Source: Actinomycetota bacterium (GTDB lineage Bacteria; Actinomycetota; Actinomycetes; Actinomycetales; Microbacteriaceae). Taken from it: a stretch of DNA of 64,000 nt. Position numbers and translations under genes: made by a program. The notes under the pieces are model-generated. The model did not search any database and was not told the DNA's origin. It saw only the letters and a program-made list of their open reading frames with translations. The stretch spans positions 310,001-374,000 of the forward strand of contig JAIUPK010000002.1 in the NCBI GenBank assembly GCA_020160915.1. The letters are read 5' to 3'. Positions within the stretch are counted from its first letter, which is position 1, and every line of letters starts with the position of its first letter. This document shows, one piece after another, positions 1 to 64,000 of this stretch.

Positions 1-682
1 GGTCGGCACCGATGTGCAGGCCGGCCTTGGCGATCGCGTCCATGTCGATGATGTTCTTGAGATCGGCGACGTACGCGCCGCGGAAGTCGTAGGTCTCGAC
101 CCCGGATGCCTCACCCCGCTTCACATCGCGGTTGCCGTTCGCGATCAGCTCGTTGGCGCGGTTCGCGATCCAACTCGTGGCGTCGCTGTCGGCGGGGCCG
201 CCGTGCGGCGGGTTGTACTTGAAGCCACCATCACGGGGCGGGTTGTGGCTGGGTGTGATGACTATGCCGTCGGCTTGGTCGTCATGCCCCGCGGCGTTGT
301 ACGCGATGATCGCGTGGCTCAGCGCCGGCGTCGGCACCCAGTCGTCGAACTCGTCCACGAGCACGCGCACGCCGTTGGCGACCAGCACCTCGAGCGCAGT
401 CGTCTCCGCCGGCCGGGAGAGGCCGTGGGTGTCCTTGCCGATGAACAGCGGGCCCGTCGTGCCCTGCGCCGCGCGGTACTCCACGATCGCCTGCGTGATC
501 GCGGCGATGTGGGTGTCGTTGAACGCCGTGTCGAGAGAGGAGCCACGGTGGCCGCTCGTGCCGAAGACGACGCGCTGGGCGGGGATCGAGACATCCGGGA
601 CCTTCTCGAAGTAGGCCGCGATGAGTTCGTGCACATCGATGAGGTCGGAGGGCTGGGCCGGCTGTCCCGCGCGAGTGTTCAT
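1..682 (-). CDS. pgm: Phosphoglucomutase (alpha-D-glucose phosphate specific), N-terminal 227 residues; cut by window edge
   Basis: Interconverts glucose 1-phosphate and glucose 6-phosphate in the cytoplasm, linking glycolysis to glycogen and cell-wall sugar synthesis. Reading back from ATG at 682 gives an uninterrupted frame to the window edge. It starts MNTRAGQPAQPSDLIDVHEL and carries FGTSGHRGSS near residue 40, typical of the Pgm branch of the phosphohexomutase family. TPSHNPPRDGGFKYNPP follows near residue 145; its serine is the phosphorylated catalytic residue. The metal-binding, sugar-binding and C-terminal domains lie outside the window. It diverges from pheA with only 34 nt between the start codons. 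Identification is firm from the two motifs; only completeness is unknown. Confidence 0.93.
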   Translation of the reverse strand, partial: MNTRAGQPAQPSDLIDVHELIAAYFEKVPDVSIPAQRVVFGTSGHRGSSLDTAFNDTHIAAITQAIVEYRAAQGTTGPLFIGKDTHGLSRPAETTALEVLVANGVRVLVDEFDDWVPTPALSHAIIAYNAAGHDDQADGIVITPSHNPPRDGGFKYNPPHGGPADSDATSWIANRANELIANGNRDVKRGEASGVETYDFRGAYVADLKNIIDMDAIAKAGLHIGAD

Positions 683-703
683 GGGTCGATAGTGGCACGC
701 CAG

Positions 704-709
704 TACAGT
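704..709 (+). promoter_or_regulatory. -10 box of pheA, leaderless
   Basis: TACAGT ends 7 nt before the ATG at 717, so transcription should begin at or next to the start codon. There is no Shine-Dalgarno sequence in front of that ATG, which agrees with a leaderless message. Confidence 0.5.
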
Positions 710-716
710 GGTGACC

Positions 717-1646
717 ATGCCTGACGAGACCTACAGCTACCTCGGGCCGGCCGGAACTTTCACCGAGGCCGCGCTCAAGCAGGTGCCGGAGGCTGCGGGT
801 AAGAAGTGGCGCTCGGTGAACAACGTCGGCGAGGCCCTCGACGACGTGATCTCGGGCCGCAGCACGGCCGCGATGATTGCGATCGAGAACTCCATCGAGG
901 GTGGCGTCAGTGTTGCGCAGGACGCGCTCGCGACAATCCCGGGCCTGCGGATCATCGGCGAGTACCTCGTGCCGGTCAACTTCGTGCTGGTGGCCCGGCC
1001 GGGCACGACGCTGGCCGACGTGAAGGTCATCAACGCGCATCCGGTCGCCTATGGGCAGACCCACCGCTGGCTCGATGAGCACCTGCCCGAGCACGGACAC
1101 ATCCCGGCTACGTCGAACGTCGCGGCTGCGGCATCCCTGCTGGAGAGTGACCTTGCGGATGCCGCGGTCGCACCCCCGGGAATCACCGAGCACCACGACC
1201 TCACCGTGCTCGCCGAGGGTATCGGCGACAACCCGAACGCGGTCACCCGCTTCGTGCTGGTGTCGCGCACCGCGCAGCTGCCGGAACCCACCGGCTCCGA
1301 CAAGACATCGATCATCGCCGAGCTGCCGGATGACACGGCCGGGCGTCTGCTCGAGATGCTCGAGCAGTTCGCGACCCGCGGCGTCAACATGAGCCTGCTC
1401 GAATCGCGGCCCATCGGTGACGCCCTGGGACGCTACCGCTTCGTCATCGACCTCGACGGGCACATCCTCGACGAGCGGGTCGCCGACGCCCTGCTCGGCC
1501 TCAAGCGCTTCAGCCCTCACGTGATCTTCCTCGGCAGCTACCCGCGCGCCGACAAGCAGCGCATCACGGTCGTGGAGCGCTACGACAACGACGCCTTCGT
1601 CGACGCGCGCGACTGGCTGCGCGGGCTGATCGTGGGCGAGGGCTAA
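717..1646 (+). CDS. pheA: Prephenate dehydratase (monofunctional)
   Basis: Converts prephenate to phenylpyruvate in phenylalanine synthesis. The 309-residue protein has the prephenate dehydratase fold at residues 1-185 (YSYLGPAGTFTEAAL at the start, IENSIEGG near 57, catalytic TRF at 177-179) and a C-terminal ACT domain from about 196 with the ESRP motif (229-232) used in phenylalanine feedback binding. No chorismate mutase domain is fused, as is usual in actinobacteria. Two in-frame GTG codons lie at 708 and 711, but ATG at 717 fits both the family N-terminus and the leaderless -10 box. It converges on the DUF559 gene. Confidence 0.95.
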   Translation: MPDETYSYLGPAGTFTEAALKQVPEAAGKKWRSVNNVGEALDDVISGRSTAAMIAIENSIEGGVSVAQDALATIPGLRIIGEYLVPVNFVLVARPGTTLADVKVINAHPVAYGQTHRWLDEHLPEHGHIPATSNVAAAASLLESDLADAAVAPPGITEHHDLTVLAEGIGDNPNAVTRFVLVSRTAQLPEPTGSDKTSIIAELPDDTAGRLLEMLEQFATRGVNMSLLESRPIGDALGRYRFVIDLDGHILDERVADALLGLKRFSPHVIFLGSYPRADKQRITVVERYDNDAFVDARDWLRGLIVGEG

Positions 1647-1702
1647 GCGCGCACTCCCCTGGCCCCACCCGCGCCATACCCCACCACCCCACCCCTTCTC
1701 GC

Positions 1703-1760
1703 CGAGTTCGCCTAGGTGCACGGTGTGCCGCGTCCCCAACCCGCCATCTAGGCAAACTCG
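1703..1760. repeat. 58-nt palindromic repeat, copy A
   Basis: Imperfect inverted repeat with 16-nt outer arms CGAGTTCGCCTAGGTG and CATCTAGGCAAACTCG around a 26-nt centre. It is exactly the same length as copies B (2727-2784) and C (24668-24725) and shares their arm consensus CGAGTTCGCCTAGATG. It lies just past the 3' end of the DUF559 gene, between two convergent genes, so it may also act as a terminator. The sequence outside the arm (CCACCCCTTCTCGC) has a related, inverted counterpart outside copy B. Confidence 0.8.
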
Positions 1761-1767
1761 GTGCAGG

Positions 1768-2658
1768 TCACCGCGTCCGCCGAGCGAGCACCGAGCGGAT
1801 GCGAGCCACCAGTTCCACCGGATCTCCGAGATCATCCGCGTTGATCTCCATCACGTACCAGCCCTGCGCCTCGAGCCGGGAGCGGCGCGTCATGTCCTTC
1901 CGCCACTGCGACATGCTGCGGTGGTAGTCACCCTGGTACTCGAGGATCACCTTCGCGTCGGCGAACAAGAAGTCCGGCCGCAGGTGCTTGCCGGTCTCGG
2001 TGTCGACGAGCGTGTGGTTGATGGTCGGCTCGGGCAACCCCGAGACAGCCAGAATCACCCTGAGCCGAGACTCGGGTCGCGACTCGGATGCATCCCGCAC
2101 CAGATCGACCGCACGCCGGGCCAGCCGGATGCCGCGACCCGAGCCCATGAGCGCGAGGCGGCCGCGAATCTCAGCGATCGTCACCCGCGGCAACCGTCGT
2201 GACACGAGGTAGTCGCCCACCGCGACAAGGTCCTCGAGGTCGAGCACCGCCGCCAAGTCGCACCACGTGCGCGCCGGGGAAGTCACAGCAACTCCTGCTC
2301 GGCTCGCGACATCCCCCGGAAGCCGGGTCGTGGAGTGACCGCGGATACCCCGCGCATGCGGCGCGGACTCCGGAGCCGGCACCGAGACATGGACTGAACG
2401 CTCGCGCTCCACATGGGGCGGCAGGGGTGCGCCCCAGAGCATCGCCGCGGTTGCGTGACTGACGATCGCGTCATCCCGAATTCTGAGTGCGATGGTGCGA
2501 CAGCGCGCAACTAGATCCAGGGGTTGGTTCGCGTTCACGCGCATCCCGTAGATCGAGCGGTCGAGGTCAGCCGCCCGGAGCCTGTTACGCGACAGACCCG
2601 AGCCAGCAACGGAAAAGGGCGCCGCAGCGAGGGCAGGCGGCAACGGTGTGCGCTTCAC
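1768..2658 (-). CDS. DUF559 protein: AbiEi-like N-terminal region plus PD-(D/E)XK/Vsr-like C-terminal domain
   Basis: The 296-residue protein belongs to a large actinobacterial family annotated as DUF559 or 'AbiEi antitoxin-like'. The N-terminal half is a winged-helix-like region (VSHATAAMLWGAPLPP near residue 75, then a TSPARTWCDLA segment). The C-terminal half has the nuclease-like core RPDFLFADAKVILEYQGDYH followed by a basic region and LEAQGWYVMEI. The acidic residues of a PD-(D/E)XK-type site are partly kept (D, E), while the usual third acidic position reads Q. No function is established. GTG at 2658 has GAGG 8 nt upstream; ATG at 2700 has GGAG 6 nt upstream and would add 14 residues. 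Copies A and B of the 58-nt palindrome flank the gene, which suggests a mobile or repeat-associated unit. Confidence 0.75.
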   Translation of the reverse strand: MKRTPLPPALAAAPFSVAGSGLSRNRLRAADLDRSIYGMRVNANQPLDLVARCRTIALRIRDDAIVSHATAAMLWGAPLPPHVERERSVHVSVPAPESAPHARGIRGHSTTRLPGDVASRAGVAVTSPARTWCDLAAVLDLEDLVAVGDYLVSRRLPRVTIAEIRGRLALMGSGRGIRLARRAVDLVRDASESRPESRLRVILAVSGLPEPTINHTLVDTETGKHLRPDFLFADAKVILEYQGDYHRSMSQWRKDMTRRSRLEAQGWYVMEINADDLGDPVELVARIRSVLARRTR

Positions 2659-2726
2659 GCCTTCAGCCTCACGAACCCTGCGGTCGCTCGCAGCCGTCAT
2701 CCACAGCTCCGAGTGCATGCTCGCGC

Positions 2727-2784
2727 CGAGATCGCTTAGATGCCCAATGGATGAAGCCCCTGACTGGTCATCCAGGCGAACTCG
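2727..2784. repeat. 58-nt palindromic repeat, copy B
   Basis: Arms CGAGATCGCTTAGATG and CATCCAGGCGAACTCG around a 26-nt centre. Its right part, GACTGGTCATC then AGGCGAACTCG, matches copy C with one substitution over 23 nt. It lies just upstream of the DUF559 start, so copies A and B bracket that gene. A G-rich tract (GGGGGGTGGGGG) follows, as also happens beside copy C. Confidence 0.8.
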
Positions 2785-2822
2785 GCGAAAGGGGGGTGGG
2801 GGCGCGGCGAGAGGGGGTGAGG

Positions 2823-3806
2823 CTAGCCCCGCGGCACCATCACCGTGAGCGCGCCTGCGTCCACCCAGGTGTGCACGGATGCCGCGACCCCGAACTCGTC
2901 GCCGTCGAGCTGGAACTCCTGCGGCACATCCACCGTCATGGTCAGGTCGCGGGTCGTGAAGTAGGTGACGTCGCGTACGTCCTTGGAGAGGTCGATGATC
3001 TTGCGCCCGATCGCCGACTTGCGCAGCACTCCGTTCTCCCACGCGACCTTCTGCCAGACCTTCGCCCAGCCGAACGGTCCGCGGGGTCGCAGGGCTGCGA
3101 CGTCGAGGATGCCGTCGTCGGGCTTGGCGTCGGGCATGAGCAGGAATCCGCCGGGGAGCACCCCGCAGTTGCCCACGATGATGGTGTGCACGTTCATCGA
3201 GCGCACGATCTCGCGATCGAGGCGGAAGTGCACGCGCACCGGCTTCAGCTCCGGAAGCGACCGGGCTATGCCGTCGATGTACGCGAGCCAGCCGACGGCC
3301 TTCTTGAGGCGCGTCGAGGTGTTCTTGATCATCTTCGCGTCGAGGCCGAGCCCCGCCATCACGAGGAATGCGTGCTCGCTCGTTATGCCATCAGGCCGGG
3401 TGATCGCGGCAATTCCCAGATCGATCGGGTGGGCGTCGCCGGTGAAGGCGGCACCGACGCTCGCATCGAGATTCGACAGCGGCAGGTCGAGGTTGCGGGC
3501 GAGCAGGTTGCCGGTTCCCGACGGCAGCACTGCCAAGGGAACGCCGGTGCCCCGGAGCGCCTCCGCGACGGCGCGCACTGTGCCGTCGCCGCCCGCCGCC
3601 AGAACCACGTCGGCTCCGCGGCGCACGGCGCTTGCCGTCACGCCTTGCCCCGGGTCATCCTCGCTGGTCTCGAACCAGACGGTTTCCCCCCAGCCGGCCG
3701 ACTTGGCGGCCGCGGTGACCGACTTGCGAAGCTTCTTGAGCTCAACCTTCACGGGGTTGTAGATGACCGCCGCGCGGTTCTTCTTCCCATCCCGAGGGTT
3801 CGTCAC
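2823..3806 (-). CDS. Diacylglycerol/lipid kinase family protein (DAGKc domain)
   Basis: Soluble lipid kinase of the DgkB/YegS type, probably phosphorylating diacylglycerol or a related lipid at the membrane. The 327-residue protein has a DAGK catalytic domain at about residues 10-140, with the nucleotide-binding GGDGT at 72-76 and LPSGTGNLLARNL near 93. The C-terminal beta-sandwich contains LLMPDAKPDDGILDV and the late LDGDEFG segment typical of the family. The start is GTG at 3806, since no ATG fits the family N-terminus. Its -10 box TACCGT (3814-3819, minus strand) lies 7 nt upstream, so the transcript should be leaderless. It diverges from serS over a 39-nt gap. Confidence 0.88.
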   Translation of the reverse strand: MTNPRDGKKNRAAVIYNPVKVELKKLRKSVTAAAKSAGWGETVWFETSEDDPGQGVTASAVRRGADVVLAAGGDGTVRAVAEALRGTGVPLAVLPSGTGNLLARNLDLPLSNLDASVGAAFTGDAHPIDLGIAAITRPDGITSEHAFLVMAGLGLDAKMIKNTSTRLKKAVGWLAYIDGIARSLPELKPVRVHFRLDREIVRSMNVHTIIVGNCGVLPGGFLLMPDAKPDDGILDVAALRPRGPFGWAKVWQKVAWENGVLRKSAIGRKIIDLSKDVRDVTYFTTRDLTMTVDVPQEFQLDGDEFGVAASVHTWVDAGALTVMVPRG

Positions 3807-3813
3807 TCTGCCA

Positions 3814-3839
3814 ACGGTACGGCATCCGCTGGGTAGGCT
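3814..3839. promoter_or_regulatory. Back-to-back leaderless promoters of the lipid kinase gene and serS
   Basis: Minus strand: TACCGT (3814-3819), 7 nt before GTG 3806. Plus strand: TAGGCT (3834-3839), 6 nt before GTG 3846. The whole intergenic region is 39 nt, so the -35 region of each promoter overlaps the other promoter or the other gene's start. Confidence 0.55.
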
Positions 3840-3845
3840 GTACGG

Positions 3846-5111
3846 GTGATCGACCCCCAGCTGCTCCGCGACGACCCCGAGGCAGTGAGGCGCTCGCAGG
3901 AGTCGCGCGGGGCATCCGTCGACATCGTCGACAAGGCCATCGCCGCCGATGGTGCTCGACGCGCATCGATCGGCGAGTTCGAGAGCCTTCGAGCCGAGCA
4001 GAACGCGTTCGGTAAGACCGTCGCGGCGGCCCCGAAGGAGCAGAAGCAGGCCCTCGTCGCCGAGGCGCAGCAGCTGGCCGCGCGAGTGAAGGCCGCCCAG
4101 CAGGTGGCACAGGATGCCGAGACCGAGTTCACCGCGATCGCCGGCTCCATCGCCAATGTCGTCATCGATGACGTGCCCGCCGGAGGCGAGGACAACTTCG
4201 TCACCCTGCGTGAAGTGGGCGCCAAGGCGACCTTCGACTTCGAGCCGCGCGACCACGCCGAGCTGGGCGAACTACTCGGCGCGATCGACATCGCTCGTGG
4301 CGTGAAGGTGTCGGGCAGTCGGTTCTACTTCCTCAAGGGCGTGGGCGCCCGCCTCGAGCTCGCGCTCATGAACCTGGCTCTCGACAAGGCGTTGGCCGAG
4401 GGGTTCATCCCCCTCATCACGCCGACGCTCGTGCGCCCGGAGATCATGGCCGGCACGGGCTTCCTCGGTGAGCACTCCGACGAGATCTACTACCTGCCCG
4501 CCGACGACCTCTACCTCACTGGCACGAGCGAGGTCGCGCTCGCCGGGTACCACTCCGACGAGATCCTCGACCTGTCCGCAGGCCCACTGCGCTACGCCGG
4601 GTGGTCGACCTGTTACCGCAGGGAGGCTGGCTCCGCTGGCAAGGACAACCGGGGCATCCTTCGGGTGCACCAGTTCAACAAGCTGGAGATGTTCACGTAC
4701 GTGCTGCCCGAGCAGGCGCAGGAGGAGCACGAGCGCCTCGTCGGCTGGCAGGAGTCGATGCTGCAGGCCTGCGGGCTGAGCTACCGCGTGATCGACGTCG
4801 CGGCCGGCGACCTCGGTTCGAGCGCCGCCCGAAAGTTCGACATCGAGGCGTGGGTGCCGACCCAGGGCACCTACCGCGAGCTCACGAGCACCAGCAACTG
4901 CACCACGTATCAGGCCCGGCGACTCGACATCCGGTACCGCACCGAGTCGGGCAAGACGACGCCGGTCGCCACCCTCAACGGAACTCTCGCCACCACCCGC
5001 TGGCTGGTCGCGATCCTTGAGACCCACCAGCAGGCCGACGGCTCGGTAGTGGTGCCGGATGCCCTGCGCCCCTATCTGGGCGGCCTCGAGTTGTTCGAGC
5101 CCCAGTCATGA
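3846..5111 (+). CDS. serS: Seryl-tRNA synthetase
   Basis: Charges tRNA-Ser with serine. The 421-residue protein matches the family length. The N-terminal antiparallel coiled-coil arm (about residues 30-100, rich in A, E, K and Q) grips the long variable arm of tRNA-Ser. The class II core carries motif 2 as [18 protein letters not shown] and motif 3 as [18 protein letters not shown]. The start is GTG 3846, directly behind a leaderless -10 box. The stop overlaps the start of the downstream HAD gene (ATGA), so the two are translationally coupled. Two tRNA-Ser genes lie within 2.5 kb downstream. Confidence 0.97.
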
Positions 5112-5908
5112 CCGAGCGCTGGCTCATAGCGCTCGATGTGGACGGCACGGTGCTCCGCGAGGACGGCGTGATGAACGATCCCGTGGTGCAGGCTGTCGGC
5201 CGGGTGCGCGATGCCGGTCACGCCGTCATGCTCGCCACCGGCCGCTCCGTGGCGATGACGCTGCCGATCCTCGAGCGACTCGGTATCGAGCCCGAGTACG
5301 TCGTCTGCTCGAACGGCGCCATCACGCTCAAGCGCGATCCCGACGCCGTGCTGGGATACTCGCGCTTCCACGTGGAGACCTTCGACCCCAGCGAGGTGCT
5401 CACGACCATCCGGGGCAACCTCGACTCGGCCAACTACGCGGTCGAGGACGAGCACGGGCACTACCGGTACACCGGCTATTTTCCGGATGGCACGCTGGGC
5501 GCCGTGAGCGAGAAGGTGAGCTTCGAGGAACTCCTCATCACCCACGCCACCCGGGTCGTCGTGATCTCCCCCGAGCACAAGATCGAGGACTTCCTCTCCG
5601 TCGTGGAGAAGATGGGCCTACACAAGGTCAGCTACAACGTGGGATGGACGGCCTGGCTGGACATCGCCCCCGACGGCGTCAACAAGGCGACGGCGCTCGA
5701 GCGCGTGCGGCAGTTGTTGGGCGTGCCGCGCACCCGCGTCATGGCGGTCGGTGACGGTCGCAACGACATCGACATGCTTGAGTGGGCCTCGGCTGAGGGC
5801 AGGGGAGTCGCGATGGGCCAGGCGCCGGAAGAGGTGCGGGCGGTAGCGAACGAGCAGACCCTCAGCGATCTCGACGACGGTGTGGCCGTGCTGCTCTCGG
5901 CTTTCTGA
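5108..5908 (+). CDS. HAD-superfamily hydrolase, Cof/YbjI type
   Basis: Cytoplasmic phosphatase-like enzyme of the Cof subfamily (class IIB cap); substrate unknown, with sugar phosphates or nucleotides typical for the group. The 266-residue protein shows motif I as LDVDGTVL near residue 9 (nucleophile Asp), motif II as LATGRS near 41, and motif IV as [14 protein letters not shown] near 215. Its start overlaps the serS stop by 4 nt, so it is expressed as a serS-coupled second gene. It ends 69 nt before a tRNA-Ser. Confidence 0.9.
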
Positions 5909-5977
5909 CAGGCGCCGTCGGTACCCTGCTACAGGCTCCGGCGTCGGGCATCGGATACACTCGGACCTTGGGTTTCG

Positions 5978-6062
5978 GGAGGGCTGTCCGAGCGGCCGAT
6001 GGAGCCAGTCTTGAAAACTGGTGATGTGAAAGCATTCGTGGGTTCGAATCCCACGCCCTCCG
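5978..6062 (+). tRNA. tRNA-Ser (anticodon TGA)
   Basis: The acceptor stem pairs GGAGGGC with GCCCTCC, followed by discriminator G. The anticodon arm is CCAGT-CTTGAAA-ACTGG with anticodon TGA. A long class II variable arm and a T arm GTGGG-TTCGAAT-CCCAC follow. CCA is not encoded. A -10-like TACACT lies at 5956-5961. Confidence 0.96.
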
Positions 6063-6104
6063 CGTCTATAGATCACGTCCCGTCGGGTGACGAAAGGAAC
6101 TTCC

Positions 6105-7394
6105 ATGAGCGAGTTGCAACCGCAACCAGAGATGCGTTCCCGCTCCGAGCTGCGGGTGCGCGGCGGTAGTTCTGCTCCCGGTCTGGCTCGGCACGGCCGA
6201 CTGCGCAAGGCGAGCCCGTGGGGAACGATTGCCAAGTTCGTCGCGGCCGCACTGGCCGTGATCCTCGTGAGCGGGGCATCCGTCGGTGCTATCGCGTTCA
6301 ACAGCATCTACTCGAAGCGCACGGTCGTCGCTCTCGTGGGCGAGACCGAGGGTCCGCCGCCGCAGATCGGCGCGATCGAGGGCGGCTTCAACATCCTGAT
6401 CGTCGGTAGCGATACCCGTGGTGGCCAGTACGGCATCGGAGGTGATGTCGCTGACGACAGTTCCGTGCTCAACGACGTGAACATCCTGCTGCACGTCTCG
6501 CAGGACCAGACCAACGCCGTCGCCATCAGCTTCCCGCGCGACATGGTCGTCGGCATCCCGGAGTGCCCGTGGGATGACGGATCCGGTGACACGAAGGGCT
6601 ACTCGACCGAGCCCATCAACGTGGCGCTCTACTACGGCGGCTTGCCGTGCGTCGTACTCACCGTGCAGGAGCTCACCGGTCTGCCCATCCAGTTCGCGGG
6701 CATGATCACCTTCGACGGTGTCGTTGACATGTCGGATGCAATCGGTGGCGTCGACGTGTGCATCACGGCCCCCATGTACGACCCGTACACCGGCATCGAC
6801 CTTCCCACGGCTGGCACGTGGAAACTGTCCGGATTCAACGCGCTCGCCTTCCTCCGCTCGCGCCACGGCGTCGGCGACGGAAGCGACCTGACCCGCATCA
6901 GCTCGCAGCAGGTGTACCTCTCCTCGCTCGTGCGCACTCTCAAGAGCTCGGACACCCTCGGCGACGTGAAGAAGCTCTACAACCTGGCGAACGCGGCGGT
7001 CAGCAGCATGACCCTGTCGAGCAGCCTGGCGGATGTGTCGACCATGGTGTCGATCGCTCTGGCCCTCAAGAACATCCCTCTCGAGCGGGTGACATTCGTG
7101 CAGTACCCGGGTAACACCGGCGGCGATGGCATCTACGCCGGCAAGGTTCGTCCGGACACGGCGACGGGTGACGAGATGATGGCCCTCATCGCGGCTGACC
7201 AGCCGTTCGTGCTCGCTGAGACGACGGATGGCCGCGGCTCGACGATCGATCCCAACGCGCCGGTCGCGACGCCTGACCCGACGGCCGCGCCGGTCGACAA
7301 CACCGGATTGCCGGTGGTTGAAGGGGTGCGAGGTCAGACCGCAGCCGACTACACCTGCTCGATCACGCAGGTGTCCAGCGGCGACGAGGACTAG
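6105..7394 (+). CDS. LytR-CpsA-Psr (LCP) family cell-wall ligase
   Basis: Membrane-anchored phosphotransferase that attaches lipid-linked glycopolymers to peptidoglycan. The 429-residue protein has a basic cytoplasmic N-terminus and a single membrane anchor at about 41-64. The LCP domain contains NILIVGSDTRGG (96-107), DVNILLHVS (125-133) and ISFPRDMVV (141-149), with the conserved Asp and Arg residues, then GGVDVCI and LAFLRSRHGVGDGSDLTR further on. An extracellular Pro/Thr-rich tail ends the protein. ATG 6105 has an AAAGGAA ribosome site 5 nt upstream. The gene stands alone between two tRNA-Ser genes and ends in a strong hairpin. Confidence 0.9.
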   Translation: MSELQPQPEMRSRSELRVRGGSSAPGLARHGRLRKASPWGTIAKFVAAALAVILVSGASVGAIAFNSIYSKRTVVALVGETEGPPPQIGAIEGGFNILIVGSDTRGGQYGIGGDVADDSSVLNDVNILLHVSQDQTNAVAISFPRDMVVGIPECPWDDGSGDTKGYSTEPINVALYYGGLPCVVLTVQELTGLPIQFAGMITFDGVVDMSDAIGGVDVCITAPMYDPYTGIDLPTAGTWKLSGFNALAFLRSRHGVGDGSDLTRISSQQVYLSSLVRTLKSSDTLGDVKKLYNLANAAVSSMTLSSSLADVSTMVSIALALKNIPLERVTFVQYPGNTGGDGIYAGKVRPDTATGDEMMALIAADQPFVLAETTDGRGSTIDPNAPVATPDPTAAPVDNTGLPVVEGVRGQTAADYTCSITQVSSGDED

Positions 7395-7403
7395 TCCGTG
7401 GAG

Positions 7404-7440
7404 CTGGCTGGCTCCGAGTCGTCGCTCAGGAGCCAGCCAG
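7404..7440 (+). terminator. Hairpin terminator after the LCP gene
   Basis: A perfect 12-bp stem CTGGCTGGCTCC / GGAGCCAGCCAG with a 13-nt loop starts 10 nt after the stop codon. No U-tract follows, as is common for terminators in GC-rich actinobacteria. Confidence 0.7.
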
Positions 7441-7480
7441 ACACGGGTCGGCATCGGGTATACCGTGACACGATCATAGA

Positions 7481-7500
7481 TGTCCTCCTTTTGGAGGACA
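7481..7500. repeat. Perfect 8-bp hairpin, role unknown
   Basis: TGTCCTCC-TTTT-GGAGGACA is a perfect palindrome with a T4 loop. It lies between the LCP terminator and the promoter of the next tRNA, 80 nt before the tRNA. It could be a protein-binding site or a second terminator element. Confidence 0.4.
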
Positions 7501-7538
7501 AGAGGCGATCTGCCGCCAGTGCATCGGATGCCCGATTC

Positions 7539-7566
7539 CTGACATCTCGCGGGTTCCAGCTATGAT
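7539..7566 (+). promoter_or_regulatory. Promoter of tRNA-Ser(GCT)
   Basis: CTGACA (7539-7544), a 16-nt spacer, then TATGAT (7561-7566). The predicted start is 6-7 nt further on, a few bases before the mature tRNA 5' end at 7580. It is the best housekeeping-sigma consensus match noticed in the window. Confidence 0.7.
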
Positions 7567-7579
7567 TGCTGACGTTACT

Positions 7580-7670
7580 GGAGACGTCGCATAGTTCGGC
7601 CTAGTGCACCACCCTGCTAAGGTGGAGAGGGGTTTAAACTCCTCCGTGGGTTCAAATCCCACCGTCTCCG
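7580..7670 (+). tRNA. tRNA-Ser (anticodon GCT)
   Basis: Acceptor GGAGACG / CGTCTCC with discriminator G. The anticodon arm is CCACC-CTGCTAA-GGTGG with anticodon GCT. A long variable arm (GAGGGGTTTAAACTCCTC) and a T arm GTGGG-TTCAAAT-CCCAC follow. CCA is not encoded. It is the second tRNA-Ser near serS. Confidence 0.96.
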
Positions 7671-7677
7671 CAGAGAA

Positions 7678-7705
7678 AAATGGTCGCCTTCAGGGCGGCC
7701 ATTTT
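7678..7705 (+). terminator. Rho-independent terminator after tRNA-Ser(GCT)
   Basis: Stem AAATGGTCGCC / GGGCGGCCATTT with a short TTCA loop (one G-T pair) running into TTTT. It begins 7 nt after the tRNA. Confidence 0.85.
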
Positions 7706-7733
7706 GCGTTGCGAGCGTCGTTGCCCTCGAGGG

Positions 7734-8321
7734 TCAACTGCCCGCCGGCGCGATCGTCTTGCGCATCACCGTCTTGCTCTTGCCGAGGTGGCGTTCGAAC
7801 GTGAATCCTGCCTTCTCGAACATGGCCCGCGTTCCGTTGTGGAGGAACGACGACGACGTTCGCTTGCCGGGCTCGAGCTCGTTGGGGAACGACACCACCT
7901 CACCACCGCCGGCCTGGGCGATCAGCTCGAGCGCGCCATCCAGAGCCTCTCGGGCGACGCCCGATCGCCGATGGTCGCGGTCGACGAAGAAGCAGGTGAT
8001 GCGCCACGGCCCCGGGTTGGTCTCGCCCGCGTCGTACTGCTTGCGGTGGTATATGCCCGGAAGCTCGAGCGGGCTACCGTATTCGCACCACGCGATCGCG
8101 TCGTCACCGTCGAAGACGAGCGCTGCGTGCGCGACGCCCTCCTCGACCAGTCGCTGCTTGAAGGTGGGCCCGTCGTAGTCGGCCTTGACGGTCTGCTCGG
8201 TGTCTGAGTGGAAGTAGGAGCAGTAGCATCCACCCCAGACGCCGTTGTGCTTCTGCGCGAGGGCCAGCCACGCCGGGAAGGTCTCGGGCGTGAGAGGTTT
8301 GATCACGTGCGACGTTGTCAT
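7734..8321 (-). CDS. GNAT family N-acetyltransferase
   Basis: Predicted acetyl-CoA-dependent acetyltransferase of 195 residues; substrate unknown. Motif A of the GNAT fold is visible as DRDHRRSGVAREALDGALEL (R-x-x-G-x-A), preceded by the beta strand WRITCFFVD. A cysteine-rich stretch WGGCYCSYFH near residue 30 is characteristic of one GNAT subgroup. The start at 8321 overlaps the arsR stop by one base (TAATG), so it is the last gene of a coupled SRPBCC-ArsR-GNAT operon. Confidence 0.85.
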   Translation of the reverse strand: MTTSHVIKPLTPETFPAWLALAQKHNGVWGGCYCSYFHSDTEQTVKADYDGPTFKQRLVEEGVAHAALVFDGDDAIAWCEYGSPLELPGIYHRKQYDAGETNPGPWRITCFFVDRDHRRSGVAREALDGALELIAQAGGGEVVSFPNELEPGKRTSSSFLHNGTRAMFEKAGFTFERHLGKSKTVMRKTIAPAGS

Positions 8322-8635
8322 TACAGCCGCTCCGCGATCCCCTTGATGGCGGCCAGTCGCCGATCCCACGCGAAGCCGAGTTCGTCGAGCCGTCGGGCCG
8401 TTGCCTCGAGCTGGGCGCCGACGACGCGGTAGCGCACCTCCCGGCCGACACGGAGCGGTTCGACGAGTCCCACCTCTTCGAGGATCGTGAGGTGCTTGGC
8501 GATGGCCTGCCGCGAGACGGGCAGGCGCGACGCGAGCCCCGAGGCCGAGGCGTCGCCCTGACCGAGGGCGGCGAGGATGCTCCAGCGCGTGTCATCCCCG
8601 AGGGCGGCGAACACCGGCACCAGTACCTCGCTCAC
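8321..8635 (-). CDS. ArsR-family winged-helix transcriptional regulator
   Basis: Small 104-residue regulator. The helix-turn-helix is in LASRLPVSRQAIAKHLTILEE (about residues 35-55), after the typical DDTRWSILAAL opening, and the wing follows in GREVRYRV. It lacks the paired cysteines of metal-sensing ArsR proteins, so it belongs with the metal-independent members usually paired with SRPBCC genes. The start is GTG 8635, overlapping the SRPBCC stop (GTGA). It probably represses its own operon through the palindrome at 9136-9153. Confidence 0.88.
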   Translation of the reverse strand: MSEVLVPVFAALGDDTRWSILAALGQGDASASGLASRLPVSRQAIAKHLTILEEVGLVEPLRVGREVRYRVVGAQLEATARRLDELGFAWDRRLAAIKGIAERL

Positions 8636-9105
8636 AGGCCGGCTTCCAGCAGGGCGACGAGCTCGTCGAGTTCGAAGTCCCAGCCCTCGCGGTGGCTCTC
8701 CAGGTTGGCGATCGGGTCGGACGTGGTCTCGAAGCCGGTTTCGACGACCGTCAGGCGTGTGCCCGTCTCGATCGGCTCGAGCGTGAAGGTGAAGACTGTC
8801 GAGTGGGCGTCGTCGATCTGGTCGGCGAGGATGCCGCTGGCGTCGTCGTTGCCCCAGCGGTACGACACGAGAGTGGGGGCATCCATCGCTTCGATGCGGA
8901 TGGGGATCGTGCCGTAGTCGTCCCAGCTCAGAGTGCCGAGCGTGCCGATGCCACTGCCGCGGAGTGCCGCCTCGCCGAACCACTTCGAGATGTGTTCTGC
9001 CTCGGTGACGGCGGCCCAGACCGACTCGATGGGGGCGGCGATGGTGATGGTGCGGCGCACGCTGAACGTGGTCTCGTCGACGGTGGATGCGGGGTTGTCG
9101 GTCAT
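8632..9105 (-). CDS. SRPBCC / AHSA1-like domain protein
   Basis: 157-residue START/AHSA1-fold protein of unknown ligand. It starts with the family pattern TFSVRRTITIAAPIESVWAAVTE, followed by EHISKWFGE and a C-terminal GWDFELDELVALLE helix. It is the first gene of the operon with ArsR and GNAT. SRPBCC plus ArsR pairs are very common in actinobacteria, where the regulator controls the pair. ATG 9105 fits the family N-terminus. Confidence 0.87.
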   Translation of the reverse strand: MTDNPASTVDETTFSVRRTITIAAPIESVWAAVTEAEHISKWFGEAALRGSGIGTLGTLSWDDYGTIPIRIEAMDAPTLVSYRWGNDDASGILADQIDDAHSTVFTFTLEPIETGTRLTVVETGFETTSDPIANLESHREGWDFELDELVALLEAGL

Positions 9106-9135
9106 GACTCCATGATGCTCGCTCGGCGGTCCTAA

Positions 9136-9153
9136 TGCAACCCGCGAGTTGCA
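9136..9153. promoter_or_regulatory. Candidate ArsR operator
   Basis: TGCAACCCGCGAGTTGCA is an 18-bp near-perfect palindrome (6-bp perfect arms TGCAAC/GTTGCA). It lies 31 nt upstream of the first gene of the SRPBCC-ArsR-GNAT operon, where a repressor would block the promoter. Confidence 0.55.
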
Positions 9154-9235
9154 GTAGCGAGCACGATCGGAGAAGCGCATCCGAGGAACCGTCCCTAGGC
9201 TGGGGATGTTCCCGCCACCGCACAGAGGAGTCGCC

Positions 9236-9652
9236 ATGTCACCCGCCGAGTCATTCAGCGCAGAGGAACGCGCCGCCATGAAGGAGCGCGCCAAGGAACT
9301 CAAGGCCCAGGCCAAGGCGCAGGACCTGCTCAAGGACTTGCTTGCCAAGATCGCCGAGATGCCCGAGCACGACCGAGTCATCGCCGAGGCGATCCACCGG
9401 ATCGTCACCACCACGGCCCCCGAGCTCACCCCGAAGACCTGGTACGGCCAGCCCGCCTACGCAAAGGGCGACCAGATCGTGTGCTTCTTCCAGAGCGCCG
9501 CCAAGTTCGGTGTGCGGTACGCCACCCTCGGTTTCAACGAGGCCGCCACGCTCGACGACGGCAGCATGTGGCCGGTCGCGTTCGCCATCAAGGACCTGAC
9601 GCCTGCCGACGAGAAGCTGATCGCGCAGCTCGTGTCGAAGGCGGTGGGCTAG
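9236..9652 (+). CDS. DUF1801 (YdhG-like) protein
   Basis: 138-residue cytoplasmic protein of the DUF1801/YdhG family, sometimes called iron-chaperone-like although the role is not settled. The N-terminus is a charged helix (ERAAMKERAKELKAQAKAQ). The core is APELTPKTWYGQPAYAKGDQ followed by VCFFQSAAKFGVRYATLGF, the family signature. ATG 9236 has GAGGAG 7 nt upstream, which decides it over an in-frame start at 9206. The stop overlaps the convergent ligase stop within one CTAG. Confidence 0.85.
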   Translation: MSPAESFSAEERAAMKERAKELKAQAKAQDLLKDLLAKIAEMPEHDRVIAEAIHRIVTTTAPELTPKTWYGQPAYAKGDQIVCFFQSAAKFGVRYATLGFNEAATLDDGSMWPVAFAIKDLTPADEKLIAQLVSKAVG

Positions 9653-11085
9653 CGCACCGACCCGGTTCGCCCGAACGCCTCCGCGAGCACGCCTCGTTCT
9701 GCCTTGCCCATGCGATTGCGCGGGATCTCGGAGACCCGCCAGAACGTCGTCGGGTACCCGCCGGGCAGCCGGGCGCGCAGGTCGCGGTCGAGGGCGCGCA
9801 GGTCGCAGTCCGCGTCGGCAACCACGGCGAGGCCGAGTTCGGCGAGCCCGGTGGAGCGCTCGAAACCGAAGGCCGCGGCATCCCGAACCCCCGGGAATTG
9901 CGCCGCCAGCCCGTCGACAATCGCAGGGTCCACCTTCTGGCCAGCGATGTTGAGGATCTCGGCCGAGCGGCCCGCGAGCACCAGGGAGCCATCGGGTTCG
10001 AGCATCCCAAGGTCGCCCGGCGCGAACCACCCGCCGGGGAACGGCTCGACGGTGTCACCCACCAGGTAGCCGGAGGTCTGGCCGGGGCTTCGGTAGCGCA
10101 CAGTGCCCTTGACCCCGAGGGGTAGGGGTGCGCCGTTCTCGTCGACGACCTCGAGCTCGGATCCCTGAAGGGCCGGTCCGACGTTCGCGAGATCGTCTCC
10201 GGCGGCGAGCATACGCATAGTGACCCCGCCTCCCTCGGTCGACCCGTAGACGCTGCGCACCGGCACCGCCAGCACCTCGGCGATGCGGCGCAGGAGAGCG
10301 TCGCCCGGACTGGCGCCCGCCATGCGCACCTCCTCCACCTGGGGGAGGGCGATGTGTGCCTGGTCCAGCACACCGATCGCATGCGCCATCTGCTGGGGTG
10401 AACCGCAGAGCACCTGAACCCCCTCGGCAACCACGAAGCGCATCGTGTCGGCATCGATGCGATCGACCGCGCGGTGAGCCTGGCCGTGCCGCAGGTTCGC
10501 GATCGCCGTGTGGAACCCTCCCGTCGTCGACAGCGCCATGAAGTTGACCTCGGCCCGGCCGTCGGACCAGTACCGGTGCAGTCCCTCGGTGCGGTACTCG
10601 AGCGCGGCGGCCGAGTAGGCCGCGGCTCGCGGAGTCCCGGTCGTTCCACTGGTCATCATCAGCCGGACTATCGAGTCGGGTCGCGGGTATTCCACCAGAG
10701 GGGCCGCACCGGATGCCCCGCTCACCGCCTCGACCAGCCACCGTTCGTCGACCACCACCTCGCGAGCCGCCGGCGTAGCCCGCCGGCCCGGCTCCGTGAT
10801 CAGGACATCGGCGCGCAGCCCACCCGACTCGGGAACCCCGCGCAGTGACACCGATCGGGCGGCCAGCCTCATGAGGGCGAGGTCGATGATCCACTCGTTC
10901 AGGGAGGGGAGGTCCACGGCGACGAGGCTGCGCGGCGTCACGCCCTCGGCGCGAAGGCGGATCGCCGCGGCATCCACGACTCGTTTCAGCTCGGCGAAGG
11001 TGTAGCGTCGGGCGAGCGAGACAAGGGCGGGCTGGTCAGGCGTCTGGGCAGCCATGCGTTCGAGATCGGCCAGCGGGGCGAGCAT
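9649..11085 (-). CDS. AMP-forming acyl/aryl ligase (ANL superfamily), paralogue 1
   Basis: Adenylate-forming ligase of unknown substrate, 478 residues. Motifs in order: P-loop MTSGTTGTPRAAAYS (about 165), VLCGSPQQMAHAI, YGSTEGGG near 300, the hinge region WFAPGDLG and ILNIAGQKVDP, and the C-terminal IPRNRMGKAERGVL with the catalytic lysine. It is a close paralogue of the ligase at 12464-13897 over the full length. It is slightly short for the family and has no carrier domain. It diverges from the LAXTG beta-helix gene, and the paralogue likewise diverges from a second LAXTG gene. ATG 11085 has AGGAAGGA just upstream. Confidence 0.85.
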   Translation of the reverse strand: MLAPLADLERMAAQTPDQPALVSLARRYTFAELKRVVDAAAIRLRAEGVTPRSLVAVDLPSLNEWIIDLALMRLAARSVSLRGVPESGGLRADVLITEPGRRATPAAREVVVDERWLVEAVSGASGAAPLVEYPRPDSIVRLMMTSGTTGTPRAAAYSAAALEYRTEGLHRYWSDGRAEVNFMALSTTGGFHTAIANLRHGQAHRAVDRIDADTMRFVVAEGVQVLCGSPQQMAHAIGVLDQAHIALPQVEEVRMAGASPGDALLRRIAEVLAVPVRSVYGSTEGGGVTMRMLAAGDDLANVGPALQGSELEVVDENGAPLPLGVKGTVRYRSPGQTSGYLVGDTVEPFPGGWFAPGDLGMLEPDGSLVLAGRSAEILNIAGQKVDPAIVDGLAAQFPGVRDAAAFGFERSTGLAELGLAVVADADCDLRALDRDLRARLPGGYPTTFWRVSEIPRNRMGKAERGVLAEAFGRTGSVR

Positions 11086-11100
11086 GAAGTCCTTCCTGAA

Positions 11101-11123
11101 GTGACTCGTTGTCACACTAGACT
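11101..11123 (+). promoter_or_regulatory. Leaderless promoter of the beta-helix gene, with inverted repeat
   Basis: TAGACT (11118-11123) is 6 nt before ATG 11130. Just upstream, GTGAC-TCGTT-GTCAC (11101-11115) is a small inverted repeat in the 44-nt divergent region, a possible operator shared with the ligase gene. Confidence 0.45.
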
Positions 11124-11129
11124 GTCGCC

Positions 11130-12467
11130 ATGCCCGAAGCAGGTACGTCATTCACGCGCTCACGCGCCGTCCGCGTTGCCTCGGGCCTCGCGTCCTTCGG
11201 GGTCGTCGTTGGCTTCTCGCTCGTCGCAGCCAGCCCGGCGGCCGCCGCAACCGACGCCGACTGCACGCCGCTCAACACCGTGGATGCGACGACCGACACG
11301 TCGGCTGACATCCAGACACTCCTGACGGCCCAGACTCCGGTGATCTGCCTCAGCGGCACCTTCACCCTCACGGCCGGTCTCACCTACGACTACGACGTGA
11401 CCCTGCACGGGCTGCCGAGCGCGACTCTTGATGGAGACGGGTCTTACGGAATCCTGACCGAAACCACTTTCGCTCACACGCTCACCGTCGAGAACCTTCG
11501 TCTCACGAACGGCAGCGCCCCTGACGGCGGCGCGATCAACGGCTATGTCGTCGTCTCGACCAACTCGACGTTCGACAACAACGATGCCGACTACGGCGGA
11601 GCGATCTACGCCTACGCTGTCAGCGCCACTGACTCCGTGTTCGAGGACAACACGGCCATCACCGGCGGTGCCATCGTCTCGGCGTTCACTAGCGTGGGGG
11701 ACTCGACGTTCACGAACAACACCGCTGAAGATTCGGGCGGCGCGATCTACTCTTATGGGTCACTGTTCGCCGATTCGTCGACCTTCGAGGGCAACTCCGC
11801 GTTCTTCGTCGGGGGCGCCATCGCGTCTTACGGCTCACTGGATATCGCGAACTCGACGTTCGTGGACAACTCGACCGATCCGACCGCAGGCCTTGTTGGC
11901 GCGGTCTACACCGAGGGTGGCACCATCACCCAGTCGACCTTCCTTGACAACACCGCCGGCCCCGGCACCGGTCAGAGCGTCGGCAGCAATGGATCGACTC
12001 TGACCCTGCGCGGCAACATCTTCGCTGGCGCCGACGCCACCCAGGCCCACCTCTACGGCGATCCCGCCGACTTCGCCGACAACGGCGGCAACCTCTTCAC
12101 CACGTCCGCCGCGACCGAGGTATCACTCACGTCGCCGGCTCCGAGTAGCCTGTTCGACCTCACGACGCTGGCGATCTTCAATGGAGCGACCCTCGCCGAC
12201 AACGGCGGTTCGACCCAGACCGTCGCGCTCTGGTCGGGCAGCCCGGCGATCAACGCCGTGCCCGCCGACCCGGGATCGCTGACGATCGACCAGCGTGGGG
12301 TTGCACGCCCCGACGTCAGTGACGCCGGAGCCTACGAGTTCGTCGCTCCGGTACTCGCTGCAACCGGCTCGGTTTCCTCGGGCCTGCTCGGCGGTGCCGC
12401 AGCCTTGCTGCTCGGCGCCGGCGCGCTCGCCGTCGGCCTGGCGCGTCGCGCGGTCCGCAGCCGCTAG
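11130..12467 (+). CDS. Exported right-handed beta-helix surface protein with LAXTG sorting signal
   Basis: 445-residue surface protein. An N-terminal Sec signal peptide (about 1-40, ending SPAAAA) is followed by a choice-of-anchor/Pmp-like beta-helix. Repeats of the type 'STFxxNxAxxxGGAIxS' recur through residues 140-280 (FDNNDADYGGAIYA, FEDNTAITGGAIVS, FTNNTAEDSGGAIYS). The C-terminus is a sorting signal: LAATG (409-413), a hydrophobic stretch and a basic RRAVRSR tail. LAXTG is the motif used by class E sortases of high-GC actinobacteria, so wall anchoring is inferred. Beta-helices of this kind usually bind or cleave polysaccharide, but no catalytic residues are recognised. Confidence 0.85.
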   Translation: MPEAGTSFTRSRAVRVASGLASFGVVVGFSLVAASPAAAATDADCTPLNTVDATTDTSADIQTLLTAQTPVICLSGTFTLTAGLTYDYDVTLHGLPSATLDGDGSYGILTETTFAHTLTVENLRLTNGSAPDGGAINGYVVVSTNSTFDNNDADYGGAIYAYAVSATDSVFEDNTAITGGAIVSAFTSVGDSTFTNNTAEDSGGAIYSYGSLFADSSTFEGNSAFFVGGAIASYGSLDIANSTFVDNSTDPTAGLVGAVYTEGGTITQSTFLDNTAGPGTGQSVGSNGSTLTLRGNIFAGADATQAHLYGDPADFADNGGNLFTTSAATEVSLTSPAPSSLFDLTTLAIFNGATLADNGGSTQTVALWSGSPAINAVPADPGSLTIDQRGVARPDVSDAGAYEFVAPVLAATGSVSSGLLGGAAALLLGAGALAVGLARRAVRSR

Positions 12468-13897
12468 CGGGGCATCCGAGCGAACTGCTCGCTGAGCATC
12501 GCCCGCATGGGCTTGCCCAGGCGCGTGCGCGGAATCTCCGCCACGCTCCAGAAGGCGGTCGGATGCCCGAGCGGCAGCAGCGCGCGAAGCTGACGGTCCA
12601 GCTCCCTCAGGTCGCAGCCCACCTGGGTCACCACGGCGAGGCCGACCTCCGGTAGACCCGGGACGCGCTCAACCGCGAACGCGGCCGCGTCGATCACGCC
12701 GGGGAACGCGAGCGCCGGCTCGTCGATTGTCGCGGGGTCGATCTTGACCCCGCCGAGGTTGAGGATCTCGGTGTCCCGGCCGCCGAGCACGAGTTCTCCG
12801 TCGGCGGTGAGCGTGCCTCGGTCGCCGGGGGTGAACCAGCCGTCCTCGAAGGGCACGAGGTGTCCGTCGACGAGGTACCCCGACACGAGGCCGGGAGTGC
12901 GGTAGCGCACAGCTCCCTCGGTGCCGGGCGGCACGGGCATCCCCGAGCCGTCGACGACCTCGAGCTCGACGCCGGGCAGCGGCACACCCGTCGCCGCCAG
13001 GTCGGACTCGGCGTCGAACCAGCGCTGGCTGATGCCACCTCCTTCGGTCGAGCCGTACACACCGCGCACCGGCACCGTCAGGTGCTCGGCGATCAGGGCG
13101 AGCAGACCCGCGGTCGGACCGGCCCCGGCCAGCCGAACCTCGGTGAGGGAGGGCAACTCGATGTCCGCGTCGCGCGCCGCATGGATGGCGCGCACCACCT
13201 GGCTGGGTGACCCGCAGAGCACCTCGATCCCTTGGTCGGCGGCGAAGCGCATCGTCTCCGCATCGATCCGATCCACGGCGAGGTACGGCACTCCCAGTCG
13301 CAGGGACGCGACGGCGGCGTGGAACCCACCCGTCGTCGACAGCCCGATCAGGGTGAGCTCGGGCCGCCCGTCGGTCCAGTGCACGTGCTGCTCGGCGCTG
13401 CGGTACTTCAGCGCGCCGAGCGAGTAGGCGGCGGCCTTCGGCACCCCACCCGTCGTGCCGCTCGTGAGGATCAGCCGGAAGATCGCGTCGTCCCCGCCGA
13501 AGTCCGCGACCGGGGGTGGGTCGTCACCGCGGGCGATGGCGGAGTCGAGCCACAGGTCATCGGCCTCGAGCGTGAGGCCGGCGGGCGCGGCGCGGCGCCC
13601 CGGGTCGGTGATCAGCGCATCCAGCTCGGTGGGTCCTGGGTTGGTCACGCCACGCAGCGACACCGAGCGCGCGCCGAGGCGCAGCAGGGCGAGGTCGACG
13701 ATCCATTCGAGCGATGTCGGCAGGTCGATGCCGACGAGAGTTCCGGATGCCACGCCCGCCCGGTCGAGGCGCGCCGCGACCGCGAGCACCGCGGTTCTCA
13801 ACTGTGCGAAGGAGAACTGTCGGCGCGGGCTGCACAGCGCGGGTGAATCGCCTCGCTCGGTCGCGTGGCGGTCGAGGTCGGCGAGGGGTTCGAGCAC
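12464..13897 (-). CDS. AMP-forming acyl/aryl ligase (ANL superfamily), paralogue 2
   Basis: 477-residue adenylate-forming enzyme, colinear with the ligase at 9649-11085 (shared blocks include DPGRRA, GTTGGVPKAAAYS, GLSTTGGFHAAVASL, VLCGSPSQVV, YGSTEGGG and IPRTRLGKPMR with its catalytic lysine). Substrate unknown. The start is GTG 13897, with -10 box TACTCT (13904-13909, minus strand) 6 nt upstream, so the message is leaderless. Its stop overlaps the beta-helix gene stop in a CTAG. It diverges from the YVTN-repeat LAXTG gene, repeating the gene order of paralogue 1. Confidence 0.85.
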   Translation of the reverse strand: MLEPLADLDRHATERGDSPALCSPRRQFSFAQLRTAVLAVAARLDRAGVASGTLVGIDLPTSLEWIVDLALLRLGARSVSLRGVTNPGPTELDALITDPGRRAAPAGLTLEADDLWLDSAIARGDDPPPVADFGGDDAIFRLILTSGTTGGVPKAAAYSLGALKYRSAEQHVHWTDGRPELTLIGLSTTGGFHAAVASLRLGVPYLAVDRIDAETMRFAADQGIEVLCGSPSQVVRAIHAARDADIELPSLTEVRLAGAGPTAGLLALIAEHLTVPVRGVYGSTEGGGISQRWFDAESDLAATGVPLPGVELEVVDGSGMPVPPGTEGAVRYRTPGLVSGYLVDGHLVPFEDGWFTPGDRGTLTADGELVLGGRDTEILNLGGVKIDPATIDEPALAFPGVIDAAAFAVERVPGLPEVGLAVVTQVGCDLRELDRQLRALLPLGHPTAFWSVAEIPRTRLGKPMRAMLSEQFARMPR

Positions 13898-13983
13898 GGA
13901 ATCAGAGTATCCGCCGCAACCCTCGTGCGACGGGCCCCTACTGCTAGTCTCGCCGCGGGGGTGGACCCCGTGACGGAGGCAAT

Positions 13984-15072
13984 GTGAAGCACGTGGTTCT
14001 CGCGGTGGGTCTCGGCATCGCCGGCGTTCTCGTCCTTGCGCAGCCGGCGTGGGCCGCGGCATCCGTCGCACCGCCGATCCCCGTGGGCGTGGCACCCAAC
14101 GAGGTGACGTTCAGCCCCGACGGAACAGGTGCCTATTCCGCGAACAGCGGCAGCAACGACATCTCGGTGATCGACGTCGCCAGCGGCACAACCGTGGGGC
14201 TGCCGATACCAGTTGCTGCGCAGCCCGTCTCGATCGCGTTTCTGCCCGACGGCAGCGCCGCCTATGTGGCGAGCAATGGCGGCACCGTCAGCGTCATCGA
14301 CACCGCTACCGCGTCGGTGATCGACACGATCGCGATCGCCAGCGCGTCCTTCATCGAGATCACGCCCGATGGCGCCACGGCATACGTCGCGAGCTTCGCG
14401 ACCAACACGGTCGTGCCACTCGACGTCGCGACGGGCGTCGCGGGCACGCCGATCCCAGTGGGCTCCGGTCCCACCGGCCTGGCGATCAGTCCCGACGGTT
14501 CCCGCCTCTACGTCGCGAACACGTGGGACGGCACCGTCGCCGCCATCGACACCGCCACGAACACGCTGATCGCCACAATCGTCGTGGGTCCTCGGCCATT
14601 CCAACTCACTGTCAGCCCGGACAACTCGGAGGTCTGGGTGGCAGTGGGCGACATCGACGCCCTCGCCGTGATCGATGCGACCACGCTTGAGACGGTAGCG
14701 ACGATTGCGGTCGGTCAGAATCCGCGCTCTGTGACCATCAGCCCCGACGGCACCACCGCCCTGGCCGAGTCGTACTTCGACAACGCCGTGACAGTGGTGG
14801 ATGTCACCACCCGCGTAGTCACGTCGGCAATCTCGATCGGCCTCAACCCGGTCTACGTGCAGTTCAGCCCCGATGGGTCGCGGGCCTACGTGGCCGTCGC
14901 CGGCGACTGGACGATCGGTGTCATTCTGTTCGACCCGGCACTGTACCCGCAGCCCGGCGCACCCGCGCTGGCCAGAACGGGAGAGAACCTGGGCATTCTG
15001 GTGCCGATCGCTGGTGGACTGCTTGCACTCGGGCTCGTGCTGCGCAGCCGCAGGAAGCATTCGAACCCGTGA
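13984..15072 (+). CDS. Exported YVTN-type beta-propeller protein with LAXTG sorting signal
   Basis: 362-residue surface protein. The signal peptide (about 1-24, ending AWAA) is followed by seven-bladed-propeller-type repeats with the recurring unit 'ISPDGxxxYVAN...VSVIDTATxxVxxTI' (FSPDGTGAYSAN, LPDGSAAYVAS, ISPDGSRLYVAN and others). The C-terminus has LARTG (329-333), a hydrophobic segment and RSRRKHSNP, a class E sortase signal. The start is GTG 13984, with GGAGG 4 nt upstream. It probably acts as a ligand-binding or adhesive surface protein. It ends 80 nt before the ABC export operon, so co-transcription is possible. Confidence 0.85.
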   Translation: MKHVVLAVGLGIAGVLVLAQPAWAAASVAPPIPVGVAPNEVTFSPDGTGAYSANSGSNDISVIDVASGTTVGLPIPVAAQPVSIAFLPDGSAAYVASNGGTVSVIDTATASVIDTIAIASASFIEITPDGATAYVASFATNTVVPLDVATGVAGTPIPVGSGPTGLAISPDGSRLYVANTWDGTVAAIDTATNTLIATIVVGPRPFQLTVSPDNSEVWVAVGDIDALAVIDATTLETVATIAVGQNPRSVTISPDGTTALAESYFDNAVTVVDVTTRVVTSAISIGLNPVYVQFSPDGSRAYVAVAGDWTIGVILFDPALYPQPGAPALARTGENLGILVPIAGGLLALGLVLRSRRKHSNP

Positions 15073-15152
15073 GAGTTGGGGCCGAGTAGCACGCTCCGTA
15101 GACTTCCTCACAGTCCCACACCGGTGCGGGCGCTCTGGAAGGGGGAAGTCCC

Positions 15153-18100
15153 GTGTCATTGTCGAGACTTCGCGGGAGCGCTCCCATCCTGGCGACCATC
15201 GTCGCCGTGGTCGCCCTCGTCTCGGCCTTCGCCACGGCGACGGTGATCCTCCTCGACGAACGCACGACCGTGGGTGTGACCACCGAGCTGGCGCAACGGT
15301 CGGGCTCCTTCGCCGCCCTGCGCGTCACCTTCGACCGCGCGAGTGATGCCGAGCAGCAGGATGCCGCAGTGCGAGCGGCCGTCGACCGAACGTTCGCCGG
15401 AACGGGCGTGCACTTCACCGTCATCCGGGCGCTCGAGTCGAAGGCGGTCTTCGGAACAGTCTCGGGTGACGCCGTCGAGACCGCCGGTTCGGCGACGGTG
15501 GCCACCTTCTCCGACCTCGCGAGCCACGCCGTGTTTGAGACGGGGTCGGCCGCCCAGGATCAGTTCGAGGTGGCAGTTCAGGCCGACGATGCCGACCTGC
15601 TCGGCGTGCGGGTGGGGGACCAGCTGACGATCGGCGACCAGCCGTTCACTGTCTCGGGAACCTGGCGCGCCCTCGACCGGCTAGACCCCCGCTGGTACGG
15701 CGACGAGCGGGTCGCCTCAGGCGGCGGTGATCCGCTAGGACCCTTCGTGATCGATGAGTCCGCGTGGGCCTGGATCGGCTCGGTTCCACTCGCGACCTGG
15801 ACGATCGTGCCGGAGTCGATCGAGAGCATCACGGCCACGAATCTCACGGCAGTGACGACAGCCTGGGCCGGAGTGATCGAGTCGTGGCGCGGCACCGTGC
15901 CCGAGTACGAGTCCATGGACGTGGAGCAGCGACTGAGCCGAACCCTCGACGAGCTCGCCGGTCGCATCGCGGGACTTCGAGCCATCGAGCCGGTCGCGTT
16001 CACGTTGATGGTCGGCAGTGCCCTCGTGGGTCTCTCGCAGATCGTGCAACTGCTGGTCGTCACCCGGGAACGCGAGTCGGCCCTGTTCTGGGCGCGTGGC
16101 CAGTCGCCACGGGCTGTGGCCACCCGCCTCACGGCCGAGGTCGGCATCAGCGCCGTGGTCGGGGCCGTTGTGGGCGTCGGCGCGGTCGCGGCGTTCGCTG
16201 TCGCGGTGAGCCAGGGCGGCACACTGACGGCGCTGCTGCCGTTCGGTCTCATCGTGCCGGCCCTGGTCATCGTGGGAGCCACCGCCACGGCCGCCGTATT
16301 CGCAGCCCGGTCGGCGGCGAGCATCGCCAACCCGTCACGCGGCGGACGCACGGTAGGCCGCACCGGCCGGGTCGCCGTTCCGGGCGTCGTCGTGCTCGTC
16401 ACGATCGGGGCCGCGCTCGCTGTGTGGCAACTGCGCCTGTACGGATCCCCGATCGTCGGTGCCGCCGACGGCGGCAGGATCATCGACCCGGTTGCCGTCG
16501 CTGCACCGGCGGCGGCCCTGATCGCCATCGTCCTGATCTCGCTTGCCGCATTCCCGTCGATCGTTCGTCTCTTCGCAGGCCGGGCGGCGCGCGGCGGGCC
16601 GCGCCCGTTCCTCGCGGCCCGCACACTCGCCCGCAACACGCGTCGCGTCGTTGCCCCACTGGTCGTCGTGGCGCTCGCGGTGGGCTCGGCGGCGATCGCC
16701 GCGACATTCTCGGAGACCTGGTCGAGGTCATTCGCTCAGGCGGCGCAGCTCTATGCGGGCGCGGACGTGCACGTCTCATCACCCCTCGTGCCCATCTCGC
16801 CCAGCCAGGTGGAGGCGGTGGCCGGCACAGCGGGTGTCACCAGCGTGGCCCCGCTCGACGTGCAGATCCTCTCGGTCGGCACGCTCCGGGGGAGCACGCT
16901 GGCCGCCACGCCGGAGGCGGTGCGCGAGCTCGCCACGACGGCCAGCGGCACCTTCAGCCCAGCGGATGCCGCGTCGGCCATCCAGATGGACCCGGTCGGC
17001 CCGCAGGTGCCGGAGGGCACGAACCAGCTGACCCTGAGGGTCGAGGCCCTGGGATTCGTCGCGCCGCCCACTCTCGTGGCGTGGCTGGAGGATCCGCTCG
17101 GTCGCCTGCATTCCGTCGCCTTCGGTACTCCGACGACCGAGCCCGACGGGGTTCTGGTTTACGTAGCCGATCCGGGCGGGCAGGCAGGCACGATCGCCTC
17201 GATCGACGTGCGGATGCCGCGGCAGTCGGTAGAGGACCGCCCGAGTTTCCGACTGCTCGAGCTGACCGCCGCAAGCCAGTCCACCGACGAGAGCCTCGCC
17301 CTCGACCAGTTCTGGGTTCTCGATACCCTCAGCATCAACTTCGATGCGCCGGAGCCGCTCACGGACGCACCCGGGTTCGTGCTGGATCGCCAGTTGTCCC
17401 TGATTCGCATGACAGCATCGTTCGACGGCGGGGCGACTGACGAGGTGCGTCCGCGTCTGGTGGTATCGGCGGCCCTCGCGAGCGCGCTGAATCTCGAGAT
17501 CGGCGACACCGTGGGCTTCACCATCCGCAAGGGCCAGGAGCGTCTCGTCGGCATCGTCGCGGGGGTCGTTGCCTCGATCCCGGGCGCCCGCTCCAGCAAT
17601 GCCGTGCTGATGGATCTGTCGGTGAACAACCACTTCCAGCTGCGATCCGATCTGGTGCCAGGAACGACGACCGACCTGTGGGTGGCGGCGGAGGACCCCG
17701 ACCGGGTGCGCGCCGACATCGGAGCCTCGCTGCCCGCTGACACCCGCATCGACACCCGCACTGATCCGTTCGGCGCTCAGGTGCTCGGTGCCGCGTCGGT
17801 CGCGCTGTGGGCGGCCGCGCTGTGCTGTGCGCTGATCGCCATCGTGGCCGTCGCCTCGGCGTCGCGCTCGCGGCTGCGTTGGGGTCGCGAGGAGATCGGA
17901 TCGCTGCGGGCGATCGGCGTGGGAGCGCGCGACCAGTCGTCGATCATCCTGCGGGAGTTCGGCTTCGTGCTCGGCGTGGCCATCATCACGGGTCTCATCG
18001 CTGGCGCGGTCGTGTCGGTGGCGACGGTTCCGCAGCTGGTTCGGGCGGCGGTCGACCGCGCCTATCTCTCCGGAGAGATCGCCCTCGCGATCGAGTGGAC

Positions 18101-18218
18101 CGGCTTCGTGGCGCTGATCGGCCTGTTGGCCGTCGGCACTGCCGTGGTACTGGTCGGCCTGAGTCTGCGGGTGCGCAGACTGGCATCGACGGCGCTGCCG
18201 GGTCGGGGCGATCAATGA
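15153..18218 (+). CDS. ABC transporter permease, large FtsX/MacB type (1)
   Basis: 1021-residue integral membrane protein. A membrane segment near residues 10-32 is followed by a long extracytoplasmic domain (about 35-280), a central membrane block (about 285-520), a second extracytoplasmic domain (520-870) and a C-terminal FtsX-type core of three helices (about 875-1010). This duplicated layout fits MacB/LolE-like transporters that extract or export lipids, peptides or lipoproteins mechanically rather than through a pore. The start is GTG 15153, with GAAGGGGGAAG upstream. It overlaps the second permease by 4 nt (ATGA). Substrate unknown. Confidence 0.85.
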   Translation: MSLSRLRGSAPILATIVAVVALVSAFATATVILLDERTTVGVTTELAQRSGSFAALRVTFDRASDAEQQDAAVRAAVDRTFAGTGVHFTVIRALESKAVFGTVSGDAVETAGSATVATFSDLASHAVFETGSAAQDQFEVAVQADDADLLGVRVGDQLTIGDQPFTVSGTWRALDRLDPRWYGDERVASGGGDPLGPFVIDESAWAWIGSVPLATWTIVPESIESITATNLTAVTTAWAGVIESWRGTVPEYESMDVEQRLSRTLDELAGRIAGLRAIEPVAFTLMVGSALVGLSQIVQLLVVTRERESALFWARGQSPRAVATRLTAEVGISAVVGAVVGVGAVAAFAVAVSQGGTLTALLPFGLIVPALVIVGATATAAVFAARSAASIANPSRGGRTVGRTGRVAVPGVVVLVTIGAALAVWQLRLYGSPIVGAADGGRIIDPVAVAAPAAALIAIVLISLAAFPSIVRLFAGRAARGGPRPFLAARTLARNTRRVVAPLVVVALAVGSAAIAATFSETWSRSFAQAAQLYAGADVHVSSPLVPISPSQVEAVAGTAGVTSVAPLDVQILSVGTLRGSTLAATPEAVRELATTASGTFSPADAASAIQMDPVGPQVPEGTNQLTLRVEALGFVAPPTLVAWLEDPLGRLHSVAFGTPTTEPDGVLVYVADPGGQAGTIASIDVRMPRQSVEDRPSFRLLELTAASQSTDESLALDQFWVLDTLSINFDAPEPLTDAPGFVLDRQLSLIRMTASFDGGATDEVRPRLVVSAALASALNLEIGDTVGFTIRKGQERLVGIVAGVVASIPGARSSNAVLMDLSVNNHFQLRSDLVPGTTTDLWVAAEDPDRVRADIGASLPADTRIDTRTDPFGAQVLGAASVALWAAALCCALIAIVAVASASRSRLRWGREEIGSLRAIGVGARDQSSIILREFGFVLGVAIITGLIAGAVVSVATVPQLVRAAVDRAYLSGEIALAIEWTGFVALIGLLAVGTAVVLVGLSLRVRRLASTALPGRGDQ

Positions 18219-20878
18219 GCGCTTCCCTCACGACGAGGAGTCTCGTCGGCGACCATCTTCGTTCGGGCTGGGCGGCATCCGTGCTGGTGGCGGTGCTGGT
18301 CATGCTCACTGTGTTCGCGGTTGCCGTCGCACCGCGCGCATTCTCGGCGGTGGCGACCGCCGAACTGCGGCACCAACTCGCCGCGGCGCCCGAGGAGCAG
18401 CTGAACCTGCGGGGCGACGGGCAGATCGGGCTTCCCGGCCTCGGCGAGGATGCGACGGCAGAGGCCCTGCTCGGTCCCACCGACGAGGCGATCACCCGTT
18501 TCCCGTCGCTGCTGCCCCGCCCCCTGCGTGACGGTGTCGGCAAGCCGACCTGGCTCATCCGCACGGTGGGAATCGCGGGGTCGAACCCCGACTTCCCCTA
18601 CGCGTTCCTCGCCATCCGCCTCGCAATAGACCTGACCTGGATGACGCACATCACGTTCGTCTCCGGCCAGCAGCCCGCACCGTGGCAGGCCGACAGCGGT
18701 GCGCCGATCGAGATCGCCCTGTCGGCGACGACCGCGGCAGCGATCGGGGCCGAGACGGGCGACATCCTCGACACCGGGGTCGGGCCGTGCCTGGTCTCCG
18801 GCATCTACGAGCCCACCCAGCCCGACGACAGCTACTGGCGCCACGCCTTCGACCTCGGCTCGCCGATCGAGATTCGCCAATCCGGGCAACGACCCACGAT
18901 CCAGGCGTCGGCCTTCGTCGATCCCGAGACGCTGGTCGACCTGCAGGAGCCCTTCGCCAGCGGCACCATCGCGGCGTGGGCACCGATCGATGCTCAGGCC
19001 TACTCGTACGCCGACCTCGATGAACTGTCGACCCAGGCGGGCAACCTGGTCGTCACACCGCGCAGCCTGCCCGAGTTCGGCCGGCTCAGTCTCAGCACCG
19101 CGCTGCCCGAGCTGCTGGAGCGCACCCGGCAGGCGGTCTCGGCGACGTCGGCGTTGATCGCGCTCGCCGCATCCGGGCTCCTCGGGGTGTTGGTCGCGAC
19201 GTACGCCCTGAGCCTGCAGGCGCTCGTGCGTCGACGTCACTCGGCGCTCGCCCTGCTGTCCGCTCGCGGAGCCGCTCCCGGACAGATCCGGGGCCTCGTG
19301 GTGCTCGAGGCCGCAATCGTCGCTCTCCCCGGATCCGCCCTCGCGATCGTTGCGGCGGCGATACTCCTGCCCGAGCGCATCGGTCTTGACGGCTGGCTCG
19401 CTCCGGTCGTGCTCGCGATCACCCCTGTGATCCTCGCTGCCGTGCTGGTGGTGCCGAGCAACCTCCGGGAGACACGACAGGATGTCGCGGTGCGCTCGAC
19501 CTGGCCCCTTCGCTGGGTTCTCGAGGTGGCGGTGGCCGGCGCTGCGGTGATCGCCCTCATTCTTCTGCAGCGGCGAGGGCTGGTCGCCTCGAGCGACATC
19601 GCTGCGGTCGATCCGCTGCTGACGGCGACGCCCCTGCTGGTGGCCGCGGCGGCCGGGCTCGTAGCGCTGCGGCTGTTCCCGCTACCCGTGCGTGCGGTGC
19701 GCGCCATGGCCCGAACCCGAACCGCCCCGGTGTGGGAGGTGGGTTCTGCGCGCGCCGCTCGCGAGCCCGCCATCGGAGCCATCGCCACCCTCGCGCTGGT
19801 GATCGGCGTGACCATCGTCGTCTTCTCCACGGTGATGATGAGCACCGTCGCAGCGACGATGGCGGGCGCCGTCAGGGAGCGGCTCGGTGCCGACATGGAG
19901 ATCGTCGCGCACGACCTCCCGGCTCCCGTCGTCGACCAGATCGAGAGGTTGCCCGGGGTCACCGGGGTCGTCACCCTCACCTCGCGCAGCGGGCTGACCG
20001 TGATGGATGACGCGGGGCCGATCACCGTGACGGTGGTGCTGGCCGACCCGGCCGCCCTTCACCGGGTGCGACCCGATCTGCCGCAGCTCACCGATGCGCC
20101 CGCCGGCACCTCGCCGGTGATCCTCTCCGCAGGTCTCGCCGAGCGAATCCAGGGAACGGACATCGCGCTCGAGGAGAACCGCGTGAGTGTGGTCGGGGTG
20201 GTCTCCGACACCGCCCTTCCCGGACCGACCGGGCTGTGGGTCGTTGCCGACCAGGCGACCGCAGGAGATCTCGGGCTGGGCGACCTGACGCCGACCCGCA
20301 TGCTCGTCGCGCTCGACGACGAACAGGATGCCGCGACGGTCGACGCGATCACCGGGATCGTGCTCGATGCGCAGTCGGGCAGCTTCGCCGAGTCTGCGCG
20401 AGTTTCTGACATCCAGTCGGAGCTGGACGAGAGCCGGGCGGACCCGATCACGTTCGCACTCCAGGCCGCCCTGCTCATCGTGGCCGCTGCCTCGCTTCTG
20501 CTCACGGTGCTCGTGGTGACCCTGGCGTCGGCAGTCTCGGCGACCTCGCGCAACCGGGTGCTCGGCGTGCTGCGCATCCTCGGGATGACGCCTCGCCAGG
20601 TGCGAGGGCTCGTCGCCTGGGAGTTCGGACCGGTCGCCATCGCGTCGATCGTCGTGGGAACCCTGGTCGGGGTCGGCCTGCCCTACCTCGTGACCTCGGT
20701 GCTCGACCTGCGCGCATTCTTCGGCGGCACCGTGCTGCCCCAGCCGTCGCTGGAACCGGTGTGGATCGCGGTGGCGGTGGGCGGCTACGCCCTCGCGATC
20801 GTGGTCGCGGTGCTGGTGGCGAGCGCCCTCGGTCGTCGGTTCGCGCCGGCATCCACCCTCACGATGGGAGAACCATGA
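18215..20878 (+). CDS. ABC transporter permease, large FtsX/MacB type (2)
   Basis: 887-residue partner permease. It opens with a membrane segment (VLVAVLVMLTVFAVAVAPRAF) and a large extracytoplasmic domain. Helices follow near 310-440 (LIALAASGLLGVLVATYAL), then a second extracytoplasmic region, and the C-terminal FtsX helices (LLIVAAASLLLTVLVVTLASA to the end). A much longer in-frame opening exists upstream, but ATG 18215 overlaps the previous stop (ATGA) and gives the correct membrane start. Two non-identical permeases with two ATPases suggest a heteromeric exporter. Confidence 0.85.
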   Translation: MSASLTTRSLVGDHLRSGWAASVLVAVLVMLTVFAVAVAPRAFSAVATAELRHQLAAAPEEQLNLRGDGQIGLPGLGEDATAEALLGPTDEAITRFPSLLPRPLRDGVGKPTWLIRTVGIAGSNPDFPYAFLAIRLAIDLTWMTHITFVSGQQPAPWQADSGAPIEIALSATTAAAIGAETGDILDTGVGPCLVSGIYEPTQPDDSYWRHAFDLGSPIEIRQSGQRPTIQASAFVDPETLVDLQEPFASGTIAAWAPIDAQAYSYADLDELSTQAGNLVVTPRSLPEFGRLSLSTALPELLERTRQAVSATSALIALAASGLLGVLVATYALSLQALVRRRHSALALLSARGAAPGQIRGLVVLEAAIVALPGSALAIVAAAILLPERIGLDGWLAPVVLAITPVILAAVLVVPSNLRETRQDVAVRSTWPLRWVLEVAVAGAAVIALILLQRRGLVASSDIAAVDPLLTATPLLVAAAAGLVALRLFPLPVRAVRAMARTRTAPVWEVGSARAAREPAIGAIATLALVIGVTIVVFSTVMMSTVAATMAGAVRERLGADMEIVAHDLPAPVVDQIERLPGVTGVVTLTSRSGLTVMDDAGPITVTVVLADPAALHRVRPDLPQLTDAPAGTSPVILSAGLAERIQGTDIALEENRVSVVGVVSDTALPGPTGLWVVADQATAGDLGLGDLTPTRMLVALDDEQDAATVDAITGIVLDAQSGSFAESARVSDIQSELDESRADPITFALQAALLIVAAASLLLTVLVVTLASAVSATSRNRVLGVLRILGMTPRQVRGLVAWEFGPVAIASIVVGTLVGVGLPYLVTSVLDLRAFFGGTVLPQPSLEPVWIAVAVGGYALAIVVAVLVASALGRRFAPASTLTMGEP

Positions 20879-21759
20879 GTCTTCAGATCGAGTGCACCGA
20901 CCTGGTGAAGATCTTCACTGCCGAGGGCGTCGAGGTGCAGGCGCTGCAGGGGCTCACCCTGCGGGTGGAACGGGGCGAGCTCACGGCGATCGTCGGCGCG
21001 TCCGGCTCCGGCAAGTCGACGCTGCTGTCGATCCTCACCGGGCTGGAGATTCCGACAGCGGGCCGGGCCATGGTCGCCGGCCACGATCTACTCGCCATGA
21101 CCTCGGCCCAACGCACGCGCTATCGGCGCGAGACGGTCGGGTTCGTGTGGCAGCAGACCTCCCGCAACGTGCTGCCCTACTACTCGGCCGCGCAGAACAT
21201 CGCCGTGCCCCTGGCGATCGCCGGTGTGCCCCGAGCACAGCGGTCGGCGCGTGTCGATGCGCTCGTCGAACTTCTCGGCATGGGCGACTTCGCTCTGCGT
21301 CATCCGGCGCAGCTGTCCGGCGGGCAGCAGCAGCGCGTGGCGATCGCTGTCGCGCTCGCCAACGAGCCCGAGGTGCTGTTCGCCGACGAGCCGACCGGCG
21401 AACTCGACGAGGTGAACTCGCAGCTCGTGTTCGACGCACTCGGCTCCGTCAATCGCGAGCTCGGGGTCACGGTGCTCATCGTGACCCACGACGAGGAGGT
21501 GTCGACCAAGGTGAGGCGCACCGTGCAGATTCGTGATGGGCGGCTGTCGACCGAAGTGCATCGCAGCACGGAGACCGACGAATTCGGGGAGGAGCAGCAC
21601 CGCTCCCAGGAGTTCGTGGTGCTCGACCGCGTGGGTCGACTCCAGTTGCCGCAGGAGTACGTGCGCGCGCTCGGGCTCGAGGGGCTGGTGCGGCTCGAGT
21701 TGGCCGATGATCATGCGCGGGTGCATCCGACCGAGACCGGGAAGGCGGGCGACAAGTGA
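20875..21759 (+). CDS. ABC transporter ATPase, LolD/MacB type, with AbrB-like C-terminal extension
   Basis: 294-residue ATPase. Walker A GASGSGKST (about 41-49), signature LSGGQQQR near 144, Walker B VLFADEPTGELD, and the H-loop in VTHDEEV. Residues 1-235 are a normal LolD-like domain. The extra C-terminal 55 residues read QEFVVLDRVGRLQLPQEYV and then RALGLEGLVRLELADDHARV, which resembles the swapped-hairpin AbrB/SpoVT fold (V-D-x-x-G-R-x-x-LP-x-E). That extension is unusual for an ABC ATPase. Starts and stops overlap both neighbours by 4 nt, so the four genes form one coupled operon. Confidence 0.88.
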   Translation: MSLQIECTDLVKIFTAEGVEVQALQGLTLRVERGELTAIVGASGSGKSTLLSILTGLEIPTAGRAMVAGHDLLAMTSAQRTRYRRETVGFVWQQTSRNVLPYYSAAQNIAVPLAIAGVPRAQRSARVDALVELLGMGDFALRHPAQLSGGQQQRVAIAVALANEPEVLFADEPTGELDEVNSQLVFDALGSVNRELGVTVLIVTHDEEVSTKVRRTVQIRDGRLSTEVHRSTETDEFGEEQHRSQEFVVLDRVGRLQLPQEYVRALGLEGLVRLELADDHARVHPTETGKAGDK

Positions 21760-22472
21760 GCGAGCAGGCGGTCCTGCGATGCGAGGCACTCACCCGCACC
21801 TACGGCAGCGGGGCGACCGAGGTGAGGGCCCTCGTCGACGCCGAGCTCGCCGTCGAGCCCGGTGAGCTGGTGATTCTGCGCGGGCCGTCCGGATCCGGCA
21901 AGACCACCCTGCTGAACCTCCTCGGCGGACTCGACGTGCCGACCGGCGGACACGTCTGGCTCGGTGATCGGGAGGTCACCGGGGCGAGTGAGCGCGATCT
22001 CGTCGACATGCGTCGCCGGGAGATCGGCTACATCTTCCAGACGTTCGCGCTGCTGTCTGCGCTGTCGGCGGCCGAGAATGTGGAACTGCCGATGCGCATG
22101 ATCGGCCTGCCGGTGGCCGAGCGACGGGAGCGGGTCGCCGAACTGCTCGCTGTCGTCGGACTTGCCGAGCACGCCGAGCAACGACCCAACGAGCTCTCGG
22201 GCGGCCAGCAGCAGCGACTCGGTATCGCGCGAGCGCTGGCCAACAGCCCGCGTCTCATCATCGCCGACGAACCCACGGGGCAGCTCGACAGCCTCAACGC
22301 CGAGGCGATGATGTCGTTGATCGCCTCGCTCGTGCACGAGCGAGGGGTGTCAGCGATCGTGTCGACCCACGACCCGCGCATGGCGGCGCACGCCGACCGC
22401 ATCCTCGAGATTCACGACGGCCACCTCGGGCGCCGCCACGGACGGCACACGACAGGAGCCGAGCCAATCTGA
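21756..22472 (+). CDS. ABC transporter ATPase, LolD/MacB type
   Basis: 238-residue ATPase and last gene of the export operon. Walker A GPSGSGKTT (about 43-51), Q-loop YIFQTFALL, signature LSGGQQQRLGIARAL, Walker B LIIADEPTGQLDS, H-loop STHDPR. The GTG start at 21756 overlaps the previous stop (GTGA). It differs clearly from the first ATPase and lacks the AbrB-like tail, which supports a heterodimeric motor for two different permeases. A strong hairpin follows. Confidence 0.92.
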   Translation: MSEQAVLRCEALTRTYGSGATEVRALVDAELAVEPGELVILRGPSGSGKTTLLNLLGGLDVPTGGHVWLGDREVTGASERDLVDMRRREIGYIFQTFALLSALSAAENVELPMRMIGLPVAERRERVAELLAVVGLAEHAEQRPNELSGGQQQRLGIARALANSPRLIIADEPTGQLDSLNAEAMMSLIASLVHERGVSAIVSTHDPRMAAHADRILEIHDGHLGRRHGRHTTGAEPI

Positions 22473-22480
22473 GTCGGTTC

Positions 22481-22523
22481 GCGATCGACCGTTCTGCGGC
22501 CGACCGTTCTCGGGGTCGATCGC
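22481..22523. terminator. Bidirectional hairpin between the ABC operon and prpC
   Basis: Perfect 10-bp arms GCGATCGACC (22481-22490) and GGTCGATCGC (22514-22523). The loop itself contains the direct repeat CGACCGTTCT. It fills the 52-nt gap between two convergent operons, so it can stop transcription from both sides. Confidence 0.65.
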
Positions 22524-22524
22524 T

Positions 22525-23640
22525 CTACGGCACGTGCCGCTCGTCGGGTCCGACGTACAGGCTCAGCGGGCGGATCAGCGCGTTGGCCTGCAGCTGCTCC
22601 ATGATGTGGGCAGTCCAGCCCGTGACCCGGGCGGCCACGAACAGCGGAGTGAACATCTCGGTGTCGAAGCCGATGAGGTTGTAGGCGGGCCCGCTCGGGT
22701 AGTCGAGGTTGGGCAGGATGCCCTTCTTCTCGGTCATCGCCTTCTCGAGCGCGTCGTAGAGCGCGAGCAGGTCGGGCCGGTCGTACTCGACGATGAGCGT
22801 GTCGAGCGCTGCCTTCATGGTGGGAACGCGCGAGTCGCCGTTCTTGTAGACGCGGTGACCGAAGCCCATGATCTTGCGCTTCTCGGCCAGCGCTGCGTCG
22901 AGCCAGGCCTCGGCCTTGTCGGCCGTGCCGATCTCGTCGAAGATGTGCATCACCGCCTCGTTGGCGCCACCGTGCAGCGCACCCTTGAGCGCGCCGATGC
23001 CGGCCACGACAGCCGAGTACAGATCAGACAGGGTGGATGTCACGACCCGGGCCGTGAACGTCGACGCGTTGAACGAGTGCTCGGCGTACAGGATCATCGA
23101 CACGTCGAACGCCGAGACCACTACCTCGTCGGGCAGTTCGTCGAAGGTCATGAACAGGAAGTTTGCGGAGTAGGAGAGGTCGTCCCGAGGCTCGACGAGG
23201 TGCAGTCCGCGGCGGCGGCGCTGGTCGTAGGCGACGATCGCGGGCAGCTGCGCGTACAGGCGGATGGACTTGTCGAGGTTCGACTCGGGGGAGGAGTTCG
23301 CGGCATCCGGGTCACTGGCACCGATGACGCTGACGGCGGCGCGCACGACGTCCATGGGGTGGGCGGTCAGGGGCAACTCGTCGATCACGCGCTTGACGAC
23401 GGGCTGCAGGTGGCGCAGTGAGCGCTCGAGCGTCTCGAACTCGGCCAGCTGCTTCGGGGTGGGCAGTTCGCCGTGCCACAGCAGGTAGGCGACCTCCTCG
23501 AAGGTGCACTTCGCGGCGAGCTCCTGCACGGGGTACCCCCGGTAGAGCAGGGAGTTGGTCTCGGCATTGACCTTGGAGATCGACGTCGTGTCGACGACGA
23601 CGCCGGCCAGTCCCTTGCGGATGTCGGGGGTCTCGGTCAT
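22525..23640 (-). CDS. prpC: 2-Methylcitrate synthase / citrate synthase II
   Basis: Condenses propionyl-CoA with oxaloacetate to 2-methylcitrate, the entry step of the 2-methylcitrate cycle; it may also accept acetyl-CoA. The 371-residue protein has the citrate synthase core, with HGGANEAV holding the oxaloacetate-binding histidine and MGFGHRVYKNGDSR the second catalytic histidine. The short type I length and IRKGLAGVVVDTTSISKV opening are typical of PrpC. ATG 23640 has GGAG upstream. It is the last gene of gntR-prpD-prpB-prpC, separated from prpB by 55 nt that carry a palindromic repeat. PrpC rather than the main citrate synthase is inferred from context. Confidence 0.93.
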   Translation of the reverse strand: MTETPDIRKGLAGVVVDTTSISKVNAETNSLLYRGYPVQELAAKCTFEEVAYLLWHGELPTPKQLAEFETLERSLRHLQPVVKRVIDELPLTAHPMDVVRAAVSVIGASDPDAANSSPESNLDKSIRLYAQLPAIVAYDQRRRRGLHLVEPRDDLSYSANFLFMTFDELPDEVVVSAFDVSMILYAEHSFNASTFTARVVTSTLSDLYSAVVAGIGALKGALHGGANEAVMHIFDEIGTADKAEAWLDAALAEKRKIMGFGHRVYKNGDSRVPTMKAALDTLIVEYDRPDLLALYDALEKAMTEKKGILPNLDYPSGPAYNLIGFDTEMFTPLFVAARVTGWTAHIMEQLQANALIRPLSLYVGPDERHVP

Positions 23641-23659
23641 TCAGTTGCTCCTTCGTGAG

Positions 23660-23691
23660 GGTTTCGATACGGCCTTGCGGCCTACTCAACC
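23660..23691. repeat. Short dispersed palindrome (GGTTTCGATACGG...CTACTCAACC family)
   Basis: GGTTTCGATAC, then the pairing core GGCCTTGCGGCC, then TACTCAACC, within the prpB-prpC gap. It is the same family as copies at 41469, 53697, 55708 and 59599. The element folds into a hairpin through its GC core. Confidence 0.75.
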
Positions 23692-23695
23692 GGCC

Positions 23696-24589
23696 TTACA
23701 GGGTGAAGTTGAAGACGCTGGTGTCGAAGGCGTTGTAGGCCTCGTAGTCCAGCAGTTCGTACAGTCTCGCCCTCGTCTGCATGTGCTGCACCGATGAGTT
23801 GAGGCTACCCTCGGCCGCCAGCGCGTCAAGACCGCGTTCCGCGGCGCCCATCGCGAGGCGCAACAGCGACACCGGGTAGATGACGATGTTGATGCCGATG
23901 TTCGCGAGCTGGGTGGTGGTGAAGAGCTCGCTCTTGCCGAACTCGGTCATGTTCGCGAGGATCGGCACATCCACCGCCTTACGCACCGCCTCGAACTCGC
24001 CGAGGTCGGCCATCGCCTCCGGGAAGATCGCGTCGGCTCCGGCATCGACGAGGGCCTTGGCCCGGTCGATCGCCGCCTGCAGCCCGTCGACGGCCCGGAT
24101 GTCGGTGCGCGCCATGATGAGCAGGTTCGGGTCGCGTCGGGCATCCGCTGCCGCGCGGATGCGCTTGAGCGCCGTGTCCTCGTCCACTACCGCCTTGCCG
24201 TCCAGGTGGCCGCAGCGCTTGGGGTTCACCTGGTCCTCGATGTGCAGACCGGACACGCCCGCGTCCTCCAGGGTCTGCACCGTGCGGGCGACGTTCATCG
24301 GCTCGCCGAAGCCGGTGTCGGCGTCGATGAGGGTCGGCAGGTCGGTCATCCGGGAGATCTGCTGGCCGCGGGCGGCGACCTCGGTGAGGGTGGTGAGGCC
24401 GATGTCGGGCAGGCCGAGGTCGGCGCTCAAGACCGCACCGGAGATGTAGACGCCCTCGAAGCCCTTGTCCTGGATGAGCTTGGCGCTCAGCGGATTGAAT
24501 GCGCCGGGCATCCTGATCAGCTCGCCGGTGGTGAGGCGCGCACGGAAGGCCGCCCGCTTGTCGGCGGGGGTGACGGTGGAGTACAGCAT
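23696..24589 (-). CDS. prpB: Methylisocitrate lyase
   Basis: Cleaves 2-methylisocitrate to pyruvate and succinate in propionate breakdown. The 297-residue protein of the ICL/PEPM superfamily has the catalytic loop KRCGH (124-128) and metal-site segments DADTGFGEP (90-98) and IEDQ (117-120). ATG 24589 has a GGAG ribosome site 6 nt upstream. The first 16 nt of the gene are repeated exactly at 24765-24780, overlapping the prpD stop. This indicates that prpB once began there, coupled to prpD, before a 175-nt element was inserted. Confidence 0.95.
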   Translation of the reverse strand: MLYSTVTPADKRAAFRARLTTGELIRMPGAFNPLSAKLIQDKGFEGVYISGAVLSADLGLPDIGLTTLTEVAARGQQISRMTDLPTLIDADTGFGEPMNVARTVQTLEDAGVSGLHIEDQVNPKRCGHLDGKAVVDEDTALKRIRAAADARRDPNLLIMARTDIRAVDGLQAAIDRAKALVDAGADAIFPEAMADLGEFEAVRKAVDVPILANMTEFGKSELFTTTQLANIGINIVIYPVSLLRLAMGAAERGLDALAAEGSLNSSVQHMQTRARLYELLDYEAYNAFDTSVFNFTL

Positions 24590-24780
24590 GGGCGGCTCCT
24601 GGGTTGGTGGGTGTCTGGTGGGTGGATGGCGGCTCGCGTGCGGCCGGCGTAGGCTGCCGCACTTCGTCGAGTTCGCCTAGATGACCGGTGTGAGGCTGCG
24701 GCGACTGGTCATCTAGGCGAACTCGCGGGTGGGGAGGGGCGGGTTGGGCGGGGCGGGTGCGGCGCGGTGGAGTACAGCAT
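24574..24780. mobile_element. Small insertion between prpD and prpB, flanked by exact 16-bp direct repeats
   Basis: CGGTGGAGTACAGCAT occurs at 24574-24589 (true prpB start, reverse strand) and again at 24765-24780. The second copy ends at the prpD stop, giving a TGATG overlap on the minus strand. The 175 nt between the copies (24590-24764) hold the 58-nt palindrome copy C, low-complexity G-rich flanks and a new ribosome site for prpB. No ORF of its own is seen, so it looks like a non-autonomous element or a repeat-driven duplication. Confidence 0.65.
24668..24725. repeat. 58-nt palindromic repeat, copy C (perfect 19-bp arms)
   Basis: CGAGTTCGCCTAGATGACC (24668-24686) and its exact reverse complement (24707-24725) around a 20-nt centre. 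It is the best-preserved member of the family and gives the consensus for copies A and B beside the DUF559 gene. It can form a very stable hairpin in the prpD-prpB transcript. Confidence 0.9.
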
Positions 24781-26276
24781 CAGAAGATCCCCTTCGGGGT
24801 GACGGCGGGGAAGTCGCCGCGCAGGGTGAGGCCGCTCAGGTCGGTGAGCTCGGGCAGACGCTGCGCCTCGTCGAGGAACCGCTCGATCTCTGCGGCCGCG
24901 AGCACGCCCTCGGCGAGGATGCGGAACTTGCCCACGTAGTCGGCCCGCGCGAACGGCCGGGCGCCCAGCGGATGCGCGTCGGCCACGGCGATCTCGTCGA
25001 CGATCGTGGAGCCGTCGGTGAGCGTGATCGCGACGCTGCCGCCGAACGCCTTCTCCTGCGGGTCGTTCGAGTGATACCGGCGGGTCCACTCCGGGTGCTC
25101 CTCGGTGACGACCTTGTTCCACAGCGCCACGGTGTCGGGGCGTGCGGCACGGTCGGGTGCATAGGAGCGCTCGTGGTTCCACTCGCCGTCCTGGAGCGCG
25201 ACGGTGAAGATGTACGGGATCGAGTGGTCGAGAGTCTCCCGGCTGGCGGTCGGGTCGTACTTCTGCGGGTCGTTGGCGCCCGAGCCGATCACGTAGTGGG
25301 TGTGATGGCTGGTGCGGATGATGACCCGCTCGATGCGGTCGGCCGTGAGGTCGGGGTACTCGTTGTGCAGCTTGCGTGCGAGGTCGATCCACGCCTGGGC
25401 CTGATACTCCGCGGAGTGCTCCTTGGTGTACGTGTCGAGGATGGCGGTGCGCGCCTCACCGCGTTCGGGCAGAGGTACCTCGTAGCGGGCATCCGGGCCG
25501 TCGAGAAGCCACGCGATGACGCCGTCCTCGCCCTCGTAGATCGGGGTCGGGCTGGTCTGGCCGCGCATCGCCCGGTCGACGGCCTCGACGGCCATCTTGC
25601 CGGCGAAGGCCGGGGCGTGCGCCTTCCAGGTCGAGATCTCGCCCTTGCGGGACTGGCGCGTCGCGGTCGTGGTGTGCAGGGCCTGGCCGATGGCCTGGAA
25701 GATCGTCTCGGTCGGCAGGCCCAGAAGCGTGCCGATACCGGCCGCGGCCGACGGGCCGAGGTGGGCCACGTGGTCGATCTTGTGCTTGTGCAGACTGATC
25801 GCCTTGACGAGGTCGACCTGGATCTCGTAGCCGGTCACGATTCCGCGCAGCAGCTCCGAACCGGTGCGCCCCAGGTGCTGGGCGACCGCGAGGATCGAGG
25901 GGATGTTGTCTCCCGGATGTGAGTACTCGGCAGCAAGGAACGTGTCGTGGAAGTCCAGCTCGCGCACGGCGACACCGTTCGCCCACGCCGCCCACTCCGG
26001 GCTCGTCAGCCGGTCGCTGCCGAAGACGGTGCTGCCGGTGCCGCCGCGGGACACGAGGTGGGCCTCGGCCTGGGCGCGGGCCGCGACGACCGGCTCGCGG
26101 GTGAGCGATGCGGCGGCGACCGCCGCGTTGTCGATCACTCGGTTGATGACCATGTCGGTCACCTCGGCGGTCGGCTCGAGCTGCTCGGCGGCAACCTCGG
26201 CGATCTTCCAAGCGAGCTGGCCCTCGCGTGCGAGGTTCTCGTCGCTGCGGTGTACGCGTACTTCGTGGGTCTTCAT
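24780..26276 (-). CDS. prpD: 2-Methylcitrate dehydratase (MmgE/PrpD family)
   Basis: Dehydrates 2-methylcitrate in the 2-methylcitrate cycle. The 498-residue protein fits the PrpD length. Recognisable family segments are [28 protein letters not shown] (about 110-138, read in two parts: ELDFHDTF and [16 protein letters not shown]), [22 protein letters not shown], and the later [20 protein letters not shown]. The start overlaps the gntR stop (ATGA) and the stop overlaps a relic prpB start (TGATG), so the original operon was tightly coupled. No acnD or prpF is present, consistent with PrpD-type dehydration. Confidence 0.94.
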
Positions 26277-26965
26277 GCTGTCCTGTCGATCTGGTGGGCG
26301 GGGTCGTGGGTGCTGACGGGGGCGGCGAAGCGACCGGAATCGGCCGCGTCGATGATGGTGGCAAGGCTGTTGTGCAGGTGCACAGCGGTGGCTGACCGGG
26401 CGAGGTCCACGTCACCGGCGAGGATCGCCTCCACGATGAGCAGGTGCTCGCGGGCCGCAGCGGCGAGTCGCTGCGGGTTGTCCTGAGCCACCCGACGCAA
26501 GCGCGCGAGGTGGGTACGGAGGCCGGTGAGGGTGGACGCGAGGTAAGTGTTGGCGGCCGCGTCATCCACCGCCCGGTCGAAGCGGGCGACCAGGTCGTAG
26601 TAGGCGGACCGATCGGGATCGGCGATGAGACTCGCTGCCCCCGCGAACTCGTCGCGAAGCCCCTCGAACACGGCAGGGTCGCGACGCTGAGCGGCGAGGG
26701 CGGCGGCCTGCGTCTCGAGGGCGATGCGCACCTCGAACAGCTCCGCTGCACTGTCGGCGGATGCCTCGGCGACGACCACCCCGCGGCCGGGCAGTGACTC
26801 GACCAGCCCGTCGCCGCTGAGTCGCGCGAGCGCCTCACGCACGGGAGTGCGGCTGACGCCGAGCCGCGCGGCCTGCTCCACCTCGCCGAGGATGGTGCCC
26901 GGGGCGAGGTGCCACTCGAGGATCTCCGAGCGCAGGGCGCTGTACGCGCGATCGCTAGCCCGCAC
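26273..26965 (-). CDS. GntR-family (FadR subfamily) regulator, probable propionate-operon regulator
   Basis: 230-residue regulator. The N-terminal winged helix (about 8-72) contains [22 protein letters not shown], with the GntR-signature SRTPVREAL. The all-helical FCD ligand domain (about 80-215) has the expected metal-binding histidines near HLLIVEAI and HLHNSL. It is the first gene of the prp operon, overlapping prpD by 4 nt. The start is GTG 26965. Two inverted copies of CTGTATACAT lie in the upstream region and are the likely operators; one overlaps its own promoter. Confidence 0.88.
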
Positions 26966-26980
26966 GCGCCCTCACCGCCT

Positions 26981-27042
26981 CTGTATACATTCGTGAGCCT
27001 TCAGGAGTGAAATCTACCCCGATTGAGCTGTAATGTATACAG
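26981..27042. promoter_or_regulatory. Pair of inverted GntR-type operators upstream of the prp operon
   Basis: CTGTATACAT (26981-26990) and its exact reverse complement ATGTATACAG (27033-27042) face each other across 42 nt between gntR and a divergent gene. Each is centred on the palindrome TGTATACA. The first overlaps a possible -10 (TATACA) for the operon. Confidence 0.6.
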
Positions 27043-27115
27043 CGGCGATTCCCAGCCGTGACCCAGCCCCGCTTGTTAGGGTGACTGCCGGTTCGAAACG
27101 ACCTCCCCCCGACTT

Positions 27116-27823
27116 ATGACGACTCTCCTGGACTCCGCCCTCAACGCGGCACAGCGAACCCTCGGCTCGGTGCGCGGCCTCATCCCCTCGTTGCGTTGGA
27201 CGCGCAAGCATCTGCCGATCGCGGCGACGGCGGCCGTATTCGCCCTCGTTGCTGTGTCCGCGCTGGCCCCGCCCCGCTGGCCCACACCGGCGGAGGAGTT
27301 CCAAGCGTTCATCGACCAGCACGCGCAGACGTTGAAGGTGCCATCGACGGTGCTCGCGGCATCCGTCACCCGCGACGACTACTCGGCCACTCCCGGCATC
27401 GCGACGCTCGCGGCGGGCGGCACCAACTACGACTGGGCCAAGCTCGTGCTGCTGCTGGCCGGCTTCCCCATGACCGAAGACAACGTGACCGTCTTCACCC
27501 GGTGGATGCGCCAGGAGAACGGCCCCGACGACTGGTGGAACCGCAACAACCCGCTGAACAACGGGTGGGGTTCCGGCGGCGGCGGGGGACTCGGCAGCTA
27601 CGACAACCTCGTGATCGCGGCCGAGAATGCGGCCGCTGCGCTGCGCACCAACGCCGGGTACGCCGGCATCGTCGACGCGTTCGCGTCGGGTGCACCCACC
27701 GATGTCATCGAGTCAGCGATCTGGGCCTCGCCGTGGGCATCCGGTCACTATGCCAACGGCGGCCACTGGGCGTACACGCCGGTGCCCGTGGTGAAGTCTC
27801 CCGACGGCACCTGGGGCCAGTAA
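27116..27823 (+). CDS. Exported protein with lysozyme/glucosaminidase-like domain, function not assigned
   Basis: 235-residue protein with one N-terminal membrane segment (about 38-57, IAATAAVFALVAVSALAPP) and an extracytoplasmic domain. The conserved part reads VFTRWMRQENGPDDWWNRNN and then PLNNGWGSGGGGGLGSYDNL, with a second block AIWASPWASGHYANGGHW. This pattern occurs in actinobacterial and phage cell-wall-associated proteins and looks like a peptidoglycan-hydrolase fold, with the Glu of RQENG as a possible catalytic acid; that is inference. ATG 27116 has no clear ribosome site. It diverges from the prp operon and ends at a bidirectional hairpin. Confidence 0.65.
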   Translation: MTTLLDSALNAAQRTLGSVRGLIPSLRWTRKHLPIAATAAVFALVAVSALAPPRWPTPAEEFQAFIDQHAQTLKVPSTVLAASVTRDDYSATPGIATLAAGGTNYDWAKLVLLLAGFPMTEDNVTVFTRWMRQENGPDDWWNRNNPLNNGWGSGGGGGLGSYDNLVIAAENAAAALRTNAGYAGIVDAFASGAPTDVIESAIWASPWASGHYANGGHWAYTPVPVVKSPDGTWGQ

Positions 27824-27829
27824 CGGTGA

Positions 27830-27865
27830 GAGGCCGCCGCGGAGCACAGATTCCGCGACGGCCTC
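27830..27865. terminator. Bidirectional hairpin terminator
   Basis: GAGGCCG...GCGGA pairs with TCCGC...CGGCCTC (two short internal loops), between convergent genes ending at 27823 and 27881. Confidence 0.65.
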
Positions 27866-27880
27866 GGCTAGTTGCCCTGC

Positions 27881-28147
27881 TCACCGAACGGGCAGGGTGA
27901 GTCGAGCCTGACGCTCGAAGGTGCGCTCGCGCTCCAGTCGCGCGAGCTGCTGCTCGATGCGGCTGGCACGCCGCTCACGCGACTCGATCACGAGGGGCCG
28001 GCGGCCCCACTTGATCAGCGCGATGCCGATAGTCAACGCGGCGCGATCGAGCAGGGTGACCCGCCGGATCGGCGGCGCCGCAGGCTGCAGCACCGGTTGG
28101 GGTGGATGGTCGTGACGACCGGGAGCGGTCGACAGTGTGGTGTTCAT
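27881..28147 (-). CDS. Small conserved basic protein, function unknown
   Basis: 88-residue protein. A disordered Pro-rich start (MNTTLSTAPGRHDHPPQP) leads to an amphipathic hydrophobic stretch, VTLLDRAALTIGIALIKWGR, and an Arg/Glu-rich helix (ESRERRASRIEQQLARLERE) likely to form a coiled coil. The middle helix could associate with the membrane. ATG 28147 has GAGGAAGAAG upstream. A tiny ORF with a perfect ribosome site lies 177 nt upstream on the same strand and may be its leader. No function can be assigned. Confidence 0.6.
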   Translation of the reverse strand: MNTTLSTAPGRHDHPPQPVLQPAAPPIRRVTLLDRAALTIGIALIKWGRRPLVIESRERRASRIEQQLARLERERTFERQARLTLPVR

Positions 28148-28323
28148 GGCGATCTTCTTCCTCACGGGATTCGCTTGTGGCGGGGTGCGGCGACAGCGCT
28201 GAGTGAGCGCGCCGCCGTGCGTGGCGAGATGAGTGTCCGCGAAGCACGGGATGCCCGTGCGGGAGTCACTCGAGCTTCGAGAGCGTCGCCACCGATCAAC
28301 GGGTGGCGTGAACAGCTACCCGA
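28148..28323. other. Non-coding spacer
   Basis: Between the small basic protein gene and the 21-codon ORF. No convincing ORF on either strand. It is GC-rich with several short G/C inverted repeats (for example around GTGCGGGAGTCACTCGAG), and is probably the 5' leader of the 27881-28147 gene. Confidence 0.4.
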
Positions 28324-28389
28324 TCAGTCGGCGAGGACGCCGACGAAGCCGGCGGTGGTGGGAATCATCCCTCGAAATGCAATCAACAC
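28324..28389 (-). CDS. 21-residue small ORF with perfect Shine-Dalgarno
   Basis: GTG at 28389 opens a 22-codon frame that begins MLIAFRGMIPTTAG and ends VLAD before TGA. On the minus strand AAAGGAGG lies exactly 6 nt before the GTG, the strongest ribosome site in this region. A plausible promoter (TTGCGG, 18 nt, TACCGT) stands upstream. The peptide is hydrophobic with one Arg. It could be a leader peptide for the 27881-28147 gene or a small membrane protein. Coding is supported only by the translation signals. Confidence 0.45.
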   Translation of the reverse strand: MLIAFRGMIPTTAGFVGVLAD

Positions 28390-28514
28390 GGTCGGCCTCC
28401 TTTCGGCATGAAGTGCGGCGCCCCTGTGGCGCGACATTCACGGTAGCGGCCATGTCGCGGCTGCCGCAACCCATGACACGCCCGGGGCGACAACGGAATG
28501 GTAACGACCGACGA

Positions 28515-28910
28515 TCACACCACGGTCGGGGGCAGAGGCTTGCCCGGCGGGGTCGAGGAGGGGCCACCGTCGGTCTCCACGTCCGCCAGACCGGTCGCCT
28601 CGAGAACGTTCACGATGGTGTCGACAGTCTGCTCAGAGTTGCGACCCTTGCGCATCACGACGAGGCCGACGATCGCAAGCCCCAGGAAGATCGCCCCGGC
28701 GAAGGGGGCGAGCTCGACCAGCCAGCCGGCCCAGACATCCGACACCTCAGGGATGAAGGCGCCGAAGAAGTACAGCACGCCGCACGCCAGTGCGAGCACG
28801 CCGAAGACGACCAGCAGTAGCGCACCGATGAGAACGCGTCCGACCTTCCCGGCGGGCGTGTCCTCGCCCGAGAGGTCGATCGTGAAGGCAGACTTCTCAG
28901 AATCGCTCAT
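28515..28910 (-). CDS. Membrane protein, function unknown (two transmembrane helices)
   Basis: 131-residue protein. A polar start (MSDSEKSAFTIDLSGEDTP) is followed by two hydrophobic helices (about 20-48 VLIGALLLVVFGVLALACGV, and 60-80 LAPFAGAIFLGLAIVGLVVM) and a polar C-terminal tail ending PPGKPLPPTVV. ATG 28910 has -10 box TATGGT 7 nt upstream (28918-28923, minus strand), so it is probably leaderless; an in-frame ATG at 28922 would overlap that box. Function unknown. Confidence 0.65.
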   Translation of the reverse strand: MSDSEKSAFTIDLSGEDTPAGKVGRVLIGALLLVVFGVLALACGVLYFFGAFIPEVSDVWAGWLVELAPFAGAIFLGLAIVGLVVMRKGRNSEQTVDTIVNVLEATGLADVETDGGPSSTPPGKPLPPTVV

Positions 28911-28958
28911 GCCCGACACCATAGTGGCGGGTATGGGGCGACGCCAGAGGGTAGTCAG

Positions 28959-29396
28959 CTAGCGGATGCGGCGACCGCTGATCGACGTCGGGAAGATGCG
29001 CACGTAGTTGAACTTCTCGGTGCTGGTCGCGGTCGGCAGCCGCAGAACACCCGAGCTCTCGATCATGTCGTCGCGGTCGAGACGATGGGCCGTGCCCTTG
29101 ACGACGACGCTCCAGCGGTGGCCGCCGTGGCGGCCGTCGACCTCGAAGGCGACGACCGGGTTCGCCGCGATGTCAACTAGCTTGGAACCCGGCGCGCTGC
29201 GGAAGAAGATCTCCTCGCCGGTGACCACGTAGTTGATGGGGAAGATGTCGAGTCCGTCGGTCGTCTGCACAGCGATACGGCCGAGGCTTGCCTTCGCCAG
29301 CAGACGCCAGCAGTCGTCAGAACTCACGGAGGCGATGGCGCCGCTCTTGCCCTCTGCATTCGGCGGGAGTATCGCCCTCATGGCGTGGGTAGACAT
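28959..29396 (-). CDS. Pyridoxamine 5'-phosphate oxidase-fold, flavin-binding protein
   Basis: 145-residue split-barrel protein of the 'nitroimidazole resistance/FMN-binding' type. The core is CWRLLAKASLGRIAVQTTDG then LDIFPINYVVTGEEIFFRS, followed by NPVVAFEVDG and WSVVVKGTAHRL. Family members bind F420, FMN or haem and often reduce small molecules. Similar genes belong to the mycobacterial DosR regulon. It diverges from cydA across a region with two inverted GGGACCTT-type boxes, so it is likely co-regulated with cytochrome bd. ATG 29396 was chosen over a TTG at 29408 and an ATG at 29381. Confidence 0.8.
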   Translation of the reverse strand: MSTHAMRAILPPNAEGKSGAIASVSSDDCWRLLAKASLGRIAVQTTDGLDIFPINYVVTGEEIFFRSAPGSKLVDIAANPVVAFEVDGRHGGHRWSVVVKGTAHRLDRDDMIESSGVLRLPTATSTEKFNYVRIFPTSISGRRIR

Positions 29397-29426
29397 GACC
29401 TCAGTCAACGCCGAACCCCCGATCGG

Positions 29427-29471
29427 CCATAGGGCAGAAGGTCCCGCGGGGCCACGGGACCTTCGACCCTA
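29427..29471. promoter_or_regulatory. Two inverted DevR/DosR-like boxes between the PPOX-fold gene and cydA
   Basis: Plus strand GGGACCTTCGACCC (29456-29469). Minus strand GGGACCTTCTGCCC (29432-29445). Together they form a large inverted repeat (TAGGG...AAGGTCCCG / CGGGACCTT...CCCTA). They sit about 68 nt before cydA and 50 nt before the PPOX start, right for an activator serving both. A third copy lies at 38628-38641 beside the DevS-like kinase gene. Confidence 0.65.
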
Positions 29472-29495
29472 GGTGTGATGTCTGCGGAGCGGAAT

Positions 29496-29522
29496 CGTGG
29501 AGTTGACCAATCAACTCCCACG
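29496..29522 (+). promoter_or_regulatory. Hairpin in the cydA leader
   Basis: CGTGGAGTTGA-CCAA-TCAACTCCCACG, an 11-bp stem with one bulged C, ends 14 nt before the cydA start and abuts the ribosome site GAGGAAGG. It could modulate translation, or the inner AGTTGACCAATCAACT could bind a redox regulator. Confidence 0.5.
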
Positions 29523-29536
29523 AGGAAGGCCCTGCC

Positions 29537-31099
29537 TTGGATCCCGTCGACATCGCCCGCTGGCAATTCGGCATCACAACCGTGTACCACTTCCTGCTCG
29601 TTCCGCTCACTCTGGGCCTCGGCCCGACCGTCGCCATCATGCAGACAATGTGGGTGCGCACCGGTAACGAGCGCTACCTGAGAATGACCAAGTTCTGGGG
29701 CAAGCTCTACCTGATCAACTTCATCATGGGTGTCGCCACCGGCATCGTGCAGGAGTTCCAGTTCGGCATGGCATGGAGCGAGTACTCCCGCTTCGTGGGT
29801 GACGTCTTCGGGGCGCCGCTGGCCATGGAGGGACTGCTCGCCTTCTTCATCGAGTCGACCTTCCTCGGTCTGTGGATCTTCGGCTGGAACCGTCTGCCGA
29901 AGCGGCTGCACCTCGCGACCCTCTGGCTCGCCGTGCTGGGCTCGATCGTGTCGGCGTTCTTCATCATTGCCGCCAACTCGTGGATGCAGCATCCGGTGGG
30001 CATCGAGTTCGTCGATGGGCGTCCAGTGCTGACCGACATCTTCGCGGTGCTCTCCAACAACACCGCGATCGCCGCCTACACCCACACGATCTTCGGCGCC
30101 CTCGGAGTCGGCGGGGCGTTCCTGCTCGGTATCGCCTGGTACCAGCTCTGGCAGCGTCGCAAGGACAACATCGACACCGTGGATGCTGCGGGCCGCGTCG
30201 TCGTGGGCGAGAACCGCACCATCCCGGGCCGCGACAAGGCCGACCACAGCGTCTGGATCACGTCGCTGCGGTGGGGTGCCGTGGTCGCGATCATCGGCTT
30301 CGCGGGGGTTGCCATCACTGGTGACTATCAGGCCAAGCTCATGTTCGAGCAGCAGCCGATGAAGATGGCCGCCGCCGAGGCAGCCTGCACCGATGGCACC
30401 GGATTCTCGGTGCTCGCCTTCGGTGACCTTGCCGCCCAGGACTGCTCCCAGGTGACCACCGTCATCGAGATCCCCGGGTTGCTCTCGTTCCTCGCGAACG
30501 GTGATTTCACGACCGAGGTCAAGGGCGTCAACACACTCGTGCCGATCTATCAGGACAAGTACGGAACCAACCTCCCCGACAACCCGATCCTCGGTGACCG
30601 GGCCGGCCAGGCGATCGACTACGTACCTCTCATGGCAGTCACCTACTGGGGCTTCCGCCTGATGATCGGGTTCGGGGCGCTCGCTGCCTTCGCAGCAGTC
30701 GTCGCCCTGTGGATGACCCGCAAGGGAACGGTACCCAAGTCGAAGTGGCTCATGCGCCTCGCCCTGCTGGGCATCCTCGCTCCGTTCGCGGCCAGCGCGG
30801 CCGGCTGGGTCTTCACGGAGATGGGCCGCCAGCCCTTCGTCGTGGCCCCCAACCCGACGCCCGGTGGCATCGACGGTGTGTTCATGTTCACCGCGTCAGC
30901 GGTCTCGCCCGGAGTGGAACCGTGGGAGATGATCGTCTCTCTCGTGGCCCTCACCCTCGTCTACCTGGCTCTGCTGGTGGTCGAAGTGGGTCTGCTCGTC
31001 AAGTACGCCCGGGCCGGAGTCGCGGGTGTGATGCCCGAGCTCGACGAGAGCCACGACGACACCGACAAGACCGACGACGTGCTCGCGTTCGCCTACTAA
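29537..31099 (+). CDS. cydA: Cytochrome bd ubiquinol/menaquinol oxidase subunit I
   Basis: Quinol oxidase subunit carrying haems b558, b595 and d, with high oxygen affinity. The 520-residue multi-pass protein has His18 in TTVYHFLLVPLTLG (axial haem ligand), a second histidine in AYTHTIFGALG, and the quinol-site GRQP motif in TEMGRQPFVV. The start is TTG at 29537: it gives the canonical N-terminus (DPVDIARWQFG) and has GAGGAAGG upstream, and no ATG or GTG fits. It is followed by cydB after 21 nt. The upstream DevR-like boxes suggest induction at low oxygen. Confidence 0.96.
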   Translation: MDPVDIARWQFGITTVYHFLLVPLTLGLGPTVAIMQTMWVRTGNERYLRMTKFWGKLYLINFIMGVATGIVQEFQFGMAWSEYSRFVGDVFGAPLAMEGLLAFFIESTFLGLWIFGWNRLPKRLHLATLWLAVLGSIVSAFFIIAANSWMQHPVGIEFVDGRPVLTDIFAVLSNNTAIAAYTHTIFGALGVGGAFLLGIAWYQLWQRRKDNIDTVDAAGRVVVGENRTIPGRDKADHSVWITSLRWGAVVAIIGFAGVAITGDYQAKLMFEQQPMKMAAAEAACTDGTGFSVLAFGDLAAQDCSQVTTVIEIPGLLSFLANGDFTTEVKGVNTLVPIYQDKYGTNLPDNPILGDRAGQAIDYVPLMAVTYWGFRLMIGFGALAAFAAVVALWMTRKGTVPKSKWLMRLALLGILAPFAASAAGWVFTEMGRQPFVVAPNPTPGGIDGVFMFTASAVSPGVEPWEMIVSLVALTLVYLALLVVEVGLLVKYARAGVAGVMPELDESHDDTDKTDDVLAFAY

Positions 31100-31120
31100 G
31101 CCGCTAGGAGACTTTCAATC

Positions 31121-32149
<1,029 letters not shown>

Positions 32150-32152
32150 CTG

Positions 32153-35100
32153 ATGTTCTCGTCGCGAGCCCTGCTTCCGCGTCGCTTCGTGTACCTGGTC
32201 GGTGCACTGAGCGGCGCGAAAGCGCTGTCACTGGTCATGCTCGCCGAGTGCATCGCCCGGGGGATCTCCGCCATCGCGGCGGGGGACCCCGGGTGGTCCG
32301 GCGTGCTGGGCTGGGCGGCGGCCGCTGCGCTGCTGAGGGCCGGGTCCGCCTGGGCCACCTCGGTGGTCGCCGCGCGTGCCGCTCTCGACACGAAGCAGCG
32401 CCTACGGGCACAGCTGGCCGACGTGCTGGTCTCGGGAACGCCCCGGGTCGGGTCATCCGCGGCCCTGGCAACCCGCGGGCTCGACGACCTCGACGAGTAC
32501 TTCACGAGCGTGCTGCCCGCCATCACCTCGGTGGCCGTCGTGCCGCTCGTGCTGATCGCGCGGGTCGTGTTCGCGGACTGGCTGAGCGCCGTGATCCTCG
32601 TGCTCACGGTGCCGCTCATCCCGGTGTTCATGGTGCTCGTGGGGCAGTACACGAAGCAGAAGACGGATGCCGCGGCATCCGCCCTCGACCGCCTCAGTGA
32701 CCACGTGGTCGAGTTGGCGCGCGGGCTTCCCGTGCTGGTGGGACTGGGCCGCGCCGACGATCAGGCGCAGGCTCTGCGCGGCATCTCCGACGACTACCGC
32801 AAGCGCACCCTCGCGACTCTGCGCACCGCGTTCCTCTCCTCGCTCGTGCTCGAGCTGATCGCCACGATCTCCGTGGCGGTCGTCGCGGTGACGATCGGCG
32901 TGCGGATCCTCGGCGGCGATATGAGCCTCGAGGTCGGCCTGCTCGTGCTGATCCTTGCGCCCGAGTGCTACACGCCGTTCCGCGAGTTCGGGGCGGCGTA
33001 CCACGCGTCCCGGGCGGGGGTTGCAGCGTTCGAGCGGGTCACGGCCATCGTCGACGCACCGCTCGCCGTTCGCACGGTGGTACCGGCGTCGACGGTGTCG
33101 GTGTCGCACTTCACCGTCACCTACCCCACCGGCACGGTTGTCGCTCCGGTGAGCTTCGCTCTGCCGCCGGTCGGGATCACTGCGTTGCTCGGGGCGAGCG
33201 GCACCGGCAAGAGCACACTGCTGCGCGCGCTTGCGGGCCGGCTCGACGCCGAGGCGATCGTGTCGGGCGAGCTGGCGGGCATCGACGCCGATCGAATCGC
33301 GTGGGCTCCGCAGCATCCCCGGGCCGTCGAGAGCACCGTGCGCGCGGAGCTCGAACTGTACGCGCTCGGCCTGCCGGTCGATGACCTGCTCACTCGACTC
33401 GGCTTGGCCGTGGTCGCCGACTCCGACCCCGCCGAGTTGAGCCCCGGCGAGCTGCGTCGGCTCGCCGTCGCACGCGCGGCACTGAGGGTGCGCTCCGGTG
33501 CGACGCTTCTGCTGCTCGATGAGCCGACCGCACACCTTGACGACCACTGGGCCGCCGTCGTGCAAGGCCTCGTTGCCGAGCTGGCCGAGACCTGCAGCGT
33601 GCTGGTCGCGTCGCACGACACGGCGGTAACCTCGATCGCGACCGGTGCAATCCGGTTGGGTGCGCCGGGGCCTCTGCGGGAGCGTGCTGAGGATGGCACG
33701 GTGAGCGAGGGGCGCGCGCGTCAGCGCGTCGCGACCGAACGGGTCGAACCCCGCGAGATCGCGCGGGCCTGGAGCGAGTTCGTTCGCCCCGCGATGGGCC
33801 GCTACGTTGGCTCGGCCGTGCTGGGAACTCTGGCCGCAGGCTTCGCGATCGCCCTCACCGCCGTGTCGGCCTGGCTGATCGTGCGCGCCAGCGACCAGCC
33901 CGCCATCATGTACCTTCTGGTCGCCATCGTGGGCGTGCGATTCTTCGGGCTCGGCCGCGCCGGTCTGCGCTACGCGGAGCGGTTGGTCACCCACGACGCG
34001 GCCTTCACCTCCGCAACTGCTCTGCGCCTGCGGCTCTGGGCCGCGCTCTCCGCTCGCGCCGGCAGCTCCCGCGCGCTGCAGCGCGGGGGCACAGCGCTCG
34101 ACTACCTCGTCGGTGCGACTGACGAGATCCGTGACCTTGTGCCGCGGGTGCTCGTGCCCGGTGCGGTCGGCGTCGTGGTGTCCATCGGAGCCGTCATCAC
34201 CGTCGGACTCATCCTGCCGACCGCGCTCGCCGTGATCGTGGCGACCCTCATGGTCGCCCTGCTCATGGCGCCCCTGATCGCGCTCGCGGCGGACCGTGCT
34301 GCCGAGCGCGACCGGCAGCGGATGCGCTCCGGCGTGCTGAGGCGGTTCGTCGCCTTCCTCGACGCGGCCGATGACCTGCGCGGCAACGGTGTCGATGGCA
34401 TCGTGCGCGCCGAACTCGCGGAGGCAGATCAGCGGGTCAGCGCATTCAGCCGGCGGGTCGCGGCATCCCGAGGTCTGGGACTGGCAACCGTCCTGCTCGC
34501 CTGCGGGCTGGGCACGGTCGGCATGCTCGCTGTGGGATCGAGCGCCGTGGCATCCGGAGCCATCGGTGTGGAGCTCGTAGCCGTACTCGCACTGCTACCG
34601 ATCGCTCTCGCCGACTCGCTCGCCGGATTCGTGGCTGCGATGCAGCTGCTGCCCGCGCTGGTCACCGCCCTCGCCCGTGTCGCCCGGATGCGCGAACCCG
34701 CCATTGACCTGCACCGCACGGCGGCCCTCGACCGCCCGGTGACCGATCTGCGCCTCACGCGGCTCGCCGCGACCTGGCCCGGTGCGACCTCGCCCGCCTT
34801 CGAGCACGTTTCGGCGGACGCGAAGCGCGGGGACTGGCTCGTCGTCTCGGGCGAGTCTGGAACCGGCAAGTCGACTCTGCTCAGCGTGTTGCTCGGCCAG
34901 CTCGCGCCGAGCGACGGCTGGCTCGAGTTCAACGGGCGCGACATCGCGGAGCTCGACCCGGTGCAGTTGCGTCGTCACGTGTCGTGGTGCCCGCAGGATT
35001 CGCACCTGTTCGATTCGACGATCCGCGCCAACCTGCTGATCGCCCGCTCGCGCGACGACGCACCGAGCGAGACGGAGCTGACCGAGGCCCTGACCCGGGC

Positions 35101-35416
35101 CGGACTGTCCCAGCTCATCGCCGCCCTGCCCGACGGGCTCGACACCCGCATCGGTTCGCAGGGCTCGCACCTCTCCGGTGGCGAGCGTCAGCGGCTGGCA
35201 GTGGCCCGCACGCTGCTGTCACGGTCGGAGATCGTCCTGCTCGACGAGCCCACCGCCCATCTCGACGAGGACACCGCCGACCAGCTCATGGACGACCTGA
35301 GGATGGCGTTCGCCGACCGCATCGTCGTGCTGGTCACGCACCACCACGGCGACACGCGCCTCGGCGACCAGGTACTGCGGCTGGGATCGCAGCAGTCAGC
35401 GCGGGTTCCGGCCTAG
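32153..35416 (+). CDS. cydDC: Fused CydDC thiol/haem ABC exporter required for cytochrome bd assembly
   Basis: 1087-residue fusion of two half-transporters that in many bacteria are separate CydD and CydC. First half: membrane domain to about residue 310, then an ATPase with Walker A GASGTGKST, signature LSPGELRRLAVARA and Walker B LLLLDEPTAHLD. Second half (from about 535): membrane domain, then Walker A GESGTGKST, signature LSGGERQRLAVART and Walker B IVLLDEPTAHLDEDT. The first signature (LSPGE) departs from LSGGQ, so the first nucleotide site is probably degenerate, as in many heterodimeric exporters. Family members export cysteine/glutathione or handle haem to keep the periplasm reducing. 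Confidence 0.93.
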   Translation: MFSSRALLPRRFVYLVGALSGAKALSLVMLAECIARGISAIAAGDPGWSGVLGWAAAAALLRAGSAWATSVVAARAALDTKQRLRAQLADVLVSGTPRVGSSAALATRGLDDLDEYFTSVLPAITSVAVVPLVLIARVVFADWLSAVILVLTVPLIPVFMVLVGQYTKQKTDAAASALDRLSDHVVELARGLPVLVGLGRADDQAQALRGISDDYRKRTLATLRTAFLSSLVLELIATISVAVVAVTIGVRILGGDMSLEVGLLVLILAPECYTPFREFGAAYHASRAGVAAFERVTAIVDAPLAVRTVVPASTVSVSHFTVTYPTGTVVAPVSFALPPVGITALLGASGTGKSTLLRALAGRLDAEAIVSGELAGIDADRIAWAPQHPRAVESTVRAELELYALGLPVDDLLTRLGLAVVADSDPAELSPGELRRLAVARAALRVRSGATLLLLDEPTAHLDDHWAAVVQGLVAELAETCSVLVASHDTAVTSIATGAIRLGAPGPLRERAEDGTVSEGRARQRVATERVEPREIARAWSEFVRPAMGRYVGSAVLGTLAAGFAIALTAVSAWLIVRASDQPAIMYLLVAIVGVRFFGLGRAGLRYAERLVTHDAAFTSATALRLRLWAALSARAGSSRALQRGGTALDYLVGATDEIRDLVPRVLVPGAVGVVVSIGAVITVGLILPTALAVIVATLMVALLMAPLIALAADRAAERDRQRMRSGVLRRFVAFLDAADDLRGNGVDGIVRAELAEADQRVSAFSRRVAASRGLGLATVLLACGLGTVGMLAVGSSAVASGAIGVELVAVLALLPIALADSLAGFVAAMQLLPALVTALARVARMREPAIDLHRTAALDRPVTDLRLTRLAATWPGATSPAFEHVSADAKRGDWLVVSGESGTGKSTLLSVLLGQLAPSDGWLEFNGRDIAELDPVQLRRHVSWCPQDSHLFDSTIRANLLIARSRDDAPSETELTEALTRAGLSQLIAALPDGLDTRIGSQGSHLSGGERQRLAVARTLLSRSEIVLLDEPTAHLDEDTADQLMDDLRMAFADRIVVLVTHHHGDTRLGDQVLRLGSQQSARVPA

Positions 35417-35424
35417 CGGCCGGA
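35407..35424 (+). terminator. Hairpin overlapping the cydDC stop codon
   Basis: TCCGGCC-TAGC-GGCCGGA, with the TAG stop in the loop. It ends the cyd operon, facing the convergent phosphoketolase gene. Confidence 0.55.
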
Positions 35425-35464
35425 CGCGCGCCGGTCTAGCGGACATCCGCCGCCGGCCCGCGAC

Positions 35465-37819
35465 CTACAGCCAGTCCCACCCGGTGACTTCGGGGCTGTC
35501 CTCGCCGTTCTCGTAGGCGTAGGCGCGCATGCGGGCGCGTTCGTCGGCGAAGTGCTGCACGAGGCTCGCGTGACGCTCCTCGAGCCCGGGAACCCGGCGG
35601 ATGACATCCATGGCCAGGCGGTATCGGTCGAGGTCGTTCATCATGAGCATGTCGAAGGGCGTGGTGGTGGTGCCCTTCTCCTTGAAGCCGCGCACGTGGA
35701 TGTTGGCGTGGTTGGTGTGCCGGTAGGCGAGCTGGTGGATCAGCGCCGGATAACCGTGGAACGCGAAGATCACAGGCTTGTCGGTCGTGAAGAATGCGTC
35801 GAAGTCGGCCGCCGATGAGCCGTGCGGGTGCTCCTCCTTCGGCTGCAGCCTCATCAGGTCGACCACGTTGACGAAACGGATGCGCAGCTCGGGGATCGCG
35901 TCGGCGAGCAGCCGCACGGCCGCGAGAGCCTCCATCGTCGGCACGTCTCCGGCGCTCGCCACCACCACATCGGGTGCCTCGCCGGGCACCTCGGTGCCGG
36001 CCCAGTCCCAGATGCTGAGGCCGCGCGCACCATGCACCCGGGCCTCCTCGATCGACAGGAACGTCGGCGCCGGCTGTTTGCCGGCGACGATCACGTTGAC
36101 GTAGTTGCGGCTGCCGAGGCAGTGCTCGGCGGTCACGAGCAGGGTGTTGGCATCCGGTGGCAGGTAGACCCGCACGACCTTGGCGCTCTTGTTCATGACG
36201 ACGCTCAGGAAGCCGGGGTCCTGGTGCGAGAAGCCGTTGTGGTCCTGTCGCCAGACGTGCGAACTGAGCAGATAGGTGAGGGATGCGACGGGCCGCCGCC
36301 AGGCGATCTCGTTGCACGCCTCCAGCCACTTGGCGTGCTGGTTGAACATCGAGTCGATCACGTGGATGAACGCCTCGTAGGAGTTCATCATGCCGTGGCG
36401 ACCGGTGAGCAGGTAGCCCTCGAGCAGTCCCTGCACGAGGTTCTCGCTGAGGATCTCGATCACCTTGCCCTCGTCGGCGAGGTGCTGGTCGGTGGCCACG
36501 ATGTCGGCCTCCCACTGCTTCGAGGTCACCTCGAGCACGGCGTCGAGCCGGTTGGAGGCGGTCTCGTCGGGGCCGAACATCCTGAAGTTGTCGTTGGCGT
36601 CCATCACGTCGGCCAGCCAGCGGCCGAGCACGCGGGTCGCCTCGGCGGTGACGCCGCGGCCCTTCGAGATGTCGACCTCGTGCTCCTCGATCGGCGGCAG
36701 CACGAGGGGAACCAGCAGTTCCCCGCCGTTGGCCTGCGGCAGCGCGCTCATGCGCTGGATGCCGCTGGGCCGCAGCACCCCGAGGCTCGCGACCGGGCGG
36801 CCGTCGCCGTCGAACAGCTCCTCGGGGTGGTAGCTGCGCATCCACTCCTCGAGCTGGGCGAGGTGCTCGGCGTTGCCGCGCACGGTCGCGATCGGAACCT
36901 GATGCGCGCGCCAGGTGTCCTCGACGGGCAGGCCGTCCACGACCTTCGGCCCGGTCCACCCCTTCGGAGTGCGCAGGATGATCATCGGCCAGGCCGGACG
37001 TTCGGTCTCGGTGCCGCTGCGGGCATCCGTCTGGATGGCGGCGATGCGGTCGGTCGCCCAGGTGAGGGCCTCCGCGAACGCCTCGTGCACGCGCATCGGG
37101 TCTTCACCGTCGAATCCGCCCGACACGAGCACCGGCTCGTAGCCGTAGCCACGGAACAGCGAGAAGAGCTCCTCCTCGGAGATGCGCGCGAGCACGGCTG
37201 GGTTGGCGATCTTGTAGCCGTTGAGGTTGAGGATCGGCAGCACCGCGCCATCCGTCGCGGGGTTGAGGAACTTGTTGAGGTGCCAGCTCGCTGCGAGGGT
37301 TCCGGTCTCGGCTTCGCCGTCGCCGACGACACACGCGACGATGAGCTTCGGGTCATCCAGGGCTGCACCGTAGGCGTGCACGAGCGAATAGCCGAGCTCT
37401 CCGCCCTCGTGGATCGACCCGGGCAGGTCGGGCGAGGCGTGCGAGGGGATGCCGCCCGGCGCCGAGAACTGGCGGAACAGGGCGCGCATGCCGGCGGCGT
37501 CCTGCGAGATGCGCGGGTAGATCTCGGAATAGGTCTCGTCGAGCCACGCGTTGGCAACCATCGCCGGACCGCCGTGGCCCGGGCCCGCGACGTAGAGCAC
37601 CTCGAGGGGCTTCTGGGTGATCAGATGGTTGAGGTGGGCGTAGACGAGGTTCAACGCCGGCGAGGTGCCCCAGTGCCCGAGCAGTCGCGGCTTGATGTCC
37701 GCGTCGACGAGGGGCCGGGTGAGCAGGGCGTTGTCGCGCAGATAGATCTGGCCGACCGTCAGGTAGTTCGCGGCACGCCACCAGGTGTTGACGGTCTCGA
37801 GCGGATGTGTTTCGGTCAT
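35465..37819 (-). CDS. xfp: Xylulose-5-phosphate/fructose-6-phosphate phosphoketolase
   Basis: Thiamine-diphosphate enzyme that splits xylulose 5-phosphate (or fructose 6-phosphate) with phosphate to acetyl phosphate plus an aldose phosphate, bypassing pyruvate. The 784-residue protein matches the XFP length. TPP-binding [15 protein letters not shown] lies near residue 160, and the substrate-site elements [10 protein letters not shown] and the opening [19 protein letters not shown] are intact. ATG 37819 overlaps the upstream usp stop (TAATG), so it is translated after the stress protein. Placement with cyd and the DevS-like system suggests a role under low oxygen. Confidence 0.95.
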
Positions 37820-38565
37820 TATCGGGCCACCATAACTGTTGTGTTGATGTTGAGGAGAACTTCGTAGGCAACTGAGCCGAGATGGTCCATGCCGCGTCGG
37901 CTCGACCCGATGACAAGGAGCGAAGCGGAGCGGCTCGCATCGAGCAGGCCCTCGGCCGGCCTGCGACGGGAGAGGCGGCTGCGCACCTCGAGATCGGGCG
38001 CCACCGTCGCGACCAGGGCGACGGCATCCGAGAGCACGGTCCGGCCGGTCTCGGTAGCGTCCGTGCAGTGCAGCAGTGTCAGGTCCTCGCCCAGACGCGC
38101 GGCTTCGCGCGCCCCCGCGAGAACGGCGGCGTCGGAGGCACCGTCGGCTGCCACGCCGACGAGGATTCCCGTGCGGCCCGCGAGCGTGGCATCCGGCACC
38201 ACGACAACACTGCAGGGGGCGACGGATGCGACGATCACACTGCGCGTGCCGAGCACCCGGCCATTGAGAAACCCCGTCTTGTGCGTGCCCACGACCAGCA
38301 GGTCACCGGGGCGCGCCACGGCCGCCAGCTCCCACGGGGCGGCCCCGTGCACGAGCTCGGAGCGGATCTGAACGCCGCGGGCCGCTGTTCGGGCGGCGCT
38401 CACGGTCTCCTCGAGTACCTCGGGGCCGCGGGAGTCGGAACTCTCCTCGATGCAGTGCACGGCGAGAATCGCAGCACCGATCGACGTGGCACGTGCGAGA
38501 GCCCACGCGAAGGCGGCACGGCTCGGCCCTGAGCCGTCGATGCCGACGATGATGCTCGCGCTCAT
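37819..38565 (-). CDS. Tandem-domain universal stress protein
   Basis: 248-residue protein with two UspA domains. Domain 1 (about 4-135) opens [18 protein letters not shown] and contains [14 protein letters not shown]. Domain 2 (about 143-248) opens [15 protein letters not shown] and ends [20 protein letters not shown], the G-x2-G-x9-G nucleotide-binding pattern. Tandem Usp proteins are typical members of DosR-type hypoxia regulons. ATG 38565 has GAGGAAGGA upstream. It leads the usp-xfp operon and diverges from the DevS-like kinase across a region containing a GGGACCTT-type box. Confidence 0.9.
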
Positions 38566-38601
38566 CACGTGTCCTTCCTCGGGCACTGCGCCCATGCCAG
38601 A

Positions 38602-38641
38602 CTGACAAGTCAGGTACGTTCACGTCAGGGCCTAAGGTCCC
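38602..38641. promoter_or_regulatory. DevR/DosR-like box and small palindrome between usp and the sensor kinase gene
   Basis: GGGCCTAAGGTCCC (38628-38641; on the minus strand GGGACCTTAGGCCC) matches the two boxes before cydA. CTGACAAGTCAG (38602-38613) is a second, unrelated palindrome. The box is 25 nt before the kinase start and 62 nt before usp, so either or both may be targets. Confidence 0.6.
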
Positions 38642-38666
38642 ACCACCACGACCGAACGGGGGCAGG

Positions 38667-40358
38667 ATGACCGACGAACTGAGTTTTCCCGACGTCTCCC
38701 GTTCCGAACTCGACCGCACACTCAGCCAACTGGTCGAGAATGCCCAGGACGTACTGAACAGCCAGGATCGACTGCGCAGCCTGCTCAAGGCGACCCGGGT
38801 CGTTGCCGGGGAGCTCGAGCTCGCAGAGGTTCTGAAGCGCATCATCGAGGCCGCGGTGGAACTCGTCGGTGCTCGCTACGGCGCGATCGGGGTGATCGCC
38901 CCGGACGGCACGCTCGAGCAGTTCATCCACGTCGGACTGCCCGACGAGCTGGTCGGTCCCATCGGCCGCCTGCCGGAGGGCCATGGTCTGCTCGGTGCCC
39001 TCATCGACGAGCAGGAGCCGATCCGCCTCGACCACCTGGCGGACGATCCTCGTTCGTCGGGTTTTCCGAAGCACCACCCGGCGATGGACAGCTTTCTTGG
39101 CGTGCCGGTGCGCGTGCGTGACGAGGTGTACGGCAACCTCTACCTCTCCGAGAGTCGGTCGGGCTCGTTCAGCGAAGAAGACCAGGAGTTGCTCATCGCG
39201 CTGGCGGCGACCGCGGGTGGTGCAATCGACCATGCGAGGTTGTTCGACGCGACCCGTCGCAGCCAGCGCTGGGCGGCGGCGCTCGCCGAGGTGACCACGG
39301 CACTGCTCAGTGACGACGCCGAGGACTCGCTCGGCATCGTGGCCGAACGGGTGGCGGCGCTCGCCGAGGCCGACCTCGTCTGCTTTCTCGCGCCCACCGT
39401 CGACGGGATGCTCCGTGTCGACCTGGCGCGGGGGCCACTGGCTCCCGGAGTTGAGGGCCTGCAGTTCGAGGTCGCGGGCACCGTGGCCGGCCGCGCGCAG
39501 GAGAGCGGGCAGCCGGTGCTGGCCGACGCCGAGGCCGAGCTCGCACTCGGCTCTGGTGTGCGGTTGGGCCCGACGATGGCCATTCCTCTCATCACGTCCG
39601 ACGGTCCGAGCGGAGTTCTCACGGTCTCCCGCGAACCCGGGCAGCCGAGGTTCACCGACGCCGACCTCGGCACCGCTGCCGACTTCGCCCGCCAGGCGAG
39701 CGTCGCACTTCGGCTCGCGTCGGGGCGCAGCGACCGCGCTCGGCTTGCCACCCTTGAAGACCGCAGCAGGATCGCCCGCGACCTCCACGATCACGTGATT
39801 CAGCGGCTCTTTGGGGCAGGGTTGAGTCTGCAGGCGCTGGCGAGCTCGCTGCCGGATGCGGCATCCCGTGCACGACTGCTTGAACAGGTCGACACCTTGG
39901 ATTCGGCGATCGCCGAGATTCGCACTGCCATCTTCACCATGACCAGCCAGCAGAACGCCGACCAGCCGACGTTGCGCCACCGGGTAATCGATCTGATCAC
40001 CGAGTCGTCGGGCATGTTCGCGCAGCCGCCGACCGTGAGCTTCGCGGGTGCCGTCGACCTGATGGTGCCTGTGCCGCTCGCCGAGGACGTCGCCGCGGTC
40101 GTGCGGGAGGGCCTCACCAATGTGGCGCGGCATGCGTCGGCTCAGCTGGTCTCGGTTTCGGTCGGGTTCGCGGACGGCATCGTCACTGTCGAGATCGTCG
40201 ACGACGGTGTTGGCGTGCCTGCGCAGACCGGGCGCTCCAGCGGCACCGCCAACCTCGCTCGTCGGGCTGAGGCGTGGAGCGGGGCGTTCGCGCTCGAGCC
40301 GGGGTCGCCCACCGGCACGGTACTACGCTGGACCGCACACGTGGAGGGCGGCGAATGA
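38667..40358 (+). CDS. DevS/DosT-like sensor histidine kinase (two GAF domains)
   Basis: 563-residue soluble kinase. GAF-A (about 50-195) contains LVGARYGAIGV and SSGFPKHHPAMDSFLGVPVR, closely resembling the haem-binding GAF of mycobacterial DevS/DosT; His136 or His137 could be the haem ligand. GAF-B spans about 205-350. The dimerisation/phosphoacceptor region is IARDLHDHVIQRLFGAGLSL with His374, and the HATPase domain ends with VEIVDDGVGVP. Haem binding is inferred by analogy; if right, it senses oxygen, NO or CO. The stop overlaps the regulator start (ATGA). Confidence 0.88.
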   Translation: MTDELSFPDVSRSELDRTLSQLVENAQDVLNSQDRLRSLLKATRVVAGELELAEVLKRIIEAAVELVGARYGAIGVIAPDGTLEQFIHVGLPDELVGPIGRLPEGHGLLGALIDEQEPIRLDHLADDPRSSGFPKHHPAMDSFLGVPVRVRDEVYGNLYLSESRSGSFSEEDQELLIALAATAGGAIDHARLFDATRRSQRWAAALAEVTTALLSDDAEDSLGIVAERVAALAEADLVCFLAPTVDGMLRVDLARGPLAPGVEGLQFEVAGTVAGRAQESGQPVLADAEAELALGSGVRLGPTMAIPLITSDGPSGVLTVSREPGQPRFTDADLGTAADFARQASVALRLASGRSDRARLATLEDRSRIARDLHDHVIQRLFGAGLSLQALASSLPDAASRARLLEQVDTLDSAIAEIRTAIFTMTSQQNADQPTLRHRVIDLITESSGMFAQPPTVSFAGAVDLMVPVPLAEDVAAVVREGLTNVARHASAQLVSVSVGFADGIVTVEIVDDGVGVPAQTGRSSGTANLARRAEAWSGAFALEPGSPTGTVLRWTAHVEGGE

Positions 40359-40972
40359 GACGGGTTTTTCTGGTCGATGACCACGAGATCGTGCGCCGCG
40401 GCGTGGCCGACCTCATCAACGCCGAACCTGACCTTGAGGTTGTGGGGGAGGCATCCACCGTCAAGCAGGCGCTCGCGCGCATCGCCGCAACGAGTCCGGA
40501 CGTGGCAGTACTCGACGTGCGCCTGCCCGACGGCAGCGGTGTTGACCTGTGCCGCGACATCCGGTCGGCGCACCCGACGGTGGCGTGCCTCATGCTCACC
40601 GCCTACGACGACGACGAGGCCAGCTACACAGCGGTACTCGCGGGTGCGGCCGGGTATGTGCTCAAGGACATTCGTGGGCAGGGGTTGCTCGACGGCATCC
40701 GCCGAGTCGCGAACGGCGAAAGCCTGGTCGCGCCGGGCGTGACGCGTCGCGTGGTCGAGCAAGTCTCCACCGGTAAGGATGCCGCCGAGCTCAGCCTCCG
40801 CGAACGCCAAGTACTCGACCAGATCGCCGCCGGACTCACGAACCGCCAGATCGCGGAACACCTCGGCCTCGCCGAGAAGACCGTCAAGAATTACGTGTCG
40901 GGGTTGCTCGCGAAGCTCGGCATGGAGCGGCGCACGCAGGCGGCGGTGTACCGGGCAGGGTTGGGGGAGTAG
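40355..40972 (+). CDS. NarL/DevR-family response regulator
   Basis: 205-residue regulator: receiver domain with acidic pair Asp8-Asp9, phosphoacceptor Asp54 (VLDVRLPDG) and Lys104 (GYVLKDI). The LuxR-type helix-turn-helix (about 143-200) reads LSLRERQVLDQIAAGLTNRQ and EKTVKNYVSGLLAKLGM. This layout and the partner kinase match DevR/DosR. It probably binds the GGGACCTTnnnCCC boxes at 29432, 29456 and 38628. A diverged 47-nt copy of its 3' end recurs at 41414-41460. Confidence 0.9.
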   Translation: MRRVFLVDDHEIVRRGVADLINAEPDLEVVGEASTVKQALARIAATSPDVAVLDVRLPDGSGVDLCRDIRSAHPTVACLMLTAYDDDEASYTAVLAGAAGYVLKDIRGQGLLDGIRRVANGESLVAPGVTRRVVEQVSTGKDAAELSLRERQVLDQIAAGLTNRQIAEHLGLAEKTVKNYVSGLLAKLGMERRTQAAVYRAGLGE

Positions 40973-40990
40973 GGTCACCATTCGTCGCAC

Positions 40991-41314
40991 TTAGTGCGCG
41001 TCGCCCACCAGCTTGAGTCCAACGATGCACCCTACTAGGCCGAGTATCAGCAGAATCTTGATGACCGAGATCGACTCCGTCCCCGTGACCATTGCGTAGG
41101 TGATGGTCATGACTGCGCCGATTCCCACCCAAACCGCGTAGGCCGTTCCGATCGGGATGCCGCGCATCGCGAAGGCGAGACCTCCCATGCTTGCCGCAAG
41201 CGCCACGCCAAACACAATCGATGGCACCAGCTTGGTAAAGCCTTCGGACTTGCCGAGGGCGGTCGCCCACACAGCTTCGAGAAGACCAGAGACGATAAGA
41301 ACAACCCAGAACAT
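40991..41314 (-). CDS. gdx: SMR-family guanidinium exporter (Gdx/SugE type)
   Basis: 107-residue four-helix small multidrug resistance protein. Glu13 in SGLLEAVWATALG is the shared proton/substrate-coupling residue, and the opening MFWVVLIVSGLLEAVW is Gdx/SugE-like. The guanidine-III riboswitch in its leader identifies the substrate as guanidinium rather than broad drugs. ATG 41314 is preceded by AAGGAG. Codon choice is slightly less GC-rich than in its neighbours, and the cassette lies between a regulator gene and a duplicated scrap of that gene, suggesting acquisition. Confidence 0.9.
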   Translation of the reverse strand: MFWVVLIVSGLLEAVWATALGKSEGFTKLVPSIVFGVALAASMGGLAFAMRGIPIGTAYAVWVGIGAVMTITYAMVTGTESISVIKILLILGLVGCIVGLKLVGDAH

Positions 41315-41330
41315 GACATGACTCCTTATG

Positions 41331-41371
41331 AGCCAGTCGTGTCTGTCCGGGTACTGGATGCCCTCGTCCGG
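41331..41371 (-). promoter_or_regulatory. Guanidine-III (ykkC-III) riboswitch
   Basis: On the minus strand the leader reads CCGGACGAGG, then CCAGT, GTACCCGG, ACAGACACG and ACTGG. CCGGACGAGG and ACCCGG are the invariant blocks of the guanidine-III class, and CCAGT/ACTGG supplies the variable stem. The ribosome site AAGGAG follows a few nt later, so ligand binding should free translation of the exporter. Recognised from memory of the consensus. Confidence 0.85.
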
Positions 41372-41413
41372 ATGGCGCCTGCCGCCACTCATAACAGGAT
41401 AGCCCTCACACTG

Positions 41414-41460
41414 AGCTCGGAATGGAGCGTCGCACGCAAGCAGCGGTGTACCGGGCGGGA
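41414..41460 (+). pseudogene. Fragment of a DevR-like regulator 3' end
   Basis: 41 of 47 nt match 40914-40960 in the response regulator gene, at an offset of exactly 500 nt. In frame it still encodes LGMERRTQAAVYRAG, the end of the LuxR-type domain. It has no start or upstream part. It marks the far side of the riboswitch-gdx cassette. Confidence 0.75.
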
Positions 41461-41468
41461 CAGCGGCC

Positions 41469-41502
41469 GGTTGAGTGGGCGCGCAGTGCCGTATCGAAAC
41501 CC
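41469..41502. repeat. Degenerate copy of the GGTTGAGTAGC...GCGTATCGAAACC palindrome
   Basis: GGTTGAGTGGGCGCGC, then AGTGCCGTATCGAAACC. It has lost part of the central pairing relative to the intact copy at 59599-59629. Confidence 0.65.
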
Positions 41503-41520
41503 GCGAAGTAGGCTCAACAC

Positions 41521-41883
41521 ATGACGTCGATCACCAGCATCCCGCAGAAGCCCGGCAGGGTCTGGGGAGTGCTTGCGCTCATCGCGGTGCTCTTCCCGCT
41601 GCCGTGGCTGTTCGTGCTCAATGTGCTCTCGGTCGTGGTGCGCTCGCAGCCGCCGCGCACGGGCACGAGCGCCGAGGAGTGGGCCTACGGTCTGATCGCC
41701 TTCGGTGGCCTGTTCTTCTTTCCGCTGTTCGCGATTCTCACGATCTTCTTCGCCATTCGCGCCGTGCTCAAGCCGCGGGTCGCGGGCAAGGTCATGGGCT
41801 GGATCGCGATAGCCCTGCTCGTGCTGTCGATCCCTCTGATCTGGAACGGGTACGCGGTCTGGATCGTGGCGGGTGCCCGATGA
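41521..41883 (+). CDS. Small membrane protein, function unknown (three helices)
   Basis: 120-residue protein with hydrophobic segments at about 14-40, 56-82 and 90-115 (VMGWIAIALLVLSIPLIW). -10 box TAGGCT (41509-41514) is 6 nt before ATG 41521, so it is probably leaderless. It overlaps the next gene by 4 nt (ATGA). No family recognised. Confidence 0.7.
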   Translation: MTSITSIPQKPGRVWGVLALIAVLFPLPWLFVLNVLSVVVRSQPPRTGTSAEEWAYGLIAFGGLFFFPLFAILTIFFAIRAVLKPRVAGKVMGWIAIALLVLSIPLIWNGYAVWIVAGAR

Positions 41884-42284
41884 GCGACTTCGATCCGCGC
41901 TTCGACCCCGCGTTTCAGCGCGGCTATGACGGGCCTGCGGTCACGCCTCCCTCCACAACGGATGCCCCGGCTCCCGTCGCGCCGCCGCTCGTGCGCATCG
42001 ACCCGCAGGCAGCCGTCGCGCCGCAGGCCGAGCAGGATGAGCTGCCGCCCCGCAGGGGCAACCCGTTCCTTGTCGCGCTCGCGGTCATCGGCGTCGCGCT
42101 CGCGGTCGGCGGACTGGTGCTCGTGTTCCAGTTGCGCACGATCTTCGGAGACGGCAACGGCAACCCCGACTTCGACTACGTGACCCTGCAGACGCTCATG
42201 ATCGCAGCCCCGATTCTGACCGGCCTGGGCGTGGCGACGGGAATCGGTGTGCTGTTCGTGTTCGCGGTGCGCTGGGGTCGCTAG
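41880..42284 (+). CDS. Small membrane protein with Pro-rich N-terminus, function unknown
   Basis: 134-residue protein. A polar, Pro/Ala-rich N-terminal part (about 1-62, starting MSDFDPRFDPAFQRGYDGPA) is followed by two membrane helices (about 63-85 FLVALAVIGVALAVGGLVLV and 108-130). The 'FDPRFDPAFQRGYDG' opening is common in actinobacterial membrane proteins with a cytoplasmic tail. It is coupled to the upstream membrane gene by an ATGA overlap, so the two likely work together. No function assigned. Confidence 0.7.
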   Translation: MSDFDPRFDPAFQRGYDGPAVTPPSTTDAPAPVAPPLVRIDPQAAVAPQAEQDELPPRRGNPFLVALAVIGVALAVGGLVLVFQLRTIFGDGNGNPDFDYVTLQTLMIAAPILTGLGVATGIGVLFVFAVRWGR

Positions 42285-42298
42285 GGTTCGCTGCGCCG

Positions 42299-42703
42299 CT
42301 AGCGCAACTCCTTGCGCCAGACGATCTTCAGCCCCGACCAGTCGGTGTCGATGGCCGCGACCTTGACGTCGACGAGACCGATCGGCAGGGCGACATCCCG
42401 AAGCAGGTTCTCGGTCACGTCACTCACGTGGCCAGCCGCCTTGCGCGGCCACGCCACCCACAGGGCACCGGCCGGGCGAATGCTCTCACCCAGTCGCGGA
42501 ATGCCCGCCCGCACGTCGTCCGGGGTGCGCACGAACAGCAGCACGACGTCGGCCGGCGCGCTCTCCTCGACCTCCTCGACGCCCTCGGGCCGGGACTCGA
42601 ACGCCCACCCGTCCGGAGCACCCACGACCGCCAGGCGCACCCCGGCCGAGATGCCGAGCTTCTTCAGCTGGGGTGTTCCGGAATAGCCCGCCGCAGTCGT
42701 CAC
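42299..42703 (-). CDS. DUF3052 protein
   Basis: 134-residue cytoplasmic protein of the actinobacterial DUF3052 family. It opens TTAAGYSGTPQLKKLGI and contains PADVVLLFVRTPDDV, ALWVAWPRKAAG and the C-terminal GLVDVKVAAIDTDWSGLKIV, all typical. Role unknown. The start is GTG 42703 with -10 box TAACGT 7 nt upstream (42711-42716, minus strand); an in-frame GTG at 42712 would overlap that box. Confidence 0.85.
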   Translation of the reverse strand: MTTAAGYSGTPQLKKLGISAGVRLAVVGAPDGWAFESRPEGVEEVEESAPADVVLLFVRTPDDVRAGIPRLGESIRPAGALWVAWPRKAAGHVSDVTENLLRDVALPIGLVDVKVAAIDTDWSGLKIVWRKELR

Positions 42704-42817
42704 GGCGCACACGTTACCAAGTTGACGCTACCGTCGCGCGGAGCGGGCTGGAAAGCTTCTCACTAACGGGTGTCTGTCAACCGAACGGGCACTGTGGCGC
42801 GTCGAGGGGGTGTGGCT

Positions 42818-43321
42818 GTGGCGGTGAGCGAGAGGGTCCAGCTGGACCTCGACGCCTTCGTCGCGTTCGAGTACCCGAAGGTCGTCGCGGCAGTCGGACT
42901 CATCACGGGCAACCGGCAGGACGCGGCCGACGCCGTGCAGGACGCGATAGTGGGCTTCCTCGCGAAGCCGCCGACGCATCCGGTCACCAATCTCGCGGCC
43001 TGGTTCACCGTGGTCGCGAGCAACCGGGTCAAGGACGGCTATCGCAGCGAGGCGGCCCGGCAGCGCGCGGTCGCCAAGCTCGGGATGCCCGTGGAGGAGA
43101 CCACCGACGCGATCGAGCTGCTCGACGTGGACGTGGCCAACGCGCTCAAGTCATTGCCGCTGCAGCAGCGCCAGGTGTGTGCGCTGCACTACCTGATGGA
43201 CCAGTCGATCGAGACGATCGCCGAAGGACTGGGTGTCTCCGAAGGCACCGTGAAGACCCAGCTGCACCGGGCCCGCAAGGCGCTCGCCGCACGTCTGAGG
43301 AAGGAGGATCACCATGGCTGA
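42818..43321 (+). CDS. ECF-type RNA polymerase sigma factor
   Basis: 167-residue sigma-70-family protein. Region 2 (about 10-75) contains EYPKVVAAVGLITGNRQDAADAVQDAIVGFL in two parts (KVVAAVGLITGNRQDAAD, AVQDAIVGFL). Region 4 (about 105-160) contains SLPLQQRQVCALHYLMDQSI and ETIAEGLGVSEGTVKTQLHR, a clear helix-turn-helix. Several in-frame GTG codons exist (42770, 42812, 42818, 42824); 42818 is best placed behind GAGGGGG. It overlaps the next gene by 8 nt, an arrangement typical of a sigma factor and its membrane partner. Confidence 0.88.
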   Translation: MAVSERVQLDLDAFVAFEYPKVVAAVGLITGNRQDAADAVQDAIVGFLAKPPTHPVTNLAAWFTVVASNRVKDGYRSEAARQRAVAKLGMPVEETTDAIELLDVDVANALKSLPLQQRQVCALHYLMDQSIETIAEGLGVSEGTVKTQLHRARKALAARLRKEDHHG

Positions 43322-44003
43322 CATCGATGTTCTGCTGAGCGCTTCGCTCAAGCGCATCGCCCAACCGGGTGACGCCGCCGGTGTTGCCGATGCCATCCGT
43401 GCGCGGGTGGACGCCGGCGACACCGGCACTCCTGCCACCTCAAGCGGCTTCGGCTCGCGCCCGTGGTGGCTGTTCCTGCTGTCAGGCCTGCTCGTGATCC
43501 TGGTGGCGGTCACGGGCGTGTCCGTCGCCCTCGGCCAGCCGAACCCGGTGACGCCTACTCCGGATGCCGCGTCCGTCGCCGTCTCGCCGAGCCCCACCAC
43601 CGCGCCCACTCTGACGCCCACGCCCACGGCCACCCCGACGGCGACGGCCGCACCCGAGCCCGCTCCCGCGCCTGCCGAACCTGACCCGGAGCCCGCCCCT
43701 CCCGCCGACACGACGGCGCCGGTGGTCGACTCGGTGACGTGGTCAAGCACCATTTACTCGGCCAACGGCGGTCCGACCACCATCGCGGCGCTCGCCACGG
43801 ATGACACCGGTGTGGTCGCGGTCGCGATCTCGTGGGCTGGCTGGGCCACCGGAAGCGCCTCGATGGCGCCCGGCTGGAGCTACACCCTCGATCCCCCTCC
43901 CGGCCCACCCGTCTTCAGCACCGTCACCTTCACCGTGCAGGCGTTCGACGCGGCCGGCAACGCGAGCGCACCTGTCTCAGTGGTTGTTCCCGTGCAGCCC
44001 TAA
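43314..44003 (+). CDS. Membrane-anchored partner of the ECF sigma factor with Ig-like extracytoplasmic domain
   Basis: 229-residue single-pass protein. A short cytoplasmic region (1-48) opens MADIDVLLSASLKRIAQP. A membrane helix follows (about 50-72, WWLFLLSGLLVILVAVTGVSVAL), then a long Pro/Thr/Ala linker (about 77-130). The extracytoplasmic domain (DTTAPVVDSVTWSSTIYSAN to the end, with FTVQAFDAAGNASAPVSV) resembles Ig-like adhesion repeats. By position it should be an anti-sigma factor, but the cytoplasmic part is short and lacks the HxxxCxxC zinc motif. Either it is a divergent anti-sigma or a surface sensor. Confidence 0.7.
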   Translation: MADIDVLLSASLKRIAQPGDAAGVADAIRARVDAGDTGTPATSSGFGSRPWWLFLLSGLLVILVAVTGVSVALGQPNPVTPTPDAASVAVSPSPTTAPTLTPTPTATPTATAAPEPAPAPAEPDPEPAPPADTTAPVVDSVTWSSTIYSANGGPTTIAALATDDTGVVAVAISWAGWATGSASMAPGWSYTLDPPPGPPVFSTVTFTVQAFDAAGNASAPVSVVVPVQP

Positions 44004-44542
44004 CTGCAGGCCCCCCACAGCCCGGCGCGCCGTCGGAATGCCTGCTCGGTGGCCTGGGCGATGGCGGCGAAGTGCGCTTCGTTGTCGTAGGAGGAGACGG
44101 CCGTCACGAAGCCCTCGTCGGCGAGGGTGAGGTTCACGAACTCGCCGTTCGAGGTCCAGACGTACATCAGCCAGCGTCCGTTGTCGTCCTGTGCCGTCGC
44201 ATCCGTCGCCACCCAGGCCAGTGAACCCTTGGGCAGCAGCTGGCGCAATCGACCCTGCGACTCCACGGCGTAGCACTCGTTGATGAGTCCGAAGTGCGGT
44301 GCGTAGACCCCGATCAGGCGCACGCTGACGTTCCCCCAATCGGGCACCTGGGGTCCGGGGCGGGGGTTGCTGAGCACGACGGTGTCGCCCGACAGCACCT
44401 CACGCACGATCATGGGCTGGGCATCGGCAGGAATCGGGGTGACGGATGCTGCGCTCGGCGTGCTCGGCGCCGACGCAACCACGAGGCCCACAACCAGCGC
44501 GGCAACCCCGAGTGTCCCAGCGACCACCGCACGAGCGACCAC
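44000..44542 (-). CDS. Exported SNase-like (thermonuclease-fold) protein 1
   Basis: 180-residue exported protein: membrane or signal segment (about 5-25), then an SNase/OB-fold domain with IVREVLSGDTVVL, VRLIGVYAPHFG, a cysteine-containing CYAVESQGRLRQLLPKG and WLMYVWTSNGEFVNLTL, ending GLWGACS. The Arg in RLIG and one in GRWLMYV are kept. The catalytic Glu expected in 'IDTPE' reads His (YAPH), so normal nuclease activity is doubtful. The GTG start at 44542 is 3 nt after the end of copy 2. Last of three tandem paralogues. Confidence 0.78.
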   Translation of the reverse strand: MVARAVVAGTLGVAALVVGLVVASAPSTPSAASVTPIPADAQPMIVREVLSGDTVVLSNPRPGPQVPDWGNVSVRLIGVYAPHFGLINECYAVESQGRLRQLLPKGSLAWVATDATAQDDNGRWLMYVWTSNGEFVNLTLADEGFVTAVSSYDNEAHFAAIAQATEQAFRRRAGLWGACS

Positions 44543-44545
44543 GGG

Positions 44546-45118
44546 TCAGGCCTCCGGCCACTGGCACGGTGACTGTGCACTCTCGTGCCAGCCCCACAGA
44601 CCCTGACCCCGCCGGTAGGCCTCCTCGGTCGCCTGCGCGATCAGCGGATACAGCGGCCCCCGCTCGGCAAAGTCGGAGGCCCTGGCCAGCCCCTGCTCGG
44701 CCAACGTGAGGTTGACGAAGCGGCCTTCGGCGTTCCACACGTACATCGACCAGAGGCCGCCCGAGTCGCGGTGCTCGTTCGTCGTCACCCAGGCGAGCGA
44801 GCCCTCAGGCAGCATCGCCCCCAGCCCGCCCTGCGCCTCGGCGGCGAAGCATTCGATCACCGGTGCGAGGTCGGGAGCGTCGAGCCCGATCAGCCGCACC
44901 GTGAGGTCGCCCCACCGCTGCACCTGGGCGCCGGGGCGAGCGCTCGTGAGCACGACGGTGTCGCCCGACAGCACCGTGCGCACGATCATCGGCTGGGCAT
45001 CCGCTGGCCGCGATGCTCCGGATGCCCCGTGTGCAGTCGGCTGTGTCCACGCACCCGACAGGGCGGCCACGATCACCGCGGCGCCCACCACGCCGCCCAC
45101 GACGGCGCGGACGACCAT
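44546..45118 (-). CDS. Exported SNase-like (thermonuclease-fold) protein 2
   Basis: 190-residue paralogue with the same layout: signal/anchor segment, IVRTVLSGDTVVLTSARPGA, VRLIGLDAPDLA, CFAAEAQGGLGAMLPEGS, MYVWNAEGRFVNLTLAEQGL, GLWGWHES. The IDTPE Glu is replaced by Asp (DAPD), and the second catalytic Arg (GR..YVW) is Leu (GGLWSMYVW). ATG 45118 has its own leaderless -10 box TAGGGT (45126-45131, minus strand). That box is embedded in a remnant of the histidine kinase gene end. Confidence 0.78.
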   Translation of the reverse strand: MVVRAVVGGVVGAAVIVAALSGAWTQPTAHGASGASRPADAQPMIVRTVLSGDTVVLTSARPGAQVQRWGDLTVRLIGLDAPDLAPVIECFAAEAQGGLGAMLPEGSLAWVTTNEHRDSGGLWSMYVWNAEGRFVNLTLAEQGLARASDFAERGPLYPLIAQATEEAYRRGQGLWGWHESAQSPCQWPEA

Positions 45119-45128
45119 GGTCGCGACC

Positions 45129-45179
45129 CTACTCCGGTCGGTCGGCGGGGAACAGTGCCGCGGCGGCGAACCCGATGCC
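45129..45179 (-). pseudogene. Remnant of a histidine kinase 3' end between SNase-like copies 2 and 3
   Basis: Read on the minus strand in the kinase frame it gives GIGFAAAALFPADRPE and a stop, against GGGLDASVLFPAD and a stop at the end of the real kinase (45772). The DNA (GCGGGGAACAGTG against GCGGGGAACAGTA) also matches. It shows that the duplicated unit once included the kinase tail. Confidence 0.65.
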
Positions 45180-45194
45180 CGGGCAGCGCTCGGG

Positions 45195-45752
45195 TCAGCG
45201 GCATGCCCCGCGCATTCCGCCGAACGAGACGAGCGCCTGATGCTCACCGTCGGCAAGGATCTGCCCGTACCGGGTGTCTGCTGCCGTGGCGAGCACCTCG
45301 GCGTATCCGCCCACCGCCATCAGGTAGTTCACGAGCCGTCCGTCGGAGCCCCACACGTTCAGCAGCCAGTCGCCGGATGGGTCGCGGGTCGGGACATCCG
45401 TCGTCACCCAGACGATCGATCCGGCGGGCAGCAGGTCCTCGAGACGAGCGAGCGCCTCGGGGGCGAAGCACTGATCGACGTCGGTTCCGAATCGCCGACC
45501 GAGGTCGGGTGCGTCGAGACCGACGAGACGTGCCGTCAGCCCTCCGAACAGGGGCACCTGGGCGCCGGCGCGGGTGCTCGTCAGTACGAGCGTGTCGCCC
45601 GACAGCACCTCGTCAACGAGCATCGGCTGGGCTTCAGGCGGCTGGGCGACGGGCGAGTCGGCGGATGCGGGTCCACGCGCCCACAGGTTGACGATCGCCC
45701 AGGTGAGCAGGCCGAGGGCCAGCACCACACCGAGTGTCACGCGCACGACCAC
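45195..45752 (-). CDS. Exported SNase-like (thermonuclease-fold) protein 3
   Basis: 185-residue paralogue next to the sensor kinase: signal/anchor (LGVVLALGLLTWAIVNLWA), MLVDEVLSGDTLVLTSTRAGA, ARLVGLDAPDLG, CFAPEALARLEDLLPAGS, LNVWGSDGRLVNYLMAVGGY, GMRGACR. The IDTPE Glu reads Asp and the second Arg is also lost (SGDWLLNVW). GTG 45752 has -10 box TAGATT 7 nt upstream (45760-45765, minus strand). It follows the kinase stop by 19 nt, so it may also be read from the two-component operon. An upstream in-frame ATG would overlap the kinase and is not used. Confidence 0.75.
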   Translation of the reverse strand: MVVRVTLGVVLALGLLTWAIVNLWARGPASADSPVAQPPEAQPMLVDEVLSGDTLVLTSTRAGAQVPLFGGLTARLVGLDAPDLGRRFGTDVDQCFAPEALARLEDLLPAGSIVWVTTDVPTRDPSGDWLLNVWGSDGRLVNYLMAVGGYAEVLATAADTRYGQILADGEHQALVSFGGMRGACR

Positions 45753-45771
45753 GATCGCGAATCTATCCTCG

Positions 45772-47157
45772 TCAGTCCGCGGGGAACAGTACCGAGGCGT
45801 CGAGCCCGCCGCCCGGCCGTGGCTCCAGCTTCGCGCTCCCACCGCTCGCCTCGGCGAGCTGGGCGACTATCGCGAGGCCCAGGCCGCTGCCGCCGACCTG
45901 TGAGCTGGCCCGCCAGAAGCGGTCGAACGCGCGAGCGCAATCCTCCAGCGAGAGCCCCGGGCCCTGGTCGAGCACGTGAAGCGCGACGCGGTCACCCCGC
46001 GACTCGACCCGCACGACGATCGTCGTTCCCCGCGGACTCACCGAGAGCGCGTTGTCGATGAAGTTGTCCAGAATCTGCTCGGTCGCCGTCGGCACGACGC
46101 TGGCCACGGCCTGCGTCGCCCCCTCGTAGCGGATCGCAACGCCCGACTCGTCGGAGAGGGGCAGCCAGTGGTCGACGCGGGCGCGGGCGGCGGCCGCGAC
46201 ATCCACCGGCACAGCGACGGCCGACTTGGCCTCGGTGCGGCTCAGCAGCAGCAGACCCTCGATGATCGTGCCGAGTCGGTCGGCCTCGCTCTCGGCGGCG
46301 GCGAGACGTCCGGCAGCACCGTCAGGGTCGGTGTGGATGAGATCGCGCGCGCGCTCCAGCTTCAGGCGCAGGGCGGTGAGGGGTGTGCGCAGCTGGTGCG
46401 AGGCATCCGCTGCGAAAGAGCGCTGCTGGGCGATCAGGCCGTCGAGACGCTCCGCCATCACGTTGAACGACCGCGACAGCGAGCGCAGTTCTGACGCTCC
46501 GGCGCCCTCGTCGGCGCGTTCGTCGAGGTGGCCGTCGGCGAGCCGTTCGGTGGATGCCCGCAGCATCTTCAGCCGGCGCGTCACCCCGGCCGCCACCACG
46601 TATCCGACCACGCCGGCTAACAGCACCGTCGTGAGCGCAACGACCCACAGTTGCCGCAGCTGGGTCGCAACCGCGTCGTCGACGACCTGAGCGGGGTAGG
46701 TCAGTCGCACCGCACCGAGGATGCGACTACCGCTGAACACGGGCACGCTCACGTAGAGCAGCTCCTGCTGGAGCGTCTGAGAGTATCGGGTGCCCGATGC
46801 GATCTCGCCGCTCAGCGCGGTACCGATCTCCGGGCGCGAGAAGTATGAGGCGCCCACCTTGGAGTCGTCGGCGTCACTCGTGACGACCGCGATCCCCTTC
46901 GCGTCGACGACGATCACACGTGCACCGCTGCTGGCCTGGTAGCGCTTGGCAACCTCGGTGATGACGGCGGTGTTCTCATCGCTGGGGGACTCGAGTGCCT
47001 CCTCACTGCGCCCGGCGAGCACGAAGGCATCCCGCTCCAGGCCGGTGATGATCCGGTCGCGCTGCACGCCCTGGATGTAGTAACTCAGGGGGATGTCCTG
47101 CACGAGGATCACCAGAAGCGTGGTCGCGATGAGGGCGGCCACCAGACGCCACTTCAC
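45772..47157 (-). CDS. Sensor histidine kinase (partner of the OmpR-type regulator)
   Basis: 461-residue membrane kinase. Helix 1 at about 6-26, a PDC/Cache-like extracytoplasmic sensor domain (about 30-168, with VVDAKGIAVVTSD), helix 2 at 170-190, HAMP (about 192-245), HisKA with SFAADASHQLRTPLTAL (His254), and HATPase with DNFIDNALSVSPRG, VLDQGPGLS, AFDRFWRA and GGSGLGLAIV. The GTG start is 16 nt after the regulator stop. The sensed signal is unknown; extracytoplasmic small molecules are typical of Cache-like domains. Confidence 0.9.
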   Translation of the reverse strand: MKWRLVAALIATTLLVILVQDIPLSYYIQGVQRDRIITGLERDAFVLAGRSEEALESPSDENTAVITEVAKRYQASSGARVIVVDAKGIAVVTSDADDSKVGASYFSRPEIGTALSGEIASGTRYSQTLQQELLYVSVPVFSGSRILGAVRLTYPAQVVDDAVATQLRQLWVVALTTVLLAGVVGYVVAAGVTRRLKMLRASTERLADGHLDERADEGAGASELRSLSRSFNVMAERLDGLIAQQRSFAADASHQLRTPLTALRLKLERARDLIHTDPDGAAGRLAAAESEADRLGTIIEGLLLLSRTEAKSAVAVPVDVAAAARARVDHWLPLSDESGVAIRYEGATQAVASVVPTATEQILDNFIDNALSVSPRGTTIVVRVESRGDRVALHVLDQGPGLSLEDCARAFDRFWRASSQVGGSGLGLAIVAQLAEASGGSAKLEPRPGGGLDASVLFPAD

Positions 47158-47173
47158 GGAGCACCCGGGGTAG

Positions 47174-47851
47174 TCACTGGGCGCCCGGCTCCCCGAACCG
47201 GAAGCCCACGCCGCGCACCGACTCGATCCAGCCCGGGTCGCCCAGCTTCTTGCGAATCGCCGCGATGTGGGCGTCGAGGGTCTTGGTGGTTCCGTACCAG
47301 TTGGTGTCCCACACGTCGTGGAGGATCTCGCTGCGCCGGAACACGGCGCCCGGATCAGCGCTCAAGTACACCAGGAGTTCGAACTCCTTGGCGGTGAGGT
47401 GCACCGGCTCTCCAGCGAGTGTGACCTTCTGGCTGCGGGTGTCCACCACGAGCGCACCGAAGGTGCGCGCCGCCGCGGGCTCGGCGACGGTCGGGCCGGT
47501 GCGCCTCGCGACAGCACGGATGCGCGCGACCAGCTCGCGCATCCCGAACGGCTTCACGACGTAGTCGTCGGCGCCCATCTCGAGGGCGACGACCCGGTCG
47601 ATCTCGTCGTCGCGTGCGCTCACCACGATGATCGGCGTCTGCGAGACGGCGCGTATGCGGCGGCACACCTCGGTGCCGTCCATGTCGGGCAGCCCGAGGT
47701 CGAGCAGCACCAGGTCCGGTTGGTAGGTGGACAACGCGTCGAGTCCGCCCTGACCGGTGCTCACGTGGAGTGCGTCGACGGTGGCCTGCGCCAACCCGTC
47801 GAGGATGCCGTCGGCGACTGACGCGTCATCCTCCACGACCAGTACCCGCAT
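47174..47851 (-). CDS. OmpR/PhoB-family response regulator
   Basis: 225-residue regulator: receiver with acidic residues EDD at 7-9, phosphoacceptor Asp51 (LVLLDLGLPDMDG) and Lys in VVKPFGMRELVARI, then a winged-helix domain from about 130 (LVYLSADPGAVFRRSEILHD, TLDAHIAAIRKKLGDP, SVRGVGFRF). It leads the operon with the kinase. A -10-like CACAAT (47858-47863, minus strand) lies 6 nt before ATG 47851. It diverges from the exported-protein/apbE operon, which it may control. Confidence 0.93.
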   Translation of the reverse strand: MRVLVVEDDASVADGILDGLAQATVDALHVSTGQGGLDALSTYQPDLVLLDLGLPDMDGTEVCRRIRAVSQTPIIVVSARDDEIDRVVALEMGADDYVVKPFGMRELVARIRAVARRTGPTVAEPAAARTFGALVVDTRSQKVTLAGEPVHLTAKEFELLVYLSADPGAVFRRSEILHDVWDTNWYGTTKTLDAHIAAIRKKLGDPGWIESVRGVGFRFGEPGAQ

Positions 47852-47961
47852 GGCTCAATTGTGTCGCGGGCGCGGCCCGTCGAAGCACACCCCGGAGATC
47901 TTGGACAGATCTTGGATATTCGTCGGTCACCCCTTGGATGGCCTGATCGTAGGTTGGGGAC

Positions 47962-48318
47962 ATGAAGACCTCAGCAATCATCGCCCTCTCCATCGTGGGA
48001 GTCCTCGGCACTGCCGGGGCGGCCATGGCCGTGAACGGCACCACACTCGCGTCCTTCAGCGAGGGCACCATTGGTCAGGCGACCGATGTGCTCGTCCCCA
48101 GTTCGACCCCGACGGATGACCCCACTGGCCTCCCGACGTCGTCTCCGTCGCCCAGCGCGACCGAGAGCGAAGGGGTCGAGGGCGGCGACGATGGCCCGAG
48201 CAGCAGCGACGGCGGCTCGGGCAGCGTCAGCGACCCGGTGGTGGTTCCCGCCCCGAGCCCCAGCCCCAGCCACACCGAGGACGACGACAGCGAACATGAG
48301 TCCGGGGACGATGACTAA
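47962..48318 (+). CDS. Exported Ser/Pro/acidic-rich small protein, function unknown
   Basis: 118-residue protein. The signal peptide (about 1-23, MKTSAIIALSIVGVLGTAGA then AMA) is followed by a short NGTTLASFSEGTIGQATDVL segment, then a disordered Ser/Pro/Asp-rich tail ending EDDDSEHESGDDD. -10 box TAGGTT (47950-47955) is 6 nt before ATG 47962, so the message is probably leaderless. It opens the operon that leads to apbE and the reductase. No FMN-binding motif is present. Confidence 0.7.
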   Translation: MKTSAIIALSIVGVLGTAGAAMAVNGTTLASFSEGTIGQATDVLVPSSTPTDDPTGLPTSSPSPSATESEGVEGGDDGPSSSDGGSGSVSDPVVVPAPSPSPSHTEDDDSEHESGDDD

Positions 48319-48658
48319 GTCGCACCCCGCAGGCGGCACGCGCACGCTGGTCGGCCTGATCTCGACCTTCGCCCTGGTGGGCGGGGTCGTCGGATTCCAG
48401 AATGCCGCCTCGGCCGAGGAGGCTGCTGTGCAGCAGCAGGCCCTCCTCGGTCGCGGCGTCGGCGTCGCATCCGCTCGAGTGGCACCCACCGAGGCTTCCG
48501 TGCCGGAGGCTGCTCCCGCGGCCGACCCGGCTCCGGCCTCCGACCCCGCGCCCGCAGCAGATCCTGCTCCCGCGGCGGCCCCTGCCCCCGTGGTGGCGCC
48601 CGCTCCCGCTCCAGCTCCCGCACCCCCCAGCGGCACCACGGGTGGGTCCGGTGGATAG
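48311..48658 (+). CDS. Exported Ala/Pro-rich protein, function unknown
   Basis: 115-residue protein. Hydrophobic signal segment (about 12-35, TLVGLISTFALVGGVVGFQNA), then a low-complexity tail of repeated AP/PAADPAP units ending SGTTGGSGG. It overlaps the previous gene by 8 nt and is followed immediately by apbE. In many actinobacterial operons this position holds an FMN_bind-domain protein that ApbE flavinylates; here that domain is absent. Confidence 0.65.
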   Translation: MTKSHPAGGTRTLVGLISTFALVGGVVGFQNAASAEEAAVQQQALLGRGVGVASARVAPTEASVPEAAPAADPAPASDPAPAADPAPAAAPAPVVAPAPAPAPAPPSGTTGGSGG

Positions 48659-49624
48659 GTGGAGCTCGACGCGATAGCTCGCGGTGCGCTCCTGGCAGCG
48701 CACGCGCAGAACGACTCCCAGCCTCCGACGTTCTCCGATCGTCGACCCCTCATGGGCGACCACGCCACCATCACGCTGGTGGGAGGAGGCGAGGATCTCG
48801 TCGCACGCTGCTTCGCGCTCGCCGACCACCTTGAGGCTCGGTGGAGCCGGTTCCTGCCCACGAGCGACATCAGTCGAGTCAACTGGGCGGAGGGGGCTGC
48901 GGTCGAGGTCGACCCGGCCACAGTGCGGCTCATCGGAGCGATGCGTGAGGCGTCGGAGCTCAGCGGTGGTGACTTCGACCCCACGCTTCTGCCGCAGCTG
49001 ATTGCGTCCGGCTACGCGGCCTCGGTCGTGGCGCCCGACCTCGTGACCTCACTGCCGGCCTCGGCGTCGGCGCCGGGGCGCCTTGCCGCGCTCACACTTG
49101 ACGGGTCATCGGTGCGGATGCCCGTCGGAACGACCCTCGACCCCGGCGGCATCGGGAAAGGTCTCGCCGCCGACATCATCTGCGAGTTCGGGCTCGCCGA
49201 AGGTGCCTGGGGCATCATGGCCGAGATCAGCGGCGACATCGTCGTCGCTGGCCGGGCACCCGACGCGGTGGCCTGGCTGCTCGGGGTCGAGGATCCGTTC
49301 GACACATCACGCCACCTGACAACCGTGCGCATTGCACGGGGGGCGATCGTGACGTCGAGCCAGCGCAAGCGACGCTTCGACACGGCCGCGGGTATTCGGC
49401 ATCATCTGATCGACCCGCGCACGGGAGCGAGCGCGCTGACCGACATCCAGACGGTGACGGTCATCGCAGCGACCGGCGTGCGTGCCGAGGCAATCAGCAA
49501 GTCGGGGTTCCTGCGCCCGGTCGAGGAGTACCTCGCCTGGCTGCCGCAGGTCGGGGCCGCTGCGCTTCTCGTGGATTCCGCGGGGCGCCAGCATGTGTCA
49601 GCAAACTGGGGGAGATACGCGTGA
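48659..49624 (+). CDS. apbE: FAD:protein FMN transferase (ApbE family)
   Basis: Transfers FMN from FAD to a Thr of an exported acceptor protein. The 321-residue protein has GDHATITLVG (33-42), LDPGGIGKGLAADI (160-173; family DxGGIxKG) and HHLIDPRTG, which together form the FAD/Mg site. There is no signal peptide at this GTG start (48659), so either it acts in the cytoplasm or the true start is missed. The stop overlaps the reductase start (GTGA). No FMN_bind acceptor protein is visible in the window, so its substrate is unknown. Confidence 0.88.
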   Translation: MELDAIARGALLAAHAQNDSQPPTFSDRRPLMGDHATITLVGGGEDLVARCFALADHLEARWSRFLPTSDISRVNWAEGAAVEVDPATVRLIGAMREASELSGGDFDPTLLPQLIASGYAASVVAPDLVTSLPASASAPGRLAALTLDGSSVRMPVGTTLDPGGIGKGLAADIICEFGLAEGAWGIMAEISGDIVVAGRAPDAVAWLLGVEDPFDTSRHLTTVRIARGAIVTSSQRKRRFDTAAGIRHHLIDPRTGASALTDIQTVTVIAATGVRAEAISKSGFLRPVEEYLAWLPQVGAAALLVDSAGRQHVSANWGRYA

Positions 49625-51156
49625 GCCTGAACGATCCGCACATCTGGTGGTACGTCACCCGTGCCAGCGCCCTGATCGCGTGGGCCCTCATGACGCTCTC
49701 GGTGGTGTGGGGCGTCCTGCTCTCCACGCGCATCCTGCGTCGGGTCGACAACCCCGGCTGGCTGCAGGACCTCCACCGTTTCCTCGGCGGCCTGTCGGTC
49801 ATCATGGTGCTCCTCCACATGGTGACCCTCATGCTCGACGGCTGGCTGCACCTGAGCCTGGTGCAGGTGCTCGTGCCCTTCACGAGCGACTTCAAGCCGA
49901 TCGCTGTCGCACTGGGCATCGTCGCGTTCTACCTGCTCATCGCGGTGCAGGGCTCCTCGATGATCATGCATCGACTGCCGCGCACGTTCTGGAAGGGTCT
50001 GCACTACGCCAGTTACGCGGTCGTGCTGCTGGTCTCATTCCATGCCGGGCTCTCGGGCACGGATGTCGGCTCGCTGGGCTACAAGATCCTCGCGTTCAGC
50101 CTGATTGGCCTCACTGCCGCCGCGACCGTCGTGAGGATCGCCGTGACCAACCGCACGACCCGGGCGGCCAAGGCCGAGGTGTGGGTCCCCCCGCACGACC
50201 CGGCCCCACGCATCTCACCGCCGCGGATCCAGACCCGCACGATGGTGGTGGCTGAGTCCGGGCTGATCGCCGAGGGCGTCATGGGCATCCGCCTGGTCGC
50301 CCTGGGCGGGGGCCTCCTGCCGATCTGGTACCCCGGCGCCCACGTCACACTGCATCTGGCCAACGGGCTCGAGCGGCAGTACTCGCTGTGCGGCGACCCG
50401 GGCGAACGGCACCACTACGACCTCGCGGTTCTGCGCACCGAGGACTCCGACGGCGGCAGCCGCTGGGTGCACGAGAGCGTCGTGCCGGGTACGACCATCG
50501 AGGTCTCGGGTCCGCTGAATCACTTCGAGCTCGAGCCGTCGCGGGAGTACCTGTTCATCGCGGGAGGCATCGGAATCACGCCCATCAAGGCGATGATCGA
50601 GTCCCTTCCGGCGATCCGGGAGTGGCGACTCATCTATGTCGGCCGCAGTCGTCGCAGCATGGCGTTCGCCGGCGAACTGGCCGAGCGCTACCCGGACCGG
50701 GTGCGCATCCACGCGAGCGATGAGACCCCGGCCCAGCTCGACTTCACCCGACTCGTCACGCCCGACACCACCGCGGTGTACTGCTGCGGACCCGAGTCCC
50801 TCATGTCTGCCGTGGCCTCGGCCGTGCCGTCGGCGCGACTGCACGCCGAACGGTTCATTCCGATCGAACGGGTGCCGAGCATCCCGGACCAGCCGTTGCG
50901 CCTCACCTTCAGCCGCAGCCCGCTGGCGCTCACCGTGGGTGCCGGGGAGACCGTGCTCGACGCACTCGAACGCGGCGGGATGCCCGTGAGCGGGTCATGC
51001 CGCAAGGGAGTCTGCGGCACGTGCGAGGTGAAGGTGCTGGCGGGCACCCCGGAGCACCTGGACTCGGTGATGGATGACGCCGAGAAGGACAAGCTGAAGA
51101 TCATGTATCCGTGTGTGTCGCGGGCGATGACGCCGGAGCTGGTGCTCGACTTCTAG
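49621..51156 (+). CDS. Ferric-reductase-like flavocytochrome with C-terminal 2Fe-2S ferredoxin domain
   Basis: 511-residue membrane electron-transfer protein. The N-terminal ferric-reductase-like haem domain has about five helices (10-190), with candidate haem histidines in DLHRFLGGLSV, LLHMVTLML, GLHYASYAV and SFHAGLSG. An FNR-type module follows: FAD site RQYSLCGDP (about 260) and NAD(P) segments GGIGITPIKAM and YCCGPESLM. The C-terminal ferredoxin domain has Cys460, 465, 468 and 498 for a [2Fe-2S] cluster. It likely passes electrons from NAD(P)H across the membrane. Coupled to apbE by GTGA. Confidence 0.9.
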   Translation: MSLNDPHIWWYVTRASALIAWALMTLSVVWGVLLSTRILRRVDNPGWLQDLHRFLGGLSVIMVLLHMVTLMLDGWLHLSLVQVLVPFTSDFKPIAVALGIVAFYLLIAVQGSSMIMHRLPRTFWKGLHYASYAVVLLVSFHAGLSGTDVGSLGYKILAFSLIGLTAAATVVRIAVTNRTTRAAKAEVWVPPHDPAPRISPPRIQTRTMVVAESGLIAEGVMGIRLVALGGGLLPIWYPGAHVTLHLANGLERQYSLCGDPGERHHYDLAVLRTEDSDGGSRWVHESVVPGTTIEVSGPLNHFELEPSREYLFIAGGIGITPIKAMIESLPAIREWRLIYVGRSRRSMAFAGELAERYPDRVRIHASDETPAQLDFTRLVTPDTTAVYCCGPESLMSAVASAVPSARLHAERFIPIERVPSIPDQPLRLTFSRSPLALTVGAGETVLDALERGGMPVSGSCRKGVCGTCEVKVLAGTPEHLDSVMDDAEKDKLKIMYPCVSRAMTPELVLDF

Positions 51157-51206
51157 CGGTGGTCGATCTGGTCGACACCTACCGGTGGTCGAGCCTGTCG
51201 AGACCC
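51157..51206. repeat. GGTGGTCGA...GTCGAGACC dispersed repeat, double copy
   Basis: GGTGGTCGATCTGGTCGACACC followed by GGTGGTCGAGCCTGTCGAGACC (each 22 nt; the first written in two halves is GGTGGTCGATC and TGGTCGACACC), in the gap between two convergent genes. The same unit recurs inside lhr at 52268-52309. Each unit can pair internally. Confidence 0.7.
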
Positions 51207-51207
51207 C

Positions 51208-51981
51208 CTACACCTGGCAGTTCGGGCACCACCACACGTCGCGCTGTGTGAGCGCGGTGTCGCCGAGCTCGCCGTGCTGGATGGGCGTGCCGCAGCGCAG
51301 GCACGGTTTTCCGGTGCGCCCGTATACCCACAGGCGCTGACCGTTGAGCTGACCCGTCGTGGTGCGCTGAGCGCGGTCCTTGTTGGCGTCGATGAGTCGC
51401 CAGGCGAGCTCGACCATCTTGTCGAGCTCAGGCACTTCGCCGACGGGTCGCCGCGGGAGCACCCCGCGCAGGAAGCACAGCTCGGCGCGGTACACGTTGC
51501 CGAGTCCGGCGAGGTTGCGTTGGTCGAGCAGGGCGAGTCCGATCTCGCGCTCGGGGTTCGCGCGCAGGTTGGCGAGAGCCCGCTCGGGCTGCCAGTCGCC
51601 GAGAAGGTCGGGGCCGAGGCATGCGACGACGCTGTCATCATCATCGCGGCGCACGACCTCGAACTCGCCCAGGTCGAAGCCCACCGCCAGGAACTCTGCG
51701 GTGCCGAGAATCGCGCGCGCCTGAAACTCGGGGCGCAACCACTTGGACCCGTGCCGGTAGAGGTGCCACGAGCCCTCCATCTTGAGGTGCGAGTGCAGCG
51801 TATATTCCCCGACGTGCATGAGCAGGTGCTTGCCGCGGCTCGCCACGCCCTCGATCGTCTCGCCCGTGAGATCGACAGTCGCGAATGCGGGCACCCGGAT
51901 GTCGCAGCGCGTCAACACCTGCCCCGCGAGGGCCGCGTTGAGATTCTTCGCCGAGCGGTAGACGGTGTCGCCCTCAGGCAT
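51208..51981 (-). CDS. nei: Endonuclease VIII-type DNA glycosylase/AP lyase (Nei family)
   Basis: Base-excision repair enzyme removing oxidised pyrimidines. The 257-residue protein begins MPEGDTVYR: Pro2 is the nucleophile and Glu3 the general acid. A conserved helix-two-turn-helix region has LLDQRNLAGLGNVYRAE. The C-terminal zinc finger has Cys227, 230, 252 and 255. The MPEGD (not MPELP) start places it with Nei rather than Fpg/MutM. It overlaps the lhr stop by 8 nt, a conserved actinobacterial pairing of a helicase and a glycosylase that suggests joint DNA repair. Confidence 0.93.
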   Translation of the reverse strand: MPEGDTVYRSAKNLNAALAGQVLTRCDIRVPAFATVDLTGETIEGVASRGKHLLMHVGEYTLHSHLKMEGSWHLYRHGSKWLRPEFQARAILGTAEFLAVGFDLGEFEVVRRDDDDSVVACLGPDLLGDWQPERALANLRANPEREIGLALLDQRNLAGLGNVYRAELCFLRGVLPRRPVGEVPELDKMVELAWRLIDANKDRAQRTTTGQLNGQRLWVYGRTGKPCLRCGTPIQHGELGDTALTQRDVWWCPNCQV

Positions 51982-54900
51982 TGCGCAACCTCAGCCCCTG
52001 CGGCGTCGCCACGAAGCCCGCCTCGACGAGGGCGAGGCCCAGGGGGGTGCCGACCGCGAATTCCCCGTCGATGCGCTCCACCTGGAGTTTGCCGAGCGCC
52101 GTGCGCACGGTCGCGGTGAGACTGCGGGATGCCGCGGCGAGGGCATCCGGGTCAGAACCGAACGTGAGCACCGTCTTGCCGCCGCGCTCGACGTAGAGCG
52201 CGAGGGCTCCGTCCACGAGCACGACGAGGGCGCCGGCTTTGCGTCCGGGGCGATGCCCGGCTGTACCGGTGGTCGAGCCCCTTCCGGTGGTCGAGCCTGT
52301 CGAGACCCCGCCCGCCGCCACCGGCCACCCCAGGGCGGCCCCGTACGGGTTCGCCGGATCGGTCGCCGCCAGGGTCACCGCGTTCAACCCGCGCTCCGCC
52401 TCGGGGTCGCGGGTGAAGCTGCGCAGCCGGTCGACCGTCGCACCGGTGGCGAACTGTGCAGCGCCGAGCCCCTCGACGAAGTAGCCGCGCCGCGCGCGAC
52501 CCGTCTCCTCGAATCCGGCCAGCACCTTGTACGCGAGCGCGAACCCGCCGCGGATGCCCTCACTCACGACCGCGCCACGGGTGACCACCCCGTGCCGTTC
52601 GAGCAGCAGCTCGGCCATCGCCTTCGCCCGGATCGTGGGGTCGGGTTCGGCCAGTGGCAGCAGCGACCAGCGGCCACCCCCGGCGGGCGGGCCGGACTGC
52701 GCGACGGCGAGGGAACGTCCGCGGTACGAGCGGGTGCGCGGGGGGCGCGCCTTGACCGGCCCGCCGAGGTGGGCTCGCAGGGCGGTGAAGGAGTCGTTGG
52801 TGATCAGGCCCGCCCAGACCAGGCCCCACAGGGCCTCGAGCAGCTGCTTGTCGTCGGTGTTCGTCAGCGCGGCACCGAGCTGCCGGAAGAAGAACGCGCC
52901 GCCCCCCGCGAGCACCGCCAGGATGTCGCGCTGGAGTTCCGTCGTCTCCTCGCCGCTGGGCTCCGGCAGGGTCAGCGGCGCGGTCGCGGCGAGGTGCAGG
53001 CTCACCCACCCGTCGCCGCCGGCCAGCGCCCCGTTGCCCGACCAGACGACTTCGCCCGAGACGGTGAGCTCGTCGAGCCAGGCGGGCGAGTAGCCCGGCA
53101 GCCGGGCCGGCAGCACGAAGCTCTCCCAACTGGATGCCGGCAGCGAGACCCCCGCGAGTTGGTCGATCACCTGTGCGAGCCCATCGACCCCGCGCAAGCC
53201 GGACCCGCCGACGTGCTGCCAATCGGGCAGGAACCGCGCGAGGGCGGCTGGCTCGACCGGCTCGACCTCCTGACGCAGCGCGGCGAGCGAGCGACTGCGG
53301 AGCCGGCGCAGTACCTCCACCGAGCACCACTCGGTGCCCGACGCCCCGGGTCGGAACTCGCCGTCCACCACACGCCGATCGGCGGCGAGGCGGCGGAGGG
53401 TGTCGGTGACGACGGCGACTCCGAGGCCGAAGCGGGAGGCGGCATCCGTCACTGTGAACGGGCCGTGGGTGCGAGCGTAGCGGCTCACGAGGTCACCGAC
53501 CGGGTCGTCGACCGGCTCGATGAACGCGGCGGGCACGCCGATCGGCAGCGGCACACCGAGGGCGTCGCGCAGGCGTGCGGCATCCTCGATCACGGCCCAC
53601 TGGGCGACACCGGCGATCGTGACCGGCAGCACGCGGTTTGCGGACCTCAGCCGGTCGAGTAGGTCCGGCAGGACCGTATCGAGACCAGTCCCCGCGGGTT
53701 TCGATACGCCCTCCGGGCTACTCAACCAGCGCTGCGCGATCTCCTCCAGTGACAGCGGCCCGAGCATCCGCAGCAGGTCGACAACGCCCTCGGCGTCGCG
53801 CGCGGCCCGCTCCGGCGTGAGGCGCTGAAGCTCGAGCTCGGTCTGCTCGATGACGGCGGGGTCGAGCAGTTCGCGCAGCTCGGCGCGACCGAGCAGCTCG
53901 GCTAGAAGCGTCGGGTCGAGCGACAGCGCTGCGGCCCGCCGCTCGGCCAAGGGTGAGTCGCCCTCGTACATGAACGCGGCCACGTAGCCGAACAGCAGGC
54001 TGCGGGCGAAGGGCGAGGGAACCGCCGTCTCGACCTCGACCATGCGCACCTGCCGGGCGGCGATGCGGTTCGACAGAGCGGTGAGCGCCGGCAGGTCGTA
54101 CACGTCCTGCAGCACCTCCCGCACGGTCTCCAGCACAATCGGGAAGCTCGGGTACTTGCGCGCGACCTCCAGCAGCTGGGATGCCCGCTGCCGCTGCTGC
54201 CACAGCGGGGAGCGGCGGCCGGGGTCACGCCGAGGCAGCAGGAGCGCGCGCGCCGCGCACTCCCGGAACCGGGCCGCGAACAGCGCCGAACCGCCGACCT
54301 CCTCGGTGACGATCTCGACCAGCTCGGCCGTCTCGAAAACGAACAGGTCGGCGCCCGGAGGCTCCGCGTCGGTATCCGGGATGCGCACGACGATGCCGTC
54401 GTCACCCGCCATTGCGGCACCGTCGACCCCGAGCCGGTCACGGATGCGCGCGGTGACCGCCAGTGCCCACGGCGCGTGCACGGGCATCCCGTACGGGGAG
54501 TGCAGCACCAGTCGCCAGTCGCCCAGCTCGTCACGGAAGCGCTCAACCACGAGCGTCGTGTCGGTGGGCACCTGGCCCGTCGAGTCCCTCTGGTCGGCGA
54601 CCAGCGCGATGAGGTTGGTGACGGCGCGCTCGTCGAGGCCGATCGCTTCGAGCTGCTCCGGTATCGGCCGACGAGGCGCAGCCTCGTCGGAGCTGGCGTC
54701 GCGGGATCGCTGTCGCGATCCTCCCAGCTCCAGCGCTCTGGTGAACGCCCCGATCGCCTCGCCCAGCTCGGCCGGCCGCCCCAGCCCGTCACCCTTCCAG
54801 AACGGCACCTTGCCCGGCTGCCCGAAGGCGGGGCTCACGAGTACCTGGTCGTGGGTGATCTCCTCGATACGCCAGCTCGTCGTGCCCAGCGCGAACACGT

Positions 54901-56683
54901 CGCCAACCCGCGACTCGTAGACCATCTCCTCGTCGAGCTCGCCGACGCGCCGACCCGGCCCGCCGGGGGTCGTCGCCCCGCCCACGATGAACACCCCGAA
55001 CAGCCCGCGGTCGGGAATCGTGCCCCCGGATGTCACGGCCAGCCGCTGCGCGCCCGGACGCCCCTCGATCGTTCCGGCGACCCGGTCCCACACGATCCGC
55101 GGACGCAGCTCAGCGAACTCGTCACTCGGATACAGCCCGCTCAACAGGTCGAGCGTCGCGTCGTAGGCGCTGCGCGGCAGCGTCGCAAACGGGGCGCTGC
55201 ATCGCACCGTGTCGAACCAGTCCTCCACGTCGAGGGCGCCGAGGGCGACCGCCGCGACGGTCTGCTGCGCGAGCACGTCGAGCGGGTTCGCGGGCACGGC
55301 GATGGCCTCGATCTGCCCGTGCCGCATCCGGTCGACAGCGACCGCTGTGTGCAGCAGGTCGGTGCGGTGCTTCGGGAACAGCACCCCCTTGGAGATCTCG
55401 CCGACCTGGTGCCCCGCCCGCCCGATGCGCTGCAGCCCGGATGCCACGCTCGGAGGTGACTCGACCTGGATCACGAGATCCACGGCGCCCATGTCGATCC
55501 CGAGCTCAAGCGAGCTGGTCGCGACGACACAGCGCAGGCGCCCGGACTTGAGGTCGTCTTCGATGGTGGCGCGCTGCTCCTTGGAGACCGAGCCGTGGTG
55601 GGCTCTCGCGAGTAGCCCCACCTCCGCGGATTGAGTAGCGACCGCGGATTGAGTAGCGACCGCAGGTCGCGTATCGAAATCTCCCCCGCGAGTTACCCCG
55701 TCGGTGAGGTTTCGATACGCGGCTTCGCCGCTACTCAACCCGCTGGGAACGAGAGCGACTCTCTCCTGCGCGATCTCGTTGAGCCGTGCCGTCAGCCGCT
55801 CGGCCAGGCGACGCGAGTTCGCGAACACGATCGTGGACCGGTGGGCCAGGATGTGGTCGACGATCGACTCCTCGACGTGCGGCCAGATCGATCCGGTCGC
55901 CTCGGAGGGCGCGCCGGTCGGACCGCTCGTCGAGCCCTCCCGCGGGGTGAACACGCCAGGCTCGCTCATGTCGTCCACGGGCACGACCACGCTGAGGTCG
56001 AAGGTCTTCGCCGCGGGTGGCTGCACGATCGTGACGGGTGCGCGCCCTCCGAGGAAGCGGGCGACCTCCTCGAGCGGGCGCACCGTGGCCGAGAGACCGA
56101 TGCGCTGGGCCGGCTTCGGGAGCAGGGCATCCAGTCGTTCGAGGGAGACGGCCAGGTGCGCGCCGCGCTTGGTGGCGGCGACCGCGTGCACTTCATCGAT
56201 GATGACGGTCTCGACGCCAGCCAGGGTCTCGCGGGCCGCCGACGTGAGCATGAGATAGAGCGACTCGGGCGTGGTGATCAGGATGTCGGGGGGCGTGCGC
56301 GCGAGCTGCCGGCGGTCCTGCGCTGTGGTGTCACCCGACCGCACGCCGACGGTCACGGCGGGGGCCGGGAGTCCGAGTCGCTTCGCCGTCTGCGTCACGC
56401 CCACGAGCGGGGCGCGCAGGTTGCGCTCGACGTCGACGCCGAGCGCCTTCAGCGGGGAGATGTAGAGCACCCTGGTCTTCGCCCCCTCGCTGGGCCGCGT
56501 GATCAGCTGATCGATCGACCACAGGAACGCGGCGAGCGTCTTGCCCGAGCCGGTCGGCGCGACAACGAGAGCGTGACCACCGGATGACACGGCCTCCCAC
56601 GCACCGAGCTGCGCGGGTGTCGGCGCCGCGAAGGCGCCCGTGAACCACTCCCGCGTCGCGGGGGAGAACCGGTCGAGCACCAT
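51974..56683 (-). CDS. lhr: ATP-dependent DNA helicase Lhr, with palindromic-repeat insertions
   Basis: 1569-residue superfamily 2 helicase, longer than the roughly 1500 residues I recall for typical Lhr. Walker A APTGSGKTLAAF (about 39-50), DEVH box VIIDEVHAV, motif IV FANSRRLAERL, motif V VATSSLELGIDMG and motif VI QRIGRAGHQ are intact, followed by the winged-helix and large C-terminal Lhr domains. At least four stretches are low-complexity inserts encoded by palindromic repeats: RPAVATQSAVATQSAEVG, the acidic/basic SRQRSRDASSDEAAPRR, EGVSKPAGTGLD and GVSTGSTTGRGSTTGTAG. All keep the frame. Coupled to nei. Confidence 0.93.
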   Translation of the reverse strand: MVLDRFSPATREWFTGAFAAPTPAQLGAWEAVSSGGHALVVAPTGSGKTLAAFLWSIDQLITRPSEGAKTRVLYISPLKALGVDVERNLRAPLVGVTQTAKRLGLPAPAVTVGVRSGDTTAQDRRQLARTPPDILITTPESLYLMLTSAARETLAGVETVIIDEVHAVAATKRGAHLAVSLERLDALLPKPAQRIGLSATVRPLEEVARFLGGRAPVTIVQPPAAKTFDLSVVVPVDDMSEPGVFTPREGSTSGPTGAPSEATGSIWPHVEESIVDHILAHRSTIVFANSRRLAERLTARLNEIAQERVALVPSGLSSGEAAYRNLTDGVTRGGDFDTRPAVATQSAVATQSAEVGLLARAHHGSVSKEQRATIEDDLKSGRLRCVVATSSLELGIDMGAVDLVIQVESPPSVASGLQRIGRAGHQVGEISKGVLFPKHRTDLLHTAVAVDRMRHGQIEAIAVPANPLDVLAQQTVAAVALGALDVEDWFDTVRCSAPFATLPRSAYDATLDLLSGLYPSDEFAELRPRIVWDRVAGTIEGRPGAQRLAVTSGGTIPDRGLFGVFIVGGATTPGGPGRRVGELDEEMVYESRVGDVFALGTTSWRIEEITHDQVLVSPAFGQPGKVPFWKGDGLGRPAELGEAIGAFTRALELGGSRQRSRDASSDEAAPRRPIPEQLEAIGLDERAVTNLIALVADQRDSTGQVPTDTTLVVERFRDELGDWRLVLHSPYGMPVHAPWALAVTARIRDRLGVDGAAMAGDDGIVVRIPDTDAEPPGADLFVFETAELVEIVTEEVGGSALFAARFRECAARALLLPRRDPGRRSPLWQQRQRASQLLEVARKYPSFPIVLETVREVLQDVYDLPALTALSNRIAARQVRMVEVETAVPSPFARSLLFGYVAAFMYEGDSPLAERRAAALSLDPTLLAELLGRAELRELLDPAVIEQTELELQRLTPERAARDAEGVVDLLRMLGPLSLEEIAQRWLSSPEGVSKPAGTGLDTVLPDLLDRLRSANRVLPVTIAGVAQWAVIEDAARLRDALGVPLPIGVPAAFIEPVDDPVGDLVSRYARTHGPFTVTDAASRFGLGVAVVTDTLRRLAADRRVVDGEFRPGASGTEWCSVEVLRRLRSRSLAALRQEVEPVEPAALARFLPDWQHVGGSGLRGVDGLAQVIDQLAGVSLPASSWESFVLPARLPGYSPAWLDELTVSGEVVWSGNGALAGGDGWVSLHLAATAPLTLPEPSGEETTELQRDILAVLAGGGAFFFRQLGAALTNTDDKQLLEALWGLVWAGLITNDSFTALRAHLGGPVKARPPRTRSYRGRSLAVAQSGPPAGGGRWSLLPLAEPDPTIRAKAMAELLLERHGVVTRGAVVSEGIRGGFALAYKVLAGFEETGRARRGYFVEGLGAAQFATGATVDRLRSFTRDPEAERGLNAVTLAATDPANPYGAALGWPVAAGGVSTGSTTGRGSTTGTAGHRPGRKAGALVVLVDGALALYVERGGKTVLTFGSDPDALAAASRSLTATVRTALGKLQVERIDGEFAVGTPLGLALVEAGFVATPQGLRLRNA
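52268..52309. repeat. GGTGGTCGA...GTCGAGACC repeat inside lhr
   Basis: GGTGGTCGAGCC, CCTTCC, then GGTGGTCGAGCC and TGTCGAGACC: one and a half units of the repeat seen at 51157-51206, here in the coding sequence. It is translated as GVSTGSTTGRGSTT. Confidence 0.7.
53653..53727. repeat. Two adjacent, oppositely oriented palindromes inside lhr
   Basis: GGTCGAGTAGGTCC...GGACCGTATCGAGACC (53653-53686) followed by GGTTTCGATACGCCC...GGGCTACTCAACC (53697-53727). The second matches the intergenic family. They are translated through as part of SSPEGVSKPAGTGLDTVLP. Confidence 0.7.
54670..54731. repeat. Nested palindromes inside lhr (different family)
   Basis: GACGAGGCGCAGCCTCGTC (54670-54688), then GGAGCTGG ... 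CCCAGCTCC (54689-54731) enclosing GGATCGC-TGTC-GCGATCC. The coding result is the low-complexity SRQRSRDASSDEAAPRR. It is unrelated to the GGTTTCGATAC family. Confidence 0.65.
55628..55740. repeat. Three palindromic repeat units inside lhr
   Basis: A half unit GGATTGAGTAGCGACCGC (55628-55645), a full unit with the same 18 nt plus AGGTCGCGTATCGAAATC (to 55681), and an inverted full unit GGTTTCGATACGCGG...CCGCTACTCAACC (55708-55740). The direct repetition is translated as AVATQSAVATQSA. The inserted block lies between motif IV and motif V of the helicase. Confidence 0.75.
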
Positions 56684-56726
56684 GGCTCTATCCTCCCCCC
56701 GGGCACCGACCCCGCGGTCCGTGCCC

Positions 56727-57350
56727 CTAGATGTGCTCGGCCAGGAACCCCGTGAGGTCGGTCAGCTCCTGCGTGGAGATCGAGTGGCCGAGGTCCTCAT
56801 AGATGCGGATGTGCGGTTCGGCGTGCGTGGGCAGCCACTCCTGGGTGCGATCCACGGCGGCAGCAGGGATGACGGTGTCGGCGGTACCGCGGCCCCAGAA
56901 CACGGGCGGGCGCACGATCTCGAGCCGGGCATCCCCAGCATGGATGCCCGGCGCGACGAACCCCGACAGCGCCACCGTCGCGGCGAACCGGTCGGGCGCG
57001 AGGCGGTTGAGCTGAAGCGCGAGGGCGGCGCCCTGCGAGAAACCGAGGAGTGCGACCGTCGTGTAGTCGACCGTGTCGAGCCAGTCGAGCACCGCCTGCG
57101 CGCCGGCGTCGACGGCGGCCGGGTCGGGCTGGCCGGGGTTCTGGCCGGCCAGCGACCACCACGCGTATCCGGCGCTCTCCTTGATCGGACCGCGCAGCGA
57201 GGCGACCGTTGCGGCCAGCGGCAGGCGCGGCGACAGGCTGAACAGGTCGCCCTCGTGCGAGCCGTAGCCGTGCAGCAGCACGATGAGCGGGCGGCCGGCC
57301 CGCTCGCGTTCGGGGGCGGACCAGAGAATCGCTGACTCATCGAGTTGCAT
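56727..57350 (-). CDS. Phospholipase/carboxylesterase family alpha/beta hydrolase
   Basis: 207-residue serine hydrolase of the YpfH/acyl-protein thioesterase group. HGYGS (oxyanion region, about 27), nucleophile elbow GFSQGAAL (about 97-104), Asp in GTADTVIP and His in EDLGHSIS complete the triad. Probably cytoplasmic; substrate unknown. ATG 57350 has -10 box TAGTGT (57357-57362, minus strand) 6 nt upstream, giving a leaderless message. It diverges from the Nudix-like gene over 31 nt. Confidence 0.88.
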   Translation of the reverse strand: MQLDESAILWSAPERERAGRPLIVLLHGYGSHEGDLFSLSPRLPLAATVASLRGPIKESAGYAWWSLAGQNPGQPDPAAVDAGAQAVLDWLDTVDYTTVALLGFSQGAALALQLNRLAPDRFAATVALSGFVAPGIHAGDARLEIVRPPVFWGRGTADTVIPAAAVDRTQEWLPTHAEPHIRIYEDLGHSISTQELTDLTGFLAEHI

Positions 57351-57381
57351 TCGCCCACACTACTTTGGGTGACAATGGAGC

Positions 57382-57921
57382 ATGAGCTCAGTAGGCACTC
57401 CCGACCCCAACTCCGGATGGCTGTCCGAAGAGGAACTCGCCGAGACCCGCCGCCGCCTGCCCCTGCTCTACGTCGAGGCGGTGCCGGTGCGTGTCGACGG
57501 CCTCGGCCGGGTGACCGAGGTCGGGATGCTGCTGCGCGCCAACAACGGCGAGATCACCCGCACGCTCGTCTCCGGCCGCGTGATGTACGGGGAGACCCTG
57601 CGCGACGCACTGTTCCGCCACCTCGAGAAGGACCTCGGGCCGATGGCCTTCCCCCTCCTGCCCGCCAGCCCCGTGCCGTTCTCGGTGGCCGAGTACTTCC
57701 CGTGGCCGGGCTCGAGCCAGTTCATGGACTCCCGCCAGCACGCGGTGTCCCTCGCCTACGTGGTTCCCGTCACGGGTACGTGCGAACCGCGTCAGGACGC
57801 ACTCGAGATCACCTGGCTGCGACCCGCGGAGGCGGCATCCGAGTCAGTGACTTCCGACATGGAGGGCGGCCGCGGCTCCCTGCTGCGCGCAGCACTCGCG
57901 TCGGTGGGGGTGCTGCCGTAG
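57382..57921 (+). CDS. DUF4916 Nudix-like protein with degenerate Nudix box
   Basis: 179-residue protein of the actinobacterial DUF4916/Nudix group. The Nudix-box region reads GRVMYGETLRDALFRHLEKDLG. Compared with GX5EX7REUXEEXGU, the first Glu and the Arg are kept, but REUXEE reads RHLEKD, so the catalytic metal-binding Glu pair is missing and hydrolase activity is uncertain. GSSQFMDSRQHAVSLAYVV follows as a family block. A GACAAT box lies 5 nt before ATG 57382. It ends at a 55-nt palindrome. Confidence 0.78.
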   Translation: MSSVGTPDPNSGWLSEEELAETRRRLPLLYVEAVPVRVDGLGRVTEVGMLLRANNGEITRTLVSGRVMYGETLRDALFRHLEKDLGPMAFPLLPASPVPFSVAEYFPWPGSSQFMDSRQHAVSLAYVVPVTGTCEPRQDALEITWLRPAEAASESVTSDMEGGRGSLLRAALASVGVLP

Positions 57922-57944
57922 GGCTCAGGCTGAAACGCACATAC

Positions 57945-57999
57945 GAGGTGCGGCAATCAGCCCTTTCTCGCGCTAGCGAGGGAACGATTGCCGCACCTC
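57945..57999. repeat. 55-nt nested palindrome; likely bidirectional terminator or repeat
   Basis: Outer 14-bp perfect arms GAGGTGCGGCAATC / GATTGCCGCACCTC. The loop contains a second perfect hairpin CTCGC-GCTA-GCGAG. It lies between convergent genes. In size and architecture it resembles the 58-nt family, but the sequence is different. Confidence 0.7.
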
Positions 58000-58017
58000 A
58001 CATGAGGCTTGGAAGAC

Positions 58018-59574
58018 TTACCGCCCGCGGGTGTTCGCGCGCACGACCTGGCCCACGCGGATGGGGCCGCCCGAGCTCTGCGCGCGACCCTTGCCGCCGC
58101 GCGGACGCGACGGCGACTGCTCGGCAGAGCGAGTCGGCTGCGCGGCCCGGTCGGCCTGCGGGGCGGATGCCCGCCGCTCCCCGGTCACGGCCGCGCGGCC
58201 ACCACCGGCCGAGGTGCCCCGAGCCGAACCACCGGCAGGCGCGCCGGAACGAGCCGGCCGTCCACTGCGGTCACGACGGGGTGCGCCGGAACCGGCACCC
58301 TCGCCATCGCGACGAGCCTGCTTGCGCTGCGCGTTCGCGCCCTGCGAGCGGCCGCCACCGCCGGCGGGAGCCGCGGCACGGGGTGCGGGCTTCACGTAGG
58401 CCGCGACATCCCCGACCAGGGCGGTTACCGCCGCCGACTTGGCGTTGACCGTCTGAGGCGTGACCGTGATCTCGGCCTTGCGCAGCAGTGCGGCGGTGTC
58501 CTTGCGCTGGGTGGGCAGCACGACGGTGACCACGTCACCGGACGAACCGGCGCGGGCTGTGCGGCCCGAGCGGTGCAGGTACGCCTTGTGCTCGGCCGGC
58601 GGGTCGACGTGGATCACGAGCTCGATGTCATCCACGTGAACACCGCGAGCGGCGACATCGGTGGCGACGAGAACCCGGGTCTCACCCGAGGCGAACGACG
58701 CGAGGTTGCGGTCGCGGGCGACCTGCGAGAGGTTGCCGTGCAGGTCGACGCTGGGGATGCCTGCGTCGGTGAGCTGCTTCGCGAGCTTCTTGGCGTGGTG
58801 CTTGGTGCGCATGAACAGGATGCGACGGCCGGTGCCCGAGGCGAGGGTGCGCACCAGCTCGCTCTTGTCGTCGACCGACGCAACCTCGAACACGTGGTGC
58901 GTCATCGCGGCGACGTGGCTGTTGGCCTCGTCCACGGAGTGCAGCACCTCGTTGTGGAGGTAGCGGCGCACGAGCTTGTCCACGCCGTTGTCGAGCGTGG
59001 CGGAGAACAGCAGGCGCTGTCCGGTCTGCGGAGTCTTGTCCATGATGCGCGTGACGACCGGCAGGAAGCCGAGGTCGGCCATGTGGTCGGCCTCGTCGAG
59101 CACGGTGATCTCGATCGCGTCGAGGTGGGCGAAGCCCTGCTTCATAAGGTCCTCGAGGCGGCCCGGGCAGGCCACGACGATGTCAACGCCCGACTTGAGG
59201 GCGGCGACCTGGCGCTGCTGCGAGACGCCGCCGAAGATCGTGGTGATCGTCAGGCCGTAGGCGCTGGCGAGCGGCTCTATGGCCGCGGTGATCTGGGTGG
59301 CGAGCTCCCGGGTGGGGGCGAGCACTAGTCCGAGCGGGCGACCGGCGCGGCGCTTGCCGCCGGCCAGCGCACCGCCGAGGCGAGCCACCATGGGGATCGC
59401 GAAGGCGAGGGTCTTGCCCGAGCCGGTCTTGCCGCGGCCGAGCACGTCGCGCCCGGCAAGGGTGTCGGGCAGAGTGTCGACCTGGATGGGGAACGGTTCG
59501 GTGATGCCGTTGGCGCCGAGGGCGGCAACGAGCGGGGCGGGCACGCCGAGCGTGCTGAAGATGTTCTCAGTCAT
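58018..59574 (-). CDS. DEAD-box RNA helicase
   Basis: 518-residue ATP-dependent RNA helicase, probably for ribosome assembly or RNA turnover in the cold. Motifs: Q-motif FPIQVDTL, I GKTGSGKT, Ia APTRELA, II LDEADHM (here DEAD), III SATLD, V LVATDVAARGV and VI HRSGRTARAG. The last 130 residues are a Gly/Arg/Ala-rich disordered RNA-binding tail. ATG 59574 was chosen over an upstream in-frame start because it matches the family opening MTENIFSTLGV. A leader of about 175 nt precedes it. Confidence 0.92.
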   Translation of the reverse strand: MTENIFSTLGVPAPLVAALGANGITEPFPIQVDTLPDTLAGRDVLGRGKTGSGKTLAFAIPMVARLGGALAGGKRRAGRPLGLVLAPTRELATQITAAIEPLASAYGLTITTIFGGVSQQRQVAALKSGVDIVVACPGRLEDLMKQGFAHLDAIEITVLDEADHMADLGFLPVVTRIMDKTPQTGQRLLFSATLDNGVDKLVRRYLHNEVLHSVDEANSHVAAMTHHVFEVASVDDKSELVRTLASGTGRRILFMRTKHHAKKLAKQLTDAGIPSVDLHGNLSQVARDRNLASFASGETRVLVATDVAARGVHVDDIELVIHVDPPAEHKAYLHRSGRTARAGSSGDVVTVVLPTQRKDTAALLRKAEITVTPQTVNAKSAAVTALVGDVAAYVKPAPRAAAPAGGGGRSQGANAQRKQARRDGEGAGSGAPRRDRSGRPARSGAPAGGSARGTSAGGGRAAVTGERRASAPQADRAAQPTRSAEQSPSRPRGGKGRAQSSGGPIRVGQVVRANTRGR

Positions 59575-59763
59575 GTGTGTGTTTCTTGGGTAGTGGCTGG
59601 TTGAGTAGCGCGCAGCGCGTATCGAAACCAACCGAAAGGGCGAAGGTGGCGGTGCCACATCCGTTCGCCGTGAAAGTGTCTACAACCCGAATTGACCGGG
59701 GAGAAGAGGAAGCGTTCTACGACGCAAGGGGGCCGTCGTGGCCCCGCAAGTACTTCAACCCTA
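59575..59763 (-). promoter_or_regulatory. Long 5' leader of the DEAD-box helicase gene
   Basis: -10-like TAGGGT lies at 59758-59763 (minus strand), giving a leader of about 175 nt. It contains the perfect hairpin GGGGCC-ACGAC-GGCCCC (59729-59745), a pyrimidine-rich run (CTTCCTCTTCTCCCC) and, near the start codon, a palindromic repeat (59599-59629). Long structured leaders are common for cold-shock helicases. The rest, to 59818, holds no gene. Confidence 0.5.
59599..59629. repeat. Intact copy of the GGTTGAGTAGC...GCGTATCGAAACC palindrome
   Basis: GGTTGAGTAG, the pairing core CGCGCAGCGCG, then TATCGAAACC, 25 nt upstream of the DEAD-box start codon and within its leader. It is the best-preserved copy of this family in the window. 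Confidence 0.8.
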
Positions 59764-59818
59764 GCAGACGGCCTTCTGGCGGCCCTCGGCGACCGGTCTG
59801 GCGGCCCTCAGCGACCCC

Positions 59819-60427
59819 TCAGTACGCCCCGAAGTACCGCTCGCCCACCGGGATGTCGACCAGCACCGTGTTGCCGGCCGGCGCGAGCGGGCACGCCCAC
59901 GCCGGGTCGTAGGCGCACGACGGGTTGTACGCGAAGTTGAAGTCGAGCACGAGGTCGGCGCTGCCCCGTCCCAGGTCGGCACCCTTGATGGTGTCGAGGA
60001 GGTAGCGCCCGCCACCGTAGGTTCCGCCACGCTTGCCGGCCAGCGCATCCTTCACCGGGATGAAGATGCCCCCGCCGTAGGAGGCGAGCCGCCACACGTC
60101 GAGGGTGCCGACGCCGGGCACATCGACGAGCCCGATCCGTTCGAACGGCACGGTGCCGTCGGTGCCGGTCTCGACGTCGAGCCGGGCATCCGGTGCGGGG
60201 AGCAACGGCAGCTCGAAGCGCCAGCCGGGCTCGTAGGGGCGGGTCGGCAGGCCGGTGAAGGCCGCGCGGTCGTCGGGCAGCAGGGGAGACGACGGATGCT
60301 CGGCGAACAACTCGTCTCGCGTGCGCCGCCACAGGTCGTGGGCGGCGGGCAGATCGCGGGAGTCGCGCACCTCGGCGTAGAGGGCGAAGACTCTCCGCCG
60401 CCAGTCGGCGACGTCGAGTGCGGTCAT
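59819..60427 (-). CDS. DUF1684 protein
   Basis: 202-residue protein of the DUF1684 family, cytoplasmic and of unknown role. Family blocks are GLPTRPYEPGWRFELPL, RYLLDTIKGADLG, LDFNFAYNPSCAYDPAWACP (with its two conserved Cys) and VPVGERYF-like IPVGERYFGAY. ATG 60427 has -10 box TAGCGT (60434-60439, minus strand) 6 nt upstream, so it is probably leaderless; an in-frame GTG at 60433 would touch that box. It lies upstream of the DEAD-box gene on the same strand but is separated by that gene's leader. Confidence 0.87.
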   Translation of the reverse strand: MTALDVADWRRRVFALYAEVRDSRDLPAAHDLWRRTRDELFAEHPSSPLLPDDRAAFTGLPTRPYEPGWRFELPLLPAPDARLDVETGTDGTVPFERIGLVDVPGVGTLDVWRLASYGGGIFIPVKDALAGKRGGTYGGGRYLLDTIKGADLGRGSADLVLDFNFAYNPSCAYDPAWACPLAPAGNTVLVDIPVGERYFGAY

Positions 60428-60456
60428 GCCCACACGCTACCCCCGCCTCCTTTGCA

Positions 60457-60554
60457 CCCCAGAACACGGCAACCCCCGTTCTGGGGCATGTACCCCGAAT
60501 TGTCCTCCGATATGTTTGGGGAGGCAGCCCGATGCCGTACCCCATTCTGAGGGG
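60457..60554. promoter_or_regulatory. Three ACCCC/GGGG inverted repeats upstream of the surface-protein gene
   Basis: CCCCAGAAC (60457-60465) with GTTCTGGGG (60478-60486), perfect 9-bp arms. TACCCC (60491) with GGGGA (60518). ACCCCATTCTGAGGGG (60539-60554). All lie in the 157-nt region before ATG 60591 and share the ACCCC...GGGG theme, suggesting a regulator with several sites, or a structured leader. Confidence 0.45.
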
Positions 60555-60590
60555 CAGTTTCGGCGGTGCCGACCTGACCTGGGGGATGAC

Positions 60591-63500
60591 ATGTTCGGCA
60601 AGGGCACGGCGCGCGCGAAGTCGCGCGGCAAGTGGTGGCAGTGGGGCAAGGCCCATGCGGCCGTAGCGACGGCGGTCGTCGCCGCTCTCCTGGTGCCGAC
60701 CACAGGCAGCCTCTCGGCCTCGGCCGCCGATCTGCAGCCGGTGCTCATCGAGATCTCCAAGACGGCCACGCCCGCGGCCCCGCAGGCGCTCATCCCGGGC
60801 GAGCAGGTCGTCTTCGACATCGAGGTCAGCTGCTCGTCGACCGACACCGACTGTGTCGGCATGAAGGTCACCGATCCCCTGCCTACGCCGCTGACCCTCG
60901 TGTCGGTCAGCCCGTCTCTGTCGTACACCGTGGTGCAGACCGGCAACTCGTTCGTCGCGAGCTTCACTGACGTGCTCGACGAGGGGGTCGGCCTCAGAGC
61001 CGGTGCCACGGTCAGCCTTCAGGTGATCGCGGCGGTGCCGAACAACGTCGACGCCAGCTTCAACGGCCAGACCGTCACCAATACGGCGACCGTCACCGTG
61101 GACAACCCCACCGTGCCGGAGAGCACCCTCTCCGACACTGCCGACGTGCTCCTGTCGATTCCGCTCGACCTGGAGTCGACGATCTCCAAGACCGTCACGC
61201 CGAACTCGGTTGTCGGCCTGCCCAACACCGTCGTCAACTTCGACCTCAGCGCGACCAACACCTCCAACACGGCGGTCGACAAGCTCATCATCGAGGACCC
61301 GGCCGAGTCGGCCTCCAACGCGTTCGACTACCTCGTGGTCACGGGTCTCACCAACGTCACCTTCCCGAGCGGTGCGAACCGAGTGCAGGTCGACTGGTAC
61401 AACGGCATCACCTGGACCTTGGGCAGCCCCGCCGCCACGGCGACCCTTCCCGGTAACCTCTCCCTGGTCAAGGGCCTGCGTCTGACGTTCACCAACTCGG
61501 GGTCGACGAAGATCGCCGCCGGCGCGACCGGATCGTTCCGCATCGCCACGAAGACGACGGCCGCCGTGAGCAACATCATCGGCACATTCAACGGCTCCAA
61601 CCTCGCGTCGTCTCAGGTGCGCCTGGGCGTCGACTCGAACACGCGAGTGCTTGCCACTGCGCCGTTCGCGATCCGCGCGGCATCCGTGGCCCCCGGGGCC
61701 ACGAAGGACTTCGAGCCGAACGTCATCATCGGCGGGCAGAACACGACGGTGACCCTCGGAGGATCCAACGGCGGCGACTTCGCCATCAACCGCATGACCA
61801 TTACCGAGCCCAAGCCAGGCTCGACGTCGATGACCGATCAGGGCATCGCGTTCAGCGCGTGGAAGCCGCTCGACATCCAATGGCCGTCCGGCGCGACACT
61901 GGTCGAGGTCACCTACCTCTACGCGACCACGGGCTACGGGACCCCGGTCACCACGGACACGGTCGGCACCCTGCCTGCGCCGCTCGCAGGTGACACTGTG
62001 CTCGGCTTCATCGTCGAGTTCACCGGCACCATGGCACCGGGTGCCTACGCGACTCTGCCGTTCGTGGCGACGACGTCGACCGCCGTGGGCAGCGACGTCA
62101 CCACGACCGACACGGTGACGGTCGAGGTCGAGACTCCCGCGGGTGCCACCGCGACCGCCGACGCATCCGACACGCTCACCCGCCGGTCGTCGCGGGTCGA
62201 CACCACAGTGCGCAAGATCATCTCGCCGGACACCATCTATGCAACTCCCGGTGCGACCGCGCTGCTCACGCTGCCCGCGCAGGTCGCGCCGCTTCCGCCG
62301 GCCGTCGTGAACTCGACCGTCGGCGCCAAGACGCTCGTTGTGCGCGACGACGACGCCGGATTCTGGGCCAAGTTCGACCCGAAGTCGATCATCGCCACCG
62401 ACGTGCCCGTCAACTCCACGCTGACGGTCAAGGGCTACAACGGTTCGACGTGGAGCGACATCGCGGGTGGGGTCGGAATCGTCGGGCCGGCGACCCTGAA
62501 CCTCACGCTGCCGGCGGGCCTGCAGGGTCTCGAGTTCACGTTCGTGCCGACCGACCCCGATTCGGTGCTGCCGCCCGGCTTCAACGTGCAGCCCAACGTG
62601 CGGGTCGTGCTGCGCGCGAGCGAGCGCGGTACCGGCAACCCGATCATCGATCCGGCTGCGACCGACCCGGTCGTGGTGGCCAACACGGTCGTCTCCGAGG
62701 TCACCAATCCCATCGCTACGCCGTCATTCGCGACGGACTCCGCGGTCGCCGACATCACCCTGCTCCCCGTGCCTGCGGGCGGCCCCGGCCTCATCGACAA
62801 GAACTGGCAGAAGGACGAGGTGCTCGCTCGCTCGAACGAGCAGGCTCGCCTCGGCATCTCCTGGGGAACCGGTGGCGTCCAGTACCCCTCGGTGGTGATC
62901 ACCGACACCGCGGATGACCCGTCAGCACCCACCTGGGACGTCGCCGACACCGTGTTCGAGGCCTTCGATCTCGTCTCCATCCCGCAGATCACCTCGGGCA
63001 TGGACGCGTACCTGAAGTACGACGCCATCCAGTCCGTAGAGTTCTACATCCCGGGTACCGGCTGGACGCCGGCCGAGGGCAACCCCTGCGCCGCCAGCGG
63101 CGGCACAGCGTGCTACGGTCGCTTCCCCGGGTACACGCTCTCGCCGTTCGAGCGTGACAACGCCGTGGGCGTGCGCTTCGTCGTCATCGAGAACCCGAAC
63201 CGCGCGAACCCCTCGTCGAGCACACCCGATGCCCCGGCCAAGGGCTCCGGCGTCGCCTCGTCCGTGTTCACCGACCGTCGACTCGACCTCGTCTTCGAGG
63301 TGCGTGACGACCGTCGCTCCAACGGTGACCCCGTGCTCGGCCTCACTCGTGAGACCCTGTACAACACCTCGGAGTTCGGCCAGGTGCTCAACAATGCCCG
63401 TGTCGCGATGCGCGACGCCACCAACGCCGTCGTCACCGAGGGCGTCGCCGCCGACACGATCCTCATCCTGGACCGTCCCATCGGCGTCACGACATCGAAG

Positions 63501-64000
63501 GACTGGTCGGGTGGGCCGCTCGGCATTCCGCCGGTCGGCACCGACCCGCAGTACTACCCGACCGCGCGGATGACGCTGACCGCGACGAACAACTCCGTCA
63601 CGCGAGTCGACCACCTCGACCTCGCGGAGCCGACCGAGGGCACGCAACCGTTCGACTTCGTCAACCTCTCCGACATCGTGTCGATCACGGTGCCCGGCGG
63701 CACCACCACAACGACAGTGATCCTCACGCGCGGAGTGACCCCGACGACGTACTCGCTCAGCCAGGCGCTCGCGCTCACCGAGGCGCAGCTCGCCGACGTG
63801 ACGGGAATCCAGGTCATCCACGAGGGCCGCATCGACTCGAGTGCGTCGACCGTCGTCGTCCTCGACACGCGCCTGCGTGAGCTGGTGCGCGGCACTGCGA
63901 CGCCCGTGAGCGTCATTGAGGGCAGCCCCATCGACAACATCGTGACCGCGACGGTGCGGGATGCCGGCGGCACGACCGTCGTCGCCCCCGGTGTTGACAA
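60591..64000 (+). CDS. Giant exported surface protein with DUF11-like repeats, N-terminal 1136 residues; cut by window edge
   Basis: Open frame from ATG 60591 to the window edge. A long basic signal region (about 1-46: MFGKGTARAKSRGKWWQWGK, a hydrophobic core AAVATAVVAALLVP, ending SASAA) precedes repeated beta-sandwich domains. The first resembles DUF11 or isopeptide-forming Ig-like repeats: ISKTATPAAPQALIPGEQVV, FDIEVSCSSTDTDCVGMKVT. A second copy begins ISKTVTPNSVVGLPNTVVNF, and TVRKIISPDTIYATPGAT starts another. Cys pairs occur in two places. The protein is very rich in Thr, Val and Asp. It probably forms part of the cell surface; sorting signal and full length lie outside the window. Confidence 0.85.
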   Translation, partial: MFGKGTARAKSRGKWWQWGKAHAAVATAVVAALLVPTTGSLSASAADLQPVLIEISKTATPAAPQALIPGEQVVFDIEVSCSSTDTDCVGMKVTDPLPTPLTLVSVSPSLSYTVVQTGNSFVASFTDVLDEGVGLRAGATVSLQVIAAVPNNVDASFNGQTVTNTATVTVDNPTVPESTLSDTADVLLSIPLDLESTISKTVTPNSVVGLPNTVVNFDLSATNTSNTAVDKLIIEDPAESASNAFDYLVVTGLTNVTFPSGANRVQVDWYNGITWTLGSPAATATLPGNLSLVKGLRLTFTNSGSTKIAAGATGSFRIATKTTAAVSNIIGTFNGSNLASSQVRLGVDSNTRVLATAPFAIRAASVAPGATKDFEPNVIIGGQNTTVTLGGSNGGDFAINRMTITEPKPGSTSMTDQGIAFSAWKPLDIQWPSGATLVEVTYLYATTGYGTPVTTDTVGTLPAPLAGDTVLGFIVEFTGTMAPGAYATLPFVATTSTAVGSDVTTTDTVTVEVETPAGATATADASDTLTRRSSRVDTTVRKIISPDTIYATPGATALLTLPAQVAPLPPAVVNSTVGAKTLVVRDDDAGFWAKFDPKSIIATDVPVNSTLTVKGYNGSTWSDIAGGVGIVGPATLNLTLPAGLQGLEFTFVPTDPDSVLPPGFNVQPNVRVVLRASERGTGNPIIDPAATDPVVVANTVVSEVTNPIATPSFATDSAVADITLLPVPAGGPGLIDKNWQKDEVLARSNEQARLGISWGTGGVQYPSVVITDTADDPSAPTWDVADTVFEAFDLVSIPQITSGMDAYLKYDAIQSVEFYIPGTGWTPAEGNPCAASGGTACYGRFPGYTLSPFERDNAVGVRFVVIENPNRANPSSSTPDAPAKGSGVASSVFTDRRLDLVFEVRDDRRSNGDPVLGLTRETLYNTSEFGQVLNNARVAMRDATNAVVTEGVAADTILILDRPIGVTTSKDWSGGPLGIPPVGTDPQYYPTARMTLTATNNSVTRVDHLDLAEPTEGTQPFDFVNLSDIVSITVPGGTTTTTVILTRGVTPTTYSLSQALALTEAQLADVTGIQVIHEGRIDSSASTVVVLDTRLRELVRGTATPVSVIEGSPIDNIVTATVRDAGGTTVVAPGVD

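Follow-up and report, generated by a model that had tools for sequence, protein, structure and literature searches.

The closest described counterpart of the arrangement analysed here is the REPIN/RAYT system, in which dispersed extragenic pairs of inverted repeats (REPINs) come in more than one class within a genome, with members of every class found beside their own gene as well, and in which genes and repeats persist vertically for long times and co-evolve (PMC3116915, PMC8049555). Among nucleases, MTES_1575 has been described as a Vsr restriction endonuclease (PMC3710099), the DUF559 protein VsrA of Caulobacter is linked to a cytosine methyltransferase (PMC12907096) and the homing endonuclease I-Bth0305I is reported to bind as a dimer to a site of nearly 60 bp (PMC3943268). 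A search of the open literature, with subscription papers and preprints outside its scope, found no link between DUF559 and palindromes of the sort described below, the available parts of PMC12907096 included. Here we report a real and widespread system of genes and palindromes that is REPIN-like in behaviour and is associated with an unrelated nuclease. It is rather probable, in our judgement, that the two parts of this system work as those of REPIN/RAYT do and are built on a different enzyme, a dimer of which would bind, cut and copy the palindromes.

The window, by which we mean the whole analysed stretch of 64,000 nucleotides, contains one DUF559 gene and four palindromes (Table 1). An earlier note on this DNA had described three of them, A, B and C, and re-reading of the sequence upheld all three as real, 58 nt long each and correctly placed, with A directly 3' and B directly 5' of the DUF559 gene and C without a DUF559 gene of its own. 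Its further claim, that the sequences outside A and B are related in inverted orientation, stood only in weak form, as the visible shared part is C-rich/G-rich sequence; a repeat search that did not list this relation also missed the palindromes themselves and so carries little weight. With up to three mismatches, the arm CGAGTTCGCCTAGATG has nine matches in the window, six of which are arms of A, B and C, against an expected 0.49 and a largest count of 3 in 100 shuffled windows. Further 58-nt copies with these arms are found elsewhere in the genome at C5:76820-76877 and, more diverged, at C1:719926-719983. Palindrome D, which is absent from the earlier note, shares its arms with another bracketed DUF559 element in the genome, the second one (C3:341959, locus L083). 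The genome's third DUF559 gene, a distant one (L061, G000:C3:3633 region), is bracketed by longer palindromes of about 80 nt, at 1362-1443 and 2443-2522 of that locus, with arms TCGCGGATCAGGA. An Rfam search gave no match at the palindromes; elsewhere in the window it gave a Guanidine-III riboswitch match at 41329-41391 on the minus strand, barely over the gathering score. A scan of genome contigs for the exact palindrome returned one Streptomyces match, in a collection that may omit the window's own and very near genomes, while a phage search gave one weak match and a plasmid search three Arthrobacter matches.

Table 1. Coordinates of the features in the window.
Feature	Position	Strand	Length	Model score	Remarks
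Palindrome A	1703..1760	.	58 bp	45.8 bits	3' of DUF559 gene, in pheA/DUF559 convergent gap
DUF559 gene	1768..2700 (coding 1771-2700, stop 1768-1770)	-	310 aa		AbiEi-like region and Vsr-like nuclease domain
Palindrome B	2727..2784	.	58 bp	44.5 bits	5' of DUF559 gene, before next gene (presumably kinase-like)
Direct repeat 1	24574..24589	.			CGGTGGAGTACAGCAT; start of presumed prpB-like gene; flanks copy-C insertion
Palindrome C	24668..24725	.	58 bp	47.7 bits	gene-less, between presumed prpD-like and prpB-like genes
Direct repeat 2	24765..24780	.			identical to repeat 1; end of presumed prpD-like gene
Palindrome D	57944..58000	.	57 bp	29 bits	gene-less, convergent gap; arms those of element L083

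The nuclease-like C-terminal domain that had been read into the protein was recovered by Pfam as a DUF559 match (E 1.4e-5, above the Pfam cut-off), and the same C-terminus matches REase_MTES_1575 at E 0.0008, below the cut-off of that family; the protein falls in the same Vsr-like domain family as the DUF559/REase_MTES_1575 nucleases. These two were the only Pfam families found at E<=0.01, with no known transposase family among them. In front of the nuclease domain, residues 71-152 match AbiEi (PADLOC, E 1.9e-10), a likeness to the AbiE type IV toxin-antitoxin systems, from which the locus differs in that no AbiEii-like gene lies next to the DUF559 gene, its neighbours being pheA and, beyond palindrome B, a gene that we take from its sequence to be kinase-like. 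An AlphaFold2 model built from 49 sequences (pLDDT 93.8) has as its best PDB fold match the catalytic domain of I-Bth0305I (3r3p; E 4.8e-4), with a TM-score of 0.80 by target and of 0.28 by query, the latter because the alignment is confined to the C-terminal part, and a profile search against the PDB gave 3hrl at E 4e-4 and 3r3p weakly at E 0.06. When the first 42 rows of profile A2 are counted, the seven most distant of its 49 being left out, residues E210, D243, H260, D269 and R272 are each conserved in 41 or 42; with all 49 rows included, the only invariant ones among the five are D243 and R272. E210, D243, H260 and D269 are putative counterparts of the EDxHD residues of I-Bth0305I. A Vsr-like catalytic domain and a reported dimer target of nearly 60 bp, against a dyad of 58 bp here, liken the system to the EDxHD homing endonuclease, as would the four conserved residues if they are these counterparts. 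It differs in the AbiEi-like region in front, in the dyads on both sides and many scattered copies, and in that the DUF559 locus showed neither an intron nor an intein.

A protein search of 27 genomes of the genus gave matches in 17, with one to nine in each and some genes counted as two pieces. Among the 45 homologues at E<=1e-17 with sequence of both flanks, 25 lie between two palindromes, 14 are flanked by a single one and 6 by none, so that the palindrome-gene-palindrome unit proposed earlier is also an arrangement of related genomes. At least one palindrome is present at 39 of these 45 loci against 7 of 295 control windows from the same loci, which far exceeds the background and supports the suggested clustering beside DUF559 genes. 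Fourteen more distant homologues of the genus have palindromes on both sides in two cases, on one side in four and on neither in eight. Similarity between the left flank and the inverted right flank reaches 30 or more in 30 of the 45 loci and in 26 of 1000 cross-locus pairs, and the arms match between left and right inside a locus and differ between loci, even within one genome. Palindromes of about 55-62 nt flank many of the homologues on either side; the cores of 78 candidates, chosen with a preference for a GAG start and a CTC end where available, measure 56 nt in 29 and 55 nt in 15.

The association was found again in other genera; by the earlier note, its absence from related genomes would have refuted the link. 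Profile A2 (49 members) picks up relatives in 209 of 296 genomes of the class; for the family the figure is 148 of 199, and both counts speak to the protein alone and not to palindromes beside the gene. For the palindromes, loci were taken as the best-scoring ones returned and are not a random sample: in a first set of 29 loci from 29 genomes of the family (17 genera), 18 have palindromes on both sides, 10 on one side and 1 on neither, with a control of 10 in 174 windows. A second set of 29 loci comprises 13 inside the family (both sides 10, one side 2, neither 1) and 16 outside it (9, 5 and 2, respectively), with a whole-set control of 7 in 174 windows; its cross-locus control was uninformative (maximum 85). 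Eight of the 16 outside loci come from a single outgroup family, f38 (L337, L340, L345, L347, L349, L351, L355 and L357), and have the outer palindrome motif GTTGATCATGG instead of GAG.

As to their anatomy, the half-sites of 48 palindromes of four classes carry 1.2-1.9 bits at positions 1-22, 0.8 at positions 23-24 and 0.15-0.5 at positions 25-29, and the central 6 nt resemble each other no more than shuffled sequences do. Pairing between the arms holds in 90.9% of cells, and their covariation greatly exceeds that of slid controls, which dyad symmetry alone would also produce. Model matches inspected in the genus-wide list measure 57-58 nt; the constant length is partly built in, because scans for single palindromes looked for 57-59 nt only. 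In two 400-kb stretches, of genomes G021 and G022, all 30 dyads scored are intergenic, in sequence that is about 85% coding by a simple gene caller, and they lie in 15 convergent, 14 tandem and 1 divergent gaps (three unrelated hairpins were removed beforehand; the 30 include two dyads beside an element). One base-shuffled sequence of 400 kb contained no dyads, which argues against an origin by chance. Whether pairing as a hairpin is itself a selected feature receives mixed evidence. Across 18 elements, the two arms of a palindrome differ by 2.19 per 16 positions, against 2.22-2.28 for arms of the partner palindrome, while four sets of solitary palindromes have a modest excess of arm-arm matching (P 0.11, 0.002, 0.001 and 0.06, one set mixing sub-classes), which selection on hairpins would fit equally well. 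We lean towards double-stranded half-sites as the relevant feature.

The gap between pheA and the kinase-like gene holds a bracketed DUF559 gene in 7 of the 27 genomes and measures 5-185 bp in 19; in G004 it has 721 bp and no DUF559 gene. Filled and empty pheA loci thus both exist, and the gaps are too diverged for homing to be traced in them. In G003, for instance, the pheA site is empty, and a relative of the pheA-locus element with 53% identity lies elsewhere in the genome. The 185-bp gap of G008 (L133), which lacks the gene, contains a lone arm CGAGTTCGCCACTTCTGCC, perhaps the remnant of a lost element. The DUF559 proteins differ more than the core proteins do: G014 and G019 are 96% identical in four core proteins and 60% in their DUF559 proteins, and the sisters G021 and G022 are 91% identical in core proteins and 69% in DUF559 proteins. 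The arms follow, as arm distance tracks protein distance across 22 elements (Mantel r=0.51, reached in 0 of 5000 permutations; the statistic ignores phylogeny).

Copy C lies between two genes that, by reading, we take to be prpD-like and prpB-like, and it had been regarded as an inserted, gene-less derivative of the unit. This proved well founded, since the stop-start junction of the two genes is intact in 23 of the 25 genomes with the prp gene pair, and the insertion in the window is bounded by an exact 16-nt direct repeat (Table 1). The two remaining junctions are enlarged, by 191 bp in the window's genome and by 89 bp in G022, where the palindrome is a different one, of the class of G022's own pheA-locus element, and the flanking repeat has about 6 bp; the direct repeats of the two insertions hence differ in length (16 bp and about 6 bp, two cases only). 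The junction is empty in G021, the sister of G022 (local support 1.0). Because of this empty sister junction, the two insertions are most simply independent, and the junction could be a hot spot. A search of the genome for a donor of the insert around C found none; apart from the known dyads with some flank, it gave four weak short matches.

For palindromes without a gene, a covariance model was built from 24 palindromes of six genomes and run over the 27 genomes. Matches, counted on both strands, number 93 in G022, 81 in G021, 60 in G023, 50 in G024, 25 in G000, 20 in G003, 17 in G014, 15 in G019, 14 in G007, 9 in G004, 8 in G016, 3 each in G013 and G008 and 2 in G018; the numbers are minima, and a zero need not mean absence, because 150 of several hundred first-look candidates were scored per genome, and palindrome D, for instance, is missing from the match list. 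A match at E<0.01 is found in 13 of the 17 genomes with a DUF559 homologue and in none of the 10 without, five of which have one match each at E 0.1-0.6. The exceptions among the 17 are G012, which lacks a match in spite of four homologues, G025 and G002, which also lack one and have a single weak homologue apiece, and G018, whose matches are all weak. Since 14 of 15 carriers form one clade in the tree, the fifteenth, G025, being weak, presence and palindrome number are confounded by descent, and the identity of the arms is a better test of the link between gene and palindromes. Under a rule of 57-58 nt and at most 4 of 18 mismatches to any of 24 elements, 28 of 30 solitary palindromes of G021 match a compared element, all 28 being nearest to an element of their own genome, and in G022 26 of 29 match, 25 of them nearest to an own element; for both species the sets cover only some of the genome. 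Of 13 in the window's genome, palindrome D included, 6 match; five of them fit its own elements and one fits that of G014, and most others fit no compared element. This stricter recount is preferred to a looser earlier one (29 of 30, 25 of 29 and 5 of 12), which had included one match 8 mismatches away in G021 and one 6 away in the window's own genome. Solitary palindromes that match no element are other classes or unrelated hairpins. Two similar neighbouring hairpins of G022 (C1:949327 and 949497, L285; arm CGGCGTTATCGAAACCACGCC) apparently belong to another repeat family.

The same two sister genomes also contain sites at which the arms have changed in place. Within the 400-kb stretches, some orthologous gaps hold palindromes with different arms, such as GAGGTGCCCACTTCGGTGGGT against GAGTTGCCCACTTCGGCCAGT or GAGTGATGCCATTTGGCTGC against GAGTGTGCCGATATGGCTGC, and six switched pairs were obtained once further loci had been added, two more pairs returned by the script being set aside as false by judgement. 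In all six pairs the arm classes agree, provided that GAGTGTTCCGAAAGTGCCG, a sub-class of G022, is assigned to L064. Four sites (three by script, one by eye) are shared within the stretches among the 11 dyads of G021 and 19 of G022; most dyads are unshared or not comparable, and some face dyad-free gaps, e.g., 960235, 1121526 and 1184218 in G022 and 1030253 in G021. The two arm types are set by elements that are themselves orthologous between the genomes (L079/L080 and L069/L064); some sites are therefore inherited with arms that change as the protein does, and other sites are gained and lost. Arm change along with the protein at inherited places is an addition to what the earlier note had proposed, and simple insertion is an insufficient account of it. 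Similarity of the loops is not significant in the six pairs (P=0.13; P=0.004 with eight pairs, including the two judged false), and for this reason loop homology was set aside.

The earlier comparison with RAYT/REP pairs, in logic though with another protein family, fits these results well, both in the bracketing and in the cognate arms of solitary palindromes. Extragenic inverted pairs, class-specific arms beside a cognate gene, persistence and co-variation of gene and arms are seen here too. The differences are the linked gene, which here encodes a DUF559 Vsr-like nuclease, the core of mostly 55-56 nt (44 of 78 candidates) and the outer motif GAG, where the title of PMC3733652 names GTAG or CGTC tags. 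The DUF559 system is set apart from REPIN/RAYT because no Y1 HUH (RAYT-type) transposase (PF01797) was found in the 27 genomes of the genus, while the control was positive in 5 of 14 named genomes; under a stricter classification it could be a variant of the REPIN/RAYT kind.

The data show directly that the gene is bracketed, that arms match, that dyads have entered an otherwise intact junction, that some orthologous places have kept theirs and that arms and protein vary together. Binding, cutting, copying or mobilisation by the protein and the mode of arm renewal are what we infer from them. In the mechanism that we propose, a dimer of the DUF559 protein would bind double-stranded DNA at both half-sites of a dyad, the target being two inverted half-sites of about 22-24 bp around about 10 poorly conserved bp, and would cut or nick the centre. 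Dimer binding and central cutting form the leading candidate mechanism because of the predicted I-Bth0305I-like fold, the reported dimer target of nearly 60 bp and the conserved residues. Repair of the break templated by other dyads may occasionally put a new dyad into intergenic DNA, such as copy C or the G022 insertion, and dyads once placed could be inherited for long, with arms that change as the resident protein alters its specificity. A further-reaching reading, to which we give slightly less than even odds, is an independently evolved counterpart of REPIN/RAYT in a large part of the class, whose dimeric homing-type nuclease would maintain and multiply 58-bp dyads by break and repair and re-tune them as its specificity shifts.

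Clearly less likely, and the strongest competitor, is that the dyads are a network of binding sites for the DUF559 protein as a regulator, chromosome organiser or self-marker, with selection keeping the sites and new ones arising by ordinary insertion or duplication. Six dyads that stay at orthologous places while their arms switch, conserved arms around an unconserved centre, sites by gene ends (29 of 30 outside divergent gaps) and the AbiEi-like region would all suit such a network. Antitoxins of the AbiEi family bind inverted repeats. It fits less well with a gene that is itself bracketed in many genera and has 0 to 9 matches per genome, with the empty pheA locus of G003 and its element relative of 53% identity elsewhere, with nuclease-type residues nearly invariant in close relatives or with two prp-junction copies that are insertions with flanking repeats.

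Improbable by comparison is a selfish gene resembling a homing endonuclease gene, which would cut related sites and have itself and both dyads copied into the break, solitary dyads being remnants of deleted elements. The best fold match is indeed a homing endonuclease domain, the gene-less pheA gap of G008 has what may be a remnant arm and G003 has a same-clade element at another place; however, solitary dyads are whole units of 57-58 nt (in a scan limited to 57-59 nt) and outnumber the compared elements by 28 to 3 in G021 and 25 to 4 in G022, the prp-junction copies leave no room for a gene remnant, and neither intron nor intein was seen at the locus. Still less probable are transcription terminators that are alike by chance, even though the palindromes lie near gene ends (15 of 30 in convergent and 14 in tandem gaps) and could form strong hairpins. 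In window positions 1500-3000, which cover A and B, no hairpin followed by a U-tract was found; by the earlier note, copies that are ordinary terminators without mobility would have refuted its reading. Each class has its own arms, and these agree with the resident element, which terminators do not need, and copy C breaks a stop-start junction. Together with the lack of any within-palindrome excess in the 18 elements, set against some excess in the solitary sets, this led us to reject terminators as the primary origin. Ordinary REPs or REPINs moved by a RAYT, with DUF559 as a bystander, are resembled in extragenic placement and paired inverted repeats, yet RAYT action in trans was rejected and deserves hardly any credence, as PF01797 occurs in 0 of 27 genus genomes and the arms match the flanking DUF559 elements.

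DUF559 relatives are present in 209 of the 296 sampled genomes of the class, and there is little on DUF559 in the open literature. The link to dispersed palindromes, if true, would give DUF559 nucleases a testable substrate, and the sister species with switched arms are a natural test of joint change in a protein and its many sites. The dyads would account for one class of the palindromes that lie between genes in these genomes. Such a link would also show that the REPIN/RAYT way of life, in which a gene and its scattered repeats change together and persist, arose at least two times with unrelated enzymes.
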